From Longicatena caecimuris (GTDB lineage Bacteria > Bacillota_I > Bacilli_A > Erysipelotrichales > Erysipelotrichaceae): a DNA stretch of 64,000 nucleotides. Below, piece by piece: positions 1 to 64,000 of this stretch; within the stretch, counting starts at the first letter, position 1; each line of letters starts with the position of its first letter. Made by a program: the position numbers and the translations under genes. The DNA lies in assembly GCF_004341945.1 (NCBI RefSeq), contig NZ_SMBP01000001.1:86001-150000 (forward strand), in the 5' to 3' direction. The notes beneath the pieces are model-generated. The model made no database searches and was not told the origin of the DNA. It saw only the letters and a program-made list of their open reading frames with translations.

Positions 1-2
1 CC

Positions 3-152
3 ATTACTCAAAAGGAACAAGCAAAGCTTATGGTGAGCTCGCATTTTGAAGATAAAGAATTCATTATAGAAATACGTAATGGGAACAATCAGCAAGTCTA
101 TAATTTTCCCTATAAAAAAGTAAGACATAAGAAGGGTGGGCTTTTCTCATGA
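3..152 (+). CDS. C-terminal end of a gene upstream of spmA (probable dacB, D-alanyl-D-alanine carboxypeptidase), partial
   Basis: An open frame enters from the left edge and encodes 49 residues ending in the basic tail KKVRHKKGGLFS. Its TGA overlaps the spmA ATG (ATGA), so the two genes are translationally coupled. In Bacillus subtilis the sporulation D,D-carboxypeptidase gene dacB directly precedes spmA-spmB, and the basic C-terminus would suit such an enzyme. No catalytic motif lies within the visible part, so the assignment rests on gene order only. Confidence 0.5.
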   Translation: MTQKEQAKLMVSSHFEDKEFIIEIRNGNNQQVYNFPYKKVRHKKGGLFS

Positions 153-721
153 ATGTCATATGGTTGTTGATTATCTGCATCACTGTTCTTTATTGCCTTT
201 GCAATGGACGGGTGGATGTAATTAATGCGGTGTTTGTCAGCGTTGGAAAAGAAACATTTGATTTTGTTGTACCATTGTTATGTGTGACAGCATTTTGGAA
301 TGGTATGTTATATATTGCCAGAGATGCTAAAATTTTAGCGGCTTTAGAAAAATTGGCACATCCGATTTTAAAACGCTTATTTCCTGATTTAAAGAATGAT
401 GCCGAAACATTGGGATATGTTGCCAGCAATGTAATCGTGAATATGGTAGGCTTAGGTTCAGCAGCTACACCAATGGGTTTAAAAGCGATGCAAGGTATGC
501 AACAACATAACCCCCATAAAGAAGAAGCCAGCCGTTCGATGGTAACGTTTCTGGTTTTAAATACAGCGGGTGTTACTTTATTAAGTACGACCATCATCGC
601 CATGCGCTCCTCTTTCCATTCTTTAGATGTTACGGGATTTATGCCGTTCGCCATTCTTTCAACTTGCTTTGCCTCATTTGTAGGGCTATGCGTGGATAGG
701 TGGTGGAATTATCGTGATTAA
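149..721 (+). CDS. spmA: Spore maturation protein A
   Basis: A 190-aa polytopic membrane protein of the nucleoside-recognition/gate family. SpmA and SpmB are needed for dehydration of the spore core and heat resistance in Bacillus and Clostridium. Family signatures are CNG near residue 19, the LGSAATPMGLKAM stretch near 110-123, and EASRSMVTFLVLNTAGVTL. Length matches B. subtilis SpmA (about 196 aa). It overlaps the upstream gene by 4 nt and spmB by 8 nt, forming one operon. Confidence 0.93.
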   Translation: MNVIWLLIICITVLYCLCNGRVDVINAVFVSVGKETFDFVVPLLCVTAFWNGMLYIARDAKILAALEKLAHPILKRLFPDLKNDAETLGYVASNVIVNMVGLGSAATPMGLKAMQGMQQHNPHKEEASRSMVTFLVLNTAGVTLLSTTIIAMRSSFHSLDVTGFMPFAILSTCFASFVGLCVDRWWNYRD

Positions 722-1226
722 CACTTCTTATATTCTTCCATTACTAGTTCTTTTCATCTGTGTAATCGCTTTGTTGCGTCGTGTAAATGCGTATCATTCA
801 TTTATTGAAGGTGTAAAAGATGGTATTTTTTTGTTTAGTGATATTTATCCTGCATTATTAGCAATGATGTGTGCTATTACTTTATTGCGAGAAAGTGGCT
901 TAATGGAAGTTATTTGTAATGGGATTGCTACCTATATTGAAGGAATTCCTAAAGAGATATGGCCGATGGTCTTTTTTCGCCCGATTTCTGGTAATGCCTC
1001 TTTAGCAGTGCTTGTCGATATTTTTAAAACTTGTGGAGTTGATTCTTTACAAGGAATCATGGCGAGTATTATCCAAGGTTCTACAGATACAACATTTTAT
1101 GTCATCACTTTATACTTTTCCAGTGTCGGCATTAAAAAAACAAAGAATGCATTGCCCATTGGGCTGCTTGCGGATGTTGCCGGCATTGCGATGGCGATTT
1201 TTTTAACAGTATGGTTTTTTGGCTGA
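714..1226 (+). CDS. spmB: Spore maturation protein B
   Basis: A 170-aa membrane protein paralogous to SpmA and its partner in spore core dehydration. Recognisable features are the N-terminal membrane segment, RPISGNASLAVLVDIF near residue 90 and QGSTDTTFYVITLYFSSVG near 120, all typical of SpmB. Length fits the family (about 175 aa). It starts inside the end of spmA, so the pair is coupled. Its presence marks the host as a spore former. Confidence 0.93.
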   Translation: MINTSYILPLLVLFICVIALLRRVNAYHSFIEGVKDGIFLFSDIYPALLAMMCAITLLRESGLMEVICNGIATYIEGIPKEIWPMVFFRPISGNASLAVLVDIFKTCGVDSLQGIMASIIQGSTDTTFYVITLYFSSVGIKKTKNALPIGLLADVAGIAMAIFLTVWFFG

Positions 1227-1311
1227 GGCGGCGTGAAACGCTGTCTTTTCAAAGTGACAGATAACAAAATCTTTGTTAAAATACATAGGAAGGCGGTTAG
1301 GAAGTGAGCAT

Positions 1312-2439
1312 ATGGAGAAAGATTCGATTTTCACATATTTGACATGGCGTAAAGATCTGACGATGAGGCAAGATGCTTTTCGTAATTTAGATGCATTAGC
1401 TTTTTGTTGTTTATCGTATGTTCGCTTTGATGCGTTGTTAAATGAGACAAGCGCTCCACTGTCTTTACGGCAGGTAAATGAGGCCTATCAAAAATTACAC
1501 ATTGACTTACAACAAGCAAGGGTAGAAAATGATAAACGTATATTATCTGAGATGGCAGAAAGCAGATGATATGGAGAGGTTAAAATCTTTCGCTATGTAT
1601 CACGCTTTGATGAACAGCAACAAAAACAATTTTGTGCGATGAGCTTTTTATTGGAAACAGGAGATATATGCATTGCTTTTCGTGGTACAGACAGCACATT
1701 GGTGGGCTGGAAAGAAGATTTTAATATGAGTTTTTTACCTGTGATACCTTCGCAGCACGATGCTTTGGAATACGTGGAGCAGATTAGCGAGCATTATAAG
1801 GGACGCTTATATATCTGCGGACATTCAAAAGGAGGCAATCTTGCTGTTTATGCCAGTGCCTTTGCCAATGAAGCACTGCAAGATCGTATTGCAGGGGTAT
1901 ACAATATGGATGGTCCTGGATTTGATAAGACAATCATAAAGCAGGCGTCTTTTCAACGCATTTTACCACGCATTTATACATATGTCCCACAATCGAGCGT
2001 TGTCGGTATGCTTTTACAGCATGAAGAAGCTTATCACGTCATACAAAGCAATCAATTGTCACTTTGGCAGCATGATCCATATTCTTGGCAATTAGAAGGT
2101 GCAGATTTCATTTATCTGCAATCTATAACGGCCTCCAGTGAACTCTTTGACCATGCTTTAAAACAATGGATGTCGCACATGGAAGATAGCCAGCGAGCAT
2201 TGGCAGTGGATGCGATATATGATGTTTTATCACGAACCAATGCGAATACGATAAAAGATTTGTCTATTACCAACATAAAAAATATGCTGGTGATTTTAAA
2301 AGGTTTTAGTGAATTAGATGAGGATACGAGAAAGGTTCTTCAGGAAATGTTGATCAGCTTTTTTTCCAGTATGGTAAAAGTTATGGGAGATAATCTGCTG
2401 CGTATTAAACAAAATGAAAATAAAGCTTTGCAAAAATAA
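1312..2439 (+). pseudogene. Mbeg1-like (DUF2974) alpha/beta-hydrolase gene interrupted by an in-frame TGA
   Basis: Two open segments lie in the same frame (ATG 1312 to TGA 1567-1569, then to 2439) and together would encode about 375 aa, the usual family length. The first has the family N-terminus (FTYLTWRKDL). The second has AFRGTDSTLVGWKEDFNM, the nucleophile elbow GHSKGGN and PGF. Residues between the TGA and the next ATG (YGEVKIFRYVSRFDEQQQKQF) read like normal family sequence, so only one codon is wrong. CGA to TGA would explain it. Start 1312 was chosen over an upstream TTG. A shortened product could start at ATG 1639 but would lack the N-terminal region. Confidence 0.75.
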
Positions 2440-2482
2440 GGTTATCATGTAAAATAACTAGGAAGAAACGGACGGTGGTAGC

Positions 2483-3220
2483 ATGGAACGCTTGCAGAAA
2501 GTAATTGCACAAGCTGGCATAGCCTCAAGAAGAAAAGCGGAAGAGATGATTGCACAGGGTAGAGTGTGTGTAAATGGGGATATTATCACAGAAATGGGAT
2601 ACAAAGTAAAACGCGGTGATGTAGTAGAAGTGGATGGAAATCCAATTGAAAAGGAAAATAAAGTTTATTTTTTAATGAACAAACCAAAAAAAACAATGTG
2701 CACCAGCAATGATGAGTTTGATCGTACGACCGTTATTGACTTGATTCCATGTAAAGAACGTATTTTTACGGTAGGGCGTCTGGATTATGATACAAGTGGT
2801 GTTTTACTTTTAACCAATGATGGAGAATTCGCTAATGAAATCATTCATCCACGCTATCATATGCCAAAGGTGTATAATCTGACAATTAACGGTATTTTGA
2901 CACCGGAAGAAATGATCCAGATCAAAAAAGGTATTGTTTTAGATGATGGGAAAAAGACATTACCGGCGAAGCTTAAGCTGACAGAAAAGGATGTTGCCAA
3001 AAATCAATGTAGTTTTGATTTGACGATATATGAAGGAAGAAATCGCCAGATCAAACGAATGATGGAAGCATTGGGCTATGAGGTACGTCGTTTACACCGA
3101 AAAGAATTGGCCTTTTTAAAGTGCAGCGATTTACGCCAAGGAGAGTATCGTATATTAAAACCTTTCGAGGTGGCGCAGTTGCGCTCACTTGCCACGAAAG
3201 GAAAGATGAAGAGTCGATAA
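2483..3220 (+). CDS. rluB: Ribosomal large subunit pseudouridine synthase, RluB/RsuA family
   Basis: A 245-aa RNA pseudouridine synthase. An N-terminal S4 RNA-binding domain (MERLQKVIAQAGIASRRKAEE) is followed by the catalytic domain with GRLDYDTSGVLLLTNDGE, which contains the catalytic Asp, and a GRNRQIKRMMEALGYEV motif. The family isomerises uridines in 23S rRNA (RluB) or 16S rRNA (RsuA); Firmicute homologues are usually called RluB. The start is preceded by an SD-like ggtgg. A hairpin terminator follows directly. Confidence 0.9.
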   Translation: MERLQKVIAQAGIASRRKAEEMIAQGRVCVNGDIITEMGYKVKRGDVVEVDGNPIEKENKVYFLMNKPKKTMCTSNDEFDRTTVIDLIPCKERIFTVGRLDYDTSGVLLLTNDGEFANEIIHPRYHMPKVYNLTINGILTPEEMIQIKKGIVLDDGKKTLPAKLKLTEKDVAKNQCSFDLTIYEGRNRQIKRMMEALGYEVRRLHRKELAFLKCSDLRQGEYRILKPFEVAQLRSLATKGKMKSR

Positions 3221-3221
3221 G

Positions 3222-3243
3222 CAGTGGATTCCACTGTTTTTTC
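3222..3243 (+). terminator. Rho-independent terminator after rluB
   Basis: A short GC-containing hairpin (cagtgg, 3-nt loop att, ccactg) is followed directly by a run of T. It lies immediately after the rluB stop codon. Confidence 0.8.
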
Positions 3244-3315
3244 ATGAGCTTGAGTGAATAGGAATTGTAAGATTTAAAAAAATATTGTATTATTTATTAG
3301 TTATGAGGTGAGGTT

Positions 3316-4092
3316 ATGCAGCAATACTTTTTACATAAACCGTTACAGGTACACGATCTTGTAGAGATGGAACCCGAACAAGCGCATCATATACAACATG
3401 TCATGCGCATGAAACCAGATGAAATTATTCGCTTAGCTGATGGAAAGGGGCATATGTATTATGCCCATGTGGTATTTCGTGATCATAAGGTTTTTGCATG
3501 TGTGGATGAAGAAATGGAAGATCACACCCGTACGCCTGTTGATATGATACTGGCACAAGGGCTGATTAAAAAAGAAAAATGGGATTTCTTATTACAAAAG
3601 AGTGCAGAATTAGGTGTACAGCGAATTATTCCTTTTACAAGCAGTCGGACCGTTGTGAAAACCAAAGATGAAAAAGTGGATAAAAAACGATTGCGTTGGA
3701 ATAAAATCTTGCAAGAGGCTTGCGAACAATGCAAACGTTCAACACTTGTTGCGCTAGATTCACCAAAAAGTTTTGCTGAATTGATAAAAGCAAGTGAAGA
3801 TGCCGATGTAAAGCTGATCGCCTATGAGCGTGCAGATGTAAAAAGTGCGCATGTCAAAGAAGTGCTGCAAAAATATCCGGCACCCCACAAGGTGTTTATC
3901 GTGGTAGGATGCGAAGGCGGATTCAGTGAAGATGAAGTTATTCAATTAGAAGAAGTTGGCTTTCATAGGGTATCTTTAGGTGCACGTATCCTGCGTGCGG
4001 AAACTGCCGCATTAAGTTTACTTGCCTGCATATCCTTCTTTTATGAAATGGCAGGTGATCATCATGAAAACACTGGAACAACTGGTAAATAA
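3316..4092 (+). CDS. rsmE: 16S rRNA (uracil1498-N3)-methyltransferase
   Basis: A 258-aa SPOUT-class methyltransferase that methylates U1498 of 16S rRNA using SAM. Family features are HIQHVMRMKPDE near the N-terminus (PUA-like domain), KKEKWDFLLQKSAELGV, and the C-terminal trefoil-knot motifs VGCEGGFSEDE and SLGARILRAETA. Length is normal. It overlaps the next gene by about 29 nt. The SD gaggtgagg precedes ATG 3316. Confidence 0.95.
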   Translation: MQQYFLHKPLQVHDLVEMEPEQAHHIQHVMRMKPDEIIRLADGKGHMYYAHVVFRDHKVFACVDEEMEDHTRTPVDMILAQGLIKKEKWDFLLQKSAELGVQRIIPFTSSRTVVKTKDEKVDKKRLRWNKILQEACEQCKRSTLVALDSPKSFAELIKASEDADVKLIAYERADVKSAHVKEVLQKYPAPHKVFIVVGCEGGFSEDEVIQLEEVGFHRVSLGARILRAETAALSLLACISFFYEMAGDHHENTGTTGK

Positions 4093-4852
4093 GAAATTTG
4101 ATAAGAAACTGCTTGATTTTAAATCATATAAAAAGAAACTCGATAAAATGCGTGCTTTGGTGAAGGAATACAATATCCCATGTGTCTTGAAAAGTGACAG
4201 TGATTGTTTTTATGTGGAAATGTTATATCACTCCTTGCTGAACAAACGTAAATTTGAAGATGTCTTTTTTGATACGTATGTTCAAATGTTTGACTATTGG
4301 TATGATTTGACTTATATAGAACGAAAACAACAAATGAATTTGGAAATAGCAAAACAAAAAGAAGCATTAGAATATTTCACATATGAGGATAAAGAAATCT
4401 ATATGCCGTGTTTCTCACCACGTTTTAATCATCTTTATACAGATGAAATTGTCTTGTTGGATTTGAAACAATATCATACGTTTATCCGTAATTGTGCAAA
4501 CGAAGTAGTTCCACATATGTATGGTTATGAAAGCTATGCACACGGTTTTAGTAGCTGCGAGGTGTGTGCAACCGAAGGGCTCATGGATTATGTTTTATAT
4601 CATCCATTGACAAAACGATTTTATGTGTATCGACAAGATGTTTGTGTATCTACCTTTTCATTAGATCCAAAGCAGAAAGAATGTCCTGCAGCTATGCGTT
4701 TTGAAATTGCGAAAGCACTATTAAAAAAAGATGAGGATGCATTATTCATGTTTTTGCTGGAATATCCAATCGTAAATGAACGATTTAAGAAAAAATTAAA
4801 AAAGTACCAGCATAAACGATTAAAGAAAAAAACGAAGGAGAAAGAATCATGA
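4064..4852 (+). CDS. Conserved protein of unknown function between rsmE and mtaB
   Basis: A 262-aa soluble protein that I do not recognise. The N-terminal third is helical and charged. The middle is rich in Cys, His and Tyr, including SSCEVCATEG. The C-terminus is strongly basic (KKLKKYQHKRLKKKTKEKES), which suggests nucleic-acid or ribosome contact; that is inference. No membrane segment is seen. ATG 4064 follows aggtgat at good spacing and is preferred to ATG 4022. The gene overlaps rsmE upstream and mtaB downstream (ATGA), so it is co-transcribed with two RNA-modification genes. Confidence 0.8.
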   Translation: MKTLEQLVNKKFDKKLLDFKSYKKKLDKMRALVKEYNIPCVLKSDSDCFYVEMLYHSLLNKRKFEDVFFDTYVQMFDYWYDLTYIERKQQMNLEIAKQKEALEYFTYEDKEIYMPCFSPRFNHLYTDEIVLLDLKQYHTFIRNCANEVVPHMYGYESYAHGFSSCEVCATEGLMDYVLYHPLTKRFYVYRQDVCVSTFSLDPKQKECPAAMRFEIAKALLKKDEDALFMFLLEYPIVNERFKKKLKKYQHKRLKKKTKEKES

Positions 4853-6174
4853 CAACATTTGCGATTGCTACACTTGGCTGTAAGGTGAATACCTATGAGT
4901 CACAGGGATATGAGAGTGCTTTGCTGGCAAAGGGCTATCAACAAGTATCATTTAAGGAAAAAGCAGATGTCTATATCATTAATACATGTGCAGTGACAAA
5001 CACGGCAGGTAGTAAGTCTCGTCAGAAAATACATCAAGCAAAAGCATTGAATCAAAATGCTTTGATTGCTGTTGTCGGCTGTTATGTACAGACCGCTAAA
5101 GAACAGTTAGAACAACAAGAACATGTTGATATTTTAATCGGTAGTGATGGCAAAAGAACATTGGCTGATCGTATTGAAAAAGCCTTGCAAGGAGAAAAAC
5201 AGGTCAATGAAATACATGATGTTCGTGCTTTGCGCGTGTTTGAAGCTTTGCCGATTCAACATTTTGAACATCAGACGCGCGCTTTTCTAAAAATCCAAGA
5301 TGGTTGCAACCAATTTTGCAGTTATTGTATCATTCCTTATGCCCGTGGGGCAGAACGTTCTTTACCAGAGAATGAAGTTATTAAGATTGCACAAGATTTA
5401 TGTGCCAGCGGTCATCAGGAAATTGTTTTAAGCGGTATTCATACGGGTCGATATGGAAGAGACATAAATACGAATCTGACGCAGCTAATGAAACGGATGT
5501 GTAAAGAAGTAAAGGGATTGCGGCGCATTCGTATTTCCAGTATTGAAATGAATGAAATCAGTGATGAATTATTGACATTTATGCAAAAGGAACCCAAAAT
5601 CGCGCGCCATTTGCATATCCCGATACAGTCTGCCAATAATGAAGTATTGAAGAACATGCATCGTCCTTACGATGTAGAATGGTTTAAAGAACGTGTGAAG
5701 TATATCCGCTCTCTTATGCCTGATATTAGTATTTCCAGCGATGTCATTGTAGGATTTCCTCAGGAAAGTGAAGAACAATTTGTTGATACAATGGAAAATA
5801 TCAAACAGATGGAATTAAGCTTTTTGCATATCTTTCCTTATTCTCGTCGTGATCATACAGTGGCAGCAACAATGAGCGGGCATTTAGAAAATAAAATAAA
5901 GAAAGAACGTGCGGCAAGACTTGCGCAATGTTCAAAAGCGTTATATACTGCTTATAAACAGAAATTTGTAGGAAAAGAAGTGTCTGTATTATTTGAAAAA
6001 GAAAAAGATGGCATGCTCTTTGGACATACCAGTGAATATTTAGAGGTATATTGTTCAATGGATGTAAAAGCGCTGCATCAGATGAAACAGGTTGTCATCA
6101 CTTCTTATATAGACGATAAGCTTATCGCCTGCGACGTCAAGGAGGTACCTCATGAAACTGTCTCTGCTATTTGA
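4849..6174 (+). CDS. mtaB: tRNA N6-threonylcarbamoyladenosine37 methylthiotransferase
   Basis: A 441-aa radical-SAM methylthiotransferase converting t6A37 to ms2t6A37 in ANN-decoding tRNAs. The N-terminal domain carries the first cluster's cysteines (TLGCKVN, NTCAVTN, GCYVQ). The radical-SAM motif is CNQFCSYCIIPYARG. A short C-terminal TRAM-like region follows. SGIHTGRYG and DVIVGFPQE are also typical. The ATG overlaps the preceding stop (ATGA), and the 3' end overlaps murE by 23 nt. Confidence 0.95.
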   Translation: MTTFAIATLGCKVNTYESQGYESALLAKGYQQVSFKEKADVYIINTCAVTNTAGSKSRQKIHQAKALNQNALIAVVGCYVQTAKEQLEQQEHVDILIGSDGKRTLADRIEKALQGEKQVNEIHDVRALRVFEALPIQHFEHQTRAFLKIQDGCNQFCSYCIIPYARGAERSLPENEVIKIAQDLCASGHQEIVLSGIHTGRYGRDINTNLTQLMKRMCKEVKGLRRIRISSIEMNEISDELLTFMQKEPKIARHLHIPIQSANNEVLKNMHRPYDVEWFKERVKYIRSLMPDISISSDVIVGFPQESEEQFVDTMENIKQMELSFLHIFPYSRRDHTVAATMSGHLENKIKKERAARLAQCSKALYTAYKQKFVGKEVSVLFEKEKDGMLFGHTSEYLEVYCSMDVKALHQMKQVVITSYIDDKLIACDVKEVPHETVSAI

Positions 6175-7615
6175 AAATGCACCGGATATTGAAATCGGCG
6201 GCTTATGTACGGATTCACGGAAAATTCAGCCGATGGATATGTATTTTTGCATGGATGGTATGACTTTTGACGGTCATCAATTTGTTGAAGAAGTTGTCGA
6301 GAAAGGTGCAGTATGCATCGTTCATGCGAAAGACATTGAAACCATGCACAAAGGAGTAGCCTATATAAAAGTCGAAAATGTAAATCGTACTTTAAATATG
6401 GTGGCTAGCAAATTTTATGGACACCCAAGTCATCAATTAACGGTATTTGGAGTGACCGGTACCAATGGAAAGAGTACGATTACTAGCATCATTAAAGATG
6501 TCTACTCACATTTTAAACCTTGTGGTTATATTGGAACGATTTCCATCAGTTATGGCGATGTCACGATGCCGCCCAGTCTAACTACACCAGATCCGATTTT
6601 AATACATCATTCCATGAAGGATATGGTTGATTATGGCATGCAGGCAGTTGCGCTGGAAGTCAGTTCGCATGGTTTAGAGATGGGGCGCGTACAAAGTGTT
6701 GATTTCGATGTAGCCGTATTTACGAATCTGACATACGATCATTTGGATTTCCATGGAACACTTGAAAACTATTTTGAAGCTAAGCACAAATTGTTTTTAC
6801 AATTAAAGAGTGACGGTGTGGCCGTTATAAATGTAGATGATCCTTTTGCTAAACGAATGGTGGCTGGCTGTAAAGCACATATCGTATCTTATGGTGTGAC
6901 GGCTGATGCCGATTATCGTGGTGATAATATCCATATTGGCACGAATGGATCAACCTTTGATTTGATTCATCATGGAGAAACCTATACAATTACGACCAAT
7001 TTAGTCGCTATGTATAATATCTATAATCTGCTAGGAGCAATCGCGGCAATGTGTGAAAGCGGCGTTGCATTAAAAGAAATTGTTCCTTATTTATCTGAAT
7101 TAACACAGGTAGATGGCCGTATGGAACGCATTGATGAGGGTCAGGCTTTCAATGTGATTGTAGATTTTGCTCATACGCCTGATGGAATGGAAAAGGTTTT
7201 TGAATTTGCCAATAGCATTACGCCGGATGGAAATGCAATTATCGCAGTATTTGGCTCCGCCGGTAAACGTGATACGAAAAAGCGTAAGGTGTTTGGGGAA
7301 ATCGCTGATCGCTATTGCGATAGCATTATTCTAACGGAAGATGATCCACGAGATGAAAACCCAAGGGATATTGCAAATGAAATCAAAGGTGGTATCAAGG
7401 ATACCAATAACATTTTTATCGAGGATCGTTATTCGGCTATTCGCCAGGCGATTGAAAGCGCAAATGTCAACGATACAGTACTTATCCTTGGAAAAGGGGA
7501 TGAGGTTTTTATGTATCGTGAATTTGGACGAGAACCTTGGATTGGCGATCATATCGCTGCACGCCATGTGATTCGCAAACATTGTCTGGGATTAGAGGAT
7601 GAACTAGAGAAGTGA
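6152..7615 (+). CDS. murE: UDP-N-acetylmuramoyl-tripeptide synthetase (Mur ligase E)
   Basis: A 487-aa ATP-dependent ligase adding the third residue to UDP-MurNAc-L-Ala-D-Glu in peptidoglycan synthesis. The ATP loop is GVTGTNGKST near 107-116. TTPDP, SSHGL, FTNLTYDHLDFHG and DFAHTPDGM are MurE signatures. The amino-acid selecting motif is DDPR, close to the DNPR associated with meso-DAP, while Lys enzymes commonly differ here. I would not settle the substrate from this. SD aaggaggt lies inside mtaB. Confidence 0.93.
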   Translation: MKLSLLFENAPDIEIGGLCTDSRKIQPMDMYFCMDGMTFDGHQFVEEVVEKGAVCIVHAKDIETMHKGVAYIKVENVNRTLNMVASKFYGHPSHQLTVFGVTGTNGKSTITSIIKDVYSHFKPCGYIGTISISYGDVTMPPSLTTPDPILIHHSMKDMVDYGMQAVALEVSSHGLEMGRVQSVDFDVAVFTNLTYDHLDFHGTLENYFEAKHKLFLQLKSDGVAVINVDDPFAKRMVAGCKAHIVSYGVTADADYRGDNIHIGTNGSTFDLIHHGETYTITTNLVAMYNIYNLLGAIAAMCESGVALKEIVPYLSELTQVDGRMERIDEGQAFNVIVDFAHTPDGMEKVFEFANSITPDGNAIIAVFGSAGKRDTKKRKVFGEIADRYCDSIILTEDDPRDENPRDIANEIKGGIKDTNNIFIEDRYSAIRQAIESANVNDTVLILGKGDEVFMYREFGREPWIGDHIAARHVIRKHCLGLEDELEK

Positions 7616-7719
7616 TGACATTTGTCTAAAAACAGCAGAATTTCGCAAGAGGAATCTATACATAAGACGGTATTTTCACATATTTTATGGGTAAATGCTA
7701 GAAAAATGTTATATTTCTG

Positions 7720-7748
7720 TTGCATTTTCATATGTTTTTCAGTATAAT
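7720..7748 (+). promoter_or_regulatory. SigA-type promoter for rpsU
   Basis: -35 TTGCAT (7720-7725) and -10 TATAAT (7743-7748) are separated by 17 nt and lie about 33 nt before the rpsU start. Confidence 0.65.
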
Positions 7749-7780
7749 AAATATGCTTGCATCAGAAGGGAGGGTAAATC

Positions 7781-7960
7781 ATGCCGAAAGTAGTAGTCAA
7801 AGAAAACGAAGTTCTTGATGATGCTTTACGTAGATTCAAACGTCAAGTGTCAAGAAATGGAACCCTTGCTGAAGCTCGCAAAAGAGAGTTTTACGTAAAA
7901 CCTGGCGTTCGTCGTAAGTTAAAGTCAGAAGCTGCACGTAAAGCACGTCGTGGAAAATAG
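7781..7960 (+). CDS. rpsU: 30S ribosomal protein S21
   Basis: A 59-aa basic protein beginning [19 protein letters not shown] and ending in KARRGK, the normal S21 pattern. It sits on the small subunit near the anti-SD region and assists initiation. The gene has its own promoter and terminator. SD gggagg lies 8 nt upstream of the ATG. Confidence 0.96.
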
Positions 7961-7962
7961 GA

Positions 7963-7986
7963 AGAGATCGAAGATCTCTTTTTTTT
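7963..7986 (+). terminator. Terminator after rpsU
   Basis: Perfect inverted repeat agagatc / gatctct with a 3-nt loop, followed by eight T, directly after the rpsU stop. Confidence 0.88.
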
Positions 7987-8141
7987 ATGTTTCATTTACA
8001 AAAAAACAATCCATTACATTCGAAATAGACAAGTGTCATTTCCTGAACAGTTAGATTCATAGCAGAAATAAATTTTATAAGAAGGTGAAGTATTGTTCAT
8101 GCAATGAACCTATCTAAAATGCAGAGAAAATGTGAAAATCA

Positions 8142-8169
8142 TTGTAGCTTATAAAGAATCTGCTATAAT
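8142..8169 (+). promoter_or_regulatory. Probable SigA promoter for the ABC-2 transporter pair
   Basis: -35-like TTGTAG (8142-8147) and -10 TATAAT (8164-8169) with a 16-nt spacer, 51 nt before the ATP-binding subunit gene. The rest of the 7987-8220 gap shows no gene. Confidence 0.5.
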
Positions 8170-8220
8170 GTCAGTAATGGTAAAACAGATGACATAAACT
8201 GTTTGGTGAGGAGGAAATTG

Positions 8221-9114
8221 ATGAAGGCGATAGAAATTTCGCATATGACCTGTGACTATGGGCATGGTAAGGGAATATTTGATATTAGCTTTACTATCGA
8301 TGAGGGAGAAGTATTTGGCTTTTTAGGGCCTAATGGTGCTGGTAAAACAACAACGATTCGTCATTTACTGGGATTTATTTTTGCCAAAGAAGGAAATTGT
8401 TCTATCTTAGGAATGGATTGTGGTAAGCAAGCAGCTACCATACAAAAAAAGCTTGGCTACATTCCTGGTGAAATAAACTTATGGGAAGAAATGAGCGGCA
8501 TGCAATTTTTAAAATTTATGGCAAAGTTTCGCGGTATGAAAGATATGGGACGCTGTGAAGAATTAATGGAACGTTTTGAACTTGATCCAAGTGGGCGAAT
8601 TAAGAAAATGAGTAAAGGAATGAAACAGAAAGTTGGCATTGTCGCTGCTTTTATGCATGATCCCCAAATTTTGATACTGGATGAGCCCAGCAGTGGTTTA
8701 GATCCATTAATGCAAAATGTTTTTGTGGATCTAATTCAGGAAGAAAAGATGAAAGGCAAAAGCATCTTAATGTCTTCACATATGTTTGAAGAAGTTGAAC
8801 GAACATGTGATCGTATCGGCATTATCAAAGATGGCCATATCGTCTGTGTGGAAGATGCACAAACCTTGCGGCAATCTAAAAAACGCCGTTATCAGATCCG
8901 TTTTGCGAATATAAATGAAGTTGTCCGCTTTCAACAGGAGGGGTTTTATATTACAGCAATGCATAAGCATATGGTAGAAGTTGAAATTCATAAAAATCTA
9001 GCTAAGCTCATTCAAACGCTGTCTCACTATGAAGTCGAAGATATTGATGTTACTCATCAAAGCTTGGAAGAAATCTTTATGCAATATTATGGAGGTGAGC
9101 ATCATGGTGAATAA
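8221..9114 (+). CDS. ABC transporter ATP-binding protein (ABC-2 exporter type)
   Basis: A 297-aa nucleotide-binding subunit with Walker A GPNGAGKTTT, a degenerate ABC signature MSKGMKQKVGI, Walker B ILILDEPSSGLDP and the H-loop SSHMFEE. The C-terminal extension of about 80 aa is typical of CcmA/YhaQ-like drug or antibiotic exporters. Start 8221 follows gaggagga; an upstream GTG lacks spacing. It overlaps the permease gene by 11 nt. The substrate cannot be told from sequence. Confidence 0.9.
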   Translation: MKAIEISHMTCDYGHGKGIFDISFTIDEGEVFGFLGPNGAGKTTTIRHLLGFIFAKEGNCSILGMDCGKQAATIQKKLGYIPGEINLWEEMSGMQFLKFMAKFRGMKDMGRCEELMERFELDPSGRIKKMSKGMKQKVGIVAAFMHDPQILILDEPSSGLDPLMQNVFVDLIQEEKMKGKSILMSSHMFEEVERTCDRIGIIKDGHIVCVEDAQTLRQSKKRRYQIRFANINEVVRFQQEGFYITAMHKHMVEVEIHKNLAKLIQTLSHYEVEDIDVTHQSLEEIFMQYYGGEHHGE

Positions 9115-9904
9115 AGCGTTATATGTGACTGAAATGAAGAATAGCTGGAAATTATTATTGATTTTCTGCTTGATCCTTACGATGTATACGACTATCATGT
9201 TAACGATGTTTGATCCTTCTTTAGGAAGTGCATTGGATGAATTTGCCAAAATGATGCCGGAAATCATGTCAATGGTGGGCATGAATGGTTCCACCGCTAC
9301 GTTGGTGCATTTTTTATCAACCTATCTATACGGAATGTTAATGATCGTATTTCCTTTCTTGTTCACGGTTTTGTTATCTTTAAAATACATTGCCAAGAAA
9401 GTTGATAATGGATCTATGGCATATCTTTTATCCTCGGGAAGTACACGTGGCTGTGTGTGGCGGACAGAATGTTTTGTTTTGCTTACCAATCTGCTCTTGC
9501 TGATTGCGTATTGTACGCTACTAGGTTTAGTGTGTAGCTCATTTATGTTTCCTCAGGATTTAGATGTGGCAGCCTATCTGCGGTTGAATTTCGGTGTGTT
9601 GTGTTTGCATATGGCACTGGCAGGAATTAGTTTCTTGTTTTCCTGTATCTGCAATGAATATCGGCAGGCAGCAACCTTTGGCGCAGGATTTGGAATATAC
9701 TTTATACTCGTTCAAATGTTGGCAAACATGAAGGGTAATTTAGAAAATATGAAATATGCAACGCTTATGACGTTGTTTGATCGAGATGCTTTAATTGTCA
9801 ATGCAGCTAAAGGCTGGTATATGAGTGGTATTTTGTTACTCATTGCTATTGGTTGTTTTAGTGCTGCAAATGTGTTGTTTCAACGTAAAAATATGTCATT
9901 ATGA
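9104..9904 (+). CDS. ABC-2 type transporter permease
   Basis: A 266-aa integral membrane protein with about six hydrophobic segments. An extracytoplasmic stretch between the first two contains PSLGSALDEFAKMMPEIM, typical of ABC-2 permeases of the antibiotic/Na+ exporter type. ATG 9104 has ggaggtgag at ideal spacing inside the end of the ATPase gene, so the subunits are coupled. A terminator follows. Confidence 0.85.
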   Translation: MVNKALYVTEMKNSWKLLLIFCLILTMYTTIMLTMFDPSLGSALDEFAKMMPEIMSMVGMNGSTATLVHFLSTYLYGMLMIVFPFLFTVLLSLKYIAKKVDNGSMAYLLSSGSTRGCVWRTECFVLLTNLLLLIAYCTLLGLVCSSFMFPQDLDVAAYLRLNFGVLCLHMALAGISFLFSCICNEYRQAATFGAGFGIYFILVQMLANMKGNLENMKYATLMTLFDRDALIVNAAKGWYMSGILLLIAIGCFSAANVLFQRKNMSL

Positions 9905-9910
9905 GGAAAG

Positions 9911-9939
9911 CGATGGTATGTAGATGCCATCGTTTTTTT
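9911..9939 (+). terminator. Terminator after the ABC-2 permease gene
   Basis: Hairpin cgatgg / ccatcg with a 10-nt loop and seven T, just after the permease stop. Confidence 0.85.
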
Positions 9940-10077
9940 AAGCAAGGAAGATGATTATCCACAAGATGATACACTATAGGATAAACTTGTGATAGAAAAA
10001 GGGCAAATGCATTCACATTTTGCTTAGGATGTTGTAAAATATACTCGATTAACATACTATAAGGAGGAAATATTACA

Positions 10078-10623
10078 ATGGCTAAATTTGTATGTAGTGT
10101 ATGTGGGTATGTACATGAAGGTGATACAGCACCTGAATTCTGTCCAATCTGTAAAGCACCTGCTGAAAAATTCACGAAACAAGAAGGTGAAATGAGTTGG
10201 GCTGCTGAGCATGTCCTTGGCGTTGCACAGGGTGCCAGTGAAGATATCATGAACGATTTACGCATGAACTTTGAAGGGGAATGCAGTGAAGTCGGTATGT
10301 ATTTAGCAATGGCACGTGTTGCGCATCGTGAAGGGTATCCAGAAATCGGCATGTATTATGAAAAAGCGGCTTTTGAAGAAGCAGAACATGCAGCGAAGTT
10401 TGCTGAATTATTGGGTGAGGTTTTAAGTGATTCTACAGAAAAGAATTTACGTATGCGTGTAGATGCAGAAAATGGTGCAACAGCAGGTAAATTTGATTTG
10501 GCAAAAAGAGCAAAAGCTGCTAATTTAGATGCGATTCATGATACGGTTCATGAAATGGCACGTGATGAAGCACGTCATGGCAAAGCATTTAAAGGCTTAT
10601 TAGACCGTTATTTTGGTAAATAA
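10078..10623 (+). CDS. Reverse rubrerythrin (rubredoxin domain at N-terminus)
   Basis: A 181-aa non-haem iron protein that reduces peroxide in anaerobes. A rubredoxin-like domain lies at the N-terminus (CSVCGY and CPICKAP). A four-helix ferritin-like di-iron domain follows, with ligands in [16 protein letters not shown] and DEARHGKAF. This order is reversed relative to classical rubrerythrin, as in the clostridial oxygen- and peroxide-inducible reverse rubrerythrins. SD aaggagg is present, and the gene is monocistronic with its own terminator. It suggests an anaerobic lifestyle. Confidence 0.92.
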
Positions 10624-10630
10624 TCAGTGA

Positions 10631-10663
10631 AACATCATGTGTGCTAGCATGATGTTTTTTTTT
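10631..10663 (+). terminator. Terminator after reverse rubrerythrin gene
   Basis: Hairpin aacatcatg / catgatgtt with an 8-nt loop, running into a long T tract. Confidence 0.9.
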
Positions 10664-10684
10664 CGTGTTCTTGGCATGGATCAT

Positions 10685-10935
10685 AACTAGGTGGTAAAAG
10701 AGTACGGTGGAGGCGTTCATCACAGTCGTCAATCACTAGCCAGAACCAAGGGTGTTCATCGTGAGGTGGAATCTGAAGGAAGGTCGAGGCAAATCTCTGT
10801 ATCGAGGAATAAGAACCAAAGCAAATCGATTTCAGTTCAAGCATATTTCGTATTGTTTTGAACCGTCGTATACGGTTCCATACGTACAGTGGTGTGAGAG
10901 GACGGAAATTAATTATTCTCTCTTCCTCGATTATT
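10685..10935 (+). mobile_element. Group II intron remnant (no ORF)
   Basis: This stretch has no credible gene but resembles group II intron RNA. The segment around 10741-10815 (accaagggtgttcatcgtga, then gaggtggaatctgaaggaag) matches conserved domain I sequence of clostridial group II introns. The segment 10861-10932 (aaccgtcgtatacggtt, then gtggtgtgagaggacgg, ending in cctcgatt) matches domains V-VI. The two are only about 50 nt apart, so domains II-IV and the reverse transcriptase gene are missing. I recognise this from memory of intron consensus, and the edges are approximate. Confidence 0.6.
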
Positions 10936-11057
10936 ATCTTGTTACTGGCATAAAAACAAATGGGCATGATTTTTCAAGAATCGTTATAGAAACTTTCTAT
11001 TATGTATTGACAAATAAAAATGAATCCAGTATGATAAAGCCACTTATAAAAATCGCA

Positions 11058-11280
11058 TGATCAGAAGAGTACATTATCATATACCAACAGCGAGTTGAAA
11101 CAGAGTGGAAGTTCAACGGTAACGTGATAATGGAAACGCATCTGGGAGTGTTTCTTTGAACTTAGTAGGAGAAACCGCTGACCAGCGTTACAGGTTGAGG
11201 GATTCCTATAGATTATAGGAATAACTAGAGTGGTACCGCGATAAAACGTCGTCTCTGGAATAGAGACGGCGTTTTTATTT
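11058..11280 (+). promoter_or_regulatory. T-box riboswitch controlling the amino-acid ABC transporter
   Basis: The T-box core agagtggtaccgcg (11227-11240) pairs with the 3' end of uncharged tRNA. It is followed by a strong terminator hairpin. A stem I candidate is visible upstream: attatca (11072-11078) pairs with tgataat, and an upper helix gttgaa/ttcaac lies inside. The 3' strand of the putative specifier loop reads ggtaacg, leaving several codons possible (AAC, GGT, GTA, ACG), so the sensed tRNA is unresolved. The T-box sits directly before a transporter gene. Confidence 0.88.
11246..11278 (+). terminator. T-box attenuator terminator
   Basis: An 11-bp stem (acgtcgtctct / agagacggcgt, one G-U pair) with a 5-nt loop and a T tract, downstream of the T-box core. 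It would form when the tRNA is charged. Confidence 0.88.
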
Positions 11281-11304
11281 TATGAGTGAGAAAGGAAGAT
11301 GATG

Positions 11305-12831
11305 ATGAAGAAATTCACAAAAATAAGTACCTTATTTATCCTACTTAGCGTGCTTTGTGGAAGCTTTTTAATACAGATACAGGCAAAAGAAAGCACCAAG
11401 GCGAATGGTGAAGGGGAACTGTTAGACAAAATCATGGAACGTGGAGAACTGATTGTTGGAACCTCACCAGACTTTCCACCGAATGAATTTATCGATACGA
11501 CGAAAACAGGACAAGATCAATACGTCGGTAGTGATATGGACTTTGCCAGATATATTGCTGATGAGATGGGGGTCAAACTGACCATTAAGGCAATGGATTT
11601 TGATGCTGTATTGGCAAGTCTTGGAAATGGTCAGATTGATATGGCAATCACCGGCATTACCAAAACGCCTGAGCGAATGGATGCGATGGAAATGAGTGAA
11701 TCTTACTATGATGAAAATGGGGAATCCAGCTGGCAGGGATTGCTAATTAAGGCAGATAAAAAAGATGTGTATACAAAACTACGCGATTTTAAAGGAAAAA
11801 AGGTTGCAGTACAGGCAGGTTCTTTACAAGATTATTATGTAAAGACACAACTGAAAGAGGCCAACATTCAATATATCACCGGATTAAATGATGGTATAAA
11901 CCTATTAAAAAATGGCAGTGTAGATGCCGTTGCCTGCGCTTATGGTACCGGACAGGATTTTGCAAAACAGAATGAAGGTATCCACATGAGCAAACAGTTG
12001 CTCTTTAAACTAAATCCTGATTATATGGGAACACGAGTCGGTATTCCTAAAGGTGAAATCGCACTATTAAATAAAACGAATGAAATTATTCAGCAGGTAC
12101 GAGATAAGGGGTTATATGAAGAATGGTATCAGGCTGCTGTAAATTACGATAAACAAAAAATTGAAGGAAACTTTCTCCAACGAACATGGAAAATTGCTGT
12201 ACGTTATTGGCCAATGTTTTTAGAAGGTTTGGGTATGACACTTGGATTAGCCTTTGTGACCGTGTTAGGTGGTACATTGATTGGAACGGCTTTCGCTCTC
12301 ATCAAATTGAGCAAGAATCGTTTTATACAATTATTATCAAGTGCATATGTAGAAGCAATACGTGGTACACCGCTGTTGTTGCAATTATGGTTGTTTGTAA
12401 GTATTTTTGCGGCTATCAACAGTGATATTCCGATGCTGGTCAGTGTGATTGTTGCTTTAATCATTAATAGTAGTGCTTATGTTGCTGAAATTATTCGCGG
12501 TGGTATTCTGTCTGTCGATAAAGGACAGTGGGAAGCTGCCAAAAGTCTTGGAATGAGTAATCAGCATATGATGGTTAAAATCATATTCCCTCAAGCTATT
12601 AAGAGCATTCTTCCTTCTTTAGGAAATGAATTCATTATGATGGTAAAGGAAACATCATTAGCTTCTTCTTTCTATATCGGTGAATTAATGAGTGTTAACA
12701 ATATCGTAAAGACGGCGACCTATTTCTCATTAGAACCATTGACGATTGCGGCCATCATTTATCTGATTGTTACCTACAGTTTAAGTAAACTTGTAAAATA
12801 TATGGAAAGGAGGATGCGTGTCAGTGATTAA
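11305..12831 (+). CDS. Amino-acid ABC transporter, fused substrate-binding and permease protein (GlnP type)
   Basis: A fusion of about 508 aa. A signal peptide ([18 protein letters not shown]) leads into a family 3 solute-binding domain ([42 protein letters not shown]). A HisM/GlnP-type permease domain starts near residue 300 with the EAA loop [21 protein letters not shown]. This polar amino-acid importer architecture is common in Firmicutes. Three in-frame ATGs occur at 11299, 11302 and 11305; the last has the best distance from aaagga. The upstream T-box implies control by one amino acid's tRNA. Confidence 0.92.
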
Positions 12832-13561
12832 AGAAGCATTAATTCGTGTAGAGAATCTAACCAAACGTTTTGGTGAGTTGGAAGTATTAAAAGGAATCAC
12901 CGAAGAAATTCATGAAGGGGAAGTTGTGTCTATCATCGGACCTAGTGGTGGAGGAAAAAGTACTTTCTTACGCTGTTTAAATTTGCTAGAAGTGCCTACA
13001 TCAGGCAAAGTTATTTTTGAAGGTGTTAATATAGCGGATAAAAGCGTAGATTTAGATTTACACCGCAGAAAAATCGGAATGGTCTTTCAACATTTCAATG
13101 TGTTTCCGCATCTCAGTGTGCTTGATAATATTACCATCACTCCTTGTCTAGAATTGAAAATGTCTAAGGAAGAAGCAGAAAAGCGGGGATGTGAATTGTT
13201 AAGTAAAGTTGGACTCTTAGACAAGAAGGATGAATTTCCAAGAAAGTTGTCAGGTGGACAGAAACAGCGTTTAGCAATTGTACGTGCGATGGCAATGCAA
13301 CCGGATGTGATTTTATTTGATGAGCCAACTAGTGCACTTGATCCAGAAATGGTCAAAGATGTGTTAGAGGTCATAAAGGAACTAGCAGATACGGGAATGA
13401 CAATTGTCATAGTAACGCATGAGATGGGCTTTGCAAAACAAATCAGTGATCGTGTCTTCTTTATGGATGGCGGCATAATTGCAGAACAAGGAACACCAGA
13501 AGAAGTCTTCTTACATCCTCAAAATGCTAGGACAAAAAAATTCTTAAGCAAAGTTTTATAA
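12818..13561 (+). CDS. Amino-acid ABC transporter ATP-binding protein (GlnQ type)
   Basis: A 247-aa ATPase with Walker [10 protein letters not shown], signature [16 protein letters not shown], Walker [16 protein letters not shown] and H-loop VTHEMGF, the polar amino-acid transporter (GlnQ/HisP) pattern. The start is GTG 12818 (or GTG 12824), after aaaggagg inside the end of the permease gene, with a 14-nt overlap. It energises the fused upstream importer. A very strong terminator follows. Confidence 0.93.
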
Positions 13562-13601
13562 AAATAGCACATACCTATATAAAAGGTATGTGCTATTTTT
13601 T
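13561..13601 (+). terminator. Terminator after amino-acid transporter operon
   Basis: A perfect 16-bp inverted repeat (aaaatagcacatacct / aggtatgtgctatttt) with a 7-nt loop and T tract. It is A-rich on the 5' side, so it may work in both directions. Confidence 0.9.
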
Positions 13602-13777
13602 ACAAACAAACTGAAAAACTTTCTGTTTTTTTGGTAGTAAGCTCATCGTATCAAAAAATTAACAAAATTATAACAAATCCTCTCTTTATTCTTCTTTATA
13701 ATAAAGATGTGAAGGAGGCGGAAGAGAAACAGTCATAAATAGAAAAGCAAAAACGTATCTTGTATAGAGGTGACGAC

Positions 13778-13978
13778 ATGCTTTCCATTGATAAAAACCA
13801 GATGACAATTGAACATTATCAAGAGGTACTTTTGGTCAGTGAAACTCTCATAAAGATTCGAATGCCGCAGATGGAAATTTCAATCAGAGGAGATAAGTTG
13901 CATATGCTGGCATTGGAAAAGGAGGAACTGCTCCTGGAAGGTTGCTTCCTGGAACTGACATTCCAATATGAAAGCTAG
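13778..13978 (+). CDS. yqfC: Sporulation protein YqfC
   Basis: A 66-aa beta-rich YabP/YqfC-family protein (MPQMEISIRGDKLHMLALEK, LLLEGCFLELTF). In B. subtilis yqfC-yqfD are transcribed in the mother cell under SigE and are needed for sporulation. It is shorter than the Bacillus protein. ATG 13778 follows agaggtgac. It overlaps yqfD by 11 nt. Confidence 0.8.
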   Translation: MLSIDKNQMTIEHYQEVLLVSETLIKIRMPQMEISIRGDKLHMLALEKEELLLEGCFLELTFQYES

Positions 13979-14894
13979 AAAAAAACTTGGTCTTGATAAA
14001 TGGAAAGTACAGATGGATGCAAGTGCATTTTTGCATATTTGTAAACAAGGAAATCTTGAACTATATGACATTACGATACATCAAAGAGAAATTCAATTCT
14101 ACACATCTGTTTTACAGCGGCATACGATTTATCGCTTATTGCCGAAGGCTGTTCTTTTGACAACGACTGGGATGTTAGGGTATTTGTTACGCAGTATGGT
14201 AAAACCAGCACGTCTTTTGAGTGTGGTAGCAGCCATTCTTATTTGGTATGGGCTCAGTTCTACTATCTTTGAGGTAACAATCAAGGGAGAAAAAGACGAG
14301 AGTCGCATATTGATTCAAAAAACATTAAAACAGATGGGATATACGACACCATTTCATCATCAAGATGAAAATAAATTAAAGGAAGCTTTAAAAAAGAAAC
14401 TAGAGAATGAAATTGCTTGGTTGGAAATAGAAAAACGAGGCAGCCGTTATATCATCACGTATACACCTAAAGAATTCGCCACTTTAGAAACGTTGCATCA
14501 TCGTGAACTCATTGCCAAACAAGATGGCGTCATTGCTCGTTTTGATATACAGCATGGAAATAAAGTGCATAAAGTAAATGAATTTGTGCATAAAGGCGAT
14601 GTTCTTGTCAGCAATGTCATCGCTGATAGTAAAAGTAAAAATCAAGAAGTTTATGTAAAAGGGCGGGTCTTCGCATACACATGGCGAGATGTGACAGTAA
14701 GCATGGATGATACGAAAATGCCGAAGGCTTTTCAATATTTTGAACTGTTAATGGCTGCCAGAGCACAGGTCAGTCAAGATTTTCATAAAGATGATAAGAT
14801 TCATAAGGAAAATATTTTGCAATTCTCCAAGGATATGGGTAAAATAAAGATGGTGATTCATTATACTTTACTACAAGATATCACAACACCATAA
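13968..14894 (+). CDS. yqfD: Sporulation protein YqfD
   Basis: A 308-aa membrane protein with a hydrophobic hairpin near residues 55-95, followed by an extracytoplasmic part containing TPKEFATLETLHHRELIAKQ and GRVFAYTWRD, which resemble the YqfD family's conserved core. It is somewhat shorter than B. subtilis YqfD (about 398 aa). It is coupled to yqfC and precedes phoH, the conserved Firmicute order. Its role in spore formation is not biochemically defined. Confidence 0.85.
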   Translation: MKARKKLGLDKWKVQMDASAFLHICKQGNLELYDITIHQREIQFYTSVLQRHTIYRLLPKAVLLTTTGMLGYLLRSMVKPARLLSVVAAILIWYGLSSTIFEVTIKGEKDESRILIQKTLKQMGYTTPFHHQDENKLKEALKKKLENEIAWLEIEKRGSRYIITYTPKEFATLETLHHRELIAKQDGVIARFDIQHGNKVHKVNEFVHKGDVLVSNVIADSKSKNQEVYVKGRVFAYTWRDVTVSMDDTKMPKAFQYFELLMAARAQVSQDFHKDDKIHKENILQFSKDMGKIKMVIHYTLLQDITTP

Positions 14895-14910
14895 AAATAA
14901 AGGAGTCTGT

Positions 14911-15897
14911 ATGAGTCAAAATTATGCTATTGCTTTAGAAGAATATCCCATGGAATGGATCGTGAAATTATGCGGTGCCCAGGATCAAAACTTGGAAATC
15001 TTACGCAAAGCCTTTGCTTGTGAAATGATTATGCGCAATAATCAGCTAAGTGTCTTATGCAATGATAAAACAACGTTTGCGACAATTGAGGAAATCATTA
15101 AGGCCATTTTTCAAATGATGGAACAGCATTTAGATGTACAACCTAGAGATATTGAATATGTATGCCGTTTGGCGAAATTGCATCGTTTGCATGAACTTTC
15201 TTTGACCTATCAAAAACCGATTGGTAAAACAGTGAATGGAAAATTGATTTATCCAAAAACGATTGGTCAACGTTATTTATTTCAATGCATGTGTAAATCA
15301 GAAATAGTTTTTGCCAGTGGTGTAGCCGGTACGGGTAAAACCTATTTAGCTGTTGTATATGCAGCTAGTCTGTTAAAAAAGGGTGAGATACGAAAGATTA
15401 TTTTAACGCGTCCAGCAGTTGAAGCTGGTGAGAATCTGGGGTTTTTACCAGGAGATTTAAAGGAAAAGGTTGATCCTTATTTGCGCCCGTTATATGATGC
15501 ATTATATGATACCTTAGGACAGGAACAAGTAGAAAAATTGTTAGAAAAAGAAGTGATTGAAATCGCGCCATTAGCATATATGCGTGGTCGTACATTGGAT
15601 AATGCTTTTATTATTTTAGATGAAGCACAAAATACGACGAGAGCGCAGATGAAGATGTTTCTTACCCGTATGGGGTTTCATTCTCGTATCGTCATTACAG
15701 GGGATGTTACTCAGATTGATTTGATTAAGAAAAAGGACAGTGGTTTATTAAATGCAAAACAGCTGTTGGAAGGAATTGAAGGAATCTCCTTTGTGGAACT
15801 GACAAGTCTTGATGTTGTCCGTAATCCACTGGTTCAAAAGATTATTGAACGCTATGAACAGGAGGAAGAAAGGTATGGCAAAAGTCTTACTGATTGA
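14911..15897 (+). CDS. phoH: PhoH-like protein, P-loop NTPase
   Basis: A 328-aa cytoplasmic ATPase with Walker A GVAGTGKTYLA, the motif LTRPAVEAGENLGFLPGDL, Walker B AFIILDEAQNTT and the sensor motif VITGDVTQIDL. PhoH proteins are predicted RNA helicase or ribonuclease-associated ATPases; the E. coli member is induced by phosphate starvation. It normally precedes ybeY in Firmicutes, but here phoP follows with a 23-nt overlap. Confidence 0.92.
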   Translation: MSQNYAIALEEYPMEWIVKLCGAQDQNLEILRKAFACEMIMRNNQLSVLCNDKTTFATIEEIIKAIFQMMEQHLDVQPRDIEYVCRLAKLHRLHELSLTYQKPIGKTVNGKLIYPKTIGQRYLFQCMCKSEIVFASGVAGTGKTYLAVVYAASLLKKGEIRKIILTRPAVEAGENLGFLPGDLKEKVDPYLRPLYDALYDTLGQEQVEKLLEKEVIEIAPLAYMRGRTLDNAFIILDEAQNTTRAQMKMFLTRMGFHSRIVITGDVTQIDLIKKKDSGLLNAKQLLEGIEGISFVELTSLDVVRNPLVQKIIERYEQEEERYGKSLTD

Positions 15898-16555
15898 AGA
15901 TGAAGAAAATATTCGTAAGATCATTTCTTATGATCTGCGCAAAGCTGGACACACGATCGTAGAAAGTGGGGATGGACAAGAAGCATTGGATATTGCTTTA
16001 AAGCAACCTTTTGATGTGTTAATTATTGATTGGATGTTACCCCATGTCAGCGGTATCGAAATCGTTCAGAAATTACGTATACAGCATGTAGACAGCGTGA
16101 TGATCATGTTGACAGCTAGAGATGATGAAACCGATATACTTTATGCATTTGATCAAGGTGTGGATGATTATGTCACAAAGCCATTTTCGCCACGAGAATT
16201 ATTAGCAAGAGTAAATGCTCATATGAAACGTCAGAGCAAACGAATGGAAAAAGACTTGGAAATTGGAGAGTTACGTATCAATTTAAAGCGACGTGAAGCT
16301 TTATTGAAAGATGAGCTTTTAACGTTGACGAAAAAAGAGTTTGACTTGCTTGAGTACTTTGTATCTAATAAAAACATCGTCTTATCAAGAGATGCCATCT
16401 TAAATGATATCTGGGGGTTTGATTATGATGGGGATACGCGCATCGTTGATGTACATGTCTTTAAATTGCGCACAAAATTACAAGGTTCTAATGTTCATAT
16501 CAAATCCAGTCGAGGTGTAGGCTATTTACTGGAGGAATTGCATGAAACTGCCTAA
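15875..16555 (+). CDS. phoP: Phosphate-responsive response regulator, OmpR/PhoB family
   Basis: A 226-aa regulator. The receiver domain has acidic pocket IEDEE, phospho-acceptor Asp in LIIDWMLP, TARDD and KPF. The C-terminal winged helix includes LTKKEFDLLEYFVSN and RIVDVHVFKLRTKL. ATG 15875 follows caggaggaagaaagg, and the longer reading from 15809 was rejected. It overlaps phoR by 14 nt. Pst genes downstream identify the system as Pho. Confidence 0.88.
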   Translation: MAKVLLIEDEENIRKIISYDLRKAGHTIVESGDGQEALDIALKQPFDVLIIDWMLPHVSGIEIVQKLRIQHVDSVMIMLTARDDETDILYAFDQGVDDYVTKPFSPRELLARVNAHMKRQSKRMEKDLEIGELRINLKRREALLKDELLTLTKKEFDLLEYFVSNKNIVLSRDAILNDIWGFDYDGDTRIVDVHVFKLRTKLQGSNVHIKSSRGVGYLLEELHETA

Positions 16556-17756
16556 ATATGCATGGTTTATTCTTTTGACTTGCAGCTATGCTTTGCTAGC
16601 GTATGAGACACAATGGAATGTATATGTGATTTTGTTATTATTGGCCATCTCATTATATATTGTAGAAGTGGTTTATGAACAGCAGTATGAATCTAAAAAA
16701 AGCAAAGAAAATAAGGAATTACAAGAGGAAATACGTTCTACGGCTAAAGATGCACATTTGAAAAATAAACAGTTATTGACAATTGTCTCAAGTATTCCTT
16801 TTCCCATGTTGCTGATTGATCAATTTGGTAACATTGTCATGCATAACAATATAGCATCGTTATGCATGAGTCATTTAGAGCCTTTAACTTATTTAGATAA
16901 TCCCTTTGTTCATGGAGTACGTGAATTTATTAAAGATGCTTTTATCTTGGAACGTGATATGGATAAGATCATAAATATCAATGGAGTAGAATTTCAAGCT
17001 ATCAGCATACCGGTATTGGCGAAAAGTAAATATAGCGGTTGTTTGGTACTGTTTCAAGATATATCGAAGACATTGGAAGGGGAAAAGATGCAGAAACGTT
17101 TTATTGCTGATGCTTCTCATGAATTAAAAACGCCTATTTCTGTATTAAAAGGAATGGTAGAAATCTTAAACCGTGATGATTTTGATGATCCCATCACGGA
17201 AAAAGAGTTTTTATCACAGATGGCAAAGGAAGTACAACGTTTAGATGTCTTAGTCAAAGATTTGCTACAGTTATCACGGTTATCATTGTCTAATGTTATT
17301 TTAGAGCGTGAAAAATGTGATGTTTGTGCTTTATTTGATAAGGCATGCGATTCTTTATGGAAAAATGCGCAAAAAAAGCAACTGAACATTCAAAAGGACT
17401 ATCAGACATTAGAATATGCCTTTTGTGATCCTAAAAGAATGCTTCAGGTAATCTTAAATTTGCTAAGCAATGCGATTAAATATAGTGATTCCGGTACCAT
17501 TACCTTACGTACCCGTATGGAAACTACGTATTACATCCTTGAAGTAGAGGATGAAGGATGCGGTATACAAAAGAAGGATATGGAAAAAATCTTTGATCGT
17601 TTTTACCGTGTAGATGATGCACGCAGTCGTCAAAGTGGTGGTAGCGGTTTAGGATTGCCGATTGTCAGATCCATCATTGAGGCGCATGGTGGTAACATAG
17701 AAGTGGAAAGCACCTATGGCAAAGGAACCTTATTTCGGATAAAGTTAAAAAATTAA
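16542..17756 (+). CDS. phoR: Sensor histidine kinase PhoR
   Basis: A 404-aa kinase with two membrane segments at residues 5-45 and no large external domain. A PAS-like domain (residues about 75-180) is followed by HisKA with the phospho-His in FIADASHELKTPISVLKGM and an HATPase domain (NLLSNAIKYS, EDEGCGIQKKD, GGSGLGLPIV). This topology resembles PhoR kinases that sense phosphate through the PstSCAB-PhoU complex. It is coupled to phoP. Confidence 0.9.
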   Translation: MKLPKYAWFILLTCSYALLAYETQWNVYVILLLLAISLYIVEVVYEQQYESKKSKENKELQEEIRSTAKDAHLKNKQLLTIVSSIPFPMLLIDQFGNIVMHNNIASLCMSHLEPLTYLDNPFVHGVREFIKDAFILERDMDKIININGVEFQAISIPVLAKSKYSGCLVLFQDISKTLEGEKMQKRFIADASHELKTPISVLKGMVEILNRDDFDDPITEKEFLSQMAKEVQRLDVLVKDLLQLSRLSLSNVILEREKCDVCALFDKACDSLWKNAQKKQLNIQKDYQTLEYAFCDPKRMLQVILNLLSNAIKYSDSGTITLRTRMETTYYILEVEDEGCGIQKKDMEKIFDRFYRVDDARSRQSGGSGLGLPIVRSIIEAHGGNIEVESTYGKGTLFRIKLKN

Positions 17757-17850
17757 AAGACACGCTTACATTATGAAGAGACCTTCAAGTTTAGAAAATA
17801 AATAAACCGGTTTCTTTCCTAGTGATCATACATAAGCGTGTCTTTTTGTT
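17755..17850 (+). terminator. Long inverted repeat after phoR, probable terminator
   Basis: The 14-bp perfect arms aaaagacacgctta (17755-17768) and taagcgtgtctttt (17833-17846) enclose a 64-nt loop and end in T. The left arm starts inside the phoR stop codon. The loop is much longer than usual for a terminator. Confidence 0.55.
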
Positions 17851-18093
17851 ATTTTTATAGAGGTATAATATATAGCTCCGTAAGCAGTTATGAATCATCT
17901 TGATTTCGCTTTATGCAAAATCATCTATTCATGTTAGCCTTTATTGTTTTACGAACACATCATAAAACAATAATTGTGATAACAGATTTAACATGCATCA
18001 GAATTGTCGATACATGGTTTAATCACATAATCCCTATCTGGTAAATTGGATTTTGTCAAAATAGTCTTTTTTGCGACATACTTAAACACGCAT

Positions 18094-18119
18094 AAAAAAA
18101 GCTCGATGACTCGGGCTTA
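18094..18119 (-). terminator. Terminator of tRNA-Glu
   Basis: On the minus strand, a hairpin (agcccga, loop gtca, tcgagct) runs into a T tract shortly after the tRNA CCA end. Confidence 0.75.
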
Positions 18120-18128
18120 TTTTTATCA

Positions 18129-18203
18129 TGGTATCGCGTACGGGATTTGAACCCGTGGTACAGCCTTGAGAGGGCTGTGGCTTAACCGCTTGCCGAACGC
18201 GAC
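18129..18203 (-). tRNA. tRNA-Glu (anticodon CTC)
   Basis: A complete 75-nt cloverleaf including an encoded CCA. The acceptor pairs GTCGCGT with ACGCGAT (first pair G-U). The D arm is GGC...GCC. The anticodon stem CAGCC/GGCTG has loop CTCTCAA (anticodon CTC). The T stem is ACGGG/CCCGT with TTCAAAT, and the variable loop is 4 nt. It is transcribed against the flanking genes as a single unit with its own promoter and terminator. Confidence 0.92.
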
Positions 18204-18222
18204 ATGTTTTTACTGCTGTCAT

Positions 18223-18251
18223 ATTATAGCATTATCACATAAACTTGGCAA
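18223..18251 (-). promoter_or_regulatory. SigA promoter of tRNA-Glu
   Basis: On the minus strand, -35 TTGCCA (18251-18246) and -10 TATAAT (18228-18223) with a 17-nt spacer, 20 nt before the tRNA. Confidence 0.75.
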
Positions 18252-18368
18252 GGAAATTTTGGAAAATTCTATATAGCTGGTAAGAAAAACAGGAAAGGTA
18301 ATAAGCAATGTATTAGTGATTACCCGAATGATTTCTTTTTTTATAAAGAGTGTAATTATCACAATTAT

Positions 18369-18396
18369 TTAACAAATGCTTAACACGACATTGATG
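18369..18396 (+). promoter_or_regulatory. Probable PhoP-binding repeats upstream of pstS
   Basis: TTAACA, 5 nt, TTAACA, 5 nt, TTGATG: hexamers spaced 11 nt apart, matching the TT(A/T)ACA repeat recognised by PhoP in B. subtilis. They lie about 85-110 nt before pstS, and phoPR is the preceding operon. The rest of 17850-18481 holds only the tRNA unit and AT-rich sequence. Confidence 0.6.
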
Positions 18397-18481
18397 GTCT
18401 ATTTATATTTATGGTTTAAGATAAGAGCGTATTCAAGGAGGAATATGTTGCCGTTAAAAAAACGGTTAGATGGAGGTTAAG

Positions 18482-19408
18482 ATGAAAAAAATATTTGTAA
18501 GTTTAGTTGTGTTAGGATTATTAGCAGGTTGTGGAAATGCAACAGGTGATGATGCAGGAAAAGTAACAGGTGCTATCAAGGTGTATACAAGAGATGCATC
18601 AAGTGGAACTCGAGAAGCTTTTGAGAAAGGAATAGACTTTGAAGGAAAGCTGACAAAGCAGGCAAATGAGGTTTCCAGTAACGATGATATGGCGGCGAAA
18701 GTGGGTGCTGATAAAAACGGTATCGGTTATACATCACTATCTACAGACTTTGCCAAGAACAATGTCAAAGCTTTGCAATTTGAGGGTGTAACAGCAAGCA
18801 GCGAAACCGTATTGGATGGTTCTTATCAACTGCAGCGACCATTCAACTTTGTGACAAGGGCCAAAAATGATTTTGGCAGTGCAGATAAAGAACAGTTGGT
18901 ACTGGCATTCTTGGATTATCTTCAAAATTCCAGCGAAGGTATGGCAGTTGTCGCGAAAAACGGCGGTGAAGTTGATATGAGCAAAGCAAAATCTTGGGAT
19001 GAACTAGCGAAAAAATATCCAGTTGTAACAAAAGATAATTCAAAAATTACCATTACGACATGTGGTTCCACTTCTGTGGAAAAGACATTAAAAGCTGCAC
19101 TAGAACAATTTTCACCAATGGCAGGTAATTTCCAATTTGTTATGAATCATTCGGGTAGTGGAGATGCTACAAAACGTGTATTAGGTGCAGAAAAAGATGG
19201 AGCAAATCGTGGCGATATCGGTTTTGCATCACGTGCCTTTAAGGAAGAAGATGGTGATATATCGAAAGCTATGAAGAGTGGACAATACTGTATTGATGCT
19301 GTTGTGGCTGTTGTAAATAAAGAGAATAACGACTTTGCCAATTTGACACAGGCACAGCTAAAAGCAATCTTTACTGGTGAAACTACGAATTGGGAAGATG
19401 TAAAATAA
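18482..19408 (+). CDS. pstS: Phosphate-binding lipoprotein PstS, circularly permuted
   Basis: A 308-aa lipoprotein with signal peptide and lipobox LLAGC. Mature residues begin GAIKVYTRDASSGTREAF, GIGYTSLSTD and RPFNFVT, which in ordinary PstS form the second half. The protein then continues with ITTCGSTSVEKTLKAALEQF, NHSGSGD, DIGFASRAF and ends IFTGETTNWEDVK, normally the first half. All expected motifs are present but in swapped order. ATG 18482 follows ggagg. It is the first gene of the pst operon. Confidence 0.88.
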   Translation: MKKIFVSLVVLGLLAGCGNATGDDAGKVTGAIKVYTRDASSGTREAFEKGIDFEGKLTKQANEVSSNDDMAAKVGADKNGIGYTSLSTDFAKNNVKALQFEGVTASSETVLDGSYQLQRPFNFVTRAKNDFGSADKEQLVLAFLDYLQNSSEGMAVVAKNGGEVDMSKAKSWDELAKKYPVVTKDNSKITITTCGSTSVEKTLKAALEQFSPMAGNFQFVMNHSGSGDATKRVLGAEKDGANRGDIGFASRAFKEEDGDISKAMKSGQYCIDAVVAVVNKENNDFANLTQAQLKAIFTGETTNWEDVK

Positions 19409-19419
19409 TTCGTGTTTGA

Positions 19420-19456
19420 AAAGGACAGCTCAAAGGGAAATGAAGAGCTGTTCTTT
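19420..19456 (+). promoter_or_regulatory. Stem-loop between pstS and pstC
   Basis: A 12-bp hairpin (aaaggacagctc / gagctgttcttt, one G-U pair) with a 13-nt loop just after the pstS stop. Such intercistronic hairpins commonly stabilise the binding-protein mRNA or attenuate downstream expression. Confidence 0.55.
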
Positions 19457-19480
19457 CCTATGATAAGAGGAAGGGTAAAA

Positions 19481-20422
19481 ATGAAGAGTTATGTAAAACA
19501 GTATATTAATACAATAGAGAATCAAAAGAAATTAAGAAAAGATCAAAGGATGAAAAAACTCTTTTTGATGATGGCACTTTTAGCATCCAGCGCGATTGCA
19601 GTGATCATCGTATTTATCAGTATCAAAGGCATAGCACCTTTTCTTCCCAATTATACGTATGGCAGTGTTGATTTTCTTCCGTTTATAACTGGTATGACAT
19701 GGCGCCAAGATCAGGGGATTTACGGTGTTGGATTTATTATCGTTAATACGCTCATTTCTGCTTTTGGGGCTATGCTGCTATCCTTTCCGATATCCGTGCT
19801 CACTGCTCTTTATATCGCAAAAATAGCGCCAAAGCGTATTGCCGTACTTTTGAGTTCTGTTATCGAATTACTAGCATCTATACCTTCTGTCGTATATGGC
19901 GTATTTGCTTCTGGTACGATCACTTTGCTTGTTAGTTCCTTAGCTGCTAATTTCGGTTTTGTTACAGCTGGGGGAAGTTCTTTATTGGCTGTTATTCTAT
20001 TATTGGCAATTATGATTTTCCCTACAATTACAACCTTAAGTATTACGGCAATTCGCTCTGTCGATAAGGAAATAGAGCTTGGTTCATTGGCCTTAGGAGC
20101 TACAGCGACACAAACGCATTTTAAGGTTGTTTTGACAGCAGCGAAATCAGGTATTTTCGCAGGCGCCATTTTAGGTATTGGCAGAGCCTTTGGCGAAGCT
20201 ACAGCTGTTGCAATGGTCGCAGGGAATAAGATGTTCGGCCCAACCTTTCATTTGTTTGATACTACCCGTACTTTAACAACGACTATGTTGGCCGGTTTGA
20301 AAGAAACGACCGGTTTAGATTATGATATACGTTTTTCTGCTGGATTGGTACTGATGGCGGTTATACTACTGTCAAATTTAATATTGAATCTAGTGAAGAA
20401 GAAAGTAGGGAAATTAAAATGA
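19481..20422 (+). CDS. pstC: Phosphate ABC transporter permease PstC
   Basis: A 313-aa polytopic permease with the conserved ELLASIPSVVYGVFA and the EAA-type loop ELGSLALGATATQTHFKVVLTA, then GIGRAFGEATAVAMVAGN. It pairs with PstA in the inner complex of the high-affinity phosphate importer. ATG 19481 follows aggaaggg; a longer reading from a GTG at 19412 overlaps the stem-loop and was rejected. It overlaps pstA by 4 nt. Confidence 0.93.
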   Translation: MKSYVKQYINTIENQKKLRKDQRMKKLFLMMALLASSAIAVIIVFISIKGIAPFLPNYTYGSVDFLPFITGMTWRQDQGIYGVGFIIVNTLISAFGAMLLSFPISVLTALYIAKIAPKRIAVLLSSVIELLASIPSVVYGVFASGTITLLVSSLAANFGFVTAGGSSLLAVILLLAIMIFPTITTLSITAIRSVDKEIELGSLALGATATQTHFKVVLTAAKSGIFAGAILGIGRAFGEATAVAMVAGNKMFGPTFHLFDTTRTLTTTMLAGLKETTGLDYDIRFSAGLVLMAVILLSNLILNLVKKKVGKLK

Positions 20423-21663
20423 ATGAAACTATGCGCAATCAAAAAAATAAACGTCGTTATACGGATGGTATATTGAACATGCTTACATATGCATCCAGTG
20501 CAATATGTGTATTGTTATTGTTGAGTATCTTCATATTCATCTTTAGTAAAGGTAGTGGTATGCTTGGAATGAAATTATTAACAGGCGATTATTGGGCAAA
20601 AAACTACATGACGAGTATCCAGGAGAAAAACAATCATCCCAGTACGTATAAATCACCTGAAGATGCCTCGGATGATATGTATTGGAGTGAACGTTGGGGT
20701 GTTGGATTCGTTGATGCTAGAAATGAAAATAATGAGGCTATCGTTCTTGTAGAAGCAATAGATGATGCTTCCCCATTTGCTCATCTTAAGGATGAAAGTC
20801 GTCAAAATAAGCCTTCCATAAGTGCTGAAAGTGGCTATTTATTAGAAAACTTATCCTATCAAACAACACAGGGAACTACACGCTTAGCTGGCAATATCGT
20901 TTCACAAGATGCGAAAACAGTAGCAAGATTGCTAGATCAAGATGCCGTTTCAATTAATAAAATCTATTTCAAAACACCTGGAGGAGGTATTCGTGGCTCA
21001 TTACTTACAACATTGTATCTCATTATAATCAGCTTATTGATTGCGTTACCTTTAGGAATCGGCGCAGCCATATATTTGCATGAATATGCGGCTAAGAATA
21101 AAATCACTTCAGGGATTCGCAGTGCTATTGAGATGTTGACAGGAGTCCCGAGCATCATCTTTGGTTTAATGGGCGTCGCTGTATTATTCCCATTAACAAA
21201 ATTAGCAGGAGCTGATACAACGAATGTTTTATTAGGTTCTTTGACAATGGCCATTATTTTATTACCAATCATCATTCGCTCTTGCGAAGAAGCATTAGCA
21301 ATCGTTCCGCAAACACTGCGTGATGCTTCTTTATCATTAGGAGCTAACCAAAGTCAGACAATTTTTAAAATTGTGTTGCCATGTGCCGTTCCCGGCATCT
21401 TGAGTGGTGTTTTATTGAGTATTGGTCGTGTTATCGGAGAAAGTGCCGCATTAATATATACGATGGGAACCTATGTTAACGATAGTCCAACGCTGCTCTC
21501 CCAAGGTACTTCACTTGCGGTACATATTTATAACATCATGAGTAGTGAGCAACCCAATTTTGAATTAGCTTGTGCGATTTCAATTGTGATCTTGGTGTTT
21601 GTATTCATGTTAAATCTCTTGGTGAAATTGATGAGCCGGCGTTTCAATAAAGCCTGGTATTGA
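20419..21663 (+). CDS. pstA: Phosphate ABC transporter permease PstA
   Basis: A 414-aa permease, longer than usual (about 290-300 aa). One N-terminal membrane segment is followed by an extracytoplasmic insertion of about 130 residues ([10 protein letters not shown] to [10 protein letters not shown]) before the permease core. The core has [38 protein letters not shown] and [12 protein letters not shown]-like motifs. Start overlaps the pstC stop. The insertion is odd but may be lineage-typical. Confidence 0.9.
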
Positions 21664-21739
21664 AAAAGAAGCAATGGAAAACCCTGAAGATGGTAAATCG
21701 TTTTATGTGTACAGAATATGGAAAGATAGGAGAAAAGAC

Positions 21740-22498
21740 ATGGATGAACAGATATTTCAAGTAGAGAAATTGAACTTATATTACGGAAAAAAACAAGCAT
21801 TGATAAATGTGGATCTTACGATAAGAAAAAATCATATCACTGCATTGATTGGCCCCAGTGGCTGTGGCAAATCAACCTTTTTGCGCTGCTTAAATCGCAT
21901 GAATGATGTAATTGAAGGCTGTCGCATTGAAGGGAGTATTGCATTAGATGGTGTTGATATTTATGATGCTTCAATGAATGTTGTAGACTTACGTACAAAA
22001 GTTGGTATGGTCTTTCAAAAACCAAATCCTTTTCCTATGTCCATTTATGACAACATTGCTTACGGTCCGCGTTGTCAGGGCATAAAAAAAAGAAAAATTT
22101 TGGATAATATTGTTGCACAATCGTTAAAAAAAGCTGCCTTATGGGAAGAAGTTAAAGATCGTTTACAGGATAGTGCTTTGGGAATGTCCGGAGGTCAGCA
22201 GCAGCGTCTATGTATTGCGCGTGCAATCGCTATGGAACCGGAAGTTATTTTAATGGATGAACCGACCAGTGCTTTAGATCCGATTGCGACAAGCAAGATT
22301 GAAGATTTAATGGAAGAATTGAAAAAAGACTATACGATTGTCATTGTAACACATTCTATGCAACAAGCATCACGTATCAGTGATGAAACGGCATTTTTCC
22401 TTTTGGGTGAAGTTGTTGAATATAATCAAACAAGCAAACTTTTTCAGCAGCCGGATGATAAACGTACAGAAGATTATATCACCGGACGATTTGGATAG
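21740..22498 (+). CDS. pstB: Phosphate ABC transporter ATPase PstB
   Basis: A 252-aa ATPase with Walker [10 protein letters not shown], the PstB hallmark [10 protein letters not shown]-loop [15 protein letters not shown], signature [16 protein letters not shown], Walker [16 protein letters not shown] and H-loop [11 protein letters not shown] 21740 follows aggagaaaa; the longer reading from 21674 has no good ribosome site. Confidence 0.95.
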
Positions 22499-22509
22499 GA
22501 GGTCAGATT

Positions 22510-23148
22510 ATGGTTAAAATTGAAAAAGAGCTAGAAGTTAATGAAGACAGTGTTAAAAGGATGGCAGAAAGTGTTGTACAAATGCATGAAAAAGTTGTTT
22601 GTGTTTTGGAAAAACCAAGCCGTGAAATTGCTCTGGATATAGTGCAGGGAGATGATTTTATTAATCATTTAGAAGAAGAAATCAATGATCAATCCGTGCG
22701 CTCTTTAGCTTTATTATCACCGGTTGCCAGTGACTTGCGCAAAGTGGTGGCAGATATAAAAATAGCCAGTGAATTAGAGAGAATTGCAGATTATGCTAAA
22801 AATATTGCGGCTTTTTTAATTAAATCTGAAGTATTAGAAGAAAACGTGATGGCATATGCGGCGGCAATGGAAAAACGCTTTATTGAAATGTTGAAAGAAA
22901 CTTTAAAGGCATATGAACAACGTGATGTAAAAGCAGCTTTTCAACTTCCTAAAAAAGATGAAGGCATTAACCAACTGTATGAGGAACTGAAACAGAATTT
23001 ATTGCGACATCCGAATGAAACGCTGGTAGTAGAACTATTTGAAATAAGTGCCATGCTTAGAAATATCGAACGTGCTGGAGATCATACAAAAAATATTTGT
23101 GAACATATCATTTATATGGTAAAAGGGCAGCATTATGATTTCGGATAA
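22510..23148 (+). CDS. phoU: Phosphate transport regulator PhoU
   Basis: A 212-aa all-helical protein with two PhoU repeats. The metal-binding signatures appear as SELERIADYAKNIA and RNIERAGDHTKNICEHI. PhoU connects the PstSCAB importer to PhoR and represses Pho signalling when phosphate is plentiful. It ends the operon, 11 nt after pstB. Confidence 0.94.
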   Translation: MVKIEKELEVNEDSVKRMAESVVQMHEKVVCVLEKPSREIALDIVQGDDFINHLEEEINDQSVRSLALLSPVASDLRKVVADIKIASELERIADYAKNIAAFLIKSEVLEENVMAYAAAMEKRFIEMLKETLKAYEQRDVKAAFQLPKKDEGINQLYEELKQNLLRHPNETLVVELFEISAMLRNIERAGDHTKNICEHIIYMVKGQHYDFG

Positions 23149-23217
23149 GGATGATAGAAGTAATATCAGAAAAAGGCCTATAGCATTGGCAAGGTTCTGA
23201 AAAAATGTTGTAAAAAA

Positions 23218-23245
23218 AAGACCGTTTCTTGACTGAAGCGGTCTT
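23218..23245 (-). terminator. Terminator of the Na/Pi cotransporter gene
   Basis: Hairpin gaccgtttc / gaagcggtc (one wobble) between two convergent genes. On the minus strand it runs into a T tract; it probably also limits read-through from phoU. Confidence 0.75.
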
Positions 23246-23261
23246 CATCATGATAAAACAA

Positions 23262-24947
23262 TTAAATGGCTTGTTCGGCTAAAGTTTTGTGCATTGGGAT
23301 AGGTTCATTATCTTCTTTTGCAATGTTCCATATATGGTCACCAATACGCTCTAGGGTACCAAGGATATCAACATAAATACTTGCCGCAACACCGGATCCA
23401 CAGACTTCACCAGCCATACGCTTGAAGTGACGCTGGCGAGCTTTTTCTTCAACAAGATCCAAATAATTTTCTTTATCATCCAACATTTTCAAATAAGACT
23501 CATCACGACTTGTGAAATAAGCCAAGGCCATCTCATTCATCTCTAAAACAGTTGCATACATTTCGTTCACATCACGAATTGCCTCATCGGTAAAGTTTCC
23601 TTTATCCTCATAGGTTAATTCAAAGAATTCATTTAAATTCATTGTCAAATCACCGACACGTTCTATATTTTTAATGACTTGCAGATTGGAAATGAATTCA
23701 TCTGTGTCATGCTCACTCAAACTATTATGAGCAATATTTACCAGATAATCTGTAATCTTGGCATCCAGAGAATTGATGGCATCTTCATATTGTCGAGAGG
23801 CATTGCAATACTTGCCGGATTGTTTATTAAAATAATCTTGACTTGCGCGAATGCAATCAGCTGCTAGTTCACCCATTTTCACGGTAACCTGTTTACTAAC
23901 ACCTAAAGCTCCAGCTGGCAAGGATGCGGCCAGTTTGGGATCAAGTACATCCAAATTGAGTTCGATTTTTTCTTCTTCTCCTGGAATCACCTTCTTTATG
24001 ATGTTGACCATGATATTGATGCAAGGGTAGGCGAGAATGGAAATTACTAAGGTACGCAAAATGTGAGCCATCGCTATTTGCATCATTGGGGAAATATGAT
24101 ACGTGGTACTCAAATTCGTGATCAGATCTACATAAGGATGTAATAAGAACATAAATAAGATAGAACCAACTACATTAAATAAAACATTAACGGCAGCGCT
24201 TCGTTTTGCAGAAATACTGCCGCCGATTGAAGCAAACACAGCCGTGATGGTCGTACCTATGTTACTACCAAAAACAAAAGGTAAAGCCGCCGTCAATGTC
24301 AAGGCACCAGAATCATAAATCTTTTGAATGATGCCGACAACGGCACTACTGGATTGGACAACAGCAGTCATTCCAATACCACACAAGAATCCTAAAATTG
24401 GTTGATCCTGCATGGTGGTAGCTAGATTTGCAAAGAAATCCAACTCACCCAATTTGCTCAATTCATCACCCATTAGACGAAGGCCAAAAAACAATAACCC
24501 AAACCCTAAGACAATCTGTCCCATATAGGTTTGTTTTTTACGTTTTGCAAACAATGTGATTAAGACACCGAGGAAGACAAAATATAATGCCAGTGTTTCA
24601 ACTTTTAAACCAATCAGAAATGCCGTGATGGTCGTACCAATATTCGCCCCGATGATGATTCCAACCGATTGCTCCAAGCTCATTAAGCCTGCCCGGACAA
24701 AACCGATTGCGATAGCGCTAGTTGCTGAACTTGACTGAATAAATACAGTGATGATAGTACCGACCAAGATCCCTTTCCATGGCTTGTTTGTGTACTTATC
24801 GATATAATCTCTTAATTTTTCTCCTGCGATACTCTTTAGCCCGTCACCCATAAATTGGATTCCAAAAAGGAATAATGCCAATCCTCCGATAATGAAGTCC
24901 CAGCTGATGCTGGACAGGGTCAGGGTCTGTGCTGCGGTATGTATCAT
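23262..24947 (-). CDS. Na+/phosphate cotransporter family protein with C-terminal PhoU-like domain
   Basis: A 561-aa transporter. Paired inverted repeats of the Na/Pi family include GGLALFLFGIQFMGDGLK, QSSSATSAIAIGF with IIIGANIGTTITA, and later VVQSSSAVVGII with VFGSNIGTTITA. The C-terminal 200 residues are a PhoU-like helical domain with NIERVGDLTMN and ERIGDHIWNIA. The start is minus-strand ATG 24947 after gggaggtt; a TTG 15 nt upstream overlaps that SD. It converges with phoU and completes a phosphate-uptake block. Confidence 0.9.
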   Translation of the reverse strand: MIHTAAQTLTLSSISWDFIIGGLALFLFGIQFMGDGLKSIAGEKLRDYIDKYTNKPWKGILVGTIITVFIQSSSATSAIAIGFVRAGLMSLEQSVGIIIGANIGTTITAFLIGLKVETLALYFVFLGVLITLFAKRKKQTYMGQIVLGFGLLFFGLRLMGDELSKLGELDFFANLATTMQDQPILGFLCGIGMTAVVQSSSAVVGIIQKIYDSGALTLTAALPFVFGSNIGTTITAVFASIGGSISAKRSAAVNVLFNVVGSILFMFLLHPYVDLITNLSTTYHISPMMQIAMAHILRTLVISILAYPCINIMVNIIKKVIPGEEEKIELNLDVLDPKLAASLPAGALGVSKQVTVKMGELAADCIRASQDYFNKQSGKYCNASRQYEDAINSLDAKITDYLVNIAHNSLSEHDTDEFISNLQVIKNIERVGDLTMNLNEFFELTYEDKGNFTDEAIRDVNEMYATVLEMNEMALAYFTSRDESYLKMLDDKENYLDLVEEKARQRHFKRMAGEVCGSGVAASIYVDILGTLERIGDHIWNIAKEDNEPIPMHKTLAEQAI

Positions 24948-25207
24948 AAGAAAACCTCCCAAAACCTTTCTGAAACACTCTTATTTTAACAGAATTTTTA
25001 CCTGATGTATACAGAACTTTTACATAAATGGTATCACAATACTTACATATGGATACCGCAAATGAAAAAGAAATGTTTAATTTAATATTAGTGATATCCA
25101 TCTTTATCCTTAAAACATTCGATTGCTATGAAAGAATGCAAAAACTTATAGGAAGAGCATCATAAACCATGTTATAATAAAACAGTATGAAAGAGAGTGT
25201 GTTTCTT

Positions 25208-25675
25208 ATGAATGTTATCATCAACAATCAAAGCAGCGAGAAACGCTGGAATCGTTATAAAAAAGATTTTGTAGCAATCGCCGAACGGACGAAAATGATA
25301 TTATCTTTATCACAAGATTACAACGCTTCTATCATTTTTGTGGACCCCGCAATGATTCATGAAATCAATCGTGAGTATCGTCATATAGACCGTCCTACGG
25401 ATGTTATCAGCTTTGCGCTAAAAGATGAAGAAGATACTTATGAAATGATGGAAGGCCTGGATGAATTAGGAGATATTTTCATAAATGTTCAAGCAGTGGT
25501 AGATCAGGCAGCGGAATATGGTCATTCGTTGCGCAGAGAGGTGTGTTTTTTGTTTACCCATGGTCTGCTTCATCTGTTAGGCTATGATCATATGGAAAAA
25601 GATGATGAGAAAATAATGTTTGCGTTACAGGATGTGATATTAGATGCAATCGTTCCTAAAAAAGTTCATAAATAA
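25208..25675 (+). CDS. ybeY: Endoribonuclease YbeY, rRNA maturation factor
   Basis: A 155-aa metallo-RNase. The zinc motif is HGLLHLLGYDH, with PTDVISFALKD and ELGDIFINVQA upstream. It acts in 16S rRNA 3' processing and ribosome quality control. ATG 25208 gives normal length. ATG 25187 would sit only 9 nt after a TATAAT box (25173-25178) and would give a nearly leaderless mRNA. It starts the second half of the conserved phoH-ybeY cluster. Confidence 0.93.
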   Translation: MNVIINNQSSEKRWNRYKKDFVAIAERTKMILSLSQDYNASIIFVDPAMIHEINREYRHIDRPTDVISFALKDEEDTYEMMEGLDELGDIFINVQAVVDQAAEYGHSLRREVCFLFTHGLLHLLGYDHMEKDDEKIMFALQDVILDAIVPKKVHK

Positions 25676-26012
25676 ATTCCGCTATGCGTTTGCGGGATTG
25701 TTTGATGGTATTCGGCATGATCACAGCATTGCTTTACAATGTCTGATAGGCTTATTTGTTTTTATTGCCTGTATCTTTTTGCACTTAACAGTATGGGAAT
25801 GGCTTGTGATCATTCTTATGATCGCACTGGTGATTGCCTTTGAATTTATCAATAGTGCATTAGAAACCATTACTGACAAAATCTCACCGGAATACTCATT
25901 GGAAGCCAAAAAAATCAAAGACTATGCAGCTGCCGCTGTATTGGTAATATCCATAGCAGCAGCTATTTCAGGAATCATTATTATAGGAGGTAAAATTTAT
26001 GGAATGTTATGA
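25644..26012 (+). CDS. dgkA: Diacylglycerol kinase / undecaprenol kinase family
   Basis: A 122-aa small integral membrane kinase with three membrane segments and the family motif EFINSALETITDKISPEYSLEAKKIKDYAAAAV (read in parts: EFINSALETITD, then AKKIKDYAAAAV). Gram-positive members phosphorylate undecaprenol for cell-wall carrier recycling. The start overlaps ybeY by 32 nt and the end overlaps cdd by 14 nt. Confidence 0.92.
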   Translation: MQSFLKKFINKFRYAFAGLFDGIRHDHSIALQCLIGLFVFIACIFLHLTVWEWLVIILMIALVIAFEFINSALETITDKISPEYSLEAKKIKDYAAAAVLVISIAAAISGIIIIGGKIYGML

Positions 26013-26400
26013 TGATATTTTAACGCAAGCATTCGCGGCGATGAAAAATGCCTATGCGCCATATTCAAAATATCATGTAGGAGCTTGTGTAAAGACAAAA
26101 GATGGTACATATATTCAAGGGGCCAATATTGAAAATGCATCCTATGGCTTAAGCAATTGTGCTGAACGTAGTGCAATATTTGCAGCTTATTCTCAAGGCT
26201 ATCGCAAGCAGGATATTGTTTCTTTAGCAATTGTCAGCGATGGTAAACGGATCGGCACGCCTTGTGGAGCTTGTCGTCAGGTACTTGTGGAGCTATTAGA
26301 AAAGGATACACCGATTGTTTTAAGCAATGGAAAAGATACATTGGTGACAACGATTGCGGAATTATTGCCAATGAGTTTTGACAGTGAGGATCTATCATGA
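25999..26400 (+). CDS. cdd: Cytidine deaminase
   Basis: A 133-aa tetrameric zinc deaminase converting cytidine to uridine in pyrimidine salvage. Zinc and catalytic motifs are CAERSAIF and PCGACRQVLVEL; NIENASYGLSNCAE is typical. It is embedded in the ybeY-dgkA-cdd-era operon with short overlaps (14 nt and 4 nt). Confidence 0.95.
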   Translation: MECYDDILTQAFAAMKNAYAPYSKYHVGACVKTKDGTYIQGANIENASYGLSNCAERSAIFAAYSQGYRKQDIVSLAIVSDGKRIGTPCGACRQVLVELLEKDTPIVLSNGKDTLVTTIAELLPMSFDSEDLS

Positions 26401-27302
26401 GTTATAAATCAGGATTTATCGCTATTATCGGACGTCCGAATGCTGGTAAAAGCACACTGCTTAATGCACTATTAAATGAGAAGATTGCTATTACCACCCC
26501 GAAACCGCAAACAACCAGAAACAATATTAGTGGAATACTGACCAGAGAGGATGCGCAATTTATCTTTACGGATACACCGGGAATCCATAAGCCTAAACAT
26601 GAGCTAGGGAAAACATTAAATCGTAATGCTTATACAGCAATTGCAGAAGCTGATGTTAATTTCTGGGTCGTGGATGCTACACAAAGCTTTGGCAGTGGGG
26701 ATGAATTTTTATTAGAAAAAATTAAAAAATCGCATATCCCATGTTTTTTGATCTTAAATAAAATTGATCTTTTAGACAAAGAAAAACTAATTCGTACTCT
26801 GCAACAATGGCAAGAACGTCACACGTTTGCAGAAATTTTTCCCGTCAGCGCTTTGCAAAAGGATAATCTGAATGACTTACTGGAAGTCACGAAGGGATAT
26901 TTAGAAGAAGGACCGAAATTTTTCCCAGATGAAATGGTGAGTGATCACGGCGAACAATTTCAGATAGCTGAAATCATTCGTGAGAAGGTTTTGTATAAAA
27001 CTAATGAAGAAGTTCCTCATTCCGTAGCAGTCGTTATTGAAAGAAAAGAAGAAACAGCTACCGCTGTTTTCTTACAGGCTCTTATTGTCGTGGAACGCAC
27101 ATCGCAAAAAGCTATTTTGATAGGAAAACAGGCGGCGATGATTCGCAGCATTCGCTTAGCTGCGCAAAAAGAATTGAAAGAGAAATTTCATAAAAAAGTA
27201 GAACTTGAATTATATGTGCGTGTAGAAAAGAATTGGCGCAATCGCAGTAACAAATTGCAGCAATTCGGCTATTTAGAATTAGAGGATACGCATGAAGGAT
27301 GA
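26397..27302 (+). CDS. era: GTPase Era
   Basis: A 301-aa GTPase for 30S assembly that binds the 3' end of 16S rRNA. The G1 motif is GRPNAGKST, switch and G3 are TPGIHKP/DTPG, and G4 is NKID. A C-terminal KH domain follows (LYVRVEKNWRN near the end). The ATG overlaps the cdd stop (ATGA) and the end overlaps recO by 11 nt. Confidence 0.96.
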   Translation: MSYKSGFIAIIGRPNAGKSTLLNALLNEKIAITTPKPQTTRNNISGILTREDAQFIFTDTPGIHKPKHELGKTLNRNAYTAIAEADVNFWVVDATQSFGSGDEFLLEKIKKSHIPCFLILNKIDLLDKEKLIRTLQQWQERHTFAEIFPVSALQKDNLNDLLEVTKGYLEEGPKFFPDEMVSDHGEQFQIAEIIREKVLYKTNEEVPHSVAVVIERKEETATAVFLQALIVVERTSQKAILIGKQAAMIRSIRLAAQKELKEKFHKKVELELYVRVEKNWRNRSNKLQQFGYLELEDTHEG

Positions 27303-28023
27303 GTTAGAAGGCATCATCATTCGTTATCAGGAATATCGTGAACACGATGCTATCTTACATGTGCTTTGTCGAAAACGCGGCATTGTGCATGTGAATGCCA
27401 GGGGAATTCAAAAGGTGAAAAGCAAAAACGCTCCGGCATGTCAATTGTTCACCCATGTACGTATGCAGTTGCCTTTACAAGAAACACGCAGTATTTACAC
27501 ATTACGTAGTGCCGAAATTATCGAAGGCTATCGCCATATCCGAGAAGATCTATTAAAGCAAAGCATTGCCGCGTATGTTTGTGAATGTATAGATGCCAGT
27601 AAATTTGAGGAAGATGTATTTGAGGTCGTGCAAACGGTTTTGGATATCTTACAAGAAACAACGCATCCAATACGGATTTTATGTTTATTTCAAGCAATCA
27701 TGAATCGTATGCATGGTATTGAACCTTACGTGGATGGTTGTGTGCGCTGTGGCAATCAAAAGGCAATTTATGCAATCTCCATAAGGGATGGTGGTTTCAT
27801 ATGTCATTCCTGCTACCGTATGGAACAGGATGCTATGCGTTCTAAAGAAGATTTGAAAGTATTTCGTTTGTTGTGTAAGGCGCATATGGAACATTATGAT
27901 ATTTTGAAAAGCTATCAAGCTTTTACCTATCAAAATTTTGAAGATTTGTATGCATTTTTTTATGAATACGCCGGAATATCTTTGAAAAGTGTAAAATTTT
28001 TAAAAACGATCATAGCAATGTAA
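27292..28023 (+). CDS. recO: DNA repair protein RecO
   Basis: A 243-aa recombination mediator that helps RecA load on SSB-coated DNA. An N-terminal OB fold (GIIIRYQEYREHDAILHV) is followed by a helical domain with a C4 zinc site (CVRCGN and CHSC). The start lies inside era. It is the last gene of the operon, followed by a terminator. Confidence 0.93.
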   Translation: MKDELEGIIIRYQEYREHDAILHVLCRKRGIVHVNARGIQKVKSKNAPACQLFTHVRMQLPLQETRSIYTLRSAEIIEGYRHIREDLLKQSIAAYVCECIDASKFEEDVFEVVQTVLDILQETTHPIRILCLFQAIMNRMHGIEPYVDGCVRCGNQKAIYAISIRDGGFICHSCYRMEQDAMRSKEDLKVFRLLCKAHMEHYDILKSYQAFTYQNFEDLYAFFYEYAGISLKSVKFLKTIIAM

Positions 28024-28053
28024 GAATAGCTATTGTAATATTATTAGAATTAG

Positions 28054-28085
28054 GGATCAAGTTAATTTGATCCTTCATTTTTTTT
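28054..28085 (+). terminator. Terminator after recO
   Basis: Hairpin ggatcaa / ttgatcc with a 6-nt loop, then ttcattttttttg. Confidence 0.8.
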
Positions 28086-28242
28086 GTGAAAATGTAATAG
28101 TGAATGCTTGATGAAATGTGAAATAGGGCTTTTTTTATCTTAAGTAAACAAATGTTTTCTAGGTGGAAAAAGAATTGGTGACAAAAGGAAAGCAGAACTC
28201 AAACAAAATGCGCAAACATCATGGAAAATCACACGATTCGCA

Positions 28243-28272
28243 TTGACATTTTCCTTTAAAAAGTGTTATATT
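28243..28272 (+). promoter_or_regulatory. SigA promoter for glyS
   Basis: A perfect -35 TTGACA (28243-28248) and a -10 TATATT (28267-28272) with an 18-nt spacer. It precedes an 80-nt leader. Confidence 0.7.
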
Positions 28273-28310
28273 ATAGTGTATTCTTGTAACTATTTTTAAT
28301 TGTTCGCTAA

Positions 28311-28336
28311 GCATCATCAGCTGATGTGTTTTTTTT
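28311..28336 (+). terminator. Attenuator-like hairpin in the glyS leader
   Basis: A 5-6 bp hairpin (catca / tgatg around tcagc) followed by eight T, between the promoter and the glyS ribosome site gaaagggg. No T-box core is present in this leader. It is a weak attenuator or a processing signal. Confidence 0.4.
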
Positions 28337-28351
28337 GAAAGGGGCGTATCT

Positions 28352-29734
28352 ATGAACAGCGAAAAATTATTTGACACCGTCGTGGCCCACGCGAAAAACA
28401 GTGGTTTTGTTTATCAGGGTAGTGAAATCTATGGTGGTTTGGCTAATACCTGGGATTTTGGGCCGTTAGGTGTGGAATTGAAAGAAAATATAAAAAAAGC
28501 CTGGTGGCGCCGTTTTATTCAGGAATCACCATATAATGTCGGTATCCAATCCGCTATCTTGATGAATCCTAGTGTGTGGGTTGCCAGTGGACATGTTGGT
28601 GGATTTAGCGATCCTTTGATGGATTGCAAGGAATGTAAATCACGTTTCCGTGCTGACCAGCTGATTGAAGAAGCAACAAATGGTGAAGTCAGTGTCGAAG
28701 GATGGAGCAATGAAGCGATGATGGAGTATATCAATGAACATCATATAGCTTGTCCGAAATGTGGTAAGCACAACTTTACTGATATTCGTCAGTTCAACTT
28801 GATGTTTAAGACTTTTCAAGGTATTTTGGAAGATAGTAAAAATACCATCTATTTACGTCCGGAAACAGCGCAGGGAATGTTTGTCAATTTTAAAAATGTT
28901 CAGCGTTCTATGCGTAAAAAACTGCCGTTTGGTATTGGTCAGATCGGCAAGAGCTTCCGTAATGAGATAACGCCAGGTAACTTTATCTTCCGCACCCGTG
29001 AATTTGAACAAATGGAGTTGGAATTCTTCTGTCAGCCGGGAACAGATTTAGAATGGTATGAATATTATAAAAACTACTGTATGAAATTTTTGACAGATTT
29101 AGGGGTAGATCCTGAGCATTTGCGTTTCCGTGATCATACACCGGAAGAACTTGCTTTCTATAGCAAGGGTACTTGTGATATTGAATATAACTTTCACTCT
29201 CAAATTGGTTGGGGTGAGTTATGGGGAATCGCAGACCGTACAGATTATGATTTAAAACAGCATCAAGAAGCAAGTAAAAAATCATTAGAATATTTAGATC
29301 CTACAACGAATGAAAAATATTTGCCATATTGTGTGGAACCAGCCGTTGGTGTGGAACGTTTGATGTTAGCCTTTTTATGCGATGCTTATGATGAAGAAGA
29401 ATTAGAAAATGATACGCGTATCGTTATGCATTTGCATCCTTTCCTTGCGCCGATTAAGGCATGTATTACACCATTGTCAAAGAAATTAAGCGAAAAAGGT
29501 ATGGAAGTATTCCAGATGTTGGCGCCTGTTGCAAATTGTGATTATGATGATGCAGGAAGTATCGGAAAACGCTATCGTCGTAATGATGCGATCGGTACAC
29601 CATTCTGTATCACAGTGGATTTTGAAACAGAACAAGATAACTGTGTAACCGTACGTGAACGTGATACGATGAAACAAGAACGTGTAAATCTGAATGATTT
29701 AGTATCATATATTGAAGAACGTATCAAACTATAA
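28352..29734 (+). CDS. glyS: Glycyl-tRNA synthetase, dimeric eukaryote-like type
   Basis: A 460-aa class II synthetase. N-terminal signatures are [20 protein letters not shown] and [12 protein letters not shown]. The class II motif 2 region is [19 protein letters not shown], with [11 protein letters not shown]. Near the C-terminus come [15 protein letters not shown] and an anticodon-binding domain. This is the single-chain alpha2 type, not the alpha2beta2 GlyQ/GlyS enzyme. Confidence 0.96.
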
Positions 29735-29755
29735 GCGAAAAGTGTGGTGTAGCGC

Positions 29756-31525
29756 ATGGCTCGATTAAGTGAGCAGGAAATTAATCAGATTCGCGCCAAA
29801 GCTGACATTGTTGATGTCGTAGGACGCTATGTTCCTTTAACACGAAAAGGGCGTAATTATGTTGCTCAGTGCCCTTTTCATGATGATCATGACCCATCCA
29901 TGTCAGTAAATGCGGATAAACAGATTTTTAAATGCTTTGTATGTGGGACAGGCGGCAATGTCTTTGGTTTTGTCCAAAAGTATGAAAAAATTTCTTTTAT
30001 TGAGGCAGTCTATAAAGTGGCAGAGTATGCCGGAGTACCCATTGAGCATTCTTTGGCTCTTCCTGTCAAAAAAATCGACCCTCATTTAGCTGCCTTATAT
30101 AAGGCAAATCAAGAAACAATTGAATATACGCACTATCAATTAGATACTTTAGATGCTCGTCATGTAAAAGAATACTTATATAAACGTAATCTTACTGACG
30201 CGATTATCAAAACCTTTGCAATTGGGTATAATCCTGAAGAAGATGCATTATATCGTTTCCTTCATGCAAAAAAAATACCGGATAGTGACATTTTAGCTGC
30301 CGGTCTTGCCCGTATGAGTTCTATGGGGATGAAAGATGTGTTTGCGAATCGTATCATGATCCCAATTCATGATGCAGATGGTCATCCTGTTGGATTTACA
30401 GCCCGCCGCATAAAAGAAAGTGACGAGGCGAAATACATAAATACAACAGAAACTGATGTTTATAAAAAAGGGGATTTAATCTTTAACTATCATCGGGCGA
30501 AACCAGAAGCAAGAAAAGCCAAAAAGGTCTTCTTGGTTGAAGGTGCAATGGATGTTTTAGCATTTGAAAAGGTTGGATTGCATAATGCGCTTGCTACTTT
30601 AGGAACAGCCATCACCAAAACACAATTGCAATTATTAAAGATGCTTCATGTTCCTATCGTTGTTTGTTATGATGGGGATATGGCAGGGAAAAATGCAACT
30701 TATAAGTTTGGGAAGATGGCCGTTCAGGAACAAATTGCATTTGAAATCGTCGATAATCGGTATGGATTGGATCCGGATGAGATCATTGATGCTTATGGTA
30801 AAGATGAACTGATCGCTCTCTCTTCACGTACCTTATCTTGGATAGACTTTCTGTTTGAATACCTATTAACAAGATATAACTTAGATAATTATTCACAGAA
30901 AAAAGAATTTGCTATGGAAATGGCTGATGCCATAAAGCATCTGCAGGATGACTTTGAAAAAGAAAGCTATTATATCCGACTTCGTGAACTGACTGATTTT
31001 GATATGCAGGAAAAAAATACTGCTATAAATGAACGACAGATTCAGAAAAAAGAAACATTTGGAAAACGAAGTTTTTTGACTTTTCCCAAAAGTGGACGAA
31101 GTCATGCCGAATACGAAATACTCTCGCAGATGTTAAGTGGTATTTCTGCCAGCAACTACTATAAAGAAGAATTAGGTTTTTTGAAGGATGATACTTGTAA
31201 TAAGCTTGCAATCTATATCATCGATTATTATCGCACGCATACGCTCATGGAAATCGCTGATTTGTTAGATACCATCAAAGAAGAAACGGTCAAGACGTTA
31301 GCACTTGATATAGCAGATTGGGAGCTAGCAAGAGAAGAGGTAGATATGGAAGTATTGAAAGAAGCGGTAGAAAAGGTTAAGGACTGTTTCCTTGATGATA
31401 AGATCCAAATGCTGAATGAAAAAATCAAAACAGTGAATGATCCTATGGAAAAAGCCAAGCTTGCAGGTGAGAAAAACCAACTTATCAAAGAACGCGGAGA
31501 ACGGCTCTGCCAAGGAAGGAAGTAG
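29756..31525 (+). CDS. dnaG: DNA primase
   Basis: A 589-aa primase. The N-terminal zinc finger has [10 protein letters not shown] and CFVCGTGG. The TOPRIM core has [11 protein letters not shown] and [11 protein letters not shown]. The C-terminal part binds the DnaB-type helicase. It starts the macromolecular-synthesis operon dnaG-rpoD, with the rpoD start only 5 nt after its stop. No strong SD is seen at ATG 29756. Confidence 0.95.
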
Positions 31526-31529
31526 AGAT

Positions 31530-32720
31530 ATGAAAAAAACGAAAGCCAAAGCACAGCTGCAGGAATATAAGACATTAGATGAAATCAAAGATGAATTGCA
31601 GGAAGCATATCAGGTCAATAAGGTACTGTATCAAAAAGATATCATGGATGCGGTTGAACATTTAGATATGAGTGATGCAGACTTTGATGAATTGTTGCAG
31701 TGGTTCAGCGACAACGGCATCGCTGTCAAAGATGATGAAGACGATGTTGACTTATTAGATGACGACGCTCTTGTTGGTGATGATGACGACATTGATTTTT
31801 TAGATGATGAAGATGAAGAGGAAGACTCTTTAGCAGCAGAGATTGAAAGCTTAGAACAATCTTTTGCCAATTCTTCTCATACTAAGATTAATGATCCGGT
31901 TAAAATGTATTTGAAAGAAATTGGTCGTGTAGAATTGCTGGATCCGAAAGAAGAGCCAGAAATTGCCAGAAGAATACAGGCTGGAGATGAAGAGGCTAAG
32001 AAGAAATTAATTTCAGCCAATCTTCGTCTGGTTGTTTCTATTGCTAAAAAGTATGTAGGCCGAGGCATGCTGTTTTTGGATCTGATCCAAGAAGGAAATA
32101 TGGGCCTTGTTAAAGCAGTAGAAAAATTTGATTATACAAAGGGATTTAAATTCTCAACATACGCAACATGGTGGATTCGCCAGGCAATTACCCGTGCCAT
32201 AGCGGATCAGGCGAGAACAATCCGTATTCCTGTACATATGGTTGAAACCATTAACAAATTGACACGTATTCAGCGTCAATTGGTGCAAGATTTAGGAAGA
32301 GATCCTTCGGCAGAAGAAATTGCAGCGAAAATGGAAAACATTTCTCCTGAAAAAGTACGTGAAATTCAGAAGATTGCTCTAGAACCAGTATCTTTAGAAA
32401 CACCAATCGGTGAAGAAGACGATTCACATTTGGGTGATTTTATTGAAGATAAAGAGGCTTTATCACCAGATGAATATGCGAACAATCAGCTGTTAAAGGA
32501 TGAAATAAATACCGTATTACAAGGATTGACAGAACGTGAAGAAAAGGTGCTGCGTCTGCGTTTTGGATTATATGATGGAAGAACAAGAACTTTAGAAGAA
32601 GTCGGCAAGGAATTTAATGTTACTCGTGAACGCATTCGTCAAATTGAGGCAAAGGCATTACGTAAGCTAAAACATCCAACCCGTTCAAAACGTTTAAAGG
32701 ATTTTGTTGATAAACCTTAA
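31530..32720 (+). CDS. rpoD: RNA polymerase primary sigma factor (SigA)
   Basis: A 396-aa housekeeping sigma factor. Region 1.1 is short and followed by a very acidic linker (residues about 70-105, nearly all Asp/Glu). Region 1.2 has [16 protein letters not shown], region 2 has [14 protein letters not shown] and [13 protein letters not shown], and region 4 has [20 protein letters not shown] 31530 follows aggaag; the longer reading into dnaG was rejected. The acidic linker is more extreme than in Bacillus. Confidence 0.96.
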
Positions 32721-32721
32721 G

Positions 32722-33405
32722 ATGAAATTAAGTAAACGATTAAAGGCTATTTACGATATGGTAAATAGCCCTTGCATTTTAGCGGATATCGGATGTGATC
32801 ATGCTATGCTTCCAATAGCATTGATGCAAAGTGGGAAGTGCGAAAAAGCTTATGCCTGTGATATTCATATAGGACCATTGCAGCGGGGCGCAAAGGCAAT
32901 TAAAGAAGTGCATCTTGAAGATCGGATCCATACCGTATTAAGTGATGGTCTACAGAATGTGGCGGATGATATTACTTGTATTACGATCGCTGGTATGGGG
33001 TGGGAAAGTATTACTTCCATACTGGCACAGGACATAGAAAAAGCACATCATTGTACACAACTTGTTTTACAATCGAATAATCATGTTGATGATTTAAGAC
33101 GATGGCTGAATGAGCATCATTTTGTGATTGATGGTGAGGATCTGGTGCATGAACAGCACTATTATCAAATATTATCGGTACATAGCGGTGAGCAAACATT
33201 AACTGAAGATGAGATTTTGTTTGGTGTTTTTTTAGATCAACATCCTTTGTTTACAGAATATTGGATGTATGTTCTTGAAAAGAAAGAAAATATTTTGAAG
33301 CAGTTACAGCTACATCATGTTGGCTATGCTGATTTAAAACAGGATATACAACGTATAAAAAATAAATTGGCGCAATCAAAAAAATCTGTGTTTCCGGCTA
33401 AATAA
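32722..33405 (+). CDS. trmK: tRNA (adenine22-N1)-methyltransferase
   Basis: A 227-aa SAM-dependent methyltransferase with MKLSKRLKAIYDMV, the SAM loop ADIGCDHAMLPIAL and AGMGWESI. TrmK makes m1A22 in tRNA-Ser and tRNA-Tyr. It directly follows sigA, the conserved Firmicute order, with its ATG one base after the rpoD stop, so it is probably coupled. No separate SD is seen. Confidence 0.9.
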   Translation: MKLSKRLKAIYDMVNSPCILADIGCDHAMLPIALMQSGKCEKAYACDIHIGPLQRGAKAIKEVHLEDRIHTVLSDGLQNVADDITCITIAGMGWESITSILAQDIEKAHHCTQLVLQSNNHVDDLRRWLNEHHFVIDGEDLVHEQHYYQILSVHSGEQTLTEDEILFGVFLDQHPLFTEYWMYVLEKKENILKQLQLHHVGYADLKQDIQRIKNKLAQSKKSVFPAK

Positions 33406-33426
33406 GGCTAGAAACACAGATTTTTT
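33379..33426. terminator. Bidirectional terminator between trmK and ispH
   Basis: A 16-bp perfect repeat aaaaaatctgtgtttc / gaaacacagatttttt with an inner ggcta-type loop. The left arm lies within the 3' end of trmK. T tracts occur on both strands between the convergent genes. Confidence 0.88.
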
Positions 33427-33507
33427 ACAATCATTATACAGTCTTAATAATCAAAACGTTAAATTCTGATGGCTATTTATCATATAGAGTACTTTATCTT
33501 TTTAAGC

Positions 33508-34425
33508 TTATTGCAAGATTTTGGCCACCTCTGTAATAGGTTTCGCCAATTTTGGTGTATAGCTGTTTAGATACTGAATCACCTGATTTGTCAGATAGGT
33601 TGGTGTGGAAGCACCTGCTGTAATAGCTACAGCTTTACAGTTAGCCAATTGTTCATCAGTGATATCGTGTACATCATCAATAAGAAAAACATTTGCGATT
33701 CCTTGCTCTTTTGCAATCTGAGCAAGGCGGTTGGAGTTATTGGAATGTTTATCACCAACTACATATAAGACATCTATTTCAGCAGCATCAAGCTCAGCTA
33801 TGGCCTGTTGACGGATTCTTGTGGCATTGCAGATTTCTTCACAAAACTCTGCTTGCGGATATGCTTGAGCAATCGCGGTAAATAATGTTTCAATATCAAA
33901 TATTGACATTGTTGTTTGATTTGTGACAAAAACCTTAGACATTGTCGTAGGCAACTGCTGAATATCTTCCATATTTGTTATTAAATGAACCTTTGGGCTT
34001 AATGAGATGACAGCTTCAGCTTCTGGATGAAAAGCTTTTCCAATATAGAACACATCATATCCTTCTTCTAATTTTGTTTGTACAATAGCTTGTGTCTTTA
34101 CAACATCTGGACAGCTGGCATCAATACCAATTAAGCCAAGTTCTGCGGCCTTTTGCTTTACTGCTGGGGCAACTCCATGAGCAGTAAAAATAACTACACT
34201 GCCAGATGGTATCTCTTGCAGCAATGCTAATCTTGTTTTCGTTTTATCGTCAATGGTATGAATATGCAGTTGATCTAAAGCCTGCATAACAAAACGGTTA
34301 TGTACTAACATACCTAAAACATAAATGTTTTTATCGGGATACTCCATCGCTGTTTTGCGAGCAAGAGCAATGGCTCTTGTGACACCTTTACAATAACCGC
34401 GAGGAGTGACTTTTATTACCTTCAT
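33508..34425 (-). CDS. ispH: 4-hydroxy-3-methylbut-2-enyl diphosphate reductase
   Basis: A 305-aa [4Fe-4S] enzyme catalysing the last step of the MEP isoprenoid pathway. Cluster cysteines are in YCKGV (near 12), ASCPDV (near 100) and EICNATRIRQ (near 195). VTNQTTMS and GDKHSNNSNRL are also diagnostic. It is monocistronic. IspG, the preceding pathway enzyme, is encoded 3 kb away on the same strand. Confidence 0.95.
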   Translation of the reverse strand: MKVIKVTPRGYCKGVTRAIALARKTAMEYPDKNIYVLGMLVHNRFVMQALDQLHIHTIDDKTKTRLALLQEIPSGSVVIFTAHGVAPAVKQKAAELGLIGIDASCPDVVKTQAIVQTKLEEGYDVFYIGKAFHPEAEAVISLSPKVHLITNMEDIQQLPTTMSKVFVTNQTTMSIFDIETLFTAIAQAYPQAEFCEEICNATRIRQQAIAELDAAEIDVLYVVGDKHSNNSNRLAQIAKEQGIANVFLIDDVHDITDEQLANCKAVAITAGASTPTYLTNQVIQYLNSYTPKLAKPITEVAKILQ

Positions 34426-34587
34426 AAGCGTTCCTCCTGTTGTTATTATACCGTATTTTATGAGTGAAAAGATAGGAAAATACTAGAATTTCGGGTATAA
34501 TAAGGAAGTAAAAACAGTGTTTTTTATTTACAACAAAAAGGATTCATGTATAATAGAAGAGCTGCTTTTAAAAAAGGAGGGGCATTC

Positions 34588-35949
34588 ATGAGTAAATATA
34601 GCGATTATATGTTTCAAAAACATACAAAAATGTTTATTGAACTTGAAAAATTTATAGAACCTACACCGATTCAACAGGCGGTAATCCCTATGGCTTGTAA
34701 AGGAAAAGATATTATCGGTATTTCAGCGACAGGGACAGGGAAGACACACGCTTTTTTGATTCCTATTATGGAAAAAGTAGACAGCAGTAAACCTTGTGTG
34801 CAGGCGGTAATCACTGCACCTACCAGAGAATTAGCCTTACAGATTTATCAGCGATGTGAAAAGATGAGTGAAGCGGATCCCAAACTCGTCATCCGTTTAA
34901 TTACAGGCGGAATTGAAAAGAGCCGGATGATTGAACAATTAAAAGTTCAACCACATATTGTTGTAGGAACTCCAGGTCGTATTAAGGACTTGTTTTTAAA
35001 CGAACAGGTCTTGCGCGTGGATACCGCAGATATCATGGTGGTGGATGAGGCTGATATGACTTTAGAGTTTGGCTTTTTGGAAGATGTAGATGCGATTGCA
35101 GGGAAGATGCGCAAGGACTTGCAGATGATGAGTTTTTCAGCAACGATTCCTCAGGAGCTGCGCTTGTTTCTAAAGAAATATATGGATCGTCCGCAAACTG
35201 TACAAATTGAAGAACAAAGTGCATTTCATCCTAAGATCCAACATATTTTAGTGCCTGTCCAGCATAAAACATATGCTGAAAAAGTATTAGAGATTTTACC
35301 TTCTTTTACCCCATATGTTTGCTTAATCTTCGCTAATACGCGAAGTGAAGCTGCCAATGTGGCAAGCAATATGCGAGATGCAGGTTATGGTGTAATAGAA
35401 TTGCATGGAGATTTAACTCCAAGAGAGCGCACGAAAGCGATGAAGGATTTGTCCAATTTGCAAAAATCATATGTAGTGGCAACCGATATTGCAGCTCGTG
35501 GCATTGATATTGAAGGGATATCTCATGTTATATCGATGGGGTTTCCTAAAGAATTAGATTATTATATCCATCGTAGCGGACGTACTGGCAGAGCAGGACA
35601 TGAGGGTATCTGTTATGCACTATATGAAAAAAAAGATGATACTGCTATACGTCAGTTAGAAGTTCGAGGCATTCATTTTGATCATAAAACCATAAAAAAT
35701 GGTCAGTGGTGCGATTTAGAACCTTTGCATAAGAAGAAAGTACGCAAAGATGACCCATTAGAGAAAGAAATTGCAAAGATTGTTTCTCGTAAGAAGAAAA
35801 AAGTAAAGCCAGGTTATAAGAAAAAGCGTCAGCAGGAAGTAGAAAAATTAAAACGAAAAGCCAAACGTGCTATGATTCAAGAAGATATTCAGCGTCAAAA
35901 GAAAGAACGTGCTAAACAAAAGATGTTAGAGAAGAGGAATAGCGAATGA
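34588..35949 (+). CDS. DEAD-box RNA helicase, CshA/DeaD-like
   Basis: A 453-aa helicase with motif Q ([10 protein letters not shown]), motif I ATGTGKTH, Ia [16 protein letters not shown] (VDEAD), [22 protein letters not shown] and [12 protein letters not shown]. The C-terminal 80 residues are a highly basic Lys/Arg tail, useful for RNA binding. ATG 34588 follows aaaaggagggg; an upstream ATG at 34546 was rejected. It overlaps nfo by 4 nt. Confidence 0.92.
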
Positions 35950-36830
35950 AAATAGGTAGTCATGTATCTATGTCTGCTCCTGAATATGTATTAGGAGCCG
36001 TAAAAGAAGCTATTTCATATGGTGCAAATGCATTTATGTTATATACAGGTGCACCTCAAAATACACGCAGAAAGCCAATGGAAGAACTGCGCATAAAAGA
36101 AGCACATGAGATCATGAAGTTACATGGTATAGAAAAAAGCAGCATGATCGTACATGCACCATATATCATCAATTTAGCAAATTGTGCGAAAGCAGAAACA
36201 TTTGAACTCGGTGTTGATTTCTTGGCAAAGGAAATTGAACGTGTCAAACAATTAGAAGCAAGCATTTTGGTCTTACATCCAGGCAGTCATGTAAAGGCCG
36301 GCGAAGATGCTGGACTTGCTAAGATCGTAGATGGATTAGATCTAGCTATGAAACAGATTGGTGATGTAGAGATAGCAATCGAGACGATGGCAGGGAAAGG
36401 TAGCGAACTTGGCTATAATTTTCAGCATATTCGCTACATCATTGATCATGTGAAACATCCTGAAAATATCAAGGTTTGTATGGATACTTGTCATTTGCAT
36501 GATGCAGGATTTGATTTAAGTGATTTTGATCTTCTTTTGAATGAATTTGATGCGATCATTGGGATAGATCGTTTAGCATGTGTACATGTTAATGATTCAA
36601 AAAATATTCAAGGTGCTCGTAAGGATCGTCATGCGAATATTGGCTTTGGCGAAATTGGCTATGATAAGCTGCATGCAATCGTACATAACAAGCGAATTCA
36701 AGATGTCGTTAAAATATTAGAAACACCTTATGTGGACGGACATGCACCATATAAGCATGAAATTGCAATGTTAAAACAAGGTGTTTTTGATGCGGATTTA
36801 TTGGACAAGTTAAAAAATGAAGTTGTGTAA
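35946..36830 (+). CDS. nfo: Endonuclease IV (AP endonuclease)
   Basis: A 294-aa TIM-barrel enzyme with zinc ligands that cleaves DNA 5' of abasic sites in base excision repair. Signatures are [47 protein letters not shown] and [12 protein letters not shown]. The ATG overlaps the helicase stop. Confidence 0.96.
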
Positions 36831-36931
36831 TGCATTTGCTATTTTTAGATAAGACTATGTGTTTATTAAGTAAAAAATGATAATAGTTCAGCATACGTTA
36901 GATCTTAGTTCCAACTATTGAAAATGATAAG

Positions 36932-36970
36932 AAAAAAGTAGGTAAATCCTAATGGAATGCCTACTTTTTT
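36932..36970. terminator. Bidirectional terminator between nfo and ispG
   Basis: 11-bp arms aaaaaagtagg / cctactttttt with a 17-nt loop, between convergent genes. Both strands end in T runs. Confidence 0.85.
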
Positions 36971-36975
36971 GAATA

Positions 36976-38049
36976 TCAATTATCTTTTTTGTGTTCTGCA
37001 GCAAATGATCGGATTTCCTGCTTTAAGCGTTCCACTATTTTATCCTGTGGAAGTTTTTCAATGACAACGCCTTTTTTTATTAACAATCCTTCTTGTTTGC
37101 CACCGGCAATCGCGATATCTGCATGTTTAGCTTCTCCAGGACCATTTACAGCACAACCCATGATAGCGACATTTATATCACAATCTATCGTTGTTAAAAA
37201 GGATTCTATCTCATTGACAACAGGTTGCATATCCCATGCTGTACGACCGCAAGTAGGACAGGCAATTAAATTTGGTGTATTTTTTAATAACCCGCAGCAT
37301 TTTAATAATTGCTTTACAATTGTGATTTCATTTACTGGATCACCATTTACACTGATACGAATCGTATCACCAATGCCTTCATTCAATAAAGTACCTAATG
37401 CCATACTGCTTTTAATAGCACTACCAATAAAAGTACCAGCTTCTGTAACCCCTAAATGTAATGGGTAAGGGAAGGTATTACTTGCTAAGCGATATGCCTC
37501 AATACATAATAAGGGATCACTTGATTTAAAAGACAGACAAATATCATGAAAATCCAACTCTTCTAAAATTGCTACATGGCGTTTAGCACTTTCCATCATG
37601 CCTGCAGCTGTCGGTTTGCCATATTTTTCATGGATGTCTTTTTCTAAAGAGCCACTATTTATGCCAATTCGGATAGGAATATGATGTTGCTTGCAAACAC
37701 TTACCACTGCTTGTACATTTTCTTTCGATCCAATGTTTCCAGGGTTTAAACGAATTTTGTCAATTCCATTTTCTACTGCAGCTATCGCTAGGCGATAATC
37801 ATAATGAATATCAGCGACAAGAGGAATATGGGTGCGGTTACGAATTTCTCTGATTGCTTTTGCATCCTCTTCATCAATGATAGCCATGCGTACCAATTCA
37901 CAGCCGCAAGCTTCTAATTGTAAGATTTGCGCAACCGTTTTTTCAATATCCTTGGTACGTGTATTGCACATACTTTGTATCACAACATGCTCGTTACCTC
38001 CTATCATAAGATCACGAACACGAATACTTCTTGTTTCGGTGCGAAGCAT
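36976..38049 (-). CDS. ispG: 4-hydroxy-3-methylbut-2-enyl diphosphate synthase
   Basis: A 357-aa [4Fe-4S] enzyme of the MEP pathway. N-terminal TIM barrel motifs are IQSMCNTRT, LVADIHYDYRLA and IRLNPGNIG. The C-terminal cluster site is LIACPTCGRTAWD with MGCAVNGPGEA. SD ggaggt-like sequence precedes the minus-strand ATG 38049. Length is normal. Confidence 0.96.
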   Translation of the reverse strand: MLRTETRSIRVRDLMIGGNEHVVIQSMCNTRTKDIEKTVAQILQLEACGCELVRMAIIDEEDAKAIREIRNRTHIPLVADIHYDYRLAIAAVENGIDKIRLNPGNIGSKENVQAVVSVCKQHHIPIRIGINSGSLEKDIHEKYGKPTAAGMMESAKRHVAILEELDFHDICLSFKSSDPLLCIEAYRLASNTFPYPLHLGVTEAGTFIGSAIKSSMALGTLLNEGIGDTIRISVNGDPVNEITIVKQLLKCCGLLKNTPNLIACPTCGRTAWDMQPVVNEIESFLTTIDCDINVAIMGCAVNGPGEAKHADIAIAGGKQEGLLIKKGVVIEKLPQDKIVERLKQEIRSFAAEHKKDN

Positions 38050-38160
38050 ATAATATCAACTCCTTCATGTACCATTATAACAAAATTTATTTCTTTTACA
38101 ATATGGTGGCATTTTCCATGAGATTTGTATTATAATAAGCGGTATACAGGAGGTGAATAC

Positions 38161-40260
38161 ATGATACGTAATCCATTTCGCGATCTGGATCATAAGAAAT
38201 TACGCCGTAGTTCTGATGTTCTGCAGACGCAAAACGATTATTATAAAATTGTAAACCGACGTATTTTAATTTTTTCAATGATTGTGATTTTATTATTTTC
38301 AACAATAACGATACGTTTGGTCTTTATACAAGTGCGTGATCATGAAGATTATACAACAAAGTTGGTGAATTATTCTTCTCAACAACAGCGGTTTCAGACA
38401 CCTCGTGGTGAAATATATGACCGCAATGGCAAATTGGTCGTAAAAACGGCTTCTGCGCATAACATTACATATTTTCCGCCAAAGGATGTAACTAGTAATG
38501 AAAAATGGGAACTGGCTCAGAAATTTGCCAAACAATTTCATATTAAGCATGAAACATTTACGAAAAGCGACATGCAAGATCTCTATTTATTCTTATATCG
38601 TGATGAAAACGGTAATGCAGATCGTACAGGGAATCATCTATTAAGTGATGAAGAATTAGCTACATTGACAAAAGCCAGTGATAAGGATAAACTTGTGCGT
38701 TCACGTATTACAGAAAAAATGGTAGATGAAATAGCTAGTGAAGAGGATAAAAACGCATTTAGTGTATATCTGTTAATGAATCAATCACCTAGTAATTCAA
38801 TTAAGGTCATTGTTGAAGATGCTTCGAATGAAGATGTTGCCTATTTGATGGAGCATAAGGATGAGTATCGAGGTTTTGATGTGGACTTTGGTTCTTGGAA
38901 ACGCGAATATCCTTATAAAGATACATTACGTGATGTCTTAGGTAGTGTCACTACCACCAAACAAGGTGTTCCAAGTGAAGAGCGTGAATATTATGAAGCA
39001 TTAGGCTATTCTTTAACGGACCGTGTAGGAAGCAGTGGCTTAGAAAAGCAATATGAGCAGTTATTGAGTGGTACCCCTAAGGTGAGTGAAGTAACCTTTG
39101 AAAAGGATGGTACAGCGGTTTTAAATGAGATTAGTGCTGGAAAGAAAGGATATAATCTACATTTGACGGTCGATATTGAATTACAGAAAAAAGTCGATGA
39201 TATCATGACCAGTATTGTTAAGCAATATGCTGGTACAAGTGGCCGTGAGGCATTTAACCAGGCCTTTGTTTTATTAATGAATCCAAATACAGGAGAGATA
39301 TATGCATTAAGTGGAGCTGTTAAAAACAAAGATGGATCGATGACGAAATTCGCCAGTGGAACCTATTTGAATAACTATCAGGTAGGTTCTGTCGCAAAAG
39401 GTGCCACGGTATATATGATATTGAATGAAGGCGTGCAAACGGTAACTAGTACAGAATATGATACGACGATGAATATCGCCGGAGAAGAAAAAAGTTCATT
39501 TATGAATTTGGGTGTTGTAGATGCGGTGCGTGCATTGGAAGTTTCAAGTAATGTCTATATGTGGAAATCTATTATAAAGTTAGCAGGTGGCACCTATGTA
39601 TCAGGGCAACCCTTAAATATTTCCAATGAGGCAACAGCCAAGACATTAACCAAGATGCGTCAATATTATTCGATGTTCGGTTTAGGAACAAAGACAGGAT
39701 TAGATGTACCTAATGAAGCGTTAGGCATCATTGGCTATACACAGACGGCTGGTAACTTACTAGACTATTCTATTGGACAGTATGATACCTATTCGCCAAT
39801 ACAGTTGGGACAATATGTATCTACGATTGCCAATGGTGGTAAAAAGGTGCAGCCGAAGTTGGTGAATACGGCAAGTGAGGTTAACAGCAATTATACGATT
39901 TATGAAAATAAAACCAAGGTACTTTCGCAACTTTCAGGTAATTTGGATTACCTAAAGACCGTACAGCAAGGTTTCCGCGCTTGTATCACTGGAAATCATT
40001 GTGGTGTGGAGTTAAATGCCATGGATAAAGGTATAGCAGCTAAAACAGGTACCGCACAGGTAAGAGAATATAAAAACAATAAAGAATATCGTTATACAAA
40101 TGTAAGTGAAATCGGTTATGCTCCATATGATGATCCGGAAGTTGCCTTTGTGTGTAGTGCACCAACCTCTGCTGCCGATTCTAGCAATCAGGAGGCAAGT
40201 ATCTGTTCAACACAGATTTTACCGAAGGTTTTAAAAGAATATTTCAAAAAGTACGACTAA
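38161..40260 (+). CDS. Class B penicillin-binding protein (PBP2 type transpeptidase)
   Basis: A 699-aa protein with one N-terminal membrane anchor (residues about 40-62), a dimerisation domain starting RFQTPRGEIYDRNGK, and a transpeptidase domain. The catalytic SxxK is SVAK, SxN is SSN, and the KTGT motif is AAKTGTAQ. It cross-links peptidoglycan with a SEDS glycosyltransferase partner, which is not in this window. ATG 38161 follows caggaggtg. An MrdA-like elongation role is likely, but an FtsI-like division role cannot be excluded. Confidence 0.9.
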   Translation: MIRNPFRDLDHKKLRRSSDVLQTQNDYYKIVNRRILIFSMIVILLFSTITIRLVFIQVRDHEDYTTKLVNYSSQQQRFQTPRGEIYDRNGKLVVKTASAHNITYFPPKDVTSNEKWELAQKFAKQFHIKHETFTKSDMQDLYLFLYRDENGNADRTGNHLLSDEELATLTKASDKDKLVRSRITEKMVDEIASEEDKNAFSVYLLMNQSPSNSIKVIVEDASNEDVAYLMEHKDEYRGFDVDFGSWKREYPYKDTLRDVLGSVTTTKQGVPSEEREYYEALGYSLTDRVGSSGLEKQYEQLLSGTPKVSEVTFEKDGTAVLNEISAGKKGYNLHLTVDIELQKKVDDIMTSIVKQYAGTSGREAFNQAFVLLMNPNTGEIYALSGAVKNKDGSMTKFASGTYLNNYQVGSVAKGATVYMILNEGVQTVTSTEYDTTMNIAGEEKSSFMNLGVVDAVRALEVSSNVYMWKSIIKLAGGTYVSGQPLNISNEATAKTLTKMRQYYSMFGLGTKTGLDVPNEALGIIGYTQTAGNLLDYSIGQYDTYSPIQLGQYVSTIANGGKKVQPKLVNTASEVNSNYTIYENKTKVLSQLSGNLDYLKTVQQGFRACITGNHCGVELNAMDKGIAAKTGTAQVREYKNNKEYRYTNVSEIGYAPYDDPEVAFVCSAPTSAADSSNQEASICSTQILPKVLKEYFKKYD

Positions 40261-40332
40261 TTTCGTAAAAAGTATTAGCATTCTTGCATATTGTATGATA
40301 TAATTTTCAAGCAAAGTACGAGGAGGGACAAC

Positions 40333-40482
40333 ATGAGAGATAGAATCACTTTCAAATGTTCAGAATGTGGCGAAGAAAACTACATTGGAACACGTAATAA
40401 ACGTAAAAATCCAGAACGTATGCAGATTCAGAAGTTCTGCCCACGTTGTAACAAGAAAACACTACATAAGGAGAAAAAATAA
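40333..40482 (+). CDS. rpmG: 50S ribosomal protein L33, zinc-binding type
   Basis: A 49-aa protein starting [17 protein letters not shown] with two CxxC pairs (CSEC and CPRC), the zinc-containing C+ form. ATG 40333 follows acgaggaggga; the upstream reading from 40291 was rejected. A promoter-like tatgatataat precedes it. Confidence 0.94.
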
Positions 40483-40484
40483 GA

Positions 40485-40508
40485 AGGGCCGACTACGGTC
40501 TTTTTTAT
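40485..40508 (+). terminator. Terminator after rpmG
   Basis: Short hairpin gggccg / cggtct with loop acta, then T7, ending just before the next gene. Confidence 0.65.
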
Positions 40509-40520
40509 TCGTGAAGACAT

Positions 40521-41129
40521 ATGAAATCAATTGAAACATTTGTATTAGGTATGGTTCAGGTAAATACCTATTTATTATGGAATGATAATCATGTTTTGGT
40601 AATCGATCCAGGTAGTAAATCATTAAGATTGCAAGAGGCAATCGACAAACGAAACGGTATTGTGGATGGCATCGTTTTGACACATGCCCATTTTGACCAT
40701 ATTGCTGGTGTTGATACGCTGGTGAATAAATACCATTGTCCATTATATATGAATGATTTGGATATACCGCTGCTTACCGATCCGCAATTGAATTTTTCAA
40801 TAGGAGATCCAATCATCGTTCATACAAAGGCACAAGTACTAACCCCTGGTGAGCATACGATTGGTAAATTTACTTTCCGATACATTGATGCACCAGGTCA
40901 CAGCGAAGGCTGTAGTATGCTATTATGGGATGATCATTTATTTTGTGGAGATGTGTTGTTTCAAGGTAGTATCGGGCGGACTGATTTAGCCACAAGTTCA
41001 AATACTAAAATGATGCAGTCTTTAAAATACATTAAAACCATGGACCCCGATTTGAAGGTATATCCTGGTCATGGACCTAGGACGACATTAAAGGATGAAT
41101 TTCAATGGAATCCTTATCTGCAATTTTAA
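40521..41129 (+). CDS. MBL-fold metallo-hydrolase (glyoxalase II-like)
   Basis: A 202-aa metallo-beta-lactamase-fold enzyme with the metal motif THAHFDHIAG, a second His in APGHSEG, Asp in FCGDVLF and PGHGP. It belongs to the small YqgX-like group often called hydroxyacylglutathione hydrolases. The true thioester substrate is unknown. A terminator follows. Confidence 0.9.
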   Translation: MKSIETFVLGMVQVNTYLLWNDNHVLVIDPGSKSLRLQEAIDKRNGIVDGIVLTHAHFDHIAGVDTLVNKYHCPLYMNDLDIPLLTDPQLNFSIGDPIIVHTKAQVLTPGEHTIGKFTFRYIDAPGHSEGCSMLLWDDHLFCGDVLFQGSIGRTDLATSSNTKMMQSLKYIKTMDPDLKVYPGHGPRTTLKDEFQWNPYLQF

Positions 41130-41152
41130 ACAGCTATTGCTGTTTTTTTTCT
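41129..41152 (+). terminator. Terminator after MBL hydrolase gene
   Basis: Hairpin aacagc / gctgtt with loop tatt, followed by T8. Confidence 0.88.
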
Positions 41153-41277
41153 TCCTTAGTTTAAAACACAATTTTACCATTGAGAATGAACAGCATGCTA
41201 GCAGGCTTTTTCAATTCTTTTAGTTTTGTAAAGGTTTGATTTGGTGTATAATGAATAACAAGTGAGGAGGATATGCT

Positions 41278-42180
41278 ATGCACAAAAAAATTTGTTTGCT
41301 GATTGCTTTTTTATTACTCTGTACAAGCTGTTCCTCCAATCAACAGGATAAGGTCAAAGAGGCAATGGAATCCTATCCCAAATCTCCAGCTGTTACAGAA
41401 AACCAAATCCTATATCCTAAAGAGCTGGGCAAGGATGTTTTAAAAACAAAAATAGCTATCATTGACTATACCCAGTGCAATGATGGATATATTTATGTTC
41501 ATGCGCAATTTAAAGATAACAAAAAAGTGAAAATTCAAATTGCGAAAGGTGAAACCAAATATAATTACGATTTGCACAAAGATGAAGCAACGGCATTACC
41601 TTTACAAATGGGAAGTGGTAATTATCTCGTTAAGGTGTTGCAACATATGGAACAAAACCAGTATGCCATCGTAGATGTGATTGAATTTCATGCCGATATA
41701 AAAGAAACTACATCACCTTTTCGTTATCCAAATCAAATTGCATGGTATGAAAAAGGTGATGACATCATTTCCTTTGCTTTAGATACCGTAAAAGATGCGG
41801 ATAATGATTTAAAACGGATTCATGATATTTACAACAAAGTTGCACAAACGATAACTTATGATGATGCAAAAGCAAAGCAGGCTTCTAATAAATATATGAT
41901 TCCAAATCTGAAAGACGTGCTGAAGCGTAAGCGGGGGATTTGTTTTGATTATGCTGCTTTGATGACAGCAATGTTGAGAATCAACCATATTCCAGCACGC
42001 TTGATTTGCGGAAATACGGATATCGAATATCATGCCTGGGTGGAAGTTTATGTAGAAGGACAAGGATGGGTCAATCCGGATATTTATGTAGATGAGGAAA
42101 CCTGGACTAGAATTGATCCAACTTTTGCAGCGCAAAAGTTTCAATACGATGGATCTTATGATGCGGTTTATTATTATTAA
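41278..42180 (+). CDS. Lipoprotein with transglutaminase-like domain
   Basis: A 300-aa secreted lipoprotein with signal peptide ending in lipobox LLCTSC (Cys at about 19). The C-terminal transglutaminase-like core has the catalytic Cys in RKRGICFDYAALMTAMLR, the His in EYHAWVEV and an Asp in VNPDIYVDEETW. These extracellular domains are often peptidases or scaffolds; the target is unknown. Only 23 nt separate it from the first pilus gene and no terminator lies between, so they may be co-transcribed. Confidence 0.85.
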   Translation: MHKKICLLIAFLLLCTSCSSNQQDKVKEAMESYPKSPAVTENQILYPKELGKDVLKTKIAIIDYTQCNDGYIYVHAQFKDNKKVKIQIAKGETKYNYDLHKDEATALPLQMGSGNYLVKVLQHMEQNQYAIVDVIEFHADIKETTSPFRYPNQIAWYEKGDDIISFALDTVKDADNDLKRIHDIYNKVAQTITYDDAKAKQASNKYMIPNLKDVLKRKRGICFDYAALMTAMLRINHIPARLICGNTDIEYHAWVEVYVEGQGWVNPDIYVDEETWTRIDPTFAAQKFQYDGSYDAVYYY

Positions 42181-42203
42181 ATCGAGTAGGAGGTGTTAAG
42201 GAT

Positions 42204-43232
42204 ATGAATATAAATATGCAAAGCCGTCATATGTTGTTTCTTCAGTTTGGTTTGATACTTCAAGCAGGCTATGGTTTGGAGCAGGGACTTCATCTGATTG
42301 CTGAACAGCTAGATGAGCAGGAATTGAAAACACTGGTATGCCGGTTAAATGAAGAAAGAGAAAAGCAGCCAACATTGGCAGATGCTTTTGCTGCTTGTGA
42401 GGTATTTGATGATTTCACGATCCATATGATTTCCATAGGGGAAATCAGTGGTAATTTAGATGAAGTGATGTTATCATTAGCTGATTATTATCAGCGTATG
42501 GATGAAATGAGCAATCAATTGCGACAGGCTTTGAGCTATCCTATGATCTTACTGCTGATGATGCTTTGTGTAGTAGGTGTGGTTGCATGGAAAGTATTAC
42601 CTCTATTTCAAGATGTATTACGTTCTTTGGGAAGTGATTTATCTACACAAGCAGTTATGTTTATGCAATTCGGAAGAATTTTTTCAATGGCTGTCTTTGG
42701 GCTTTTGTTGTTGCTAACAGCGGGTCTTATTGTTTTCTTATTGTATGCAAAACGCCAAAAAGAAGATGCTGCAACCTTATTTCTATTCCATAGCCCCTTT
42801 TTCAAAAAACTTCGTCATATTTCTCTTTTAGCGCAATTGACGTATGCACTTGCTATGCTTTTGCGCAGTGGCATTGATCTGCGTGAAGCAATGCAATATG
42901 CATGTTCTTTACTTCCCAATTGCGAAATCATTGATAAGTTGCAGGCTTGTGTTCAAGGTATGAATGAAGGTGAATCTTTTTGCGATGTGATTCGCAAAGA
43001 ACAGTTATATGAAGGTCTTGCGTTGAATTTTATTGAAATAGGTTTTACCAGTGGAAAAGGGGAAGCGGTCATGCAACAGCTAAGTGATGAATATCAACAG
43101 GAAGTATCACATAAAACTGAACATTATCTTAATGTGATTGAACCAATCATCGTATTGTTATTAGCCGTAATCATAGGTGTTGTCTTATTATCTATCATGT
43201 TACCACTGGTGAGTATTCTCTCTTCACTATAG
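42204..43232 (+). CDS. Type IV pilus / type II secretion inner-membrane platform protein (PilC/GspF-like)
   Basis: A 342-aa platform protein with two T2SF repeats (residues about 7-125 and 210-330), three main membrane segments, and conserved ISIGEISGNLDEVM and FIEIGFTSGKGEAVMQQL, both variants of the GE.SG..D motif. Such proteins connect cytoplasmic ATPases to pilin assembly. The partner here appears to be the PilT-type ATPase 2.5 kb downstream. SD ggaggtg. Confidence 0.88.
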   Translation: MNINMQSRHMLFLQFGLILQAGYGLEQGLHLIAEQLDEQELKTLVCRLNEEREKQPTLADAFAACEVFDDFTIHMISIGEISGNLDEVMLSLADYYQRMDEMSNQLRQALSYPMILLLMMLCVVGVVAWKVLPLFQDVLRSLGSDLSTQAVMFMQFGRIFSMAVFGLLLLLTAGLIVFLLYAKRQKEDAATLFLFHSPFFKKLRHISLLAQLTYALAMLLRSGIDLREAMQYACSLLPNCEIIDKLQACVQGMNEGESFCDVIRKEQLYEGLALNFIEIGFTSGKGEAVMQQLSDEYQQEVSHKTEHYLNVIEPIIVLLLAVIIGVVLLSIMLPLVSILSSL

Positions 43233-43241
43233 AGGTGTAAC

Positions 43242-43550
43242 ATGCAAAAAACACTACATGGACTGCTATTTCTTGGTATCTTATTGTTATTTGTGTTTGG
43301 TTTTCAATCAGCTGCTTCTTTCAACAAAAGAAATGAACAACAACAAATTACGGAAACCATTCAGAAATTAACTTTAAAATGTTATAGCATAGAAGGAAGA
43401 TACCCTACATCAATTGCTTATTTAAAAGAACATTATGGTTTATTGATAGATGAAGAAGAATATCGTGTTAATTATCATTATGAAGGAGCAAATATCGCTC
43501 CGCATATCGATGTTTATAAAAAGGGGCGAATTTATGAAAACGCATCATAA
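43242..43550 (+). CDS. Small membrane protein of the PilC/PilT cluster, pilin-like
   Basis: A 102-aa protein with an N-terminal membrane helix (residues about 7-25) and a short external domain containing CYSIEGRYPTSIAYLKEHYG, a pattern seen in some minor pilins. There is no G/F-T-x-x-E prepilin cleavage motif. It follows the PilC gene by 9 nt and overlaps the next gene by 17 nt. Function is inferred only from context. Confidence 0.7.
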   Translation: MQKTLHGLLFLGILLLFVFGFQSAASFNKRNEQQQITETIQKLTLKCYSIEGRYPTSIAYLKEHYGLLIDEEEYRVNYHYEGANIAPHIDVYKKGRIYENAS

Positions 43551-43989
43551 TCTGTATTTGTTAGTTTCGTTATTGTTACTGCTACTATTTGCGGCAGGCT
43601 CCTTTTCTTTATTATCTACGGAAATATTTGCTTATCGCCGTCTGAATGAAACAATCCAATCGCAAGAAGATGTTAGTCTTCCGCTTGCTTATGTGCATAC
43701 AAAATTGAAACATGCCAGTGCACGGGGACAAGTTGCTTATGTGACAAAACCTATTACCTGTTTACAGATTAAAGAAAAAGAGACAGTAACCTATTTGTAT
43801 TATCAGGATGGCTATATCAAAGAAATTACGGCTGTTTCCAGTTATCAACCTACCTTTGAAGAAGGAACTAAGCTGTTTCAAGTAGATGCTTTTACAATAA
43901 TTGAGAAACAAGATTGTTTCCTTTTTACAGTTGAGAAAGATGGTAAAAAAGAACAGTTAAGTATATATCTGTATGGAAAGGCGGGATAG
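43534..43989 (+). CDS. Pilus-cluster membrane protein, DUF4860-like
   Basis: A 151-aa protein with one N-terminal membrane helix (LYLLVSLLLLLLFAAGSFSLL) and an external beta-rich domain (residues about 40-150) with TKPITCLQIKEKETVTYLYY. It resembles DUF4860 proteins that accompany type IV pilus genes in Firmicutes; I am fairly but not fully sure. ATG 43534 follows aaaggggcg. It overlaps the next gene's ribosome site. Confidence 0.7.
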   Translation: MKTHHNLYLLVSLLLLLLFAAGSFSLLSTEIFAYRRLNETIQSQEDVSLPLAYVHTKLKHASARGQVAYVTKPITCLQIKEKETVTYLYYQDGYIKEITAVSSYQPTFEEGTKLFQVDAFTIIEKQDCFLFTVEKDGKKEQLSIYLYGKAG

Positions 43990-43990
43990 A

Positions 43991-44365
43991 ATGAAACACA
44001 CGCAACGATCCTTTTCCTTTTTAATGGAATTTGTCATCATTTTGTTTTTCTTTGCTTTAGCAGCTACTATCTGTGCAGGTTTCTTACTAAAGGCAAAAGA
44101 AAAAGAAGCAACGGCCATTACCTTACAACATGATTTATTACAAGCACAAAGTATTATTGAAGAATTGCAAATAGCATCTGATGTGCCTTTTGAACAGCGA
44201 TTTGATAGTATTAAAAAAGATGAATTGAACTATCAAAAAGGCAATATGAAAATCATATTTAACGATAAAGCTTTATCATCTGGCAAGATACAGTTATGGC
44301 ATGAAGATGTCATCTTATGTGAGATACCTTTTGTTTTAGGAGAAATTTATCATGCGTACGAATAA
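43991..44365 (+). CDS. Pilus-cluster membrane protein, possible minor pilin
   Basis: A 124-aa protein starting MKHTQRSFSFLMEFVIILFF: a short basic leader, then a hydrophobic helix with Glu at a position comparable to +5 of prepilins. The cleavage residue is Ser rather than Gly. The external part has QAQSIIEELQIASDVPF. ATG 43991 follows aaggcggg. It overlaps the next gene by 14 nt. Confidence 0.68.
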   Translation: MKHTQRSFSFLMEFVIILFFFALAATICAGFLLKAKEKEATAITLQHDLLQAQSIIEELQIASDVPFEQRFDSIKKDELNYQKGNMKIIFNDKALSSGKIQLWHEDVILCEIPFVLGEIYHAYE

Positions 44366-44747
44366 GAATCATATACTGCCCCTTGGACTAGGTATACCAA
44401 CATTATTTACTTTATTTGTTATTTTAGTTATGCTGATGTTGGCTATTTTAACATATGTGAGAGCAAATAGTTATTATGTTTCAACCATTCGCCAGATGGA
44501 ATTTACAACAGATTACTATGAAACAAAGGCTAATCTTATGGATATCTATAGACAACTAGAACCTAACCATTTGGATGAACAGTTAAAAAAGATGAAAATA
44601 GATTATACAAAAAAGGAAAATCTCTATATAATAGAGGAAGATATGAATAATGGAACAGCGTTGCAGTTGCTTTTTCATAAACAAAATGATGAGATTGTTA
44701 TACAAACCTGCCAGATGATAGATAAGGGTGATGAAAATGGAAATTAA
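44352..44747 (+). CDS. Pilus-cluster membrane protein, pilin-like
   Basis: A 131-aa protein with a basic leader (MRTNKNHILPLGLG), one long membrane helix (residues about 13-38) and an external domain. Leader and helix resemble a minor pilin although the usual Glu is absent. It overlaps the PilT gene by 11 nt, so the two are translationally coupled. Confidence 0.68.
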   Translation: MRTNKNHILPLGLGIPTLFTLFVILVMLMLAILTYVRANSYYVSTIRQMEFTTDYYETKANLMDIYRQLEPNHLDEQLKKMKIDYTKKENLYIIEEDMNNGTALQLLFHKQNDEIVIQTCQMIDKGDENGN

Positions 44748-45792
44748 AGCATTGTTAGAAGATGTAGTTAAACGCAAAGCTTCGGATGTGTTTATTGTCG
44801 CTGGTTCTCCTTGCGCTATTAAAATAGATGGCAAGATTGAGCCATATGATGATAAAAGGCTTATGCCTCAAGATACCGAACAAATGATTCGTGATATTTA
44901 TACGATTGCCAAAAAGGATGATATTGAAGATTTTATACATAATGGTGATGATGACTTTTCTTTTTCCATACCTCAAGTTGGACGTTTTCGTGTCAATGCT
45001 TATCGTCAACGCAATTCCTTTGCAGCTGTCTTACGTATCGTTAGTTTTTTATTACCAGATCCTAAAATCATGCATATTCCTTCTATCGTAATTGACTTGG
45101 CAAAACAAATGAAAGGGATGGTACTGGTAAGTGGACCTGCGGGCAGTGGAAAATCGACGACACTGGCTTGTATCATTGATCAAATTAATAATTCACGTAA
45201 TTCTCATATCATAACAATTGAAGATCCGATAGAATATTTGCATACCCACAAGCAAAGCATTGTTTCACAAAGAGAAGTTTATCATGATACCAAGGATTAT
45301 GTATCAGCTTTAAGAGCGGCTCTTAGAGAAGCACCTGAAGTCATCTTAGTTGGAGAGATGCGGGATTTAGAAACGATTGAAATATCTGTAACAGCAGCTG
45401 AAACCGGTCATTTGGTGTTTTCGTCATTACATACGATTGGCGCTGCTAATACAATTGATCGCATGATTGATGTTTTTCCAGCAACACAACAACAGCAGAT
45501 TCGCGTACAGCTATCCATGGTGTTGAATGGTGTGGTTTCTCAGCAATTGTTGCCAGGGAAAGATGGTAAGATGTTACCAGTGTTTGAAATCATGCTATGC
45601 AATCAAGCCATTCGCAATCTGATTCGAGAAGGAAAGACACATCAGATGCAAAATACGATAACGGCAAATCGCGCCAGTGGTATGATTACCATGGATGATG
45701 CTATTATTGAAGCTTACAAGCAAGATAAGATTACCAAGGAAACAGCGATCATGTATGCAAGTGATGCACGCTATGTAGCTAGTAAAATGTGA
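44737..45792 (+). CDS. pilT: PilT-type ATPase (pilus retraction or twitching motor)
   Basis: A 351-aa hexameric secretion ATPase. The N-terminal PAS-like domain ends in a conserved arginine region (VGRFRVNAYRQR). The Walker A is GPAGSGKS (133-140). EDPIEYLH and VGEMRDLETI (Walker B region) follow. The C-terminal AIRNLIREGKTHQMQ is the hallmark of PilT rather than PilB/ComGA assembly ATPases. ATG 44737 has best spacing from aaggg; ATG 44731 is possible. A terminator follows, separating it from comG. Confidence 0.88.
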   Translation: MEIKALLEDVVKRKASDVFIVAGSPCAIKIDGKIEPYDDKRLMPQDTEQMIRDIYTIAKKDDIEDFIHNGDDDFSFSIPQVGRFRVNAYRQRNSFAAVLRIVSFLLPDPKIMHIPSIVIDLAKQMKGMVLVSGPAGSGKSTTLACIIDQINNSRNSHIITIEDPIEYLHTHKQSIVSQREVYHDTKDYVSALRAALREAPEVILVGEMRDLETIEISVTAAETGHLVFSSLHTIGAANTIDRMIDVFPATQQQQIRVQLSMVLNGVVSQQLLPGKDGKMLPVFEIMLCNQAIRNLIREGKTHQMQNTITANRASGMITMDDAIIEAYKQDKITKETAIMYASDARYVASKM

Positions 45793-45855
45793 TTTTATTT
45801 AATAAGTATTTTTATGAAATTTTCAAAGATATCAATCGGATTGCTAAGCTATGTG

Positions 45856-45880
45856 AACAGTCAATTTGACTGTTTTTTTT
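45856..45880 (+). terminator. Terminator between pilT cluster and comG operon
   Basis: Perfect 8-bp arms aacagtca / tgactgtt with a 3-nt loop and T8. Confidence 0.9.
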
Positions 45881-45926
45881 GTTTTATCAGTTGGTTAATA
45901 AAAAAAGAAGAAAATTCATGGAAATT

Positions 45927-45950
45927 ACGTTTTTTCTAATTTTAAAACGT
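45927..45950 (+). promoter_or_regulatory. Inverted repeat upstream of comGA, possible operator
   Basis: Arms acgtttt (45927-45933) and aaaacgt (45944-45950) lie 26 nt before the comGA start in an otherwise featureless leader. It could bind a regulator of competence genes. No ComK-type AAAA-N5-TTTT box or known sigma-X box was recognised. Confidence 0.35.
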
Positions 45951-45975
45951 ATATAAAGGTGAGGAGGCGATAGGG

Positions 45976-46965
45976 TTGAAAGAGAAACTGGATGCTATAT
46001 TGCATATAGCGCTGCAAAAACAAGCGACAGACATTCATTTTGTTAGTACAACACAAGGATTATCAGTTACTATGCGCTGTGAAGATGGTGTCTTGCCAAT
46101 ATATAGTGCTGCGGCTGATAAGAGCTTGTTTAACTACTTGAAATATATAGCGCATTTAGATCTTGGGTTAGGGCAGACGGCGCAAAGTGGAAATTTTCAA
46201 TATGAATTTCAAGGGGAATGCCTGCAATTTCGCTTTGCATTGTTATCCACGTTGCAAAAGCAGACGGCTGTGCTTCGCATATTGAATAATCATACAGGCA
46301 TTTGTCTGGAAACTTTGAGTTATGATAAAAAACAACAACAGATTTTTCACTCATGGTGTCAGGCTAGAAACGGTTTGATCGTATTAAGTGGGCCAACTGG
46401 TAGCGGCAAGACAACAACTCTGCATGCCATGATGCAATATATTGCAAAAGGTGGAAAACAACGCGTTGTTTCTTTAGAAGATCCTATTGAAATTGTTGAT
46501 GACTCTTATCTGCAACTTCAAATTAATGAACAACATCATTTTTCTTATGAAGAAGGGATTAAGGAACTGCTTAGACATGATCCGGATGTCATAATGATTG
46601 GCGAAATACGAGATCCGATGAGCGCCCGGATGCTGATGCGTAGCGCATTGAGCGGTCATCTGATTTTTACAAGTGTTCATGCAAAAAGTTGTCTGGAGGT
46701 GATCTATCGCTTGCATGAATTTGGTTTGAGCAAAGAAGATTTGCGGCAGACATTGACAGGTATTACATCGCAGCGTTTGTTTCATCGACGAAAAGGGAAA
46801 GGAAGGGTTTGTATCTATGAAGTATTGGATCAGAATGAAATTATCACTTATTTCAAGCAAGGTGAACTGCCTTCAACGCATGAAAATATGGAAATGCAAA
46901 TTGCGAGCGCAATTCGGGCAGGTACGATTCAAGAAGAAGCGCAAGAAGACTTTCTCTTTCGATAA
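45976..46965 (+). CDS. comGA: Competence pilus assembly ATPase ComGA
   Basis: A 329-aa GspE/PilB-type ATPase that drives assembly of the DNA-uptake pilus. Motifs are DIHF near the N-terminus, Walker A GPTGSGKTTT, LEDPIEI and MIGEIRDPMSARMLMRSALSGHLIFTSVH (read in parts). The start codon is TTG 45976, fixed by gaggagg 8 nt upstream. The Cys4 zinc motif of larger GspE proteins is absent, as in other ComGA. It overlaps comGB. Confidence 0.92.
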   Translation: MKEKLDAILHIALQKQATDIHFVSTTQGLSVTMRCEDGVLPIYSAAADKSLFNYLKYIAHLDLGLGQTAQSGNFQYEFQGECLQFRFALLSTLQKQTAVLRILNNHTGICLETLSYDKKQQQIFHSWCQARNGLIVLSGPTGSGKTTTLHAMMQYIAKGGKQRVVSLEDPIEIVDDSYLQLQINEQHHFSYEEGIKELLRHDPDVIMIGEIRDPMSARMLMRSALSGHLIFTSVHAKSCLEVIYRLHEFGLSKEDLRQTLTGITSQRLFHRRKGKGRVCIYEVLDQNEIITYFKQGELPSTHENMEMQIASAIRAGTIQEEAQEDFLFR

Positions 46966-47905
46966 AGAATCATTTACTATGTTAATGGAACTTTTAAAAA
47001 GTGGGTGTTCATTACAGGATGCAATAGCTTTTTTACCAGGGGACGTTACATGGCTAAATGATAAACTGCAAGCAGGGGAAGAATTTTCTACAATTTTGCA
47101 AGAAGATAATCGCCCCTGGATTCGTCATTTTACTTTTTTTTATCGTATGAGTTCACTTCCTGTTGCTATGGAAGAGGCTTTACGTATGACAGACTTTGAG
47201 GAAGGGCTTAAGAAAAAATTCCTGCGACAAAGTGCCTATCCTATGCTTATTCTCTTTCTTTCTTTTGCAATGCTACAACTTTTCACAAGTGCCATCATAC
47301 CCCAAATGTTAGAAAGCTTTGCGATGGAGGAAACATTCTCCCTTACGCAAATACTGTTACATATTTTACAAATATGCAGTATGGGCTTTTTCATATGTGT
47401 AATCATGACTTTGCTTGCTTTTTTATATTTAGCTTCACATGCTAAGATTCGTGGCCGATTTCTATACACTGCAGCAAAAAAAAGCGAAGTGATCCGTTGC
47501 TATTGTTCCTATCTATTTGCTGGATATATAAAGGAATTAGATACATGTGGAATCGCGACGATGCATGCACTTCAGTTCTTGCAAGAAGTTCCGATTTCAT
47601 GGATGTGTGAAATGGCAAAACGTATGCAAAAACGATTAGAACAAGGAGAAGCATTCTTACATGTTTTGGAAACAGAGAGGTTACTATCTAAACAGCTGTA
47701 TCGTTGTTTACAAATGCGTATGTTGACACAAGAAAGTGATAAACCTATGCAGCTTTATCTGATACAACAAGAACAGTATTGGAATCATTTGCTTAAGAAA
47801 TGTAGTTATCTCTTACAAGGAATTGCCTATGGATTTGTCGCTGTGCTTGTCATCTTAGTCTTTCAAATTTTAATGTTGCCTTTGCAAATGCTGGAAACGA
47901 TATAA
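46880..47905 (+). CDS. comGB: Competence pilus platform protein ComGB
   Basis: A membrane protein of about 341 aa with the T2SF fold: an N-terminal FDKESFTMLMELLKSGCSL region, three membrane segments near 130-150, 180-205 and 315-338, and a shortened second repeat. The exact start is uncertain. ATG 46880 and ATG 46817 both lie inside comGA and neither has a clear SD. It is more divergent than the PilC-like protein at 42.2 kb, so the two platforms are not recent duplicates. Confidence 0.85.
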   Translation: MKIWKCKLRAQFGQVRFKKKRKKTFSFDKESFTMLMELLKSGCSLQDAIAFLPGDVTWLNDKLQAGEEFSTILQEDNRPWIRHFTFFYRMSSLPVAMEEALRMTDFEEGLKKKFLRQSAYPMLILFLSFAMLQLFTSAIIPQMLESFAMEETFSLTQILLHILQICSMGFFICVIMTLLAFLYLASHAKIRGRFLYTAAKKSEVIRCYCSYLFAGYIKELDTCGIATMHALQFLQEVPISWMCEMAKRMQKRLEQGEAFLHVLETERLLSKQLYRCLQMRMLTQESDKPMQLYLIQQEQYWNHLLKKCSYLLQGIAYGFVAVLVILVFQILMLPLQMLETI

Positions 47906-47919
47906 GGAGGATTTACATT

Positions 47920-48219
47920 ATGAAAAACGAAAAAGGCTTTACGATCTTAGAGATGATGATCGTTCTTTCCATCATTGCTCTTGTCTTTTTATTGACATTG
48001 CCGAATATTCAACAAAAGGAAAAAATCATTCGCAAAAAAGGATGTGAGGCTTTAATTGAAGTTGTAAATGCACAGATCTTATTGTACGAAATAGATAATC
48101 TGACAACGCCGACAAGTGTGGATTCATTGATTCAAAAGGGATATTTAAAAAGCACACAAAAGCGTTGCCCTAATGGTGATACGATCTATCTTTCCAATGG
48201 ACAAGCTTATGCAAAATGA
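47920..48219 (+). CDS. comGC: Major competence pseudopilin ComGC
   Basis: A 99-aa prepilin with leader MKNEKG, cleavage motif KGFTILEMMIVLSI (Glu at +5) and a short C-terminal domain. Two Cys (CEALIEV, KRCPNG) could form a stabilising disulfide as in known ComGC. It builds the DNA-uptake pilus shaft. SD aaggagg. It overlaps comGD by 11 nt. Confidence 0.94.
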   Translation: MKNEKGFTILEMMIVLSIIALVFLLTLPNIQQKEKIIRKKGCEALIEVVNAQILLYEIDNLTTPTSVDSLIQKGYLKSTQKRCPNGDTIYLSNGQAYAK

Positions 48220-48592
48220 GAAAGGCTTTACCTTAGTAGAAATGTTAGTAACAATAAGTATTTTACTGCTGATCATGGCTATTTTTCCATTTTTAAAGCC
48301 ATCGCGGCAATTGGCATTCACCTGTGAAACGGAAAAGCTTCATTCCTTTTTATTACAAGCACACATGAAGGCCATGTTTACTAAAAAAAACATGTACATC
48401 CAATTTCAAACAGATGGTGTACAAGCGGGAGAGGAGTTTTTTATATATGACAATATGTACTGTGAGGGAAAAGCGTTTCATTACACAAAACAAGGAACCA
48501 TTTCACAAGCCCAAACGATCACTTGTTCGCTACAAAATAAGAAAAAAACCATCGTGTTGCAACTCGGCAGCGGCGCTATTGACGTACGATAA
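48209..48592 (+). CDS. comGD: Competence minor pseudopilin ComGD
   Basis: A 127-aa minor prepilin with MQNEKGFTLVEMLVTISILL at the N-terminus, so processed at G/F with Glu +5. The C-terminal domain is beta-rich. ATG 48209 lies in the comGC 3' end; the frame upstream to 48173 was rejected. It overlaps the next small gene by 14 nt. Confidence 0.9.
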   Translation: MQNEKGFTLVEMLVTISILLLIMAIFPFLKPSRQLAFTCETEKLHSFLLQAHMKAMFTKKNMYIQFQTDGVQAGEEFFIYDNMYCEGKAFHYTKQGTISQAQTITCSLQNKKKTIVLQLGSGAIDVR

Positions 48593-48746
48593 AAAAGGAT
48601 TTTTGTTGATGGACGCCTTGATCTTACTTTTGCTTTGCTCGCTTTGTTGTTTGCTATTGATCAATTGCTGTATGACAGTTACTTCTTGGTATGCCAGTGA
48701 TCAAGAGCTAAATAATGAAAAGGTAAGGGAAATCTATGCAAAATAA
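48579..48746 (+). CDS. comGE: Competence minor pseudopilin ComGE-like, short
   Basis: A 55-aa product from TTG 48579 with KKGFLLMDALILLLLC, a prepilin-like motif with Asp in place of Glu at +5, and only about 25 residues after the helix. The position between comGD and comGF matches comGE. The start is uncertain, because the frame is open further upstream without an ATG. It overlaps both neighbours. Confidence 0.65.
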   Translation: MTYDKKGFLLMDALILLLLCSLCCLLLINCCMTVTSWYASDQELNNEKVREIYAK

Positions 48747-49128
48747 TCATGGTTTTACTTTAATTGAAATGCTCTTAGCCCTTTTGATCATTTCCTTTGC
48801 TATTGCATTGTTACCACCTTGTCTATCAATCGTTAAACAATTGTTAAAGGATGAGCGCTTCACTGATGATCGTATAGCAATCCATCAATTGCGTCAAATC
48901 ACTGCCATGTCTAGTGAGTATCTTATGCAAAATCAAAAGGTGATTTTGCAACGAGGGGATGAGGAAATTCAGTTGTTTTATGATCGTATGCGAATTGTGA
49001 AGACACCCGGTTACGAAATATATTTAGAACATGTTGACAATGCTGTTTTCTATGAAGATAATAGCTGTCTGCATCTGTTCTTAAAACGAGGCCATTATGA
49101 AAAAGATGCCATACTTGGTTGCAAATGA
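48736..49128 (+). CDS. comGF: Competence minor pseudopilin ComGF
   Basis: A 130-aa minor prepilin (NNHGFTLIEMLLALLIISF) with the ComGF-like soluble domain (YLMQNQKVILQRGDEEIQLF). Position in the operon and size agree with ComGF. It overlaps comGE by 11 nt and comGG by 32 nt. Confidence 0.88.
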   Translation: MQNNHGFTLIEMLLALLIISFAIALLPPCLSIVKQLLKDERFTDDRIAIHQLRQITAMSSEYLMQNQKVILQRGDEEIQLFYDRMRIVKTPGYEIYLEHVDNAVFYEDNSCLHLFLKRGHYEKDAILGCK

Positions 49129-49548
49129 TCATGGATTTGCCAGTTTATATGGCTTATGGGTGCTTTCTTCCATCTTATTGTGTATTTCTTTATTTACGAT
49201 GCGTTTGGTTACGTATACCCAACTTCGAAAATCAGAAGATCTTATGGATGTGTTTATTCTACATACCGTACAAAAACAGTTAAAGAATGAGTATGCTAAT
49301 AATAAACATGATAAGGAGGTGATAGAAAGGAAGGAAGAGAAACAGGATACATCGCATTCGGCAAAGGAAGACGATAAGGAAGTGGAAAACAAGCCTTACT
49401 ATTTTTACAAAACATATGCAAATTGTACATTACAATTTCGTTGGGAGATACAGATGTATATGTAAATGGAGATTGTCTCAATGAAACTATGCACATTTAT
49501 TTAGATGAACAATGTCATAGCATTGTATCTTTTGCATATGAAACCTAG
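49097..49548 (+). pseudogene. comGG: comGG-like pseudopilin gene, apparently frameshifted near its 3' end
   Basis: The in-frame product (122 aa, stop at 49465) has HGFASLYGLWVLSSILLC, a ComGG-type N-terminus without the usual Glu, then a charged linker (KEVIERKEEKQDTSH). Directly after CTLQF the -1 frame stays open and encodes LGDTDVYVNGDCLNETMHIY and further plausible beta-strand sequence to a TAG at 49548. One missing T in the tract near 49435-49440 would restore a protein of about 150 aa. It may be a real mutation, a sequence error, or a tolerated truncation. Confidence 0.6.
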
Positions 49549-49575
49549 AAAAGGGTAAACTGATGCTAGGTGATA

Positions 49576-49905
49576 ATGATGAATGTACTATGTAGTATGA
49601 TTTGTTTTGTTTTATTTCTGTTATTAGGTGATGTTTTAATGTTTATCAATACACGGTTTTTTGTTTTACTTCCTTGGTTTCTTATTTACCTCTTTCTTTT
49701 AAAAGGTGTTTACAAAACAGCAAATTGTAAAGCATTAGAAGCTAAGGATTTTTTATGCACTTTGCTTTTTACGATTGTTTCGGCTGCTCTTCTAGGTTTT
49801 CTTAATATCTCGATGAGTTTGCACACGTATGCTTATCTATATCTGATGAGCTTCATATCCTTACTTGTCTATATTGATGATATTCGCTTTAAAAGTCTTA
49901 TGTAA
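49576..49905 (+). CDS. Small polytopic membrane protein at the end of the comG operon
   Basis: A 109-aa protein with three to four hydrophobic segments (residues about 3-20, 25-42, 60-80, 85-103). I do not recognise the family. It follows comGG by 27 nt with a weak SD (ctagg), so it is probably co-transcribed with comG. It lacks prepilin peptidase aspartate motifs. ATG 49579 is an alternative start. Confidence 0.65.
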   Translation: MMNVLCSMICFVLFLLLGDVLMFINTRFFVLLPWFLIYLFLLKGVYKTANCKALEAKDFLCTLLFTIVSAALLGFLNISMSLHTYAYLYLMSFISLLVYIDDIRFKSLM

Positions 49906-49928
49906 TCGGTGTTTTTGTATAAAAAAAA

Positions 49929-49956
49929 TTGACAAATACGATAAATACATTAAAAT
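49929..49956 (+). promoter_or_regulatory. SigA promoter for efp
   Basis: Perfect -35 TTGACA (49929-49934) and -10 TAAAAT (49951-49956), spacer 16 nt, 33 nt before the start codon. Confidence 0.7.
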
Positions 49957-49989
49957 AGAATAGGATAAGTAAGGAAAGGTGAAAAGATT

Positions 49990-50550
49990 ATGATCAGTTC
50001 TAATGATTTAAAACCTGGTATGACAATACAGCAGGACGGTGAAATTTTTGTTGTGCTGGAACAGAGTCAGAATAAAACTGCACGTAGTGCTATGGTTGTA
50101 AAAGCGAAAGTAAGAAACCTGAGAACAGGTGCAAATGTTGAATTGTCTTGGGGTGGAGGAGATAAGATTACGCCTGCACACATCGAAAAGAAAGAAATGC
50201 AGTATTTGTATGATGCAGAGGATGCTTTGGTTTTCATGGACAATGAAACTTATGAACAAATTGAGATTCCTAAGGAACATTTGAAATGGGAATTAAATTT
50301 TATGAAACCAAATGATAACGTGAATATTTCTATGTTTGAAGGAGAAATTCTCGGTGTTATTTTACCAGATAAAGTAGCTCTGCAGGTTGTTGAATGTGAA
50401 CCAGCAGTAAAAGGTGATACTGCTACATCGGCAAGCAAAAATGCCGTATTGGAATCAGGATTGGAAATTAAAGTTCCATTATTCATTTCACAAGATGAAA
50501 TGATCCTTGTTTCAACAGCAGACGGTAAATACTCAGGACGTGCAAAATAA
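49990..50550 (+). CDS. efp: Elongation factor P
   Basis: A 186-aa translation factor that relieves stalling at polyproline. N-terminal SSNDLKPGMTI, the modification-loop region VKAKVRNLRTGANVE, where the modified Lys lies in other species, and the C-terminal GDTATSASKNAVLESGLEIKVPLFI are typical. SD aaggtga. It has its own promoter and terminator. Confidence 0.96.
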   Translation: MISSNDLKPGMTIQQDGEIFVVLEQSQNKTARSAMVVKAKVRNLRTGANVELSWGGGDKITPAHIEKKEMQYLYDAEDALVFMDNETYEQIEIPKEHLKWELNFMKPNDNVNISMFEGEILGVILPDKVALQVVECEPAVKGDTATSASKNAVLESGLEIKVPLFISQDEMILVSTADGKYSGRAK

Positions 50551-50552
50551 GG

Positions 50553-50582
50553 AAAAAGCTGCGTGATGCGGCTTTTCTTTTT
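50553..50582 (+). terminator. Terminator after efp
   Basis: Hairpin aaaagc / gctttt extended through tgc/gcg around gtgat, then a T-rich tail. Confidence 0.75.
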
Positions 50583-50668
50583 GTGAATCTTCACAAAAAC
50601 TTCCCAATAAAAGTATTCAAGACCCTATATTTTTGATATAATAAAAGCTAGATTGGGAGGTAACTCGT

Positions 50669-51607
50669 ATGGAAAAATTATCACGGGTCAAAAAATATGA
50701 AGATCTAAGAAAATCTATCGAAATGGATAATAATATAGATGCTACCGTTCAGGATGAATCACTTGCAGCTTCAGAAAACTTATTGAAGTCTTTTGATTCC
50801 TCTGTTTTCAAAAAAGTGGAGATCAAAGAAGAAGAGGAAACGCCGAAACGAGCAAAAGCATTTGATGATCAGACAGAAACAAACAAGGAAAATCTGAATG
50901 ATACTTTTACTAATGAGTATCTTGATGATTTCATCAAAGAGGTTCGTGATTATAATATTCGCAAAGGCAATCGTGAAAGTGAAGATACCGAAGTTGATAT
51001 TTTATATCAATTAAATGCCGCCAATCGGGCCAAACGTACACGCTACATACAAGAAATAAAAGATGAAGTGCCAGAAATGGTCCAGGAAAGTCCGAAAACT
51101 GTATTAAGCAAAGAAGAAATTGCACAAGAAGTGAAAAATTTATTACGCGATGATTCAATAGCAGAAGATGTGCAAGAAACAGTAGCTCCGCCTGAAACTA
51201 CGGAGACGATGGAAACACTGATCTCTGATATTCAGGAGGAAGAAGCCCTTGAAACTGAGGAAACGAATGATGAAGCAATACCTGATGTTTCGCAAACGCA
51301 GCAGATAATTACAGAACCAGTTAAAAAAATTATAACACCTGTTTATGAAGATGTTGAAGAAGAGGATGTACAGGAGATTGACGATGTACAGCTAGATAAC
51401 ACCTATCATAAGAAACTCATCGAAGAAACACAGCAGTTACGTGTTCAGATGGATGAATATGAAGAAGAATTAACAGATTTAAGTGATGGAGTCGAGAAAA
51501 CGAATAAGTTATTAAACTTTGTTTTATGTTTTCTTATTCTTGTTTTATTAGTTGTTATAGGATTTATTGGATATTCCATTTGGAAAGCTGGAGGTTTTAA
51601 TTTATGA
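50669..51607 (+). CDS. Acidic, tail-anchored protein of unknown function
   Basis: A 312-aa protein. Residues 1-250 are strongly acidic and probably disordered, with many Glu/Asp and Thr. A coiled-coil segment follows (HKKLIEETQQLRVQMDEYEEELTDLSDG), then one C-terminal membrane helix (FVLCFLILVLLVVIGFIGYSIW). The topology suggests a cytoplasmic domain held at the membrane. It overlaps cmk by 4 nt. I recognise no family. The coiled coil next to the membrane could be a scaffold or division-related; this is inference. Confidence 0.8.
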   Translation: MEKLSRVKKYEDLRKSIEMDNNIDATVQDESLAASENLLKSFDSSVFKKVEIKEEEETPKRAKAFDDQTETNKENLNDTFTNEYLDDFIKEVRDYNIRKGNRESEDTEVDILYQLNAANRAKRTRYIQEIKDEVPEMVQESPKTVLSKEEIAQEVKNLLRDDSIAEDVQETVAPPETTETMETLISDIQEEEALETEETNDEAIPDVSQTQQIITEPVKKIITPVYEDVEEEDVQEIDDVQLDNTYHKKLIEETQQLRVQMDEYEEELTDLSDGVEKTNKLLNFVLCFLILVLLVVIGFIGYSIWKAGGFNL

Positions 51608-52260
51608 AAATAAATATTGCAATTGATGGACCTAGTGCTGCCGGCAAAAGTACAATTGCGAAAATCCTAGCCAAAGAATTAGGCTATGCTCATCTAGATA
51701 CAGGAGCGATGTATCGCTGTGTCGGCTATTATGCATTACAGCAAAAAATTAATATCGATGATGAAGAAGCATTAGTGCACATGATGGAATATATGCAGAT
51801 TAGTTTTGATGCGGATGGCAATGTTTATATCAATGATCAAGATGTATCTAAAGAAATACGTCAAAATGAAATTTCAATGGTAGCAAGTAAAGTTTCAGCA
51901 TTTCCTAAAGTACGAAAACACCTTGTAAAATTGCAACAGGAAATGGCAAAGAATAAGGGATATATCATGGATGGGCGTGATATAGGAACCATCGTATTGC
52001 CGGATGCCGAATTAAAAATCTATATGGTAGCAAGTGTGAATGCACGCGCAAAACGTCGTTACAAAGAATATTTAGAAAAGCATATTGAGGCAGATTACGA
52101 TGTGATATTCAAAGATATTGAACAACGTGATTATCAAGATATGAATCGCAAAACATCACCGCTTTGCAAAGCGAAAGATGCTATTGAACTTGATACTTCC
52201 GATATGACGATTGAAGAAGTTGTTTCAGCAATACATAAGCTGATGAAAGTAAAACTGTGA
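51604..52260 (+). CDS. cmk: Cytidylate kinase
   Basis: A 218-aa CMP/dCMP kinase with P-loop IDGPSAAGKSTIAK, LDTGAMYR, MDGRDIGTIVLPDAE and the Arg-rich LID region NARAKRRYKEY. It overlaps the upstream gene's stop (ATGA). Cmk followed by der is a common Firmicute order. Confidence 0.95.
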   Translation: MKINIAIDGPSAAGKSTIAKILAKELGYAHLDTGAMYRCVGYYALQQKINIDDEEALVHMMEYMQISFDADGNVYINDQDVSKEIRQNEISMVASKVSAFPKVRKHLVKLQQEMAKNKGYIMDGRDIGTIVLPDAELKIYMVASVNARAKRRYKEYLEKHIEADYDVIFKDIEQRDYQDMNRKTSPLCKAKDAIELDTSDMTIEEVVSAIHKLMKVKL

Positions 52261-52279
52261 ATGGAGGTGGCGTTTGACT

Positions 52280-52306
52280 GTGATGGTCAAACATGCATAT
52301 GATTAG
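52280..52306 (+). CDS. Possible mini-ORF overlapping the der start
   Basis: The only good ribosome site before der (ggaggtgg, 52263-52270) is too far from the der ATG. It is well placed for GTG 52280, whose 8-codon frame (ending HAYD, stop TAG 52304-52306) runs across the der ATGs at 52293 and 52299. This could couple der translation to re-initiation. Speculative. Confidence 0.3.
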
Positions 52307-53609
52307 TGGTATCGTAGCGATCGTGGGACGACCGAACGTCGGAAAATCCACGATTTTTAATCGAATAATTGGTGAAAGAAAAAGTATAGTAGAGGACACA
52401 CCAGGTGTTACACGTGATAGAATATATGGTAAAGCAGAATGGTTGACAAAAGAATTTCGGGTAATTGATACTGGCGGTATACAACTAGCCGATCAACCGT
52501 TTCGTGAAGAGATTAATATGCAAGTAGAAATTGCCATAGATGAAGCAGATACGATTTTATTTGTTGTCAATGGAAAAGAAGGTATTACCAACGATGATGA
52601 ATATATTGCACGTCTATTACAGCGTTCACAAAAAAAAGTTATCCTTGCAGTAAATAAAGTAGATGATTTTGCCCAAAGTGACAGCATCTATGAGTTTTAC
52701 AATTTAGGGCTCAGTGATCCAATCGCAGTTTCTGGTGCACATGGCATTGGAATTGGTGATATCTTAGATGCAATTGTAAACAGCTTCCCAGATAAGATAC
52801 AGAAGGATTATGATGGAATGACGCGTTTCTGCGTCATTGGACGACCAAATGTTGGAAAGAGTTCGTTGGTAAATGCTCTTTTAAATCAAGAACGTGTTAT
52901 CGTATCCAATATTGAAGGGACAACAAGAGATGCAATCGATACACCTTTTAAACGTGAAGGTAAGGAATATGTAGTAATCGATACTGCAGGTATTCGTAAA
53001 CGCGGCAAGGTGTATGAGAATATTGAAAAATATTCCGTATTGCGTGCCATGAGCGCTATAGAACGAAGCGATGTGGTGTTAGTTGTCATTGATGGAGAAA
53101 GTGGAATTCGTGATCAAGACAAACATGTTGCTGGCTTTGCACATGAAGCGGGAAAAGGGGTTATCATCGTATATAATAAATGGGATGCTGTAGAAAAAGA
53201 TGAAAAAACGATGAATCGTATTGAGAAAGAAATACGGACACAGTTTCAATACTTATCCTATGCACCAATTCTGTTTGTCTCTGCATTAAAAAAACAACGC
53301 ATCCAGACAATTCTGCCGATGATTGACGATGTACATGATGCTTCCGTTTTACGCATACAAACAAATGTGTTAAATGAAGTTTTAATGGATGCACAATTAA
53401 TGACCCCACCACCGACCCATAAAGGGAAACGCTTGAAAATTTATTATGCGTCGCAGGTGGCTGTAGCACCGCCAACGATTGTTTTATTCGTAAATGATCC
53501 AGAATTACTGCATTTTAGCTATAAACGTTTCCTAGAAAATAGCTTACGTGAAGCCTTTGGCTTTCAAGGAACAACATTACGTATCTTAGCAAGAGAAAGA
53601 AACAGGTGA
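52293..53609 (+). CDS. der: Ribosome-assembly GTPase Der (EngA)
   Basis: A 438-aa tandem GTPase acting in 50S assembly. First G1 is GRPNVGKST and second is [10 protein letters not shown]3 motifs are DTGG and DTAG; G4 motifs are NKVD and NKWD. A C-terminal KH-like domain contains [16 protein letters not shown]. The start is ATG 52293 or 52299. It is 4 nt from gpsA, so they form one operon. Confidence 0.95.
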
Positions 53610-53613
53610 TCAT

Positions 53614-54603
53614 ATGAAGTGTGTAGTTATCGGCAGCGGTAGCTGGGGAACTGCATTAGCACAAGTATTATGTGATAATAAAGTTCATGTGACTTTATGG
53701 GGCAAAAATAAAAATGAAGTGGAGGATGTTGAACTGCATCATCAAAACAGTCGTTTTTTTCCTGGTGTCGTTTTGCATCCCAATTTGCATGCAACAACGG
53801 ATTTGACGATTGTTAAGGACGCAGATGTAATCGTTCTCAGTGTACCTACGATTGCGGTTGAGGAAATGTGTCGTAAGATTGATACTTTATTAGAGAAATC
53901 TGTTATCATCGTAAATACAGCAAAAGGATTTCATCCAGAAACAAATGAGCGTATGTCAGAGGTGATTCGTCATGCTATGACACATTTATCAAGCGTTGTA
54001 TCCTTAATTGGGCCTAGTCATGCCGAAGAAGTTGTCTTGCGAATGTTGACAACTATTTGTGCAGTATCACAAAATAAAGAAGATGCTATTTGCATCCAAA
54101 AACTATTTTCAAATGACTATTTGCGTGTTTACCGTGGCCACGATGAAATCGGCAGTGAAATTGGCGTTGCTTTAAAGAACGCCATCGCAGTAGCAAGTGG
54201 TGTGTTAAGTGGTGTCGGTTATGGCGATAATACAAAAGCCGCTTTGATTACCAGAGGACTGACAGAGATGATCCGCTATGGTGTGGCCATGGGCGGTAAA
54301 CAAGAAACTTTCATGGGACTTACGGGAATAGGAGATTTAATAGTTACTTGTACAAGTAAACACTCTCGTAACTTTCAAGCCGGTTATGAAATAGGTATCC
54401 ATAATTCAGCTGATTATTTTTGGAAAAATAATAAAAAGACAGTAGAAGGTGTGCGTACTGCAAAAGTTGTTCATGAAGTAGCCCAGAAACGCGGCATTGA
54501 GATGCCGATTATTAATGAGATATATAAGGTGCTATATGAAGGTAAAAAACCGAAAGATAGCGCACAAGAGCTTATGCTACGTGATTTAAAAGAGGAAATG
54601 TAA
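53614..54603 (+). CDS. gpsA: Glycerol-3-phosphate dehydrogenase [NAD(P)+]
   Basis: A 329-aa enzyme making sn-glycerol 3-phosphate for phospholipids. The Rossmann motif is GSGSWGTALAQVL. VPTIAVEEM, GPSHAEEV, ALKNAIAVASGVLSG, GLTGIGDLIVTC and KTVEGVRTAK are family signatures. Its position after der matches many Firmicutes. Confidence 0.95.
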   Translation: MKCVVIGSGSWGTALAQVLCDNKVHVTLWGKNKNEVEDVELHHQNSRFFPGVVLHPNLHATTDLTIVKDADVIVLSVPTIAVEEMCRKIDTLLEKSVIIVNTAKGFHPETNERMSEVIRHAMTHLSSVVSLIGPSHAEEVVLRMLTTICAVSQNKEDAICIQKLFSNDYLRVYRGHDEIGSEIGVALKNAIAVASGVLSGVGYGDNTKAALITRGLTEMIRYGVAMGGKQETFMGLTGIGDLIVTCTSKHSRNFQAGYEIGIHNSADYFWKNNKKTVEGVRTAKVVHEVAQKRGIEMPIINEIYKVLYEGKKPKDSAQELMLRDLKEEM

Positions 54604-54632
54604 AGGTGGTTTATGAAAACTGCCTTTTTTTT
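54602..54632 (+). terminator. Terminator after gpsA
   Basis: Hairpin aaaggtggtt / aactgccttt (wobble pairs) with a T8 tail, starting in the gpsA stop codon. Confidence 0.75.
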
Positions 54633-54702
54633 CATCATCTGTGGATTTTCTTTTCAAAATCATGCTATAATAAGTAACGCATTGTAGTCAGGAGGAAATA
54701 AT

Positions 54703-56295
54703 ATGGCAGATTATGTCAATGAAATAAAGCGGCGAAGAACCTTCGCAATCATTTCTCATCCGGATGCTGGTAAGACCACACTGACTGAAAAATTATTATT
54801 ATATGGTGGTGCTATCTTACAAGCCGGAAGTGTAAAAGGAAAAAAAGCAAATAAACATGCAGTCTCTGACTGGATGGAAATAGAAAAACAAAGAGGTATT
54901 TCTGTAACAAGTTCTGTTTTACAGTTTGAATATAATGATTTCTGTATTAATATTCTAGATACGCCAGGCCATCAGGATTTCTCTGAAGATACATATCGTA
55001 CCTTAATGGCAGCTGATTCTGCTGTTATGGTTATTGATGCTTCAAAAGGTGTTGAGGCACAGACAAAAAAATTATTCAAGGTTTGCTTGTTACGTAAGAT
55101 CCCTATTTTTACCTTTATTAACAAGATGGATAGGGCGGCAATGGATCCATTTAAGCTATTAGAGCATATCGAAGCCGAATTAGGCATTTCTACTTATGCA
55201 ATGAATTGGCCAATTGGTTCTGGCAAAGAATTCAAAGGTGTATATGAACGTGATCATAAAAGAATTATCGCGTTTCATGGCGGCGATCATGGAATGAAAG
55301 CTGCTGAAGTAACAGAAGGGTCTCTTGAAGATGATACCTTCCGCAGCATTCTTGGTGATCATTTTTTTGAACAGTTACGTGAAGATAGTGAATTGCTAGA
55401 TATCGCCAGTACTGAATTTGATGAAGCAGCGATTGCAAAAGGTGAATTGACTCCCGTATTTTTTGGAAGCGCCTTGACTAACTTTGGTGTTGAACCTTTC
55501 TTATCACACTTTTTAAATATGACCACTAGTCCTTTACCAAGAGAAGCCAGTGTAGGCGAAATTGATCCTTTTGATGAACATTTTTCAGCATTTGTATTTA
55601 AGATCCAAGCAAATATGAATAAAGCACATCGTGATCGTATTGCATTTATGCGTATTTGTAGTGGTAAATTTGAAAAGGGAATGGAAGTCTTGCATGTCCA
55701 ACAAGGTAAAAAAATCCGTCTTGCACAACCACAGCAATTCATGGCACAAGACCGCGAAATTGTAGAAGAGGCATATCCTGGTGATGTGATTGGTGTCTTT
55801 GATCCAGGTATCTTCGCTATCGGTGATACTCTTTGTGATGCATCTTATAAATTTGAGTTTAAAAAAATCCCAACTTTCGCTCCAGAACACTTTGCTCGTG
55901 TTACGCAAAAAGATACAATGAAACGTAAGCAATTCACAAAAGGCATTACGCAAATTGCACAAGAAGGAGCAATTCAAGTGTTCCAACAAATCGATACTGG
56001 GATGGAAGAAATCATCGTAGGCGGTGTTGGTGTTCTACAATTTGATGTATTAGAACAACGTTTACAAAGTGAATATAATGTTGAAATTAAATTAGAGATT
56101 CTTCCTTATCAGTGTGTTCGCTGGATTGATGATCAAACATTAGATCCACATACGTTAAATCTTACGAGTGATACAAAACGACTAAAAGATCTGAAAGGTA
56201 AAAATCTTTTACTATTCATGAATAATTGGGGAATAAAATGGGCAACGGAACAAAATAAATCGCTATCGTTAAGTGAATTTGGCAATATGGAATAA
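54703..56295 (+). CDS. prfC: Peptide chain release factor 3
   Basis: A 530-aa translational GTPase that recycles RF1/RF2. G1 is SHPDAGKTTLTEKLL, G3 is DTPGHQDF, and G4 is NKMD. The RF3-specific KGKKANKHAVSDWMEIEKQR and LRGISVTSSV-type switch (QRGISVTSSVLQF) are present. SD aggagg. Monocistronic. Confidence 0.95.
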   Translation: MADYVNEIKRRRTFAIISHPDAGKTTLTEKLLLYGGAILQAGSVKGKKANKHAVSDWMEIEKQRGISVTSSVLQFEYNDFCINILDTPGHQDFSEDTYRTLMAADSAVMVIDASKGVEAQTKKLFKVCLLRKIPIFTFINKMDRAAMDPFKLLEHIEAELGISTYAMNWPIGSGKEFKGVYERDHKRIIAFHGGDHGMKAAEVTEGSLEDDTFRSILGDHFFEQLREDSELLDIASTEFDEAAIAKGELTPVFFGSALTNFGVEPFLSHFLNMTTSPLPREASVGEIDPFDEHFSAFVFKIQANMNKAHRDRIAFMRICSGKFEKGMEVLHVQQGKKIRLAQPQQFMAQDREIVEEAYPGDVIGVFDPGIFAIGDTLCDASYKFEFKKIPTFAPEHFARVTQKDTMKRKQFTKGITQIAQEGAIQVFQQIDTGMEEIIVGGVGVLQFDVLEQRLQSEYNVEIKLEILPYQCVRWIDDQTLDPHTLNLTSDTKRLKDLKGKNLLLFMNNWGIKWATEQNKSLSLSEFGNME

Positions 56296-56320
56296 AAATA
56301 CCTGAAAAGGTATTTTTTCT
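56294..56320 (+). terminator. Terminator after prfC
   Basis: 10-bp arms aaaaatacct / aggtattttt with loop gaaa and a T tail. Confidence 0.88.
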
Positions 56321-56357
56321 ATTGTTCGCACAATAATAACTACAGGAGGTAATTATC

Positions 56358-56543
56358 ATGAAGGATGAAGATATTATTTGTACCTGTATGAGCGTATCTG
56401 TAAAAGATATACGCCAGGCCATTGATGAAGGTGCTAGAACAGTTCAAGAAGTACAAGATAAGACGGGTGCAGGAACTGTTTGCGGTGTATGTAATGAAGA
56501 TTTAGAACAATGTGTTATGGAGTTATTGGCTCAACTACATTAA
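56358..56543 (+). CDS. Small [2Fe-2S]-binding protein (BFD/bacterioferritin-associated ferredoxin-like)
   Basis: A 61-aa protein with the four-Cys pattern CxC...CxxC (ICTCMSVSV and VCGVCNEDL) of the BFD-like [2Fe-2S] fold. In larger enzymes this domain supports electron transfer; stand-alone forms act with bacterioferritin or as Fe-S carriers. The partner is unknown here. SD caggagg. It has its own terminator. Confidence 0.88.
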   Translation: MKDEDIICTCMSVSVKDIRQAIDEGARTVQEVQDKTGAGTVCGVCNEDLEQCVMELLAQLH

Positions 56544-56544
56544 G

Positions 56545-56570
56545 AACCTTTCAATAGGTTCTTTTTCAAT
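56545..56570 (+). terminator. Terminator after the BFD-like gene
   Basis: 8-bp hairpin agaacct / aggttct with loop ttcaat and a T-rich tail. Confidence 0.85.
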
Positions 56571-56641
56571 GTTCTTTCTTTGATTAGGCATAAACCCAGT
56601 GTCTTTATCATAAGTTTAGAATGACTAAGGGAGGACAAACT

Positions 56642-58120
56642 ATGGATACCACAGAGATTTTAAAAAATATAGCTCAGCGATGCGGTGGTGATATATACTT
56701 AGGAATCGTCGGTCCTGTACGCGTTGGTAAATCAACGTTTATCAAAGAATTTATGGAAAAAGCCGTCATTCCATACGTACATGATGAATATGAAAAAGCC
56801 CGAATGATCGATGAACTGCCACAAGCTGGTGTTGGAAAGACGATCATGACCACAGAGCCAAAATTCGTTCCAAACAATGCCGCTACAATTGAATTTGATG
56901 ATGGTTTTACGGTTAATGTACGTCTTGTCGACTGTGTTGGCTATGTTATACCAGAAGCAAAAGGATATAAGGATGAAGATGGCATTCGTATGGTAAGAAC
57001 ACCATGGAATGATGAACCAGTACCGTTTAACGAAGCTGCTAAGACAGGAACGCAAAAAGTAATTCAAGATCATTCTACCATTGGCATTGTAATTACAACA
57101 GATGGAACGATATCCGATTTATCCAGAGAGGCTTATATAGAAGCAGAGGCTGAAGTCATTGAGGAACTGCAAGCTATTGGAAAGCCATTTATTGTTATTG
57201 TAAATAGTGTAGACACAGCTTCTCCAACATGTAAAGCTGTTGTTGAAAAACTACAAGAGAAATATCAAGTTCCAGTATTAGCCGTTGCTGTGAATCATAT
57301 GAGTGAAGCGGACATTCAGTATATTTTAAGAGAAGCTCTTTATGAATTTCCTGTATCGGAAATTAATATAAATATGCCGCAATGGATTGCTGTATTGAAT
57401 GATGAACATTGGTTGAAAAAAAGTTTTCAGGATACCATAGAAGAAAGCATGTCCAGTGTCGAAAAGCTACGTGAAGTAGAGAGTATCACGGACATATTAG
57501 ATACGAATGATAATATTGAATCAAGCAATATTGCGACCATTGATACTGGGCAGGGAATAGTGAATGTTGATATCACTATAAAATCTGGTTTGTACAATGA
57601 AATACTAAAAGAGATTATTGGTAAGGATATTAAAGATAAAGCGGAGCTTATATCCCTAATGCAAGACTATAGTAAAGCAAAAAGGGAATATGATGCTGTA
57701 AGCAGTGCCCTGAAAATGGTTAAACAAACAGGATATGGTTTTGCTAGTGCATCCTTACAGGATATCGCTTTAAGTAAGCCAGAAATTGTTAAGCAGGGGA
57801 GCCGCTATGGTGTGAAGCTAAAAGCTGTCGCTCCAAGCATCCATATGATCAAAGTGGATGTTGAAAGCACTTTTGAGCCAATCATTGGTTCAAAGGAACA
57901 AAGTGAGGAGCTAATTCGCTATTTACTTCGTGATGAAGGTAAGAATGATGAAACTATCTGGGATAGTGATATTTTTGGTAGAAAGCTTTCCGATCTAATT
58001 CGCGATGGATTGAATGCAAAACTTTCAATGATACCGGAAGCAGCAAGAGCTAGACTTCAAGATATCTTGACAAAACTCGTTAATAAAGGAAAAGGAAATG
58101 TGATTGCTATCGTGTTATAA
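56642..58120 (+). CDS. spoIVA: Stage IV sporulation protein A, spore coat basement ATPase
   Basis: A 492-aa ATPase, the same length as B. subtilis SpoIVA. It polymerises on the forespore membrane and anchors the coat. The N-terminal P-loop is GPVRVGKST, with TMTTEPKFVPN-like (IMTTEPKFVPNNAA) and DCVGY motifs. The C-terminal SpoVM-binding region ends in GKGNVIAIVL. ATG 56642 follows gggaggac. Strong evidence that the host sporulates. Confidence 0.97.
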   Translation: MDTTEILKNIAQRCGGDIYLGIVGPVRVGKSTFIKEFMEKAVIPYVHDEYEKARMIDELPQAGVGKTIMTTEPKFVPNNAATIEFDDGFTVNVRLVDCVGYVIPEAKGYKDEDGIRMVRTPWNDEPVPFNEAAKTGTQKVIQDHSTIGIVITTDGTISDLSREAYIEAEAEVIEELQAIGKPFIVIVNSVDTASPTCKAVVEKLQEKYQVPVLAVAVNHMSEADIQYILREALYEFPVSEININMPQWIAVLNDEHWLKKSFQDTIEESMSSVEKLREVESITDILDTNDNIESSNIATIDTGQGIVNVDITIKSGLYNEILKEIIGKDIKDKAELISLMQDYSKAKREYDAVSSALKMVKQTGYGFASASLQDIALSKPEIVKQGSRYGVKLKAVAPSIHMIKVDVESTFEPIIGSKEQSEELIRYLLRDEGKNDETIWDSDIFGRKLSDLIRDGLNAKLSMIPEAARARLQDILTKLVNKGKGNVIAIVL

Positions 58121-58219
58121 CGATATAATTAGTTATAACTTTATTTGAATAATTAACGAAATATATTGAAAAAAAAGCCTTCAAATGGTATCATATATCT
58201 ATGTTGGAGGTAATTAGAC

Positions 58220-58504
58220 ATGAGTGAAATCTTAAATAAAAAAGCATTGGTTGAAGTCGTAGCTGAAAAGCTGGAAATGACAAAAAAAGATGCAACAGTT
58301 GCTGTTGATACAGTATTTGAAGAAATTACAAAAACACTGGCAGACGGCGGAAAAGTTGATTTATCTGGATTCGGTAAATTCGAAGTAGCTGAGCGTCCAG
58401 CTCGTATGGGTATCAATCCTGCTACAAAAGAACCATTACCAATCGCTGCATCAAAAGCTCCTAAATTTAAAGCTGCTAAAGCTCTGAAGGATGCTGTAAA
58501 ATAA
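58220..58504 (+). CDS. hup: DNA-binding protein HU
   Basis: A 94-aa histone-like protein with [21 protein letters not shown], the core [17 protein letters not shown] in the DNA-binding arm, and [14 protein letters not shown] at the C-terminus. It follows spoIVA as in B. subtilis (hupA/hbs after spoIVA). SD ggaggt. It is the last host gene before the prophage. Confidence 0.96.
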
Positions 58505-58515
58505 CAATGTTTAAT

Positions 58516-58554
58516 AAAAGGGATGTTCTTTATCAATAGAATACCCCTTTTTAT
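58516..58554 (+). terminator. Terminator after hup
   Basis: Imperfect hairpin aaaaggg...ttct / agaat..cccctttt with loop around tatcaat, ending in T5. The gap from here to 58777 has no gene. It contains only an 8-bp inverted repeat at 58642-58668 and AT-rich DNA. Confidence 0.7.
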
Positions 58555-58777
58555 TTCACAGTAGAGTAGGTTAGTTGATTCATGTTATAGTTACTTATAT
58601 TACTTTTAACTTATAAAATTGTTTTGTGTACTACCTGTGCTCTTATAATAAGCATAAGCGATTATAAGTATTACGAATTCGTTTTTTGTTTATTCCTTGA
58701 ATTTTATTCTAATTATATTTATCCTAATGATGTAGTAGTAATTAAAAAGAATGTAGGTATCTTGAGCTATACATATT

Positions 58778-58805
58778 ACTTCGCATAATGTATATTATGT
58801 AATAT
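58778..58805 (+). other. dif-like XerCD site, left prophage junction (attL)
   Basis: A 28-nt site with XerC-type arm ACTTCGCATAA, centre TGTATA and XerD-type arm TTATGTAATAT. It agrees with the B. subtilis dif as I remember it at 22 of 28 positions, including a 12-nt uninterrupted block. It lies 52 nt beyond the rep stop codon. This half looks closest to a true chromosomal dif. Confidence 0.8.
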
Positions 58806-58856
58806 AAATAGACGTAATAATGTACACTTTAATAGTTTAATCATAAAATCACTCCT

Positions 58857-59870
58857 TTACAAATCTATACCGTATTGATAATCAGCTATCATATTAATAT
58901 AATCATTAATCTCATCAACCGTACTTTCATAGCCGATTGATTTATCAGTCTTATATACTTGGTTTAACAATAATAGCAACTGCTTATTACTAACAACACT
59001 CTCTTTAACAGGCTTAAGACAATTCTGAGAATAATAAAAATGTCTTTGTCCCTTTTGGTAATCATCATCAATATTTTTACTGATATATTTTAATATATAT
59101 GACCGACAAGCCGCTTGGTCTTGTATCTTAGATACAGTACTAAAACCATTATGCCAGTTACTCCAATTATAAATAGGCAAATCTTTATGATACCTACGTT
59201 TATACTGATTACTACGTACATTATCATATGTTAATAAACTATCATCCTCAAGATATATCAATCCATGATAATGATATGCTCCATCCTTGTGTTGCTCATG
59301 CACTAACAAATACTTAAAATTAGGACATGTGTCTTTATGCAAAGACCTAAAATTATTTAGATACTTGCGCACTTTACTGCTACAAGCACTAAAACTATAC
59401 CTATCACAACACTCGGAGTTAAACGTAAGAGTAACAAAGTAGTTAAAATCATTACTACGAGCGATATCAAAAATCTTATTACGAGTTTTTGCGATATTAT
59501 AAAGTACTTTTGCTCTCCGCTTTTCTTCAGCTGATTTTTTTCGCGCATCATCAGATATTGACTCAAACGCAGACTTTGCAAACGCAGGTTTTTCCGCGCT
59601 CGCAATATCCAAAAATCCACCTTGTAACTCAATCTCTCTACTACGCTTAGCGTCCGCCCACTGCGCCACAAAGTCACTATATGTTTCAGTTTTTTTATAC
59701 TGTCTATCATACTTCTCTGCCAACCTTTCCTCATCCGTAATACATTCATAGCCACTAACTTTTTTAAATGCCGTGAAGTTAAGTTTTTTAACAGCTATAG
59801 TACCATCGGGATATTTAGTGATAATTGTATCAAAAGGCTTGCTAATCTCTATCTCTTTTTTTAGTGCCAT
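58857..59870 (-). CDS. Phage rolling-circle replication initiator (HUH endonuclease, G2P/ORF2-like)
   Basis: A 337-aa HUH endonuclease. Motif I is FVTLTF (145-150). The metal-binding HUH motif is HYHGLIYL, with His 200 and 202. Motif III is SYILKYISK, with candidate nicking Tyr 258 and/or 262. The N-terminal 120 residues are charged and helical. It would nick the double-strand origin and start ssDNA synthesis. The start ATG is followed upstream by iteron-like gttag repeats. It is the last gene before attL. Confidence 0.88.
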   Translation of the reverse strand: MALKKEIEISKPFDTIITKYPDGTIAVKKLNFTAFKKVSGYECITDEERLAEKYDRQYKKTETYSDFVAQWADAKRSREIELQGGFLDIASAEKPAFAKSAFESISDDARKKSAEEKRRAKVLYNIAKTRNKIFDIARSNDFNYFVTLTFNSECCDRYSFSACSSKVRKYLNNFRSLHKDTCPNFKYLLVHEQHKDGAYHYHGLIYLEDDSLLTYDNVRSNQYKRRYHKDLPIYNWSNWHNGFSTVSKIQDQAACRSYILKYISKNIDDDYQKGQRHFYYSQNCLKPVKESVVSNKQLLLLLNQVYKTDKSIGYESTVDEINDYINMIADYQYGIDL

Positions 59871-59889
59871 GAGATACTCCCCTGTCTGT

Positions 59890-60205
59890 AATTTACCTAA
59901 CGTTTAGTAGTTAGGTAGTGAGTTAGAGGGGTTTAGTCAAGTAACGCGCGTGCGCGCGATTATACCCCTCTAACGACAAAATGTCAATAAAAATTTAAAT
60001 TTTATTAACATATAAATAAATAAAAGCTTCTGCCTCCCTCGGAAAAGCTATGGGCTTATCTCTCAATCAGCACTATCACTACAACATATGCGCTTGCTAC
60101 AGCAAGGGTATATAAACGCACGTAGTGCGCCCTTGCTTGCGCTCACTTGCATATGTAACGTTAACCGTGCCGACCGAGGGAAAGCCCTAAAAAGCTGTCC
60201 CTCAA
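59890..60205. other. Probable phage replication origin / packaging region
   Basis: A 344-nt gene-free gap between zot and rep, dense in palindromes. acctaac/gttaggt lies at 59895-59916. gttagaggggt (59922-59932) and acccctctaac (59964-59974) enclose cgcgcg/cgcgcg (59945-59958). agcaaggg (60101-60108) and cccttgct (60130-60137) enclose cgcac/gtgcg (60117-60129). An outer pair, tccctcgg (60035) and ccgaggga (60174), encloses the last hairpins. gttag/tttag repeats near 59905-59936 may be Rep-binding iterons. Confidence 0.7.
60176..60203 (-). terminator. Hairpin just downstream of zot
   Basis: gaggga / tccctc arms with a 16-nt loop, 12 nt after the zot stop. The T tract lies on the plus-strand side, so it is not a standard terminator for zot. 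It may belong to the origin or packaging signal. Confidence 0.4.
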
Positions 60206-60214
60206 TTTTTTTAG

Positions 60215-60958
60215 TTATACGCGCTTAGGAGCAAAGCCATCACGAGCCAAACGCTGTATAACCTCATACGTATTGTAACAATTACGTAACTCATCAGATT
60301 GGATAAAACTGCACTTATACTTACGTGGTGTTTTGAATTTCTTTTTAGGGTCAGTCTGATCAATCATATAGTTATAATCATCACCATCATAACAACGATT
60401 ACGAGTCCATCTACCGCCAAATGTGCGGCACTCAATGACCTCGTAGCACTGCTCACGTAATGGCTTGCTAACGCGCGTAAATACTTGAGATGTACTTAAT
60501 ATAGTGACACACTGCTTACGTTGCATGGTAATAGCTGACAAAAGATACTCGGGAAAATCCTTAGACCTCTGACTGCTAAATTCATTCTGAATTTCATCGA
60601 ACGCAAATATGACCCCATCCGTGCCATTACGTAACCTCATCAAGTCATTAAGAGACTTAAGACGACCGTCAGCATAACGGTAATAAAAATTAGTAAAAAT
60701 CATTGCTTTTGGATATTGCTTATGTAACTCATTAAGACGATTTACCATGCTTACAGTCTTACCGCCACCTTGCCTACCAACATACATATGCAAACCAAAT
60801 TCGTTAAATCTTTGTACCCCTGCCCGCCTTTCAGCGGCAGAAAGTTTAATATCCAACCACTTATACTTCAAAAATTGACATAAATGTATCAAAAAAAGCT
60901 TAATCTTACCAAACTTTAACACACAAATAAACACAATAAACATATATATATAATACAT
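60215..60958 (-). CDS. Zot/gpI-like phage assembly ATPase
   Basis: A 247-aa P-loop protein of the zonular occludens toxin family. Walker A is GRQGGGKT (61-68), Walker B is VIFAFDEIQ (116-124), and sensor-like ILSTSQ follows. A hydrophobic N-terminal segment (residues 2-30) may anchor it in the membrane. Filamentous phages use it to extrude ssDNA through the membrane. The C-terminal peptidoglycan-crossing tail of Vibrio Zot is absent. SD gggaggt. The name does not imply toxicity. Confidence 0.92.
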   Translation of the reverse strand: MYYIYMFIVFICVLKFGKIKLFLIHLCQFLKYKWLDIKLSAAERRAGVQRFNEFGLHMYVGRQGGGKTVSMVNRLNELHKQYPKAMIFTNFYYRYADGRLKSLNDLMRLRNGTDGVIFAFDEIQNEFSSQRSKDFPEYLLSAITMQRKQCVTILSTSQVFTRVSKPLREQCYEVIECRTFGGRWTRNRCYDGDDYNYMIDQTDPKKKFKTPRKYKCSFIQSDELRNCYNTYEVIQRLARDGFAPKRV

Positions 60959-60982
60959 ATATACCTCCCACTACACTGACCG

Positions 60983-61228
60983 CTAATCAACACCAGGTAT
61001 CTTTTTGTAAATCCACTCTATGACAGCCCAACCTATGTGCCCGAATTGCCAAAGACTAATATTAGCCAAGCACACAGCCCACACATCCGCAGGAAAAAAC
61101 ATCATAGCAATACCTAATAAATTAGCAGTATCTTGTGCCCAACCAGGCATACTACTACCAACAGGTATCAAAGATATAAGACCATCAATTATGCCAAAGA
61201 TAGGAGTAAACAAAAGCTCTAAAATCAT
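60983..61228 (-). CDS. gpVI-like minor coat / membrane protein (DUF2523-like position)
   Basis: An 81-aa hydrophobic protein with two to three membrane segments (FGIIDGLISLIPVG, LLGIAMMFFPADVWAVCLAN). It starts by ATGA overlap with the upstream minor-coat gene and precedes zot, the position of gpVI/DUF2523 proteins in many inoviruses. Those cap the virion end and help release. Assignment rests on size, hydrophobicity and order. Confidence 0.75.
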   Translation of the reverse strand: MILELLFTPIFGIIDGLISLIPVGSSMPGWAQDTANLLGIAMMFFPADVWAVCLANISLWQFGHIGWAVIEWIYKKIPGVD

Positions 61229-61809
61229 TTACTATCACCGCCCTGAGAGCCACTACTACCATTTTGTAAAGTATCCCGTCTAATTAATTTATAAACTTGA
61301 TTAATGTTATAAAACAGTAACAATACAAACATCACACCACGTACCCAACCATAAATAGTAGTCTGATAATCGCTATACCAACTCATATCAACAATAGTTA
61401 ACTGTTGACCCATAATAGTAGTAGTCATATCAGGTAAAGTAGAAGCACGAGTAGCAACCTGTAAAGACGCTAATAACTCCTCATAATCTTGTGTTTTTAC
61501 ACGAGTACCAAGAGTCTTAGACAACATATTGAACTGAGAATCAAAATAATCATCAGACGGTACAAATAATGCCTTTAATAAATCTCCAATAGCACTAACA
61601 AGACCCCCTAAAAAATTAAGTAAGCTTGTAAATCCGCTAACAAGTGACCCAATCGGGTCAGAAAAGAAAGCCCAAACTGCCCCTGCAACAGCCTTAACAG
61701 CGGATACGATACCGTCAAAAAGAAACTTTAAACCATCAACTATTGCCCCAGGAATCGCGGCAATTGCTTGCACAAGACCGTCAAAGAGACTCCCAAGACC
61801 ACCAAACAA
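61225..61809 (-). CDS. Phage minor coat protein with amphipathic helices and C-terminal membrane anchor
   Basis: A 194-aa product if read from TTG 61809. Residues 1-80 are Gly/Ala-rich amphipathic repeats (FLFDGIVSAVKAVAGAVWAF). A polar middle follows, and a membrane helix near 155-175 (GWVRGVMFVLLLFYNINQVY) is followed by Lys/Arg. The frame remains open upstream to a TAA near 61905 with no start codon, and encodes a Pro/Asp-rich linker (YPDPPEPDDNNWWDDL). No SD precedes the TTG. It overlaps the upstream gene by 70 nt, so -1 frameshifting from that gene is possible. Confidence 0.75.
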   Translation of the reverse strand: MFGGLGSLFDGLVQAIAAIPGAIVDGLKFLFDGIVSAVKAVAGAVWAFFSDPIGSLVSGFTSLLNFLGGLVSAIGDLLKALFVPSDDYFDSQFNMLSKTLGTRVKTQDYEELLASLQVATRASTLPDMTTTIMGQQLTIVDMSWYSDYQTTIYGWVRGVMFVLLLFYNINQVYKLIRRDTLQNGSSGSQGGDSK

Positions 61810-62339
61810 ATCGTCCCACCAATTATTATCGTCTGGTTCTGGTGGGTCTGGGTAATCAACGGCGCAACCGTCTCCGGAGTCAGCAGGGGTACACGAAAAG
61901 TGACGTTACCATTATCATCAGACAAAGTGTGGCTACTGTGAAATAAATGATAAGCCCATCCTTGAAACATATAAGGACCATTAGCCTCAGTAGTATGAGT
62001 ATAATAATTTAAACCATCTTTGATCTGATCAGCTTTAAAACGTATCTTACCACCATCGCTATAAGACGTTAAACTACCCTTTGAATACACATAACTATCA
62101 CCATATAACTTAACAGTTTCATTACCGTCAAAAGTAATAGGCTTGTTACTACAGCAAAAAACATAAGAACTATCCAAAGCAATAAAAGCGTAATAAGGGT
62201 AATCATCGGCAATATCTTTATAAGCAGTAGGCAAAGGTGGAGTATCATATACGATACTAGCCGCACTTACAGGAGTAGTCCATAAACCAAACAAACAAGC
62301 AAAACATAAAATACCAAAAAATATCTTTAATTTTTTCAT
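61740..62339 (-). CDS. Secreted, membrane-anchored phage protein, probable adsorption protein (gpIII-like)
   Basis: A 199-aa protein with signal peptide (residues 1-26, ending TPVSA), an extracytoplasmic Tyr/Ser-rich domain, and a C-terminal membrane helix (170-190) followed by KQLPR. Secretion, anchor and position after the major coat gene match gpIII-like receptor-binding proteins, though it is short. SD aaggagat. The last 70 nt overlap the next gene, and the last 165 nt lie opposite an open -1 frame. Confidence 0.8.
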   Translation of the reverse strand: MKKLKIFFGILCFACLFGLWTTPVSAASIVYDTPPLPTAYKDIADDYPYYAFIALDSSYVFCCSNKPITFDGNETVKLYGDSYVYSKGSLTSYSDGGKIRFKADQIKDGLNYYTHTTEANGPYMFQGWAYHLFHSSHTLSDDNGNVTFRVPLLTPETVAPLITQTHQNQTIIIGGTICLVVLGVSLTVLCKQLPRFLGQ

Positions 62340-62378
62340 TACTTATCTCCTTTCATTCATCATGAAAATTTAAAGAAA

Positions 62379-62412
62379 GCCCCGCGACCGCAGTCATGCG
62401 GGAGCGCGGGGC
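62379..62412 (-). terminator. Strong GC-rich hairpin after the major coat gene
   Basis: 8-bp GC arms gccccgcg (62379-62386) and cgcggggc (62405-62412) with an inner ccgca/tgcgg stem. On the minus strand it is followed by tttctttaaatttt. It sits 8 nt after the coat stop. In Ff phages a terminator also follows gene VIII and sets high coat expression. Confidence 0.8.
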
Positions 62413-62419
62413 AGTCATC

Positions 62420-62587
62420 TTACAAAAACTTGTAAACGATGCGCGGTATTAAACCAACACCAACCATAATAGCCATGATAGCAATACCAACAGGTAATAA
62501 TACACCAACATTGTCACTAACAGCTGTACTAATAGGAGCAAGTTGCTCAGCAGTAAGAGTAGCACCAGCAGCTAAAAAAGCACCCAT
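62420..62587 (-). CDS. Major coat protein (gpVIII-like)
   Basis: A 55-aa protein with an N-terminal amphipathic, Ala/Thr-rich stretch with acidic residues (TAEQLAPISTAVSDN), one membrane helix (GVLLPVGIAIMAIMVGVGLI) and a basic C-terminus (PRIVYKFL) that would face the DNA. This is the canonical filamentous phage coat layout. There is no clear cleavable signal peptide, comparable to phage Pf3. SD aaggaggt at ideal spacing is the strongest in the element. Confidence 0.9.
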   Translation of the reverse strand: MGAFLAAGATLTAEQLAPISTAVSDNVGVLLPVGIAIMAIMVGVGLIPRIVYKFL

Positions 62588-62614
62588 AAATTACCTCCTT
62601 TCTACCGACCTATT

Positions 62615-62758
62615 TCAACGACCAACGAAATACATCAATGGACGTAAAACAAAATAAACAACTAAGATGCCAAAACCAACAATCACAGACCAATGTATTA
62701 ATATATGTATCTGCTCAATATGTGAAAGAATCTCAGTAAGTAACTCAATATCACTCAA
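62615..62758 (-). CDS. Small single-pass membrane protein, possible gpVII/gpIX-like minor coat
   Basis: A 47-aa product from TTG 62758 (SDIELLTEILSHIEQIHILI at its start), with one membrane helix (residues about 19-38) and a basic end (RPLMYFVGR). It overlaps the preceding stop codon, so it is probably translated by coupling; no SD is clear. Small membrane proteins at this position in inoviruses are minor tip proteins. Confidence 0.65.
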   Translation of the reverse strand: MSDIELLTEILSHIEQIHILIHWSVIVGFGILVVYFVLRPLMYFVGR

Positions 62759-63014
62759 CAGATATCAACTCACTGACCTTACCATATTTGTTATAGATAA
62801 CTTTAACCTCTGTATCCACAACATCATCGATATTACGGCCCTGTAAAAACTCAATCATACGCTTTTCATTAAGACTAAATTTAAACGTCTCCCTACCTGC
62901 AAAATACTGACTGTCTGGACGGTCGTTTAATACGTGACAAGTGTAACCTTGAATTTGTTGACCAGTCTTTTGGTCAGCAAAGTTGTAAGGGTTAATACCC
63001 ACTAATAACATCAT
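62751..63014 (-). CDS. Probable phage single-stranded DNA-binding protein (gpV-like)
   Basis: An 87-aa soluble, beta-rich protein (GINPYNFADQKTGQQIQGYT, EVKVIYNKYGKVSEL). It has exactly the length of M13 gpV and lies first in the structural operon, the usual ssDNA-binding protein position. There is no strong motif, so the call is from size, composition and order. ATG 63014 follows aaaaggaggt at 7-8 nt; an ATG overlapping the SD is excluded. Confidence 0.55.
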   Translation of the reverse strand: MMLLVGINPYNFADQKTGQQIQGYTCHVLNDRPDSQYFAGRETFKFSLNEKRMIEFLQGRNIDDVVDTEVKVIYNKYGKVSELISVE

Positions 63015-63055
63015 GTGCCATACCTCCTTTTAATTTATAAGCACAAAACCATGAT

Positions 63056-63072
63056 ATGGTAAAATTTACCAT
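63056..63072. promoter_or_regulatory. Palindromic operator candidate 1
   Basis: Perfect palindrome of 8-nt arms atggtaaa / tttaccat around one base, 42 nt before the first phage structural gene. A likely repressor site. Confidence 0.6.
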
Positions 63073-63090
63073 GTAGATAATAAATAAGGA

Positions 63091-63127
63091 TATTTATATC
63101 TTACATAAATATTATAAGATATAAATA
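63091..63127. promoter_or_regulatory. Inverted-repeat operator candidate 2
   Basis: Perfect 13-nt arms tatttatatctta / taagatataaata with an 11-nt spacer, between the divergent repressor and structural genes. A TATAAT (63191-63196) nearer the repressor gene may be its -10. The rest of 63015-63222 is AT-rich without genes. Confidence 0.55.
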
Positions 63128-63222
63128 CAAATATGTAAATAATAAATATTTATTTTTTAAATAAAAGCTTTAATTTTATAAATAAAAACATATAATAACA
63201 ATAACAGAAAAGAGGCGAGATA

Positions 63223-63498
63223 ATGAATAGATTAAAAATACTCAGAGAGTCAAAAGGACTAAAACAAAAAGATATAGCAAATAAAATGAATTTGTCACAA
63301 GGAAATTACTCAAGATATGAACAAGGTACTTTGACACCAACAACAGAAACATTAATCGCATTATCAAACTATTACAATGTATCAATTGACTACATTTTAG
63401 GATTAGATAAAACAAAAGGTGACATAGAAATACAATTAGATTTAATAATAGATTACATAGAAAACATAAAAAAAAGCTTAAAAAAAGACGCTGAATAG
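63223..63498 (+). CDS. XRE-family (HTH_3) phage repressor
   Basis: A 91-aa protein with a Cro/CI-type helix-turn-helix at residues 4-58 (ILRESKGLKQKDIANKMNLS, YSRYEQG, YNVSIDYILG) and a short charged helical tail. It is divergent from the phage structural genes with two palindromes between them, so it probably controls lysogeny. It has no peptidase domain, so an SOS-type self-cleavage is unlikely. SD gaggcgag. Confidence 0.88.
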   Translation: MNRLKILRESKGLKQKDIANKMNLSQGNYSRYEQGTLTPTTETLIALSNYYNVSIDYILGLDKTKGDIEIQLDLIIDYIENIKKSLKKDAE

Positions 63499-63510
63499 CG
63501 CCTTTATTAC
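63480..63510. terminator. Possible bidirectional terminator after the repressor gene
   Basis: aaag-a-cgct, loop gaat, agcg-c-cttt, between convergent genes, with A/T runs on both sides. Short stem. Confidence 0.4.
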
Positions 63511-63758
63511 TTTATCTGAATAACTTTATACCTATCAAGTGGAACAAGACTCAAGACCTCTAAAATTAGCTCACAATGCCAGTCATAACTATCAATTAGC
63601 TTATGTGGAGCAAATTTAGTAACTTTAAGTTTAATATGCCCATCCTTATGCCAATAAGACCAATACTCATAATACATACCAAAGCCACTATGCACATAGA
63701 CATAACCAATACCAAAACGATAAACACGCTTATAATAACCCTGTATAATACCTAGCAT
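63507..63758 (-). CDS. Hypothetical phage protein near attR
   Basis: An 83-aa aromatic, basic protein (many Tyr, Trp, His). I do not recognise it. It has no clear SD, and its start lies 11 nt inside attR. In the circular phage form it would follow rep across the attachment site on the same strand. It could be an accessory replication or superinfection factor, or not a gene. Confidence 0.45.
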   Translation of the reverse strand: MLGIIQGYYKRVYRFGIGYVYVHSGFGMYYEYWSYWHKDGHIKLKVTKFAPHKLIDSYDWHCELILEVLSLVPLDRYKVIQIK

Positions 63759-63768
63759 ATAAGTGTTA

Positions 63769-63796
63769 ACTTAGCGATATGTATATTATGTTGTTA
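63769..63796 (+). other. dif-like XerCD site, right prophage junction (attR)
   Basis: XerC-side arm ACTTAGCGATA, centre TGTATA and XerD-side arm TTATGTTGTTA, in the same orientation as attL. It matches attL at 20 of 28 positions, with an identical central block tgtatattatgt, but is weaker than attL against the B. subtilis dif (16 of 28). The remaining 63797-64000 is AT-rich with no gene visible. Confidence 0.7.
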
Positions 63797-64000
63797 AATA
63801 ATATAAAAATATAAGGTTTATAAAACAATTAGTAATACTTAGCTCTTAATTATTACTATATACACACACTTCATATGATATTGTTTCTTCCAGCATTTCG
63901 TTTGTTGATCCTTTACACATTACTTTCTTATATTATATTTTTGTCATATAAATAGCTATTAATTCCTATAGCAAGTAGTATTCCTTATGATATATTACAT

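Follow-up and report, generated by a model that had tools for sequence, protein, structure and literature searches.

A seven-gene cassette of gut Firmicutes that may encode a stand-alone pseudopilus machine with PilT as its sole ATPase

To our knowledge, PilT is known solely as a retraction motor. A review counts pilins, a prepilin peptidase, an extension ATPase and a platform protein among the components of all type 4 filament systems (PMC10191384). CpaF is described as the single bifunctional ATPase of the Tad pilus (TadA/CpaF; PMC11300603). We describe a gene cassette from a 64,000-nucleotide stretch of the Longicatena caecimuris genome (hereafter the window), in which PilT is accompanied by a platform protein, four pilin-like proteins and a surface enzyme. 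In the open-licence literature, we found no description of DUF4860, the family of one of these small proteins, nor of a PilT with a transglutaminase or without PilB.

Gene content of the cassette

Positions 41278–45792 form one seven-gene operon, encoding TGlip, PilC, four small proteins (S1–S4) and PilT:

41278..42180, plus strand: TGlip, lipoprotein with a transglutaminase-like domain, first cassette gene (PF01841, 82.7 bits)
42204..43232, plus strand: PilC/GspF-type platform protein, 342 aa (PF00482, 142 bits)
43242..43550, plus strand: S1, short pilin-like protein of 102 aa, probably uncleaved (AF2 model, structural match)
43534..43989, plus strand: S2, DUF4860, predicted GspJ-like minor pseudopilin fold (PF16152, AF2 model)
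43991..44365, plus strand: S3, GspI/ComGE/PilV-like minor pilin (profile matches of members)
44352..44747, plus strand: S4, possibly PilX/GspK-like single-TM protein, weak assignment (PilX_N in few members)
44737..45792, plus strand: PilT-family hexameric ATPase, the cassette's only motor (TIGR01420, 426.6 bits, cut-off 319; PF00437, 150 bits)
45855..45875, plus strand: terminator-like hairpin between cassette and comG (9-bp stem, 3-nt loop, T run)
45976..49465, plus strand: comGA–comGG operon, a separate neighbour outside the machine (ComGA against NF041000, 276.7 bits, under the cut-off of 300; ComGC against NF040999, 90.8 bits, above the cut-off of 75)

A sequence-only reading of the window had placed a PilC, a PilT and four small single-TM proteins at 42204–45792, and all six are present there as intact open reading frames. 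Its start boundary has to be moved, however, as the unit opens one gene earlier with TGlip, which that reading lacked. The terminator that it saw between this cluster and comG corresponds to the hairpin, and the comG genes begin at 45976.

TGlip holds the first position in most intact cassettes. Across 34 homologues its lipobox cysteine (Cys18) is nearly invariant and Cys222, His252 and Asp280 are invariant, which demonstrates that the enzyme motifs are intact. The closest solved structure is 3isr (E 6e-10).

The four small proteins are pilin-like, S4 by a weak assignment. S1 carries the motif CYxxEGxYPxxLxYLxxxYG and matched no sequence family. Its AF2 model (pLDDT 92) comprises a 50-residue helix followed by a short helix and two strands. 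By Foldseek E-value alone nothing was significant, and pilins came up only on a second look at the structural matches, where the type IV pilin 4d40 was best (Z 5.5, r.m.s.d. 2.4 over 65 residues); as modelled, S1 has a minimal pilin fold, at a modest structural Z. No prepilin leader is present in S1 across 59 homologues. All 57 S2 homologues matched PF16152 (DUF4860), and a sequence search of S2 against the PDB returned nothing. The top seven structural matches of the S2 model (pLDDT 92.7) are all GspJ (XcpW, EpsJ, GspJ; Z 8.0–9.0), and the next, an unrelated protein, follows at Z 5.4. The models thus demonstrate pilin folds for both S1 and S2, that of S2 being GspJ-like, which assigns DUF4860 both a fold and a probable function. 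Among S2 homologues no prepilin leader ending in Gly or Ala was seen.

S3 is GspI/ComGE-like by profile matches: of 54 members, 13 matched ComGE (best 9e-7), 10 PilV and 6 XpsI. The E5 glutamate is kept, Glu13 being invariant, but Gly-1 is not; residue –1 is mixed (including G 12, S 11, F 8 and R 4) and not conserved. Nearly all S3 proteins are without a prepilin leader, and a canonical one occurs in the deepest branch (loci L202 and L207), which makes ancestral cleavage of one or more subunits probable. S4, in which Gly14 is conserved at 90% or more, may be PilX/GspK-like, a weak assignment that draws on PilX_N matches in 5 of 55 members (best 8e-4).

The AIRNLIRE motif by which the sequence-only reading recognized a PilT-type ATPase lies at residues 291–298, and the Walker A, Walker B, Asp and His boxes are intact. 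Across 60 cassette PilTs there are 43 invariant columns, the catalytic motifs among them, demonstrating that the ATPase motifs are conserved. Phylogenies of the ATPases and platform proteins, proposed in that reading as a check, gave one clade each: the cassette PilTs group together (SH-aLRT 99) and branch inside the classical T4aP PilTs of Clostridia, and a single branch splits the cassette PilCs from all classical PilCs (SH-aLRT 100), in a tree from which the ComGB outgroup was removed owing to a long-branch artefact. These sequence trees demonstrate a single origin for each of the two proteins. The position of the PilTs among the classical ones makes loss of pilB, pilMNO and pilD the likely history.

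Distribution of the cassette

The cassette genes stand in identical order in 19 Erysipelotrichales genomes and at about 40 further loci across Clostridia (Lachnospiraceae, Oscillospiraceae and others), a recurrence that demonstrates a conserved gene order and shows that the cluster did not arise by chance. Gene order and overlaps are both preserved in about 60 loci, and a few copies look broken (an insertion at L198, a lone PilT at L055). Two Clostridia groups were sampled at a completeness of at least 95%; the cassette PilT was present in 41 of 120 genomes of one and 22 of 118 of the other. Cassettes are present in about one third of the sampled Erysipelotrichales genomes, about one third of the Lachnospiraceae-type and about one fifth of the Oscillospirales-type genomes, and the cassette is widespread in gut Firmicutes. 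The scan of the named collection used the PilT alignment, the PilC alignment being short of conserved stretches. Among mapped loci, all PilTs scoring at least 510 bits sit in a cassette wherever the contig extends far enough; PilTs from the collection scan at 490 bits or below lie outside cassettes, mostly in pilB–pilT–pilC loci. In several genomes GGDEF or EAL enzymes and BTAD-GGDEF regulators adjoin the cassette.

Most cassette hosts also carry another type 4 filament system. On contig C13, the window's own genome has a T4aP locus that encodes both PilB and PilT, and queries with its T4aP proteins detected no pilB, pilM/N/O or pilD in the cassette loci. Among Erysipelotrichales, a T4aP locus is present in 10 of 19 cassette genomes versus 2 of 41 others (uncorrected p 6e-5). 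The sequence-only reading had held that a full second pilus locus co-varying with the cluster would tell against it; such a locus does exist and does co-occur, but 9 of the 19 cassette genomes and whole Clostridia groups have the cassette without it. In one genome (G006) the T4aP locus is interrupted and a PF01478 search gave no match, an absence that the interruption suggests may be real, though a false negative is possible. In Clostridia, ATPases of 410–440 aa that co-occur with the cassette were considered as the missing extension ATPase and rejected, since those at the loci examined proved to be TadA of Tad loci; Tad and the cassette are separate loci within the same genomes. In the cassette host Pseudobutyrivibrio ruminis, TadA is the sole such ATPase accompanying PilT.

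The cassette itself encodes no extension ATPase and no prepilin peptidase. In 12 cassette genomes (G495, G499, G509, G514, G547, G568, G575, G578 and G587, nine genomes drawn at a completeness of at least 95% and not all independent lineages, plus G335, G346 and G352), no real T2SSE-family ATPase other than the cassette PilT was found, nor any extension ATPase or PF01478 match to a prepilin peptidase; these absences come from Pfam searches, run on draft genomes or MAGs, in which false negatives are possible. One of the 12, G575, is essentially a single contig of 2.34 Mb. In some genomes, then, these sequence searches detected no type 4 filament system besides the cassette.

Proposed machine and alternative readings

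Because neither component was found in them, the 12 genomes point to a stand-alone machine, and of the four proteins said to be universal in type 4 filaments the cassette appears to dispense with two. We consider it likely that the cassette is a stand-alone pseudopilus machine, outside the Com pilus, with PilT as its sole ATPase. One possibility offered by the sequence-only reading, a separate pseudopilus-like device with no assembly ATPase of its own, is supported. With somewhat less assurance, we lean towards a new type 4 filament family, free of PilB and prepilin peptidase, in which PilT, as the only motor, powers a short, uncleaved pseudopilus linked to a transglutaminase-like surface enzyme. 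In such a machine S1–S4 would remain uncleaved and would build a pseudopilus or tip complex that is short and anchored in the membrane, as opposed to a long surface pilus. By turning or pulling PilC, the PilT hexamer would move this short piston, and the machine may position, move or control TGlip or its envelope substrate. In several hosts it would be controlled by c-di-GMP and by BTAD or sigma factors.

The cassette could instead be an accessory module that borrows PilB, ComGA or TadA, together with PilD, ComC or TadV, from some other filament system of its host cell. The other systems in most hosts and the co-occurrence with T4aP in Erysipelotrichales fit this, and one peptidase can serve more than one system (PMC6668835). 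We nevertheless regard it as unlikely, given the 12 genomes with no other secretion ATPase and no PF01478 peptidase, the near-single-contig G575 among them, and an S3 residue before the cleavage point that is not conserved. Rather improbable is a static mechanosensor or signalling complex: uncleaved subunits and the adjoining c-di-GMP enzymes and regulators would suit one, yet a strongly conserved hexameric motor ATPase with its platform suggests movement, and the extracellular enzyme, being invariant, points to an effector.

The sequence-only reading had also considered that this PilT may retract the Com pilus encoded by the adjacent comG operon. In favour are the position directly upstream of comG in the window's genome and the fact that Com pili otherwise have no PilT (PMC10191384). 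We find this very improbable and rejected it on distribution. A terminator separates the two units, and comG adjoins the cassette in the window's genome and at no other cassette locus fetched. The cassette is missing from most comG-bearing Erysipelotrichales, whereas many Clostridia have it with neither ComGA nor PilB. Moreover, a platform and four pilin-like proteins of its own come with the cassette. That the cassette is what decay has left of an old T4aP locus, with pilB and pilD lost, is hardly credible, for all the nesting of its PilTs among classical ones and the few broken copies, since every catalytic motif is invariant across two classes and about 60 loci keep their arrangement.

If PilT alone can power such a machine, the cassette offers a natural minimal system in which to test the division into pushing and pulling motors. 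The results also mark out gene clusters for which an annotation as Com or T4P retraction should be avoided.

Comparison with known systems

Of the hallmarks of type 4 filaments, the cassette has a PilB/PilT-family AAA+ secretion ATPase, a PilC/GspF platform and pilin-fold subunits; an extension ATPase, a prepilin peptidase and a class III signal peptide are missing, the S3 of L202 and L207 being canonical in the last respect. The T4aP of Clostridia has homologous PilT and PilC. By contrast, the cassette does not combine these with pilB, pilM/N/O and pilD, has no major pilin with a class III leader, and adds the transglutaminase-like lipoprotein.

The Com pilus, encoded by the next operon here, is likewise a minimal monoderm system with a platform and one ATPase. 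Com, however, differs by its extension ATPase, prepilin leaders and ComC, and the cassette PilC and PilT are not relatives of ComGB and ComGA; cassettes are found without comG, and neither linkage to nor dependence on comG holds across genomes.

The cassette gene set resembles the tip complex of the type II pseudopilus (GspI–GspJ–GspK with GspG), in that S2 has a predicted GspJ fold, S3 is GspI-like, S4 is perhaps GspK-like and S1 is short and pilin-like. Type II secretion pairs GspE with GspI, GspJ and GspK, whereas here I- and J-like proteins are present, the K-like one is uncertain, PilT replaces GspE, and there is no secretin, GspL/M or peptidase, the leaders having been lost. The Tad pilus differs in its ATPase and platform families and in its cleaved pilins, but shares with the cassette a design in which one ATPase may do all the motor work.

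The seven-gene unit and its spread

The sequence-only reading had placed a PilC/PilT mini-cluster before the comG operon, and every gene that it reported (PilC, four small single-pass membrane proteins, PilT and, past a terminator, comGA-GG) was recovered in the window. Its start had to be moved upstream, as the true first gene encodes a lipoprotein with a transglutaminase-like domain (TGlip). Several genes of the resulting unit (41278-45792) overlap. In a profile search, the window PilT scored well above the TIGR01420 cut-off of 319 bits, and it carries the AIRNLIRE motif noted earlier, with all catalytic boxes.

Features of the cassette and its 3' flank
41278-42180, TGlip, transglutaminase-like lipoprotein, first gene of the unit
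42204-43232, PilC
44737-45792, PilT (TIGR01420, 426.6 bits)
45855-45875, terminator-like hairpin between PilT and comGA-GG
From 45976, comGA-GG, 3' of the hairpin

A close relative of this PilT is present in 20 of 60 Erysipelotrichales genomes and the full cassette in 19, in the constant order TGlip-PilC-S1-S2-S3-S4-PilT (S1-S4 being the small proteins), with TGlip or S4 missing or unrecognised at a few loci. No comG genes lie near the other 18 Erysipelotrichales cassettes. A scan of named genomes extended the range of this cassette to Lachnospiraceae, Oscillospiraceae, Blautia, Pseudobutyrivibrio ruminis, Mogibacterium, Family XIII and other Clostridia. In two groups of Clostridia, sampled at ≥95% completeness, its PilT occurs in 41/120 and 22/118 genomes; many of the genomes sampled are MAGs. 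Within the class Bacilli, the cassette PilC (>350 bits) was confined to Erysipelotrichales in a phylum-wide sample. PilT scores split cleanly at the mapped loci: those of ≥510 bits lie in cassettes, and scan PilTs of ≤490 bits mostly in pilB-pilT-pilC loci.

The 60 cassette PilTs fall into a single clade (SH-aLRT 99), nested among classical Clostridia PilTs; it also holds one lone PilT, from a genome in which the rest of the cassette was not found, and excludes the main PilT of the L. caecimuris genome. In a PilC tree from which the long-branched ComGB and two long cassette rows were removed, a single branch (support 100) parts cassette PilCs from all classical ones. Clostridia and Erysipelotrichales copies are interleaved, which suggests horizontal spread. 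One copy (L198, genome G423) has approximately 2 kb inserted between S4 and PilT and a broken lipoprotein ORF, and is possibly decaying or struck by a mobile element.

Pilin-like small proteins and their leaders

S2 is DUF4860 in 57/57 homologues. The seven best structural matches of its AlphaFold model (pLDDT 92.7) are all GspJ minor pseudopilins (Z 8.0-9.0; next unrelated match, 5.4). In S3, the glutamate of the E5 position is invariant, and its members match ComGE, PilV and XpsI. The S1 model (pLDDT 92) consists of a helix of 50 residues and a very small head, and its best match, the type IV pilin 4d40 (Z 5.5, r.m.s.d. 2.4 over 65 residues), helped by a YP motif common to both, is modest evidence that S1 is pilin-like. 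S4 weakly resembles PilX. Together, the four resemble the tip complex of a pseudopilus with a short pilin added.

No prepilin leader was seen in S1 or S2. In S3, no one residue is conserved just ahead of the cleavage point (G 12, S 11, F 8, R 4, others), in genomes with and without a peptidase alike. The exception is the deepest cassette pair (L202/L207), in which S3 retains a canonical leader, QRG|FALVE, and the peptidase gene is located away from the cassette. This S3 is a naturally occurring halfway state between pilins that are cleaved and the leaderless form.

Relation to other filament systems

In 12 genomes, nine drawn at ≥95% completeness (G495, G499, G509, G514, G547, G568, G575, G578 and G587) and three further ones (G335, G346 and G352), the cassette PilT is the only real T2SSE-family ATPase by Pfam profile, other matches being short P-loop hits, and the search for a PF01478 peptidase gave no match. 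Gene order was examined in 10 of the 12 (the contig starts inside the cassette in G514 and inside PilC in G509); the lipoprotein gene follows PilT in G499, and G575 is essentially one 2.34-Mb contig. In these genomes the cassette is independent of other filament systems. Extra ATPases inspected in other Clostridia were TadA, of the separate Tad pilus.

The L. caecimuris genome (2.95 Mb, 99.96% complete) holds three systems: the cassette, the comG-encoded Com pilus and, on another contig, a complete-looking classical type IVa pilus (T4aP) locus (C13:122-10696; L008) with a peptidase (PilD), PilC, PilM/N/O-like genes, PilB, a second PilT and three large pilins. The major pilin of this pilus may be among the prepilin-type matches on contigs C15 and C30. 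Across Erysipelotrichales, cassette and T4aP occur together more than by chance (10/19 versus 2/41; raw counts, relatedness ignored), and the two may therefore cooperate there. In a relative (genome G006), an integrase-like gene interrupts the T4aP locus (L208), the cassette is intact and no PF01478 peptidase was found.

Proposed surface role and comparison with known systems

The neighbours in several hosts (GGDEF/EAL enzymes, BTAD-GGDEF regulators, sigma-factor-like proteins and sortases) point to regulated surface behaviour, but to no specific substrate. Genes for GGDEF-family proteins precede TGlip by no more than about 100 bp, on the same strand, in L048 (PAS-GGDEF), L049 (Cache-GGDEF-EAL) and L059, and suggest c-di-GMP control of the cassette. 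At six Erysipelotrichales loci (L061, L063, L058, L098, L050 and L046), a gene just 3' of PilT, on the same strand, encodes a BTAD regulator whose GGDEF-like domain is degenerate; the 64-kb window yielded no such gene. Lachnospiraceae-type cassettes are often preceded by genes for an ECF-type sigma factor and for a single-TM protein that may be its anti-sigma factor (L103, L107, L108, L197, L199 and L200). A sortase gene adjoins the cassette in some Clostridia (L105, L193, L190 and L114).

Composition, conservation, single origin and folds are established for the cassette; the PilT catalytic motifs are intact, and TGlip keeps its lipobox and an invariant Cys-His-Asp. We propose that PilT would be the sole motor, its movement passed on by PilC to uncleaved subunits that remain anchored and make a short piston or tip complex, which would work together with TGlip at the cell surface.

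We found no published description of the cassette in the open-licence literature. According to a 2023 review (PMC10191384), every type 4 filament system has pilins, a peptidase, an extension ATPase and a platform, with leaders ending in Gly or Ala. The generic model of a 2019 superfamily survey (PMC6668835) requires an ATPase, a platform and a major pilin; according to the same survey, MSH loci without a peptidase always co-occur with a peptidase-bearing system. Compared with these definitions, the cassette's gene content appears to fail two core features, the extension ATPase and the prepilin peptidase, yet homology places it within the type 4 filament superfamily.
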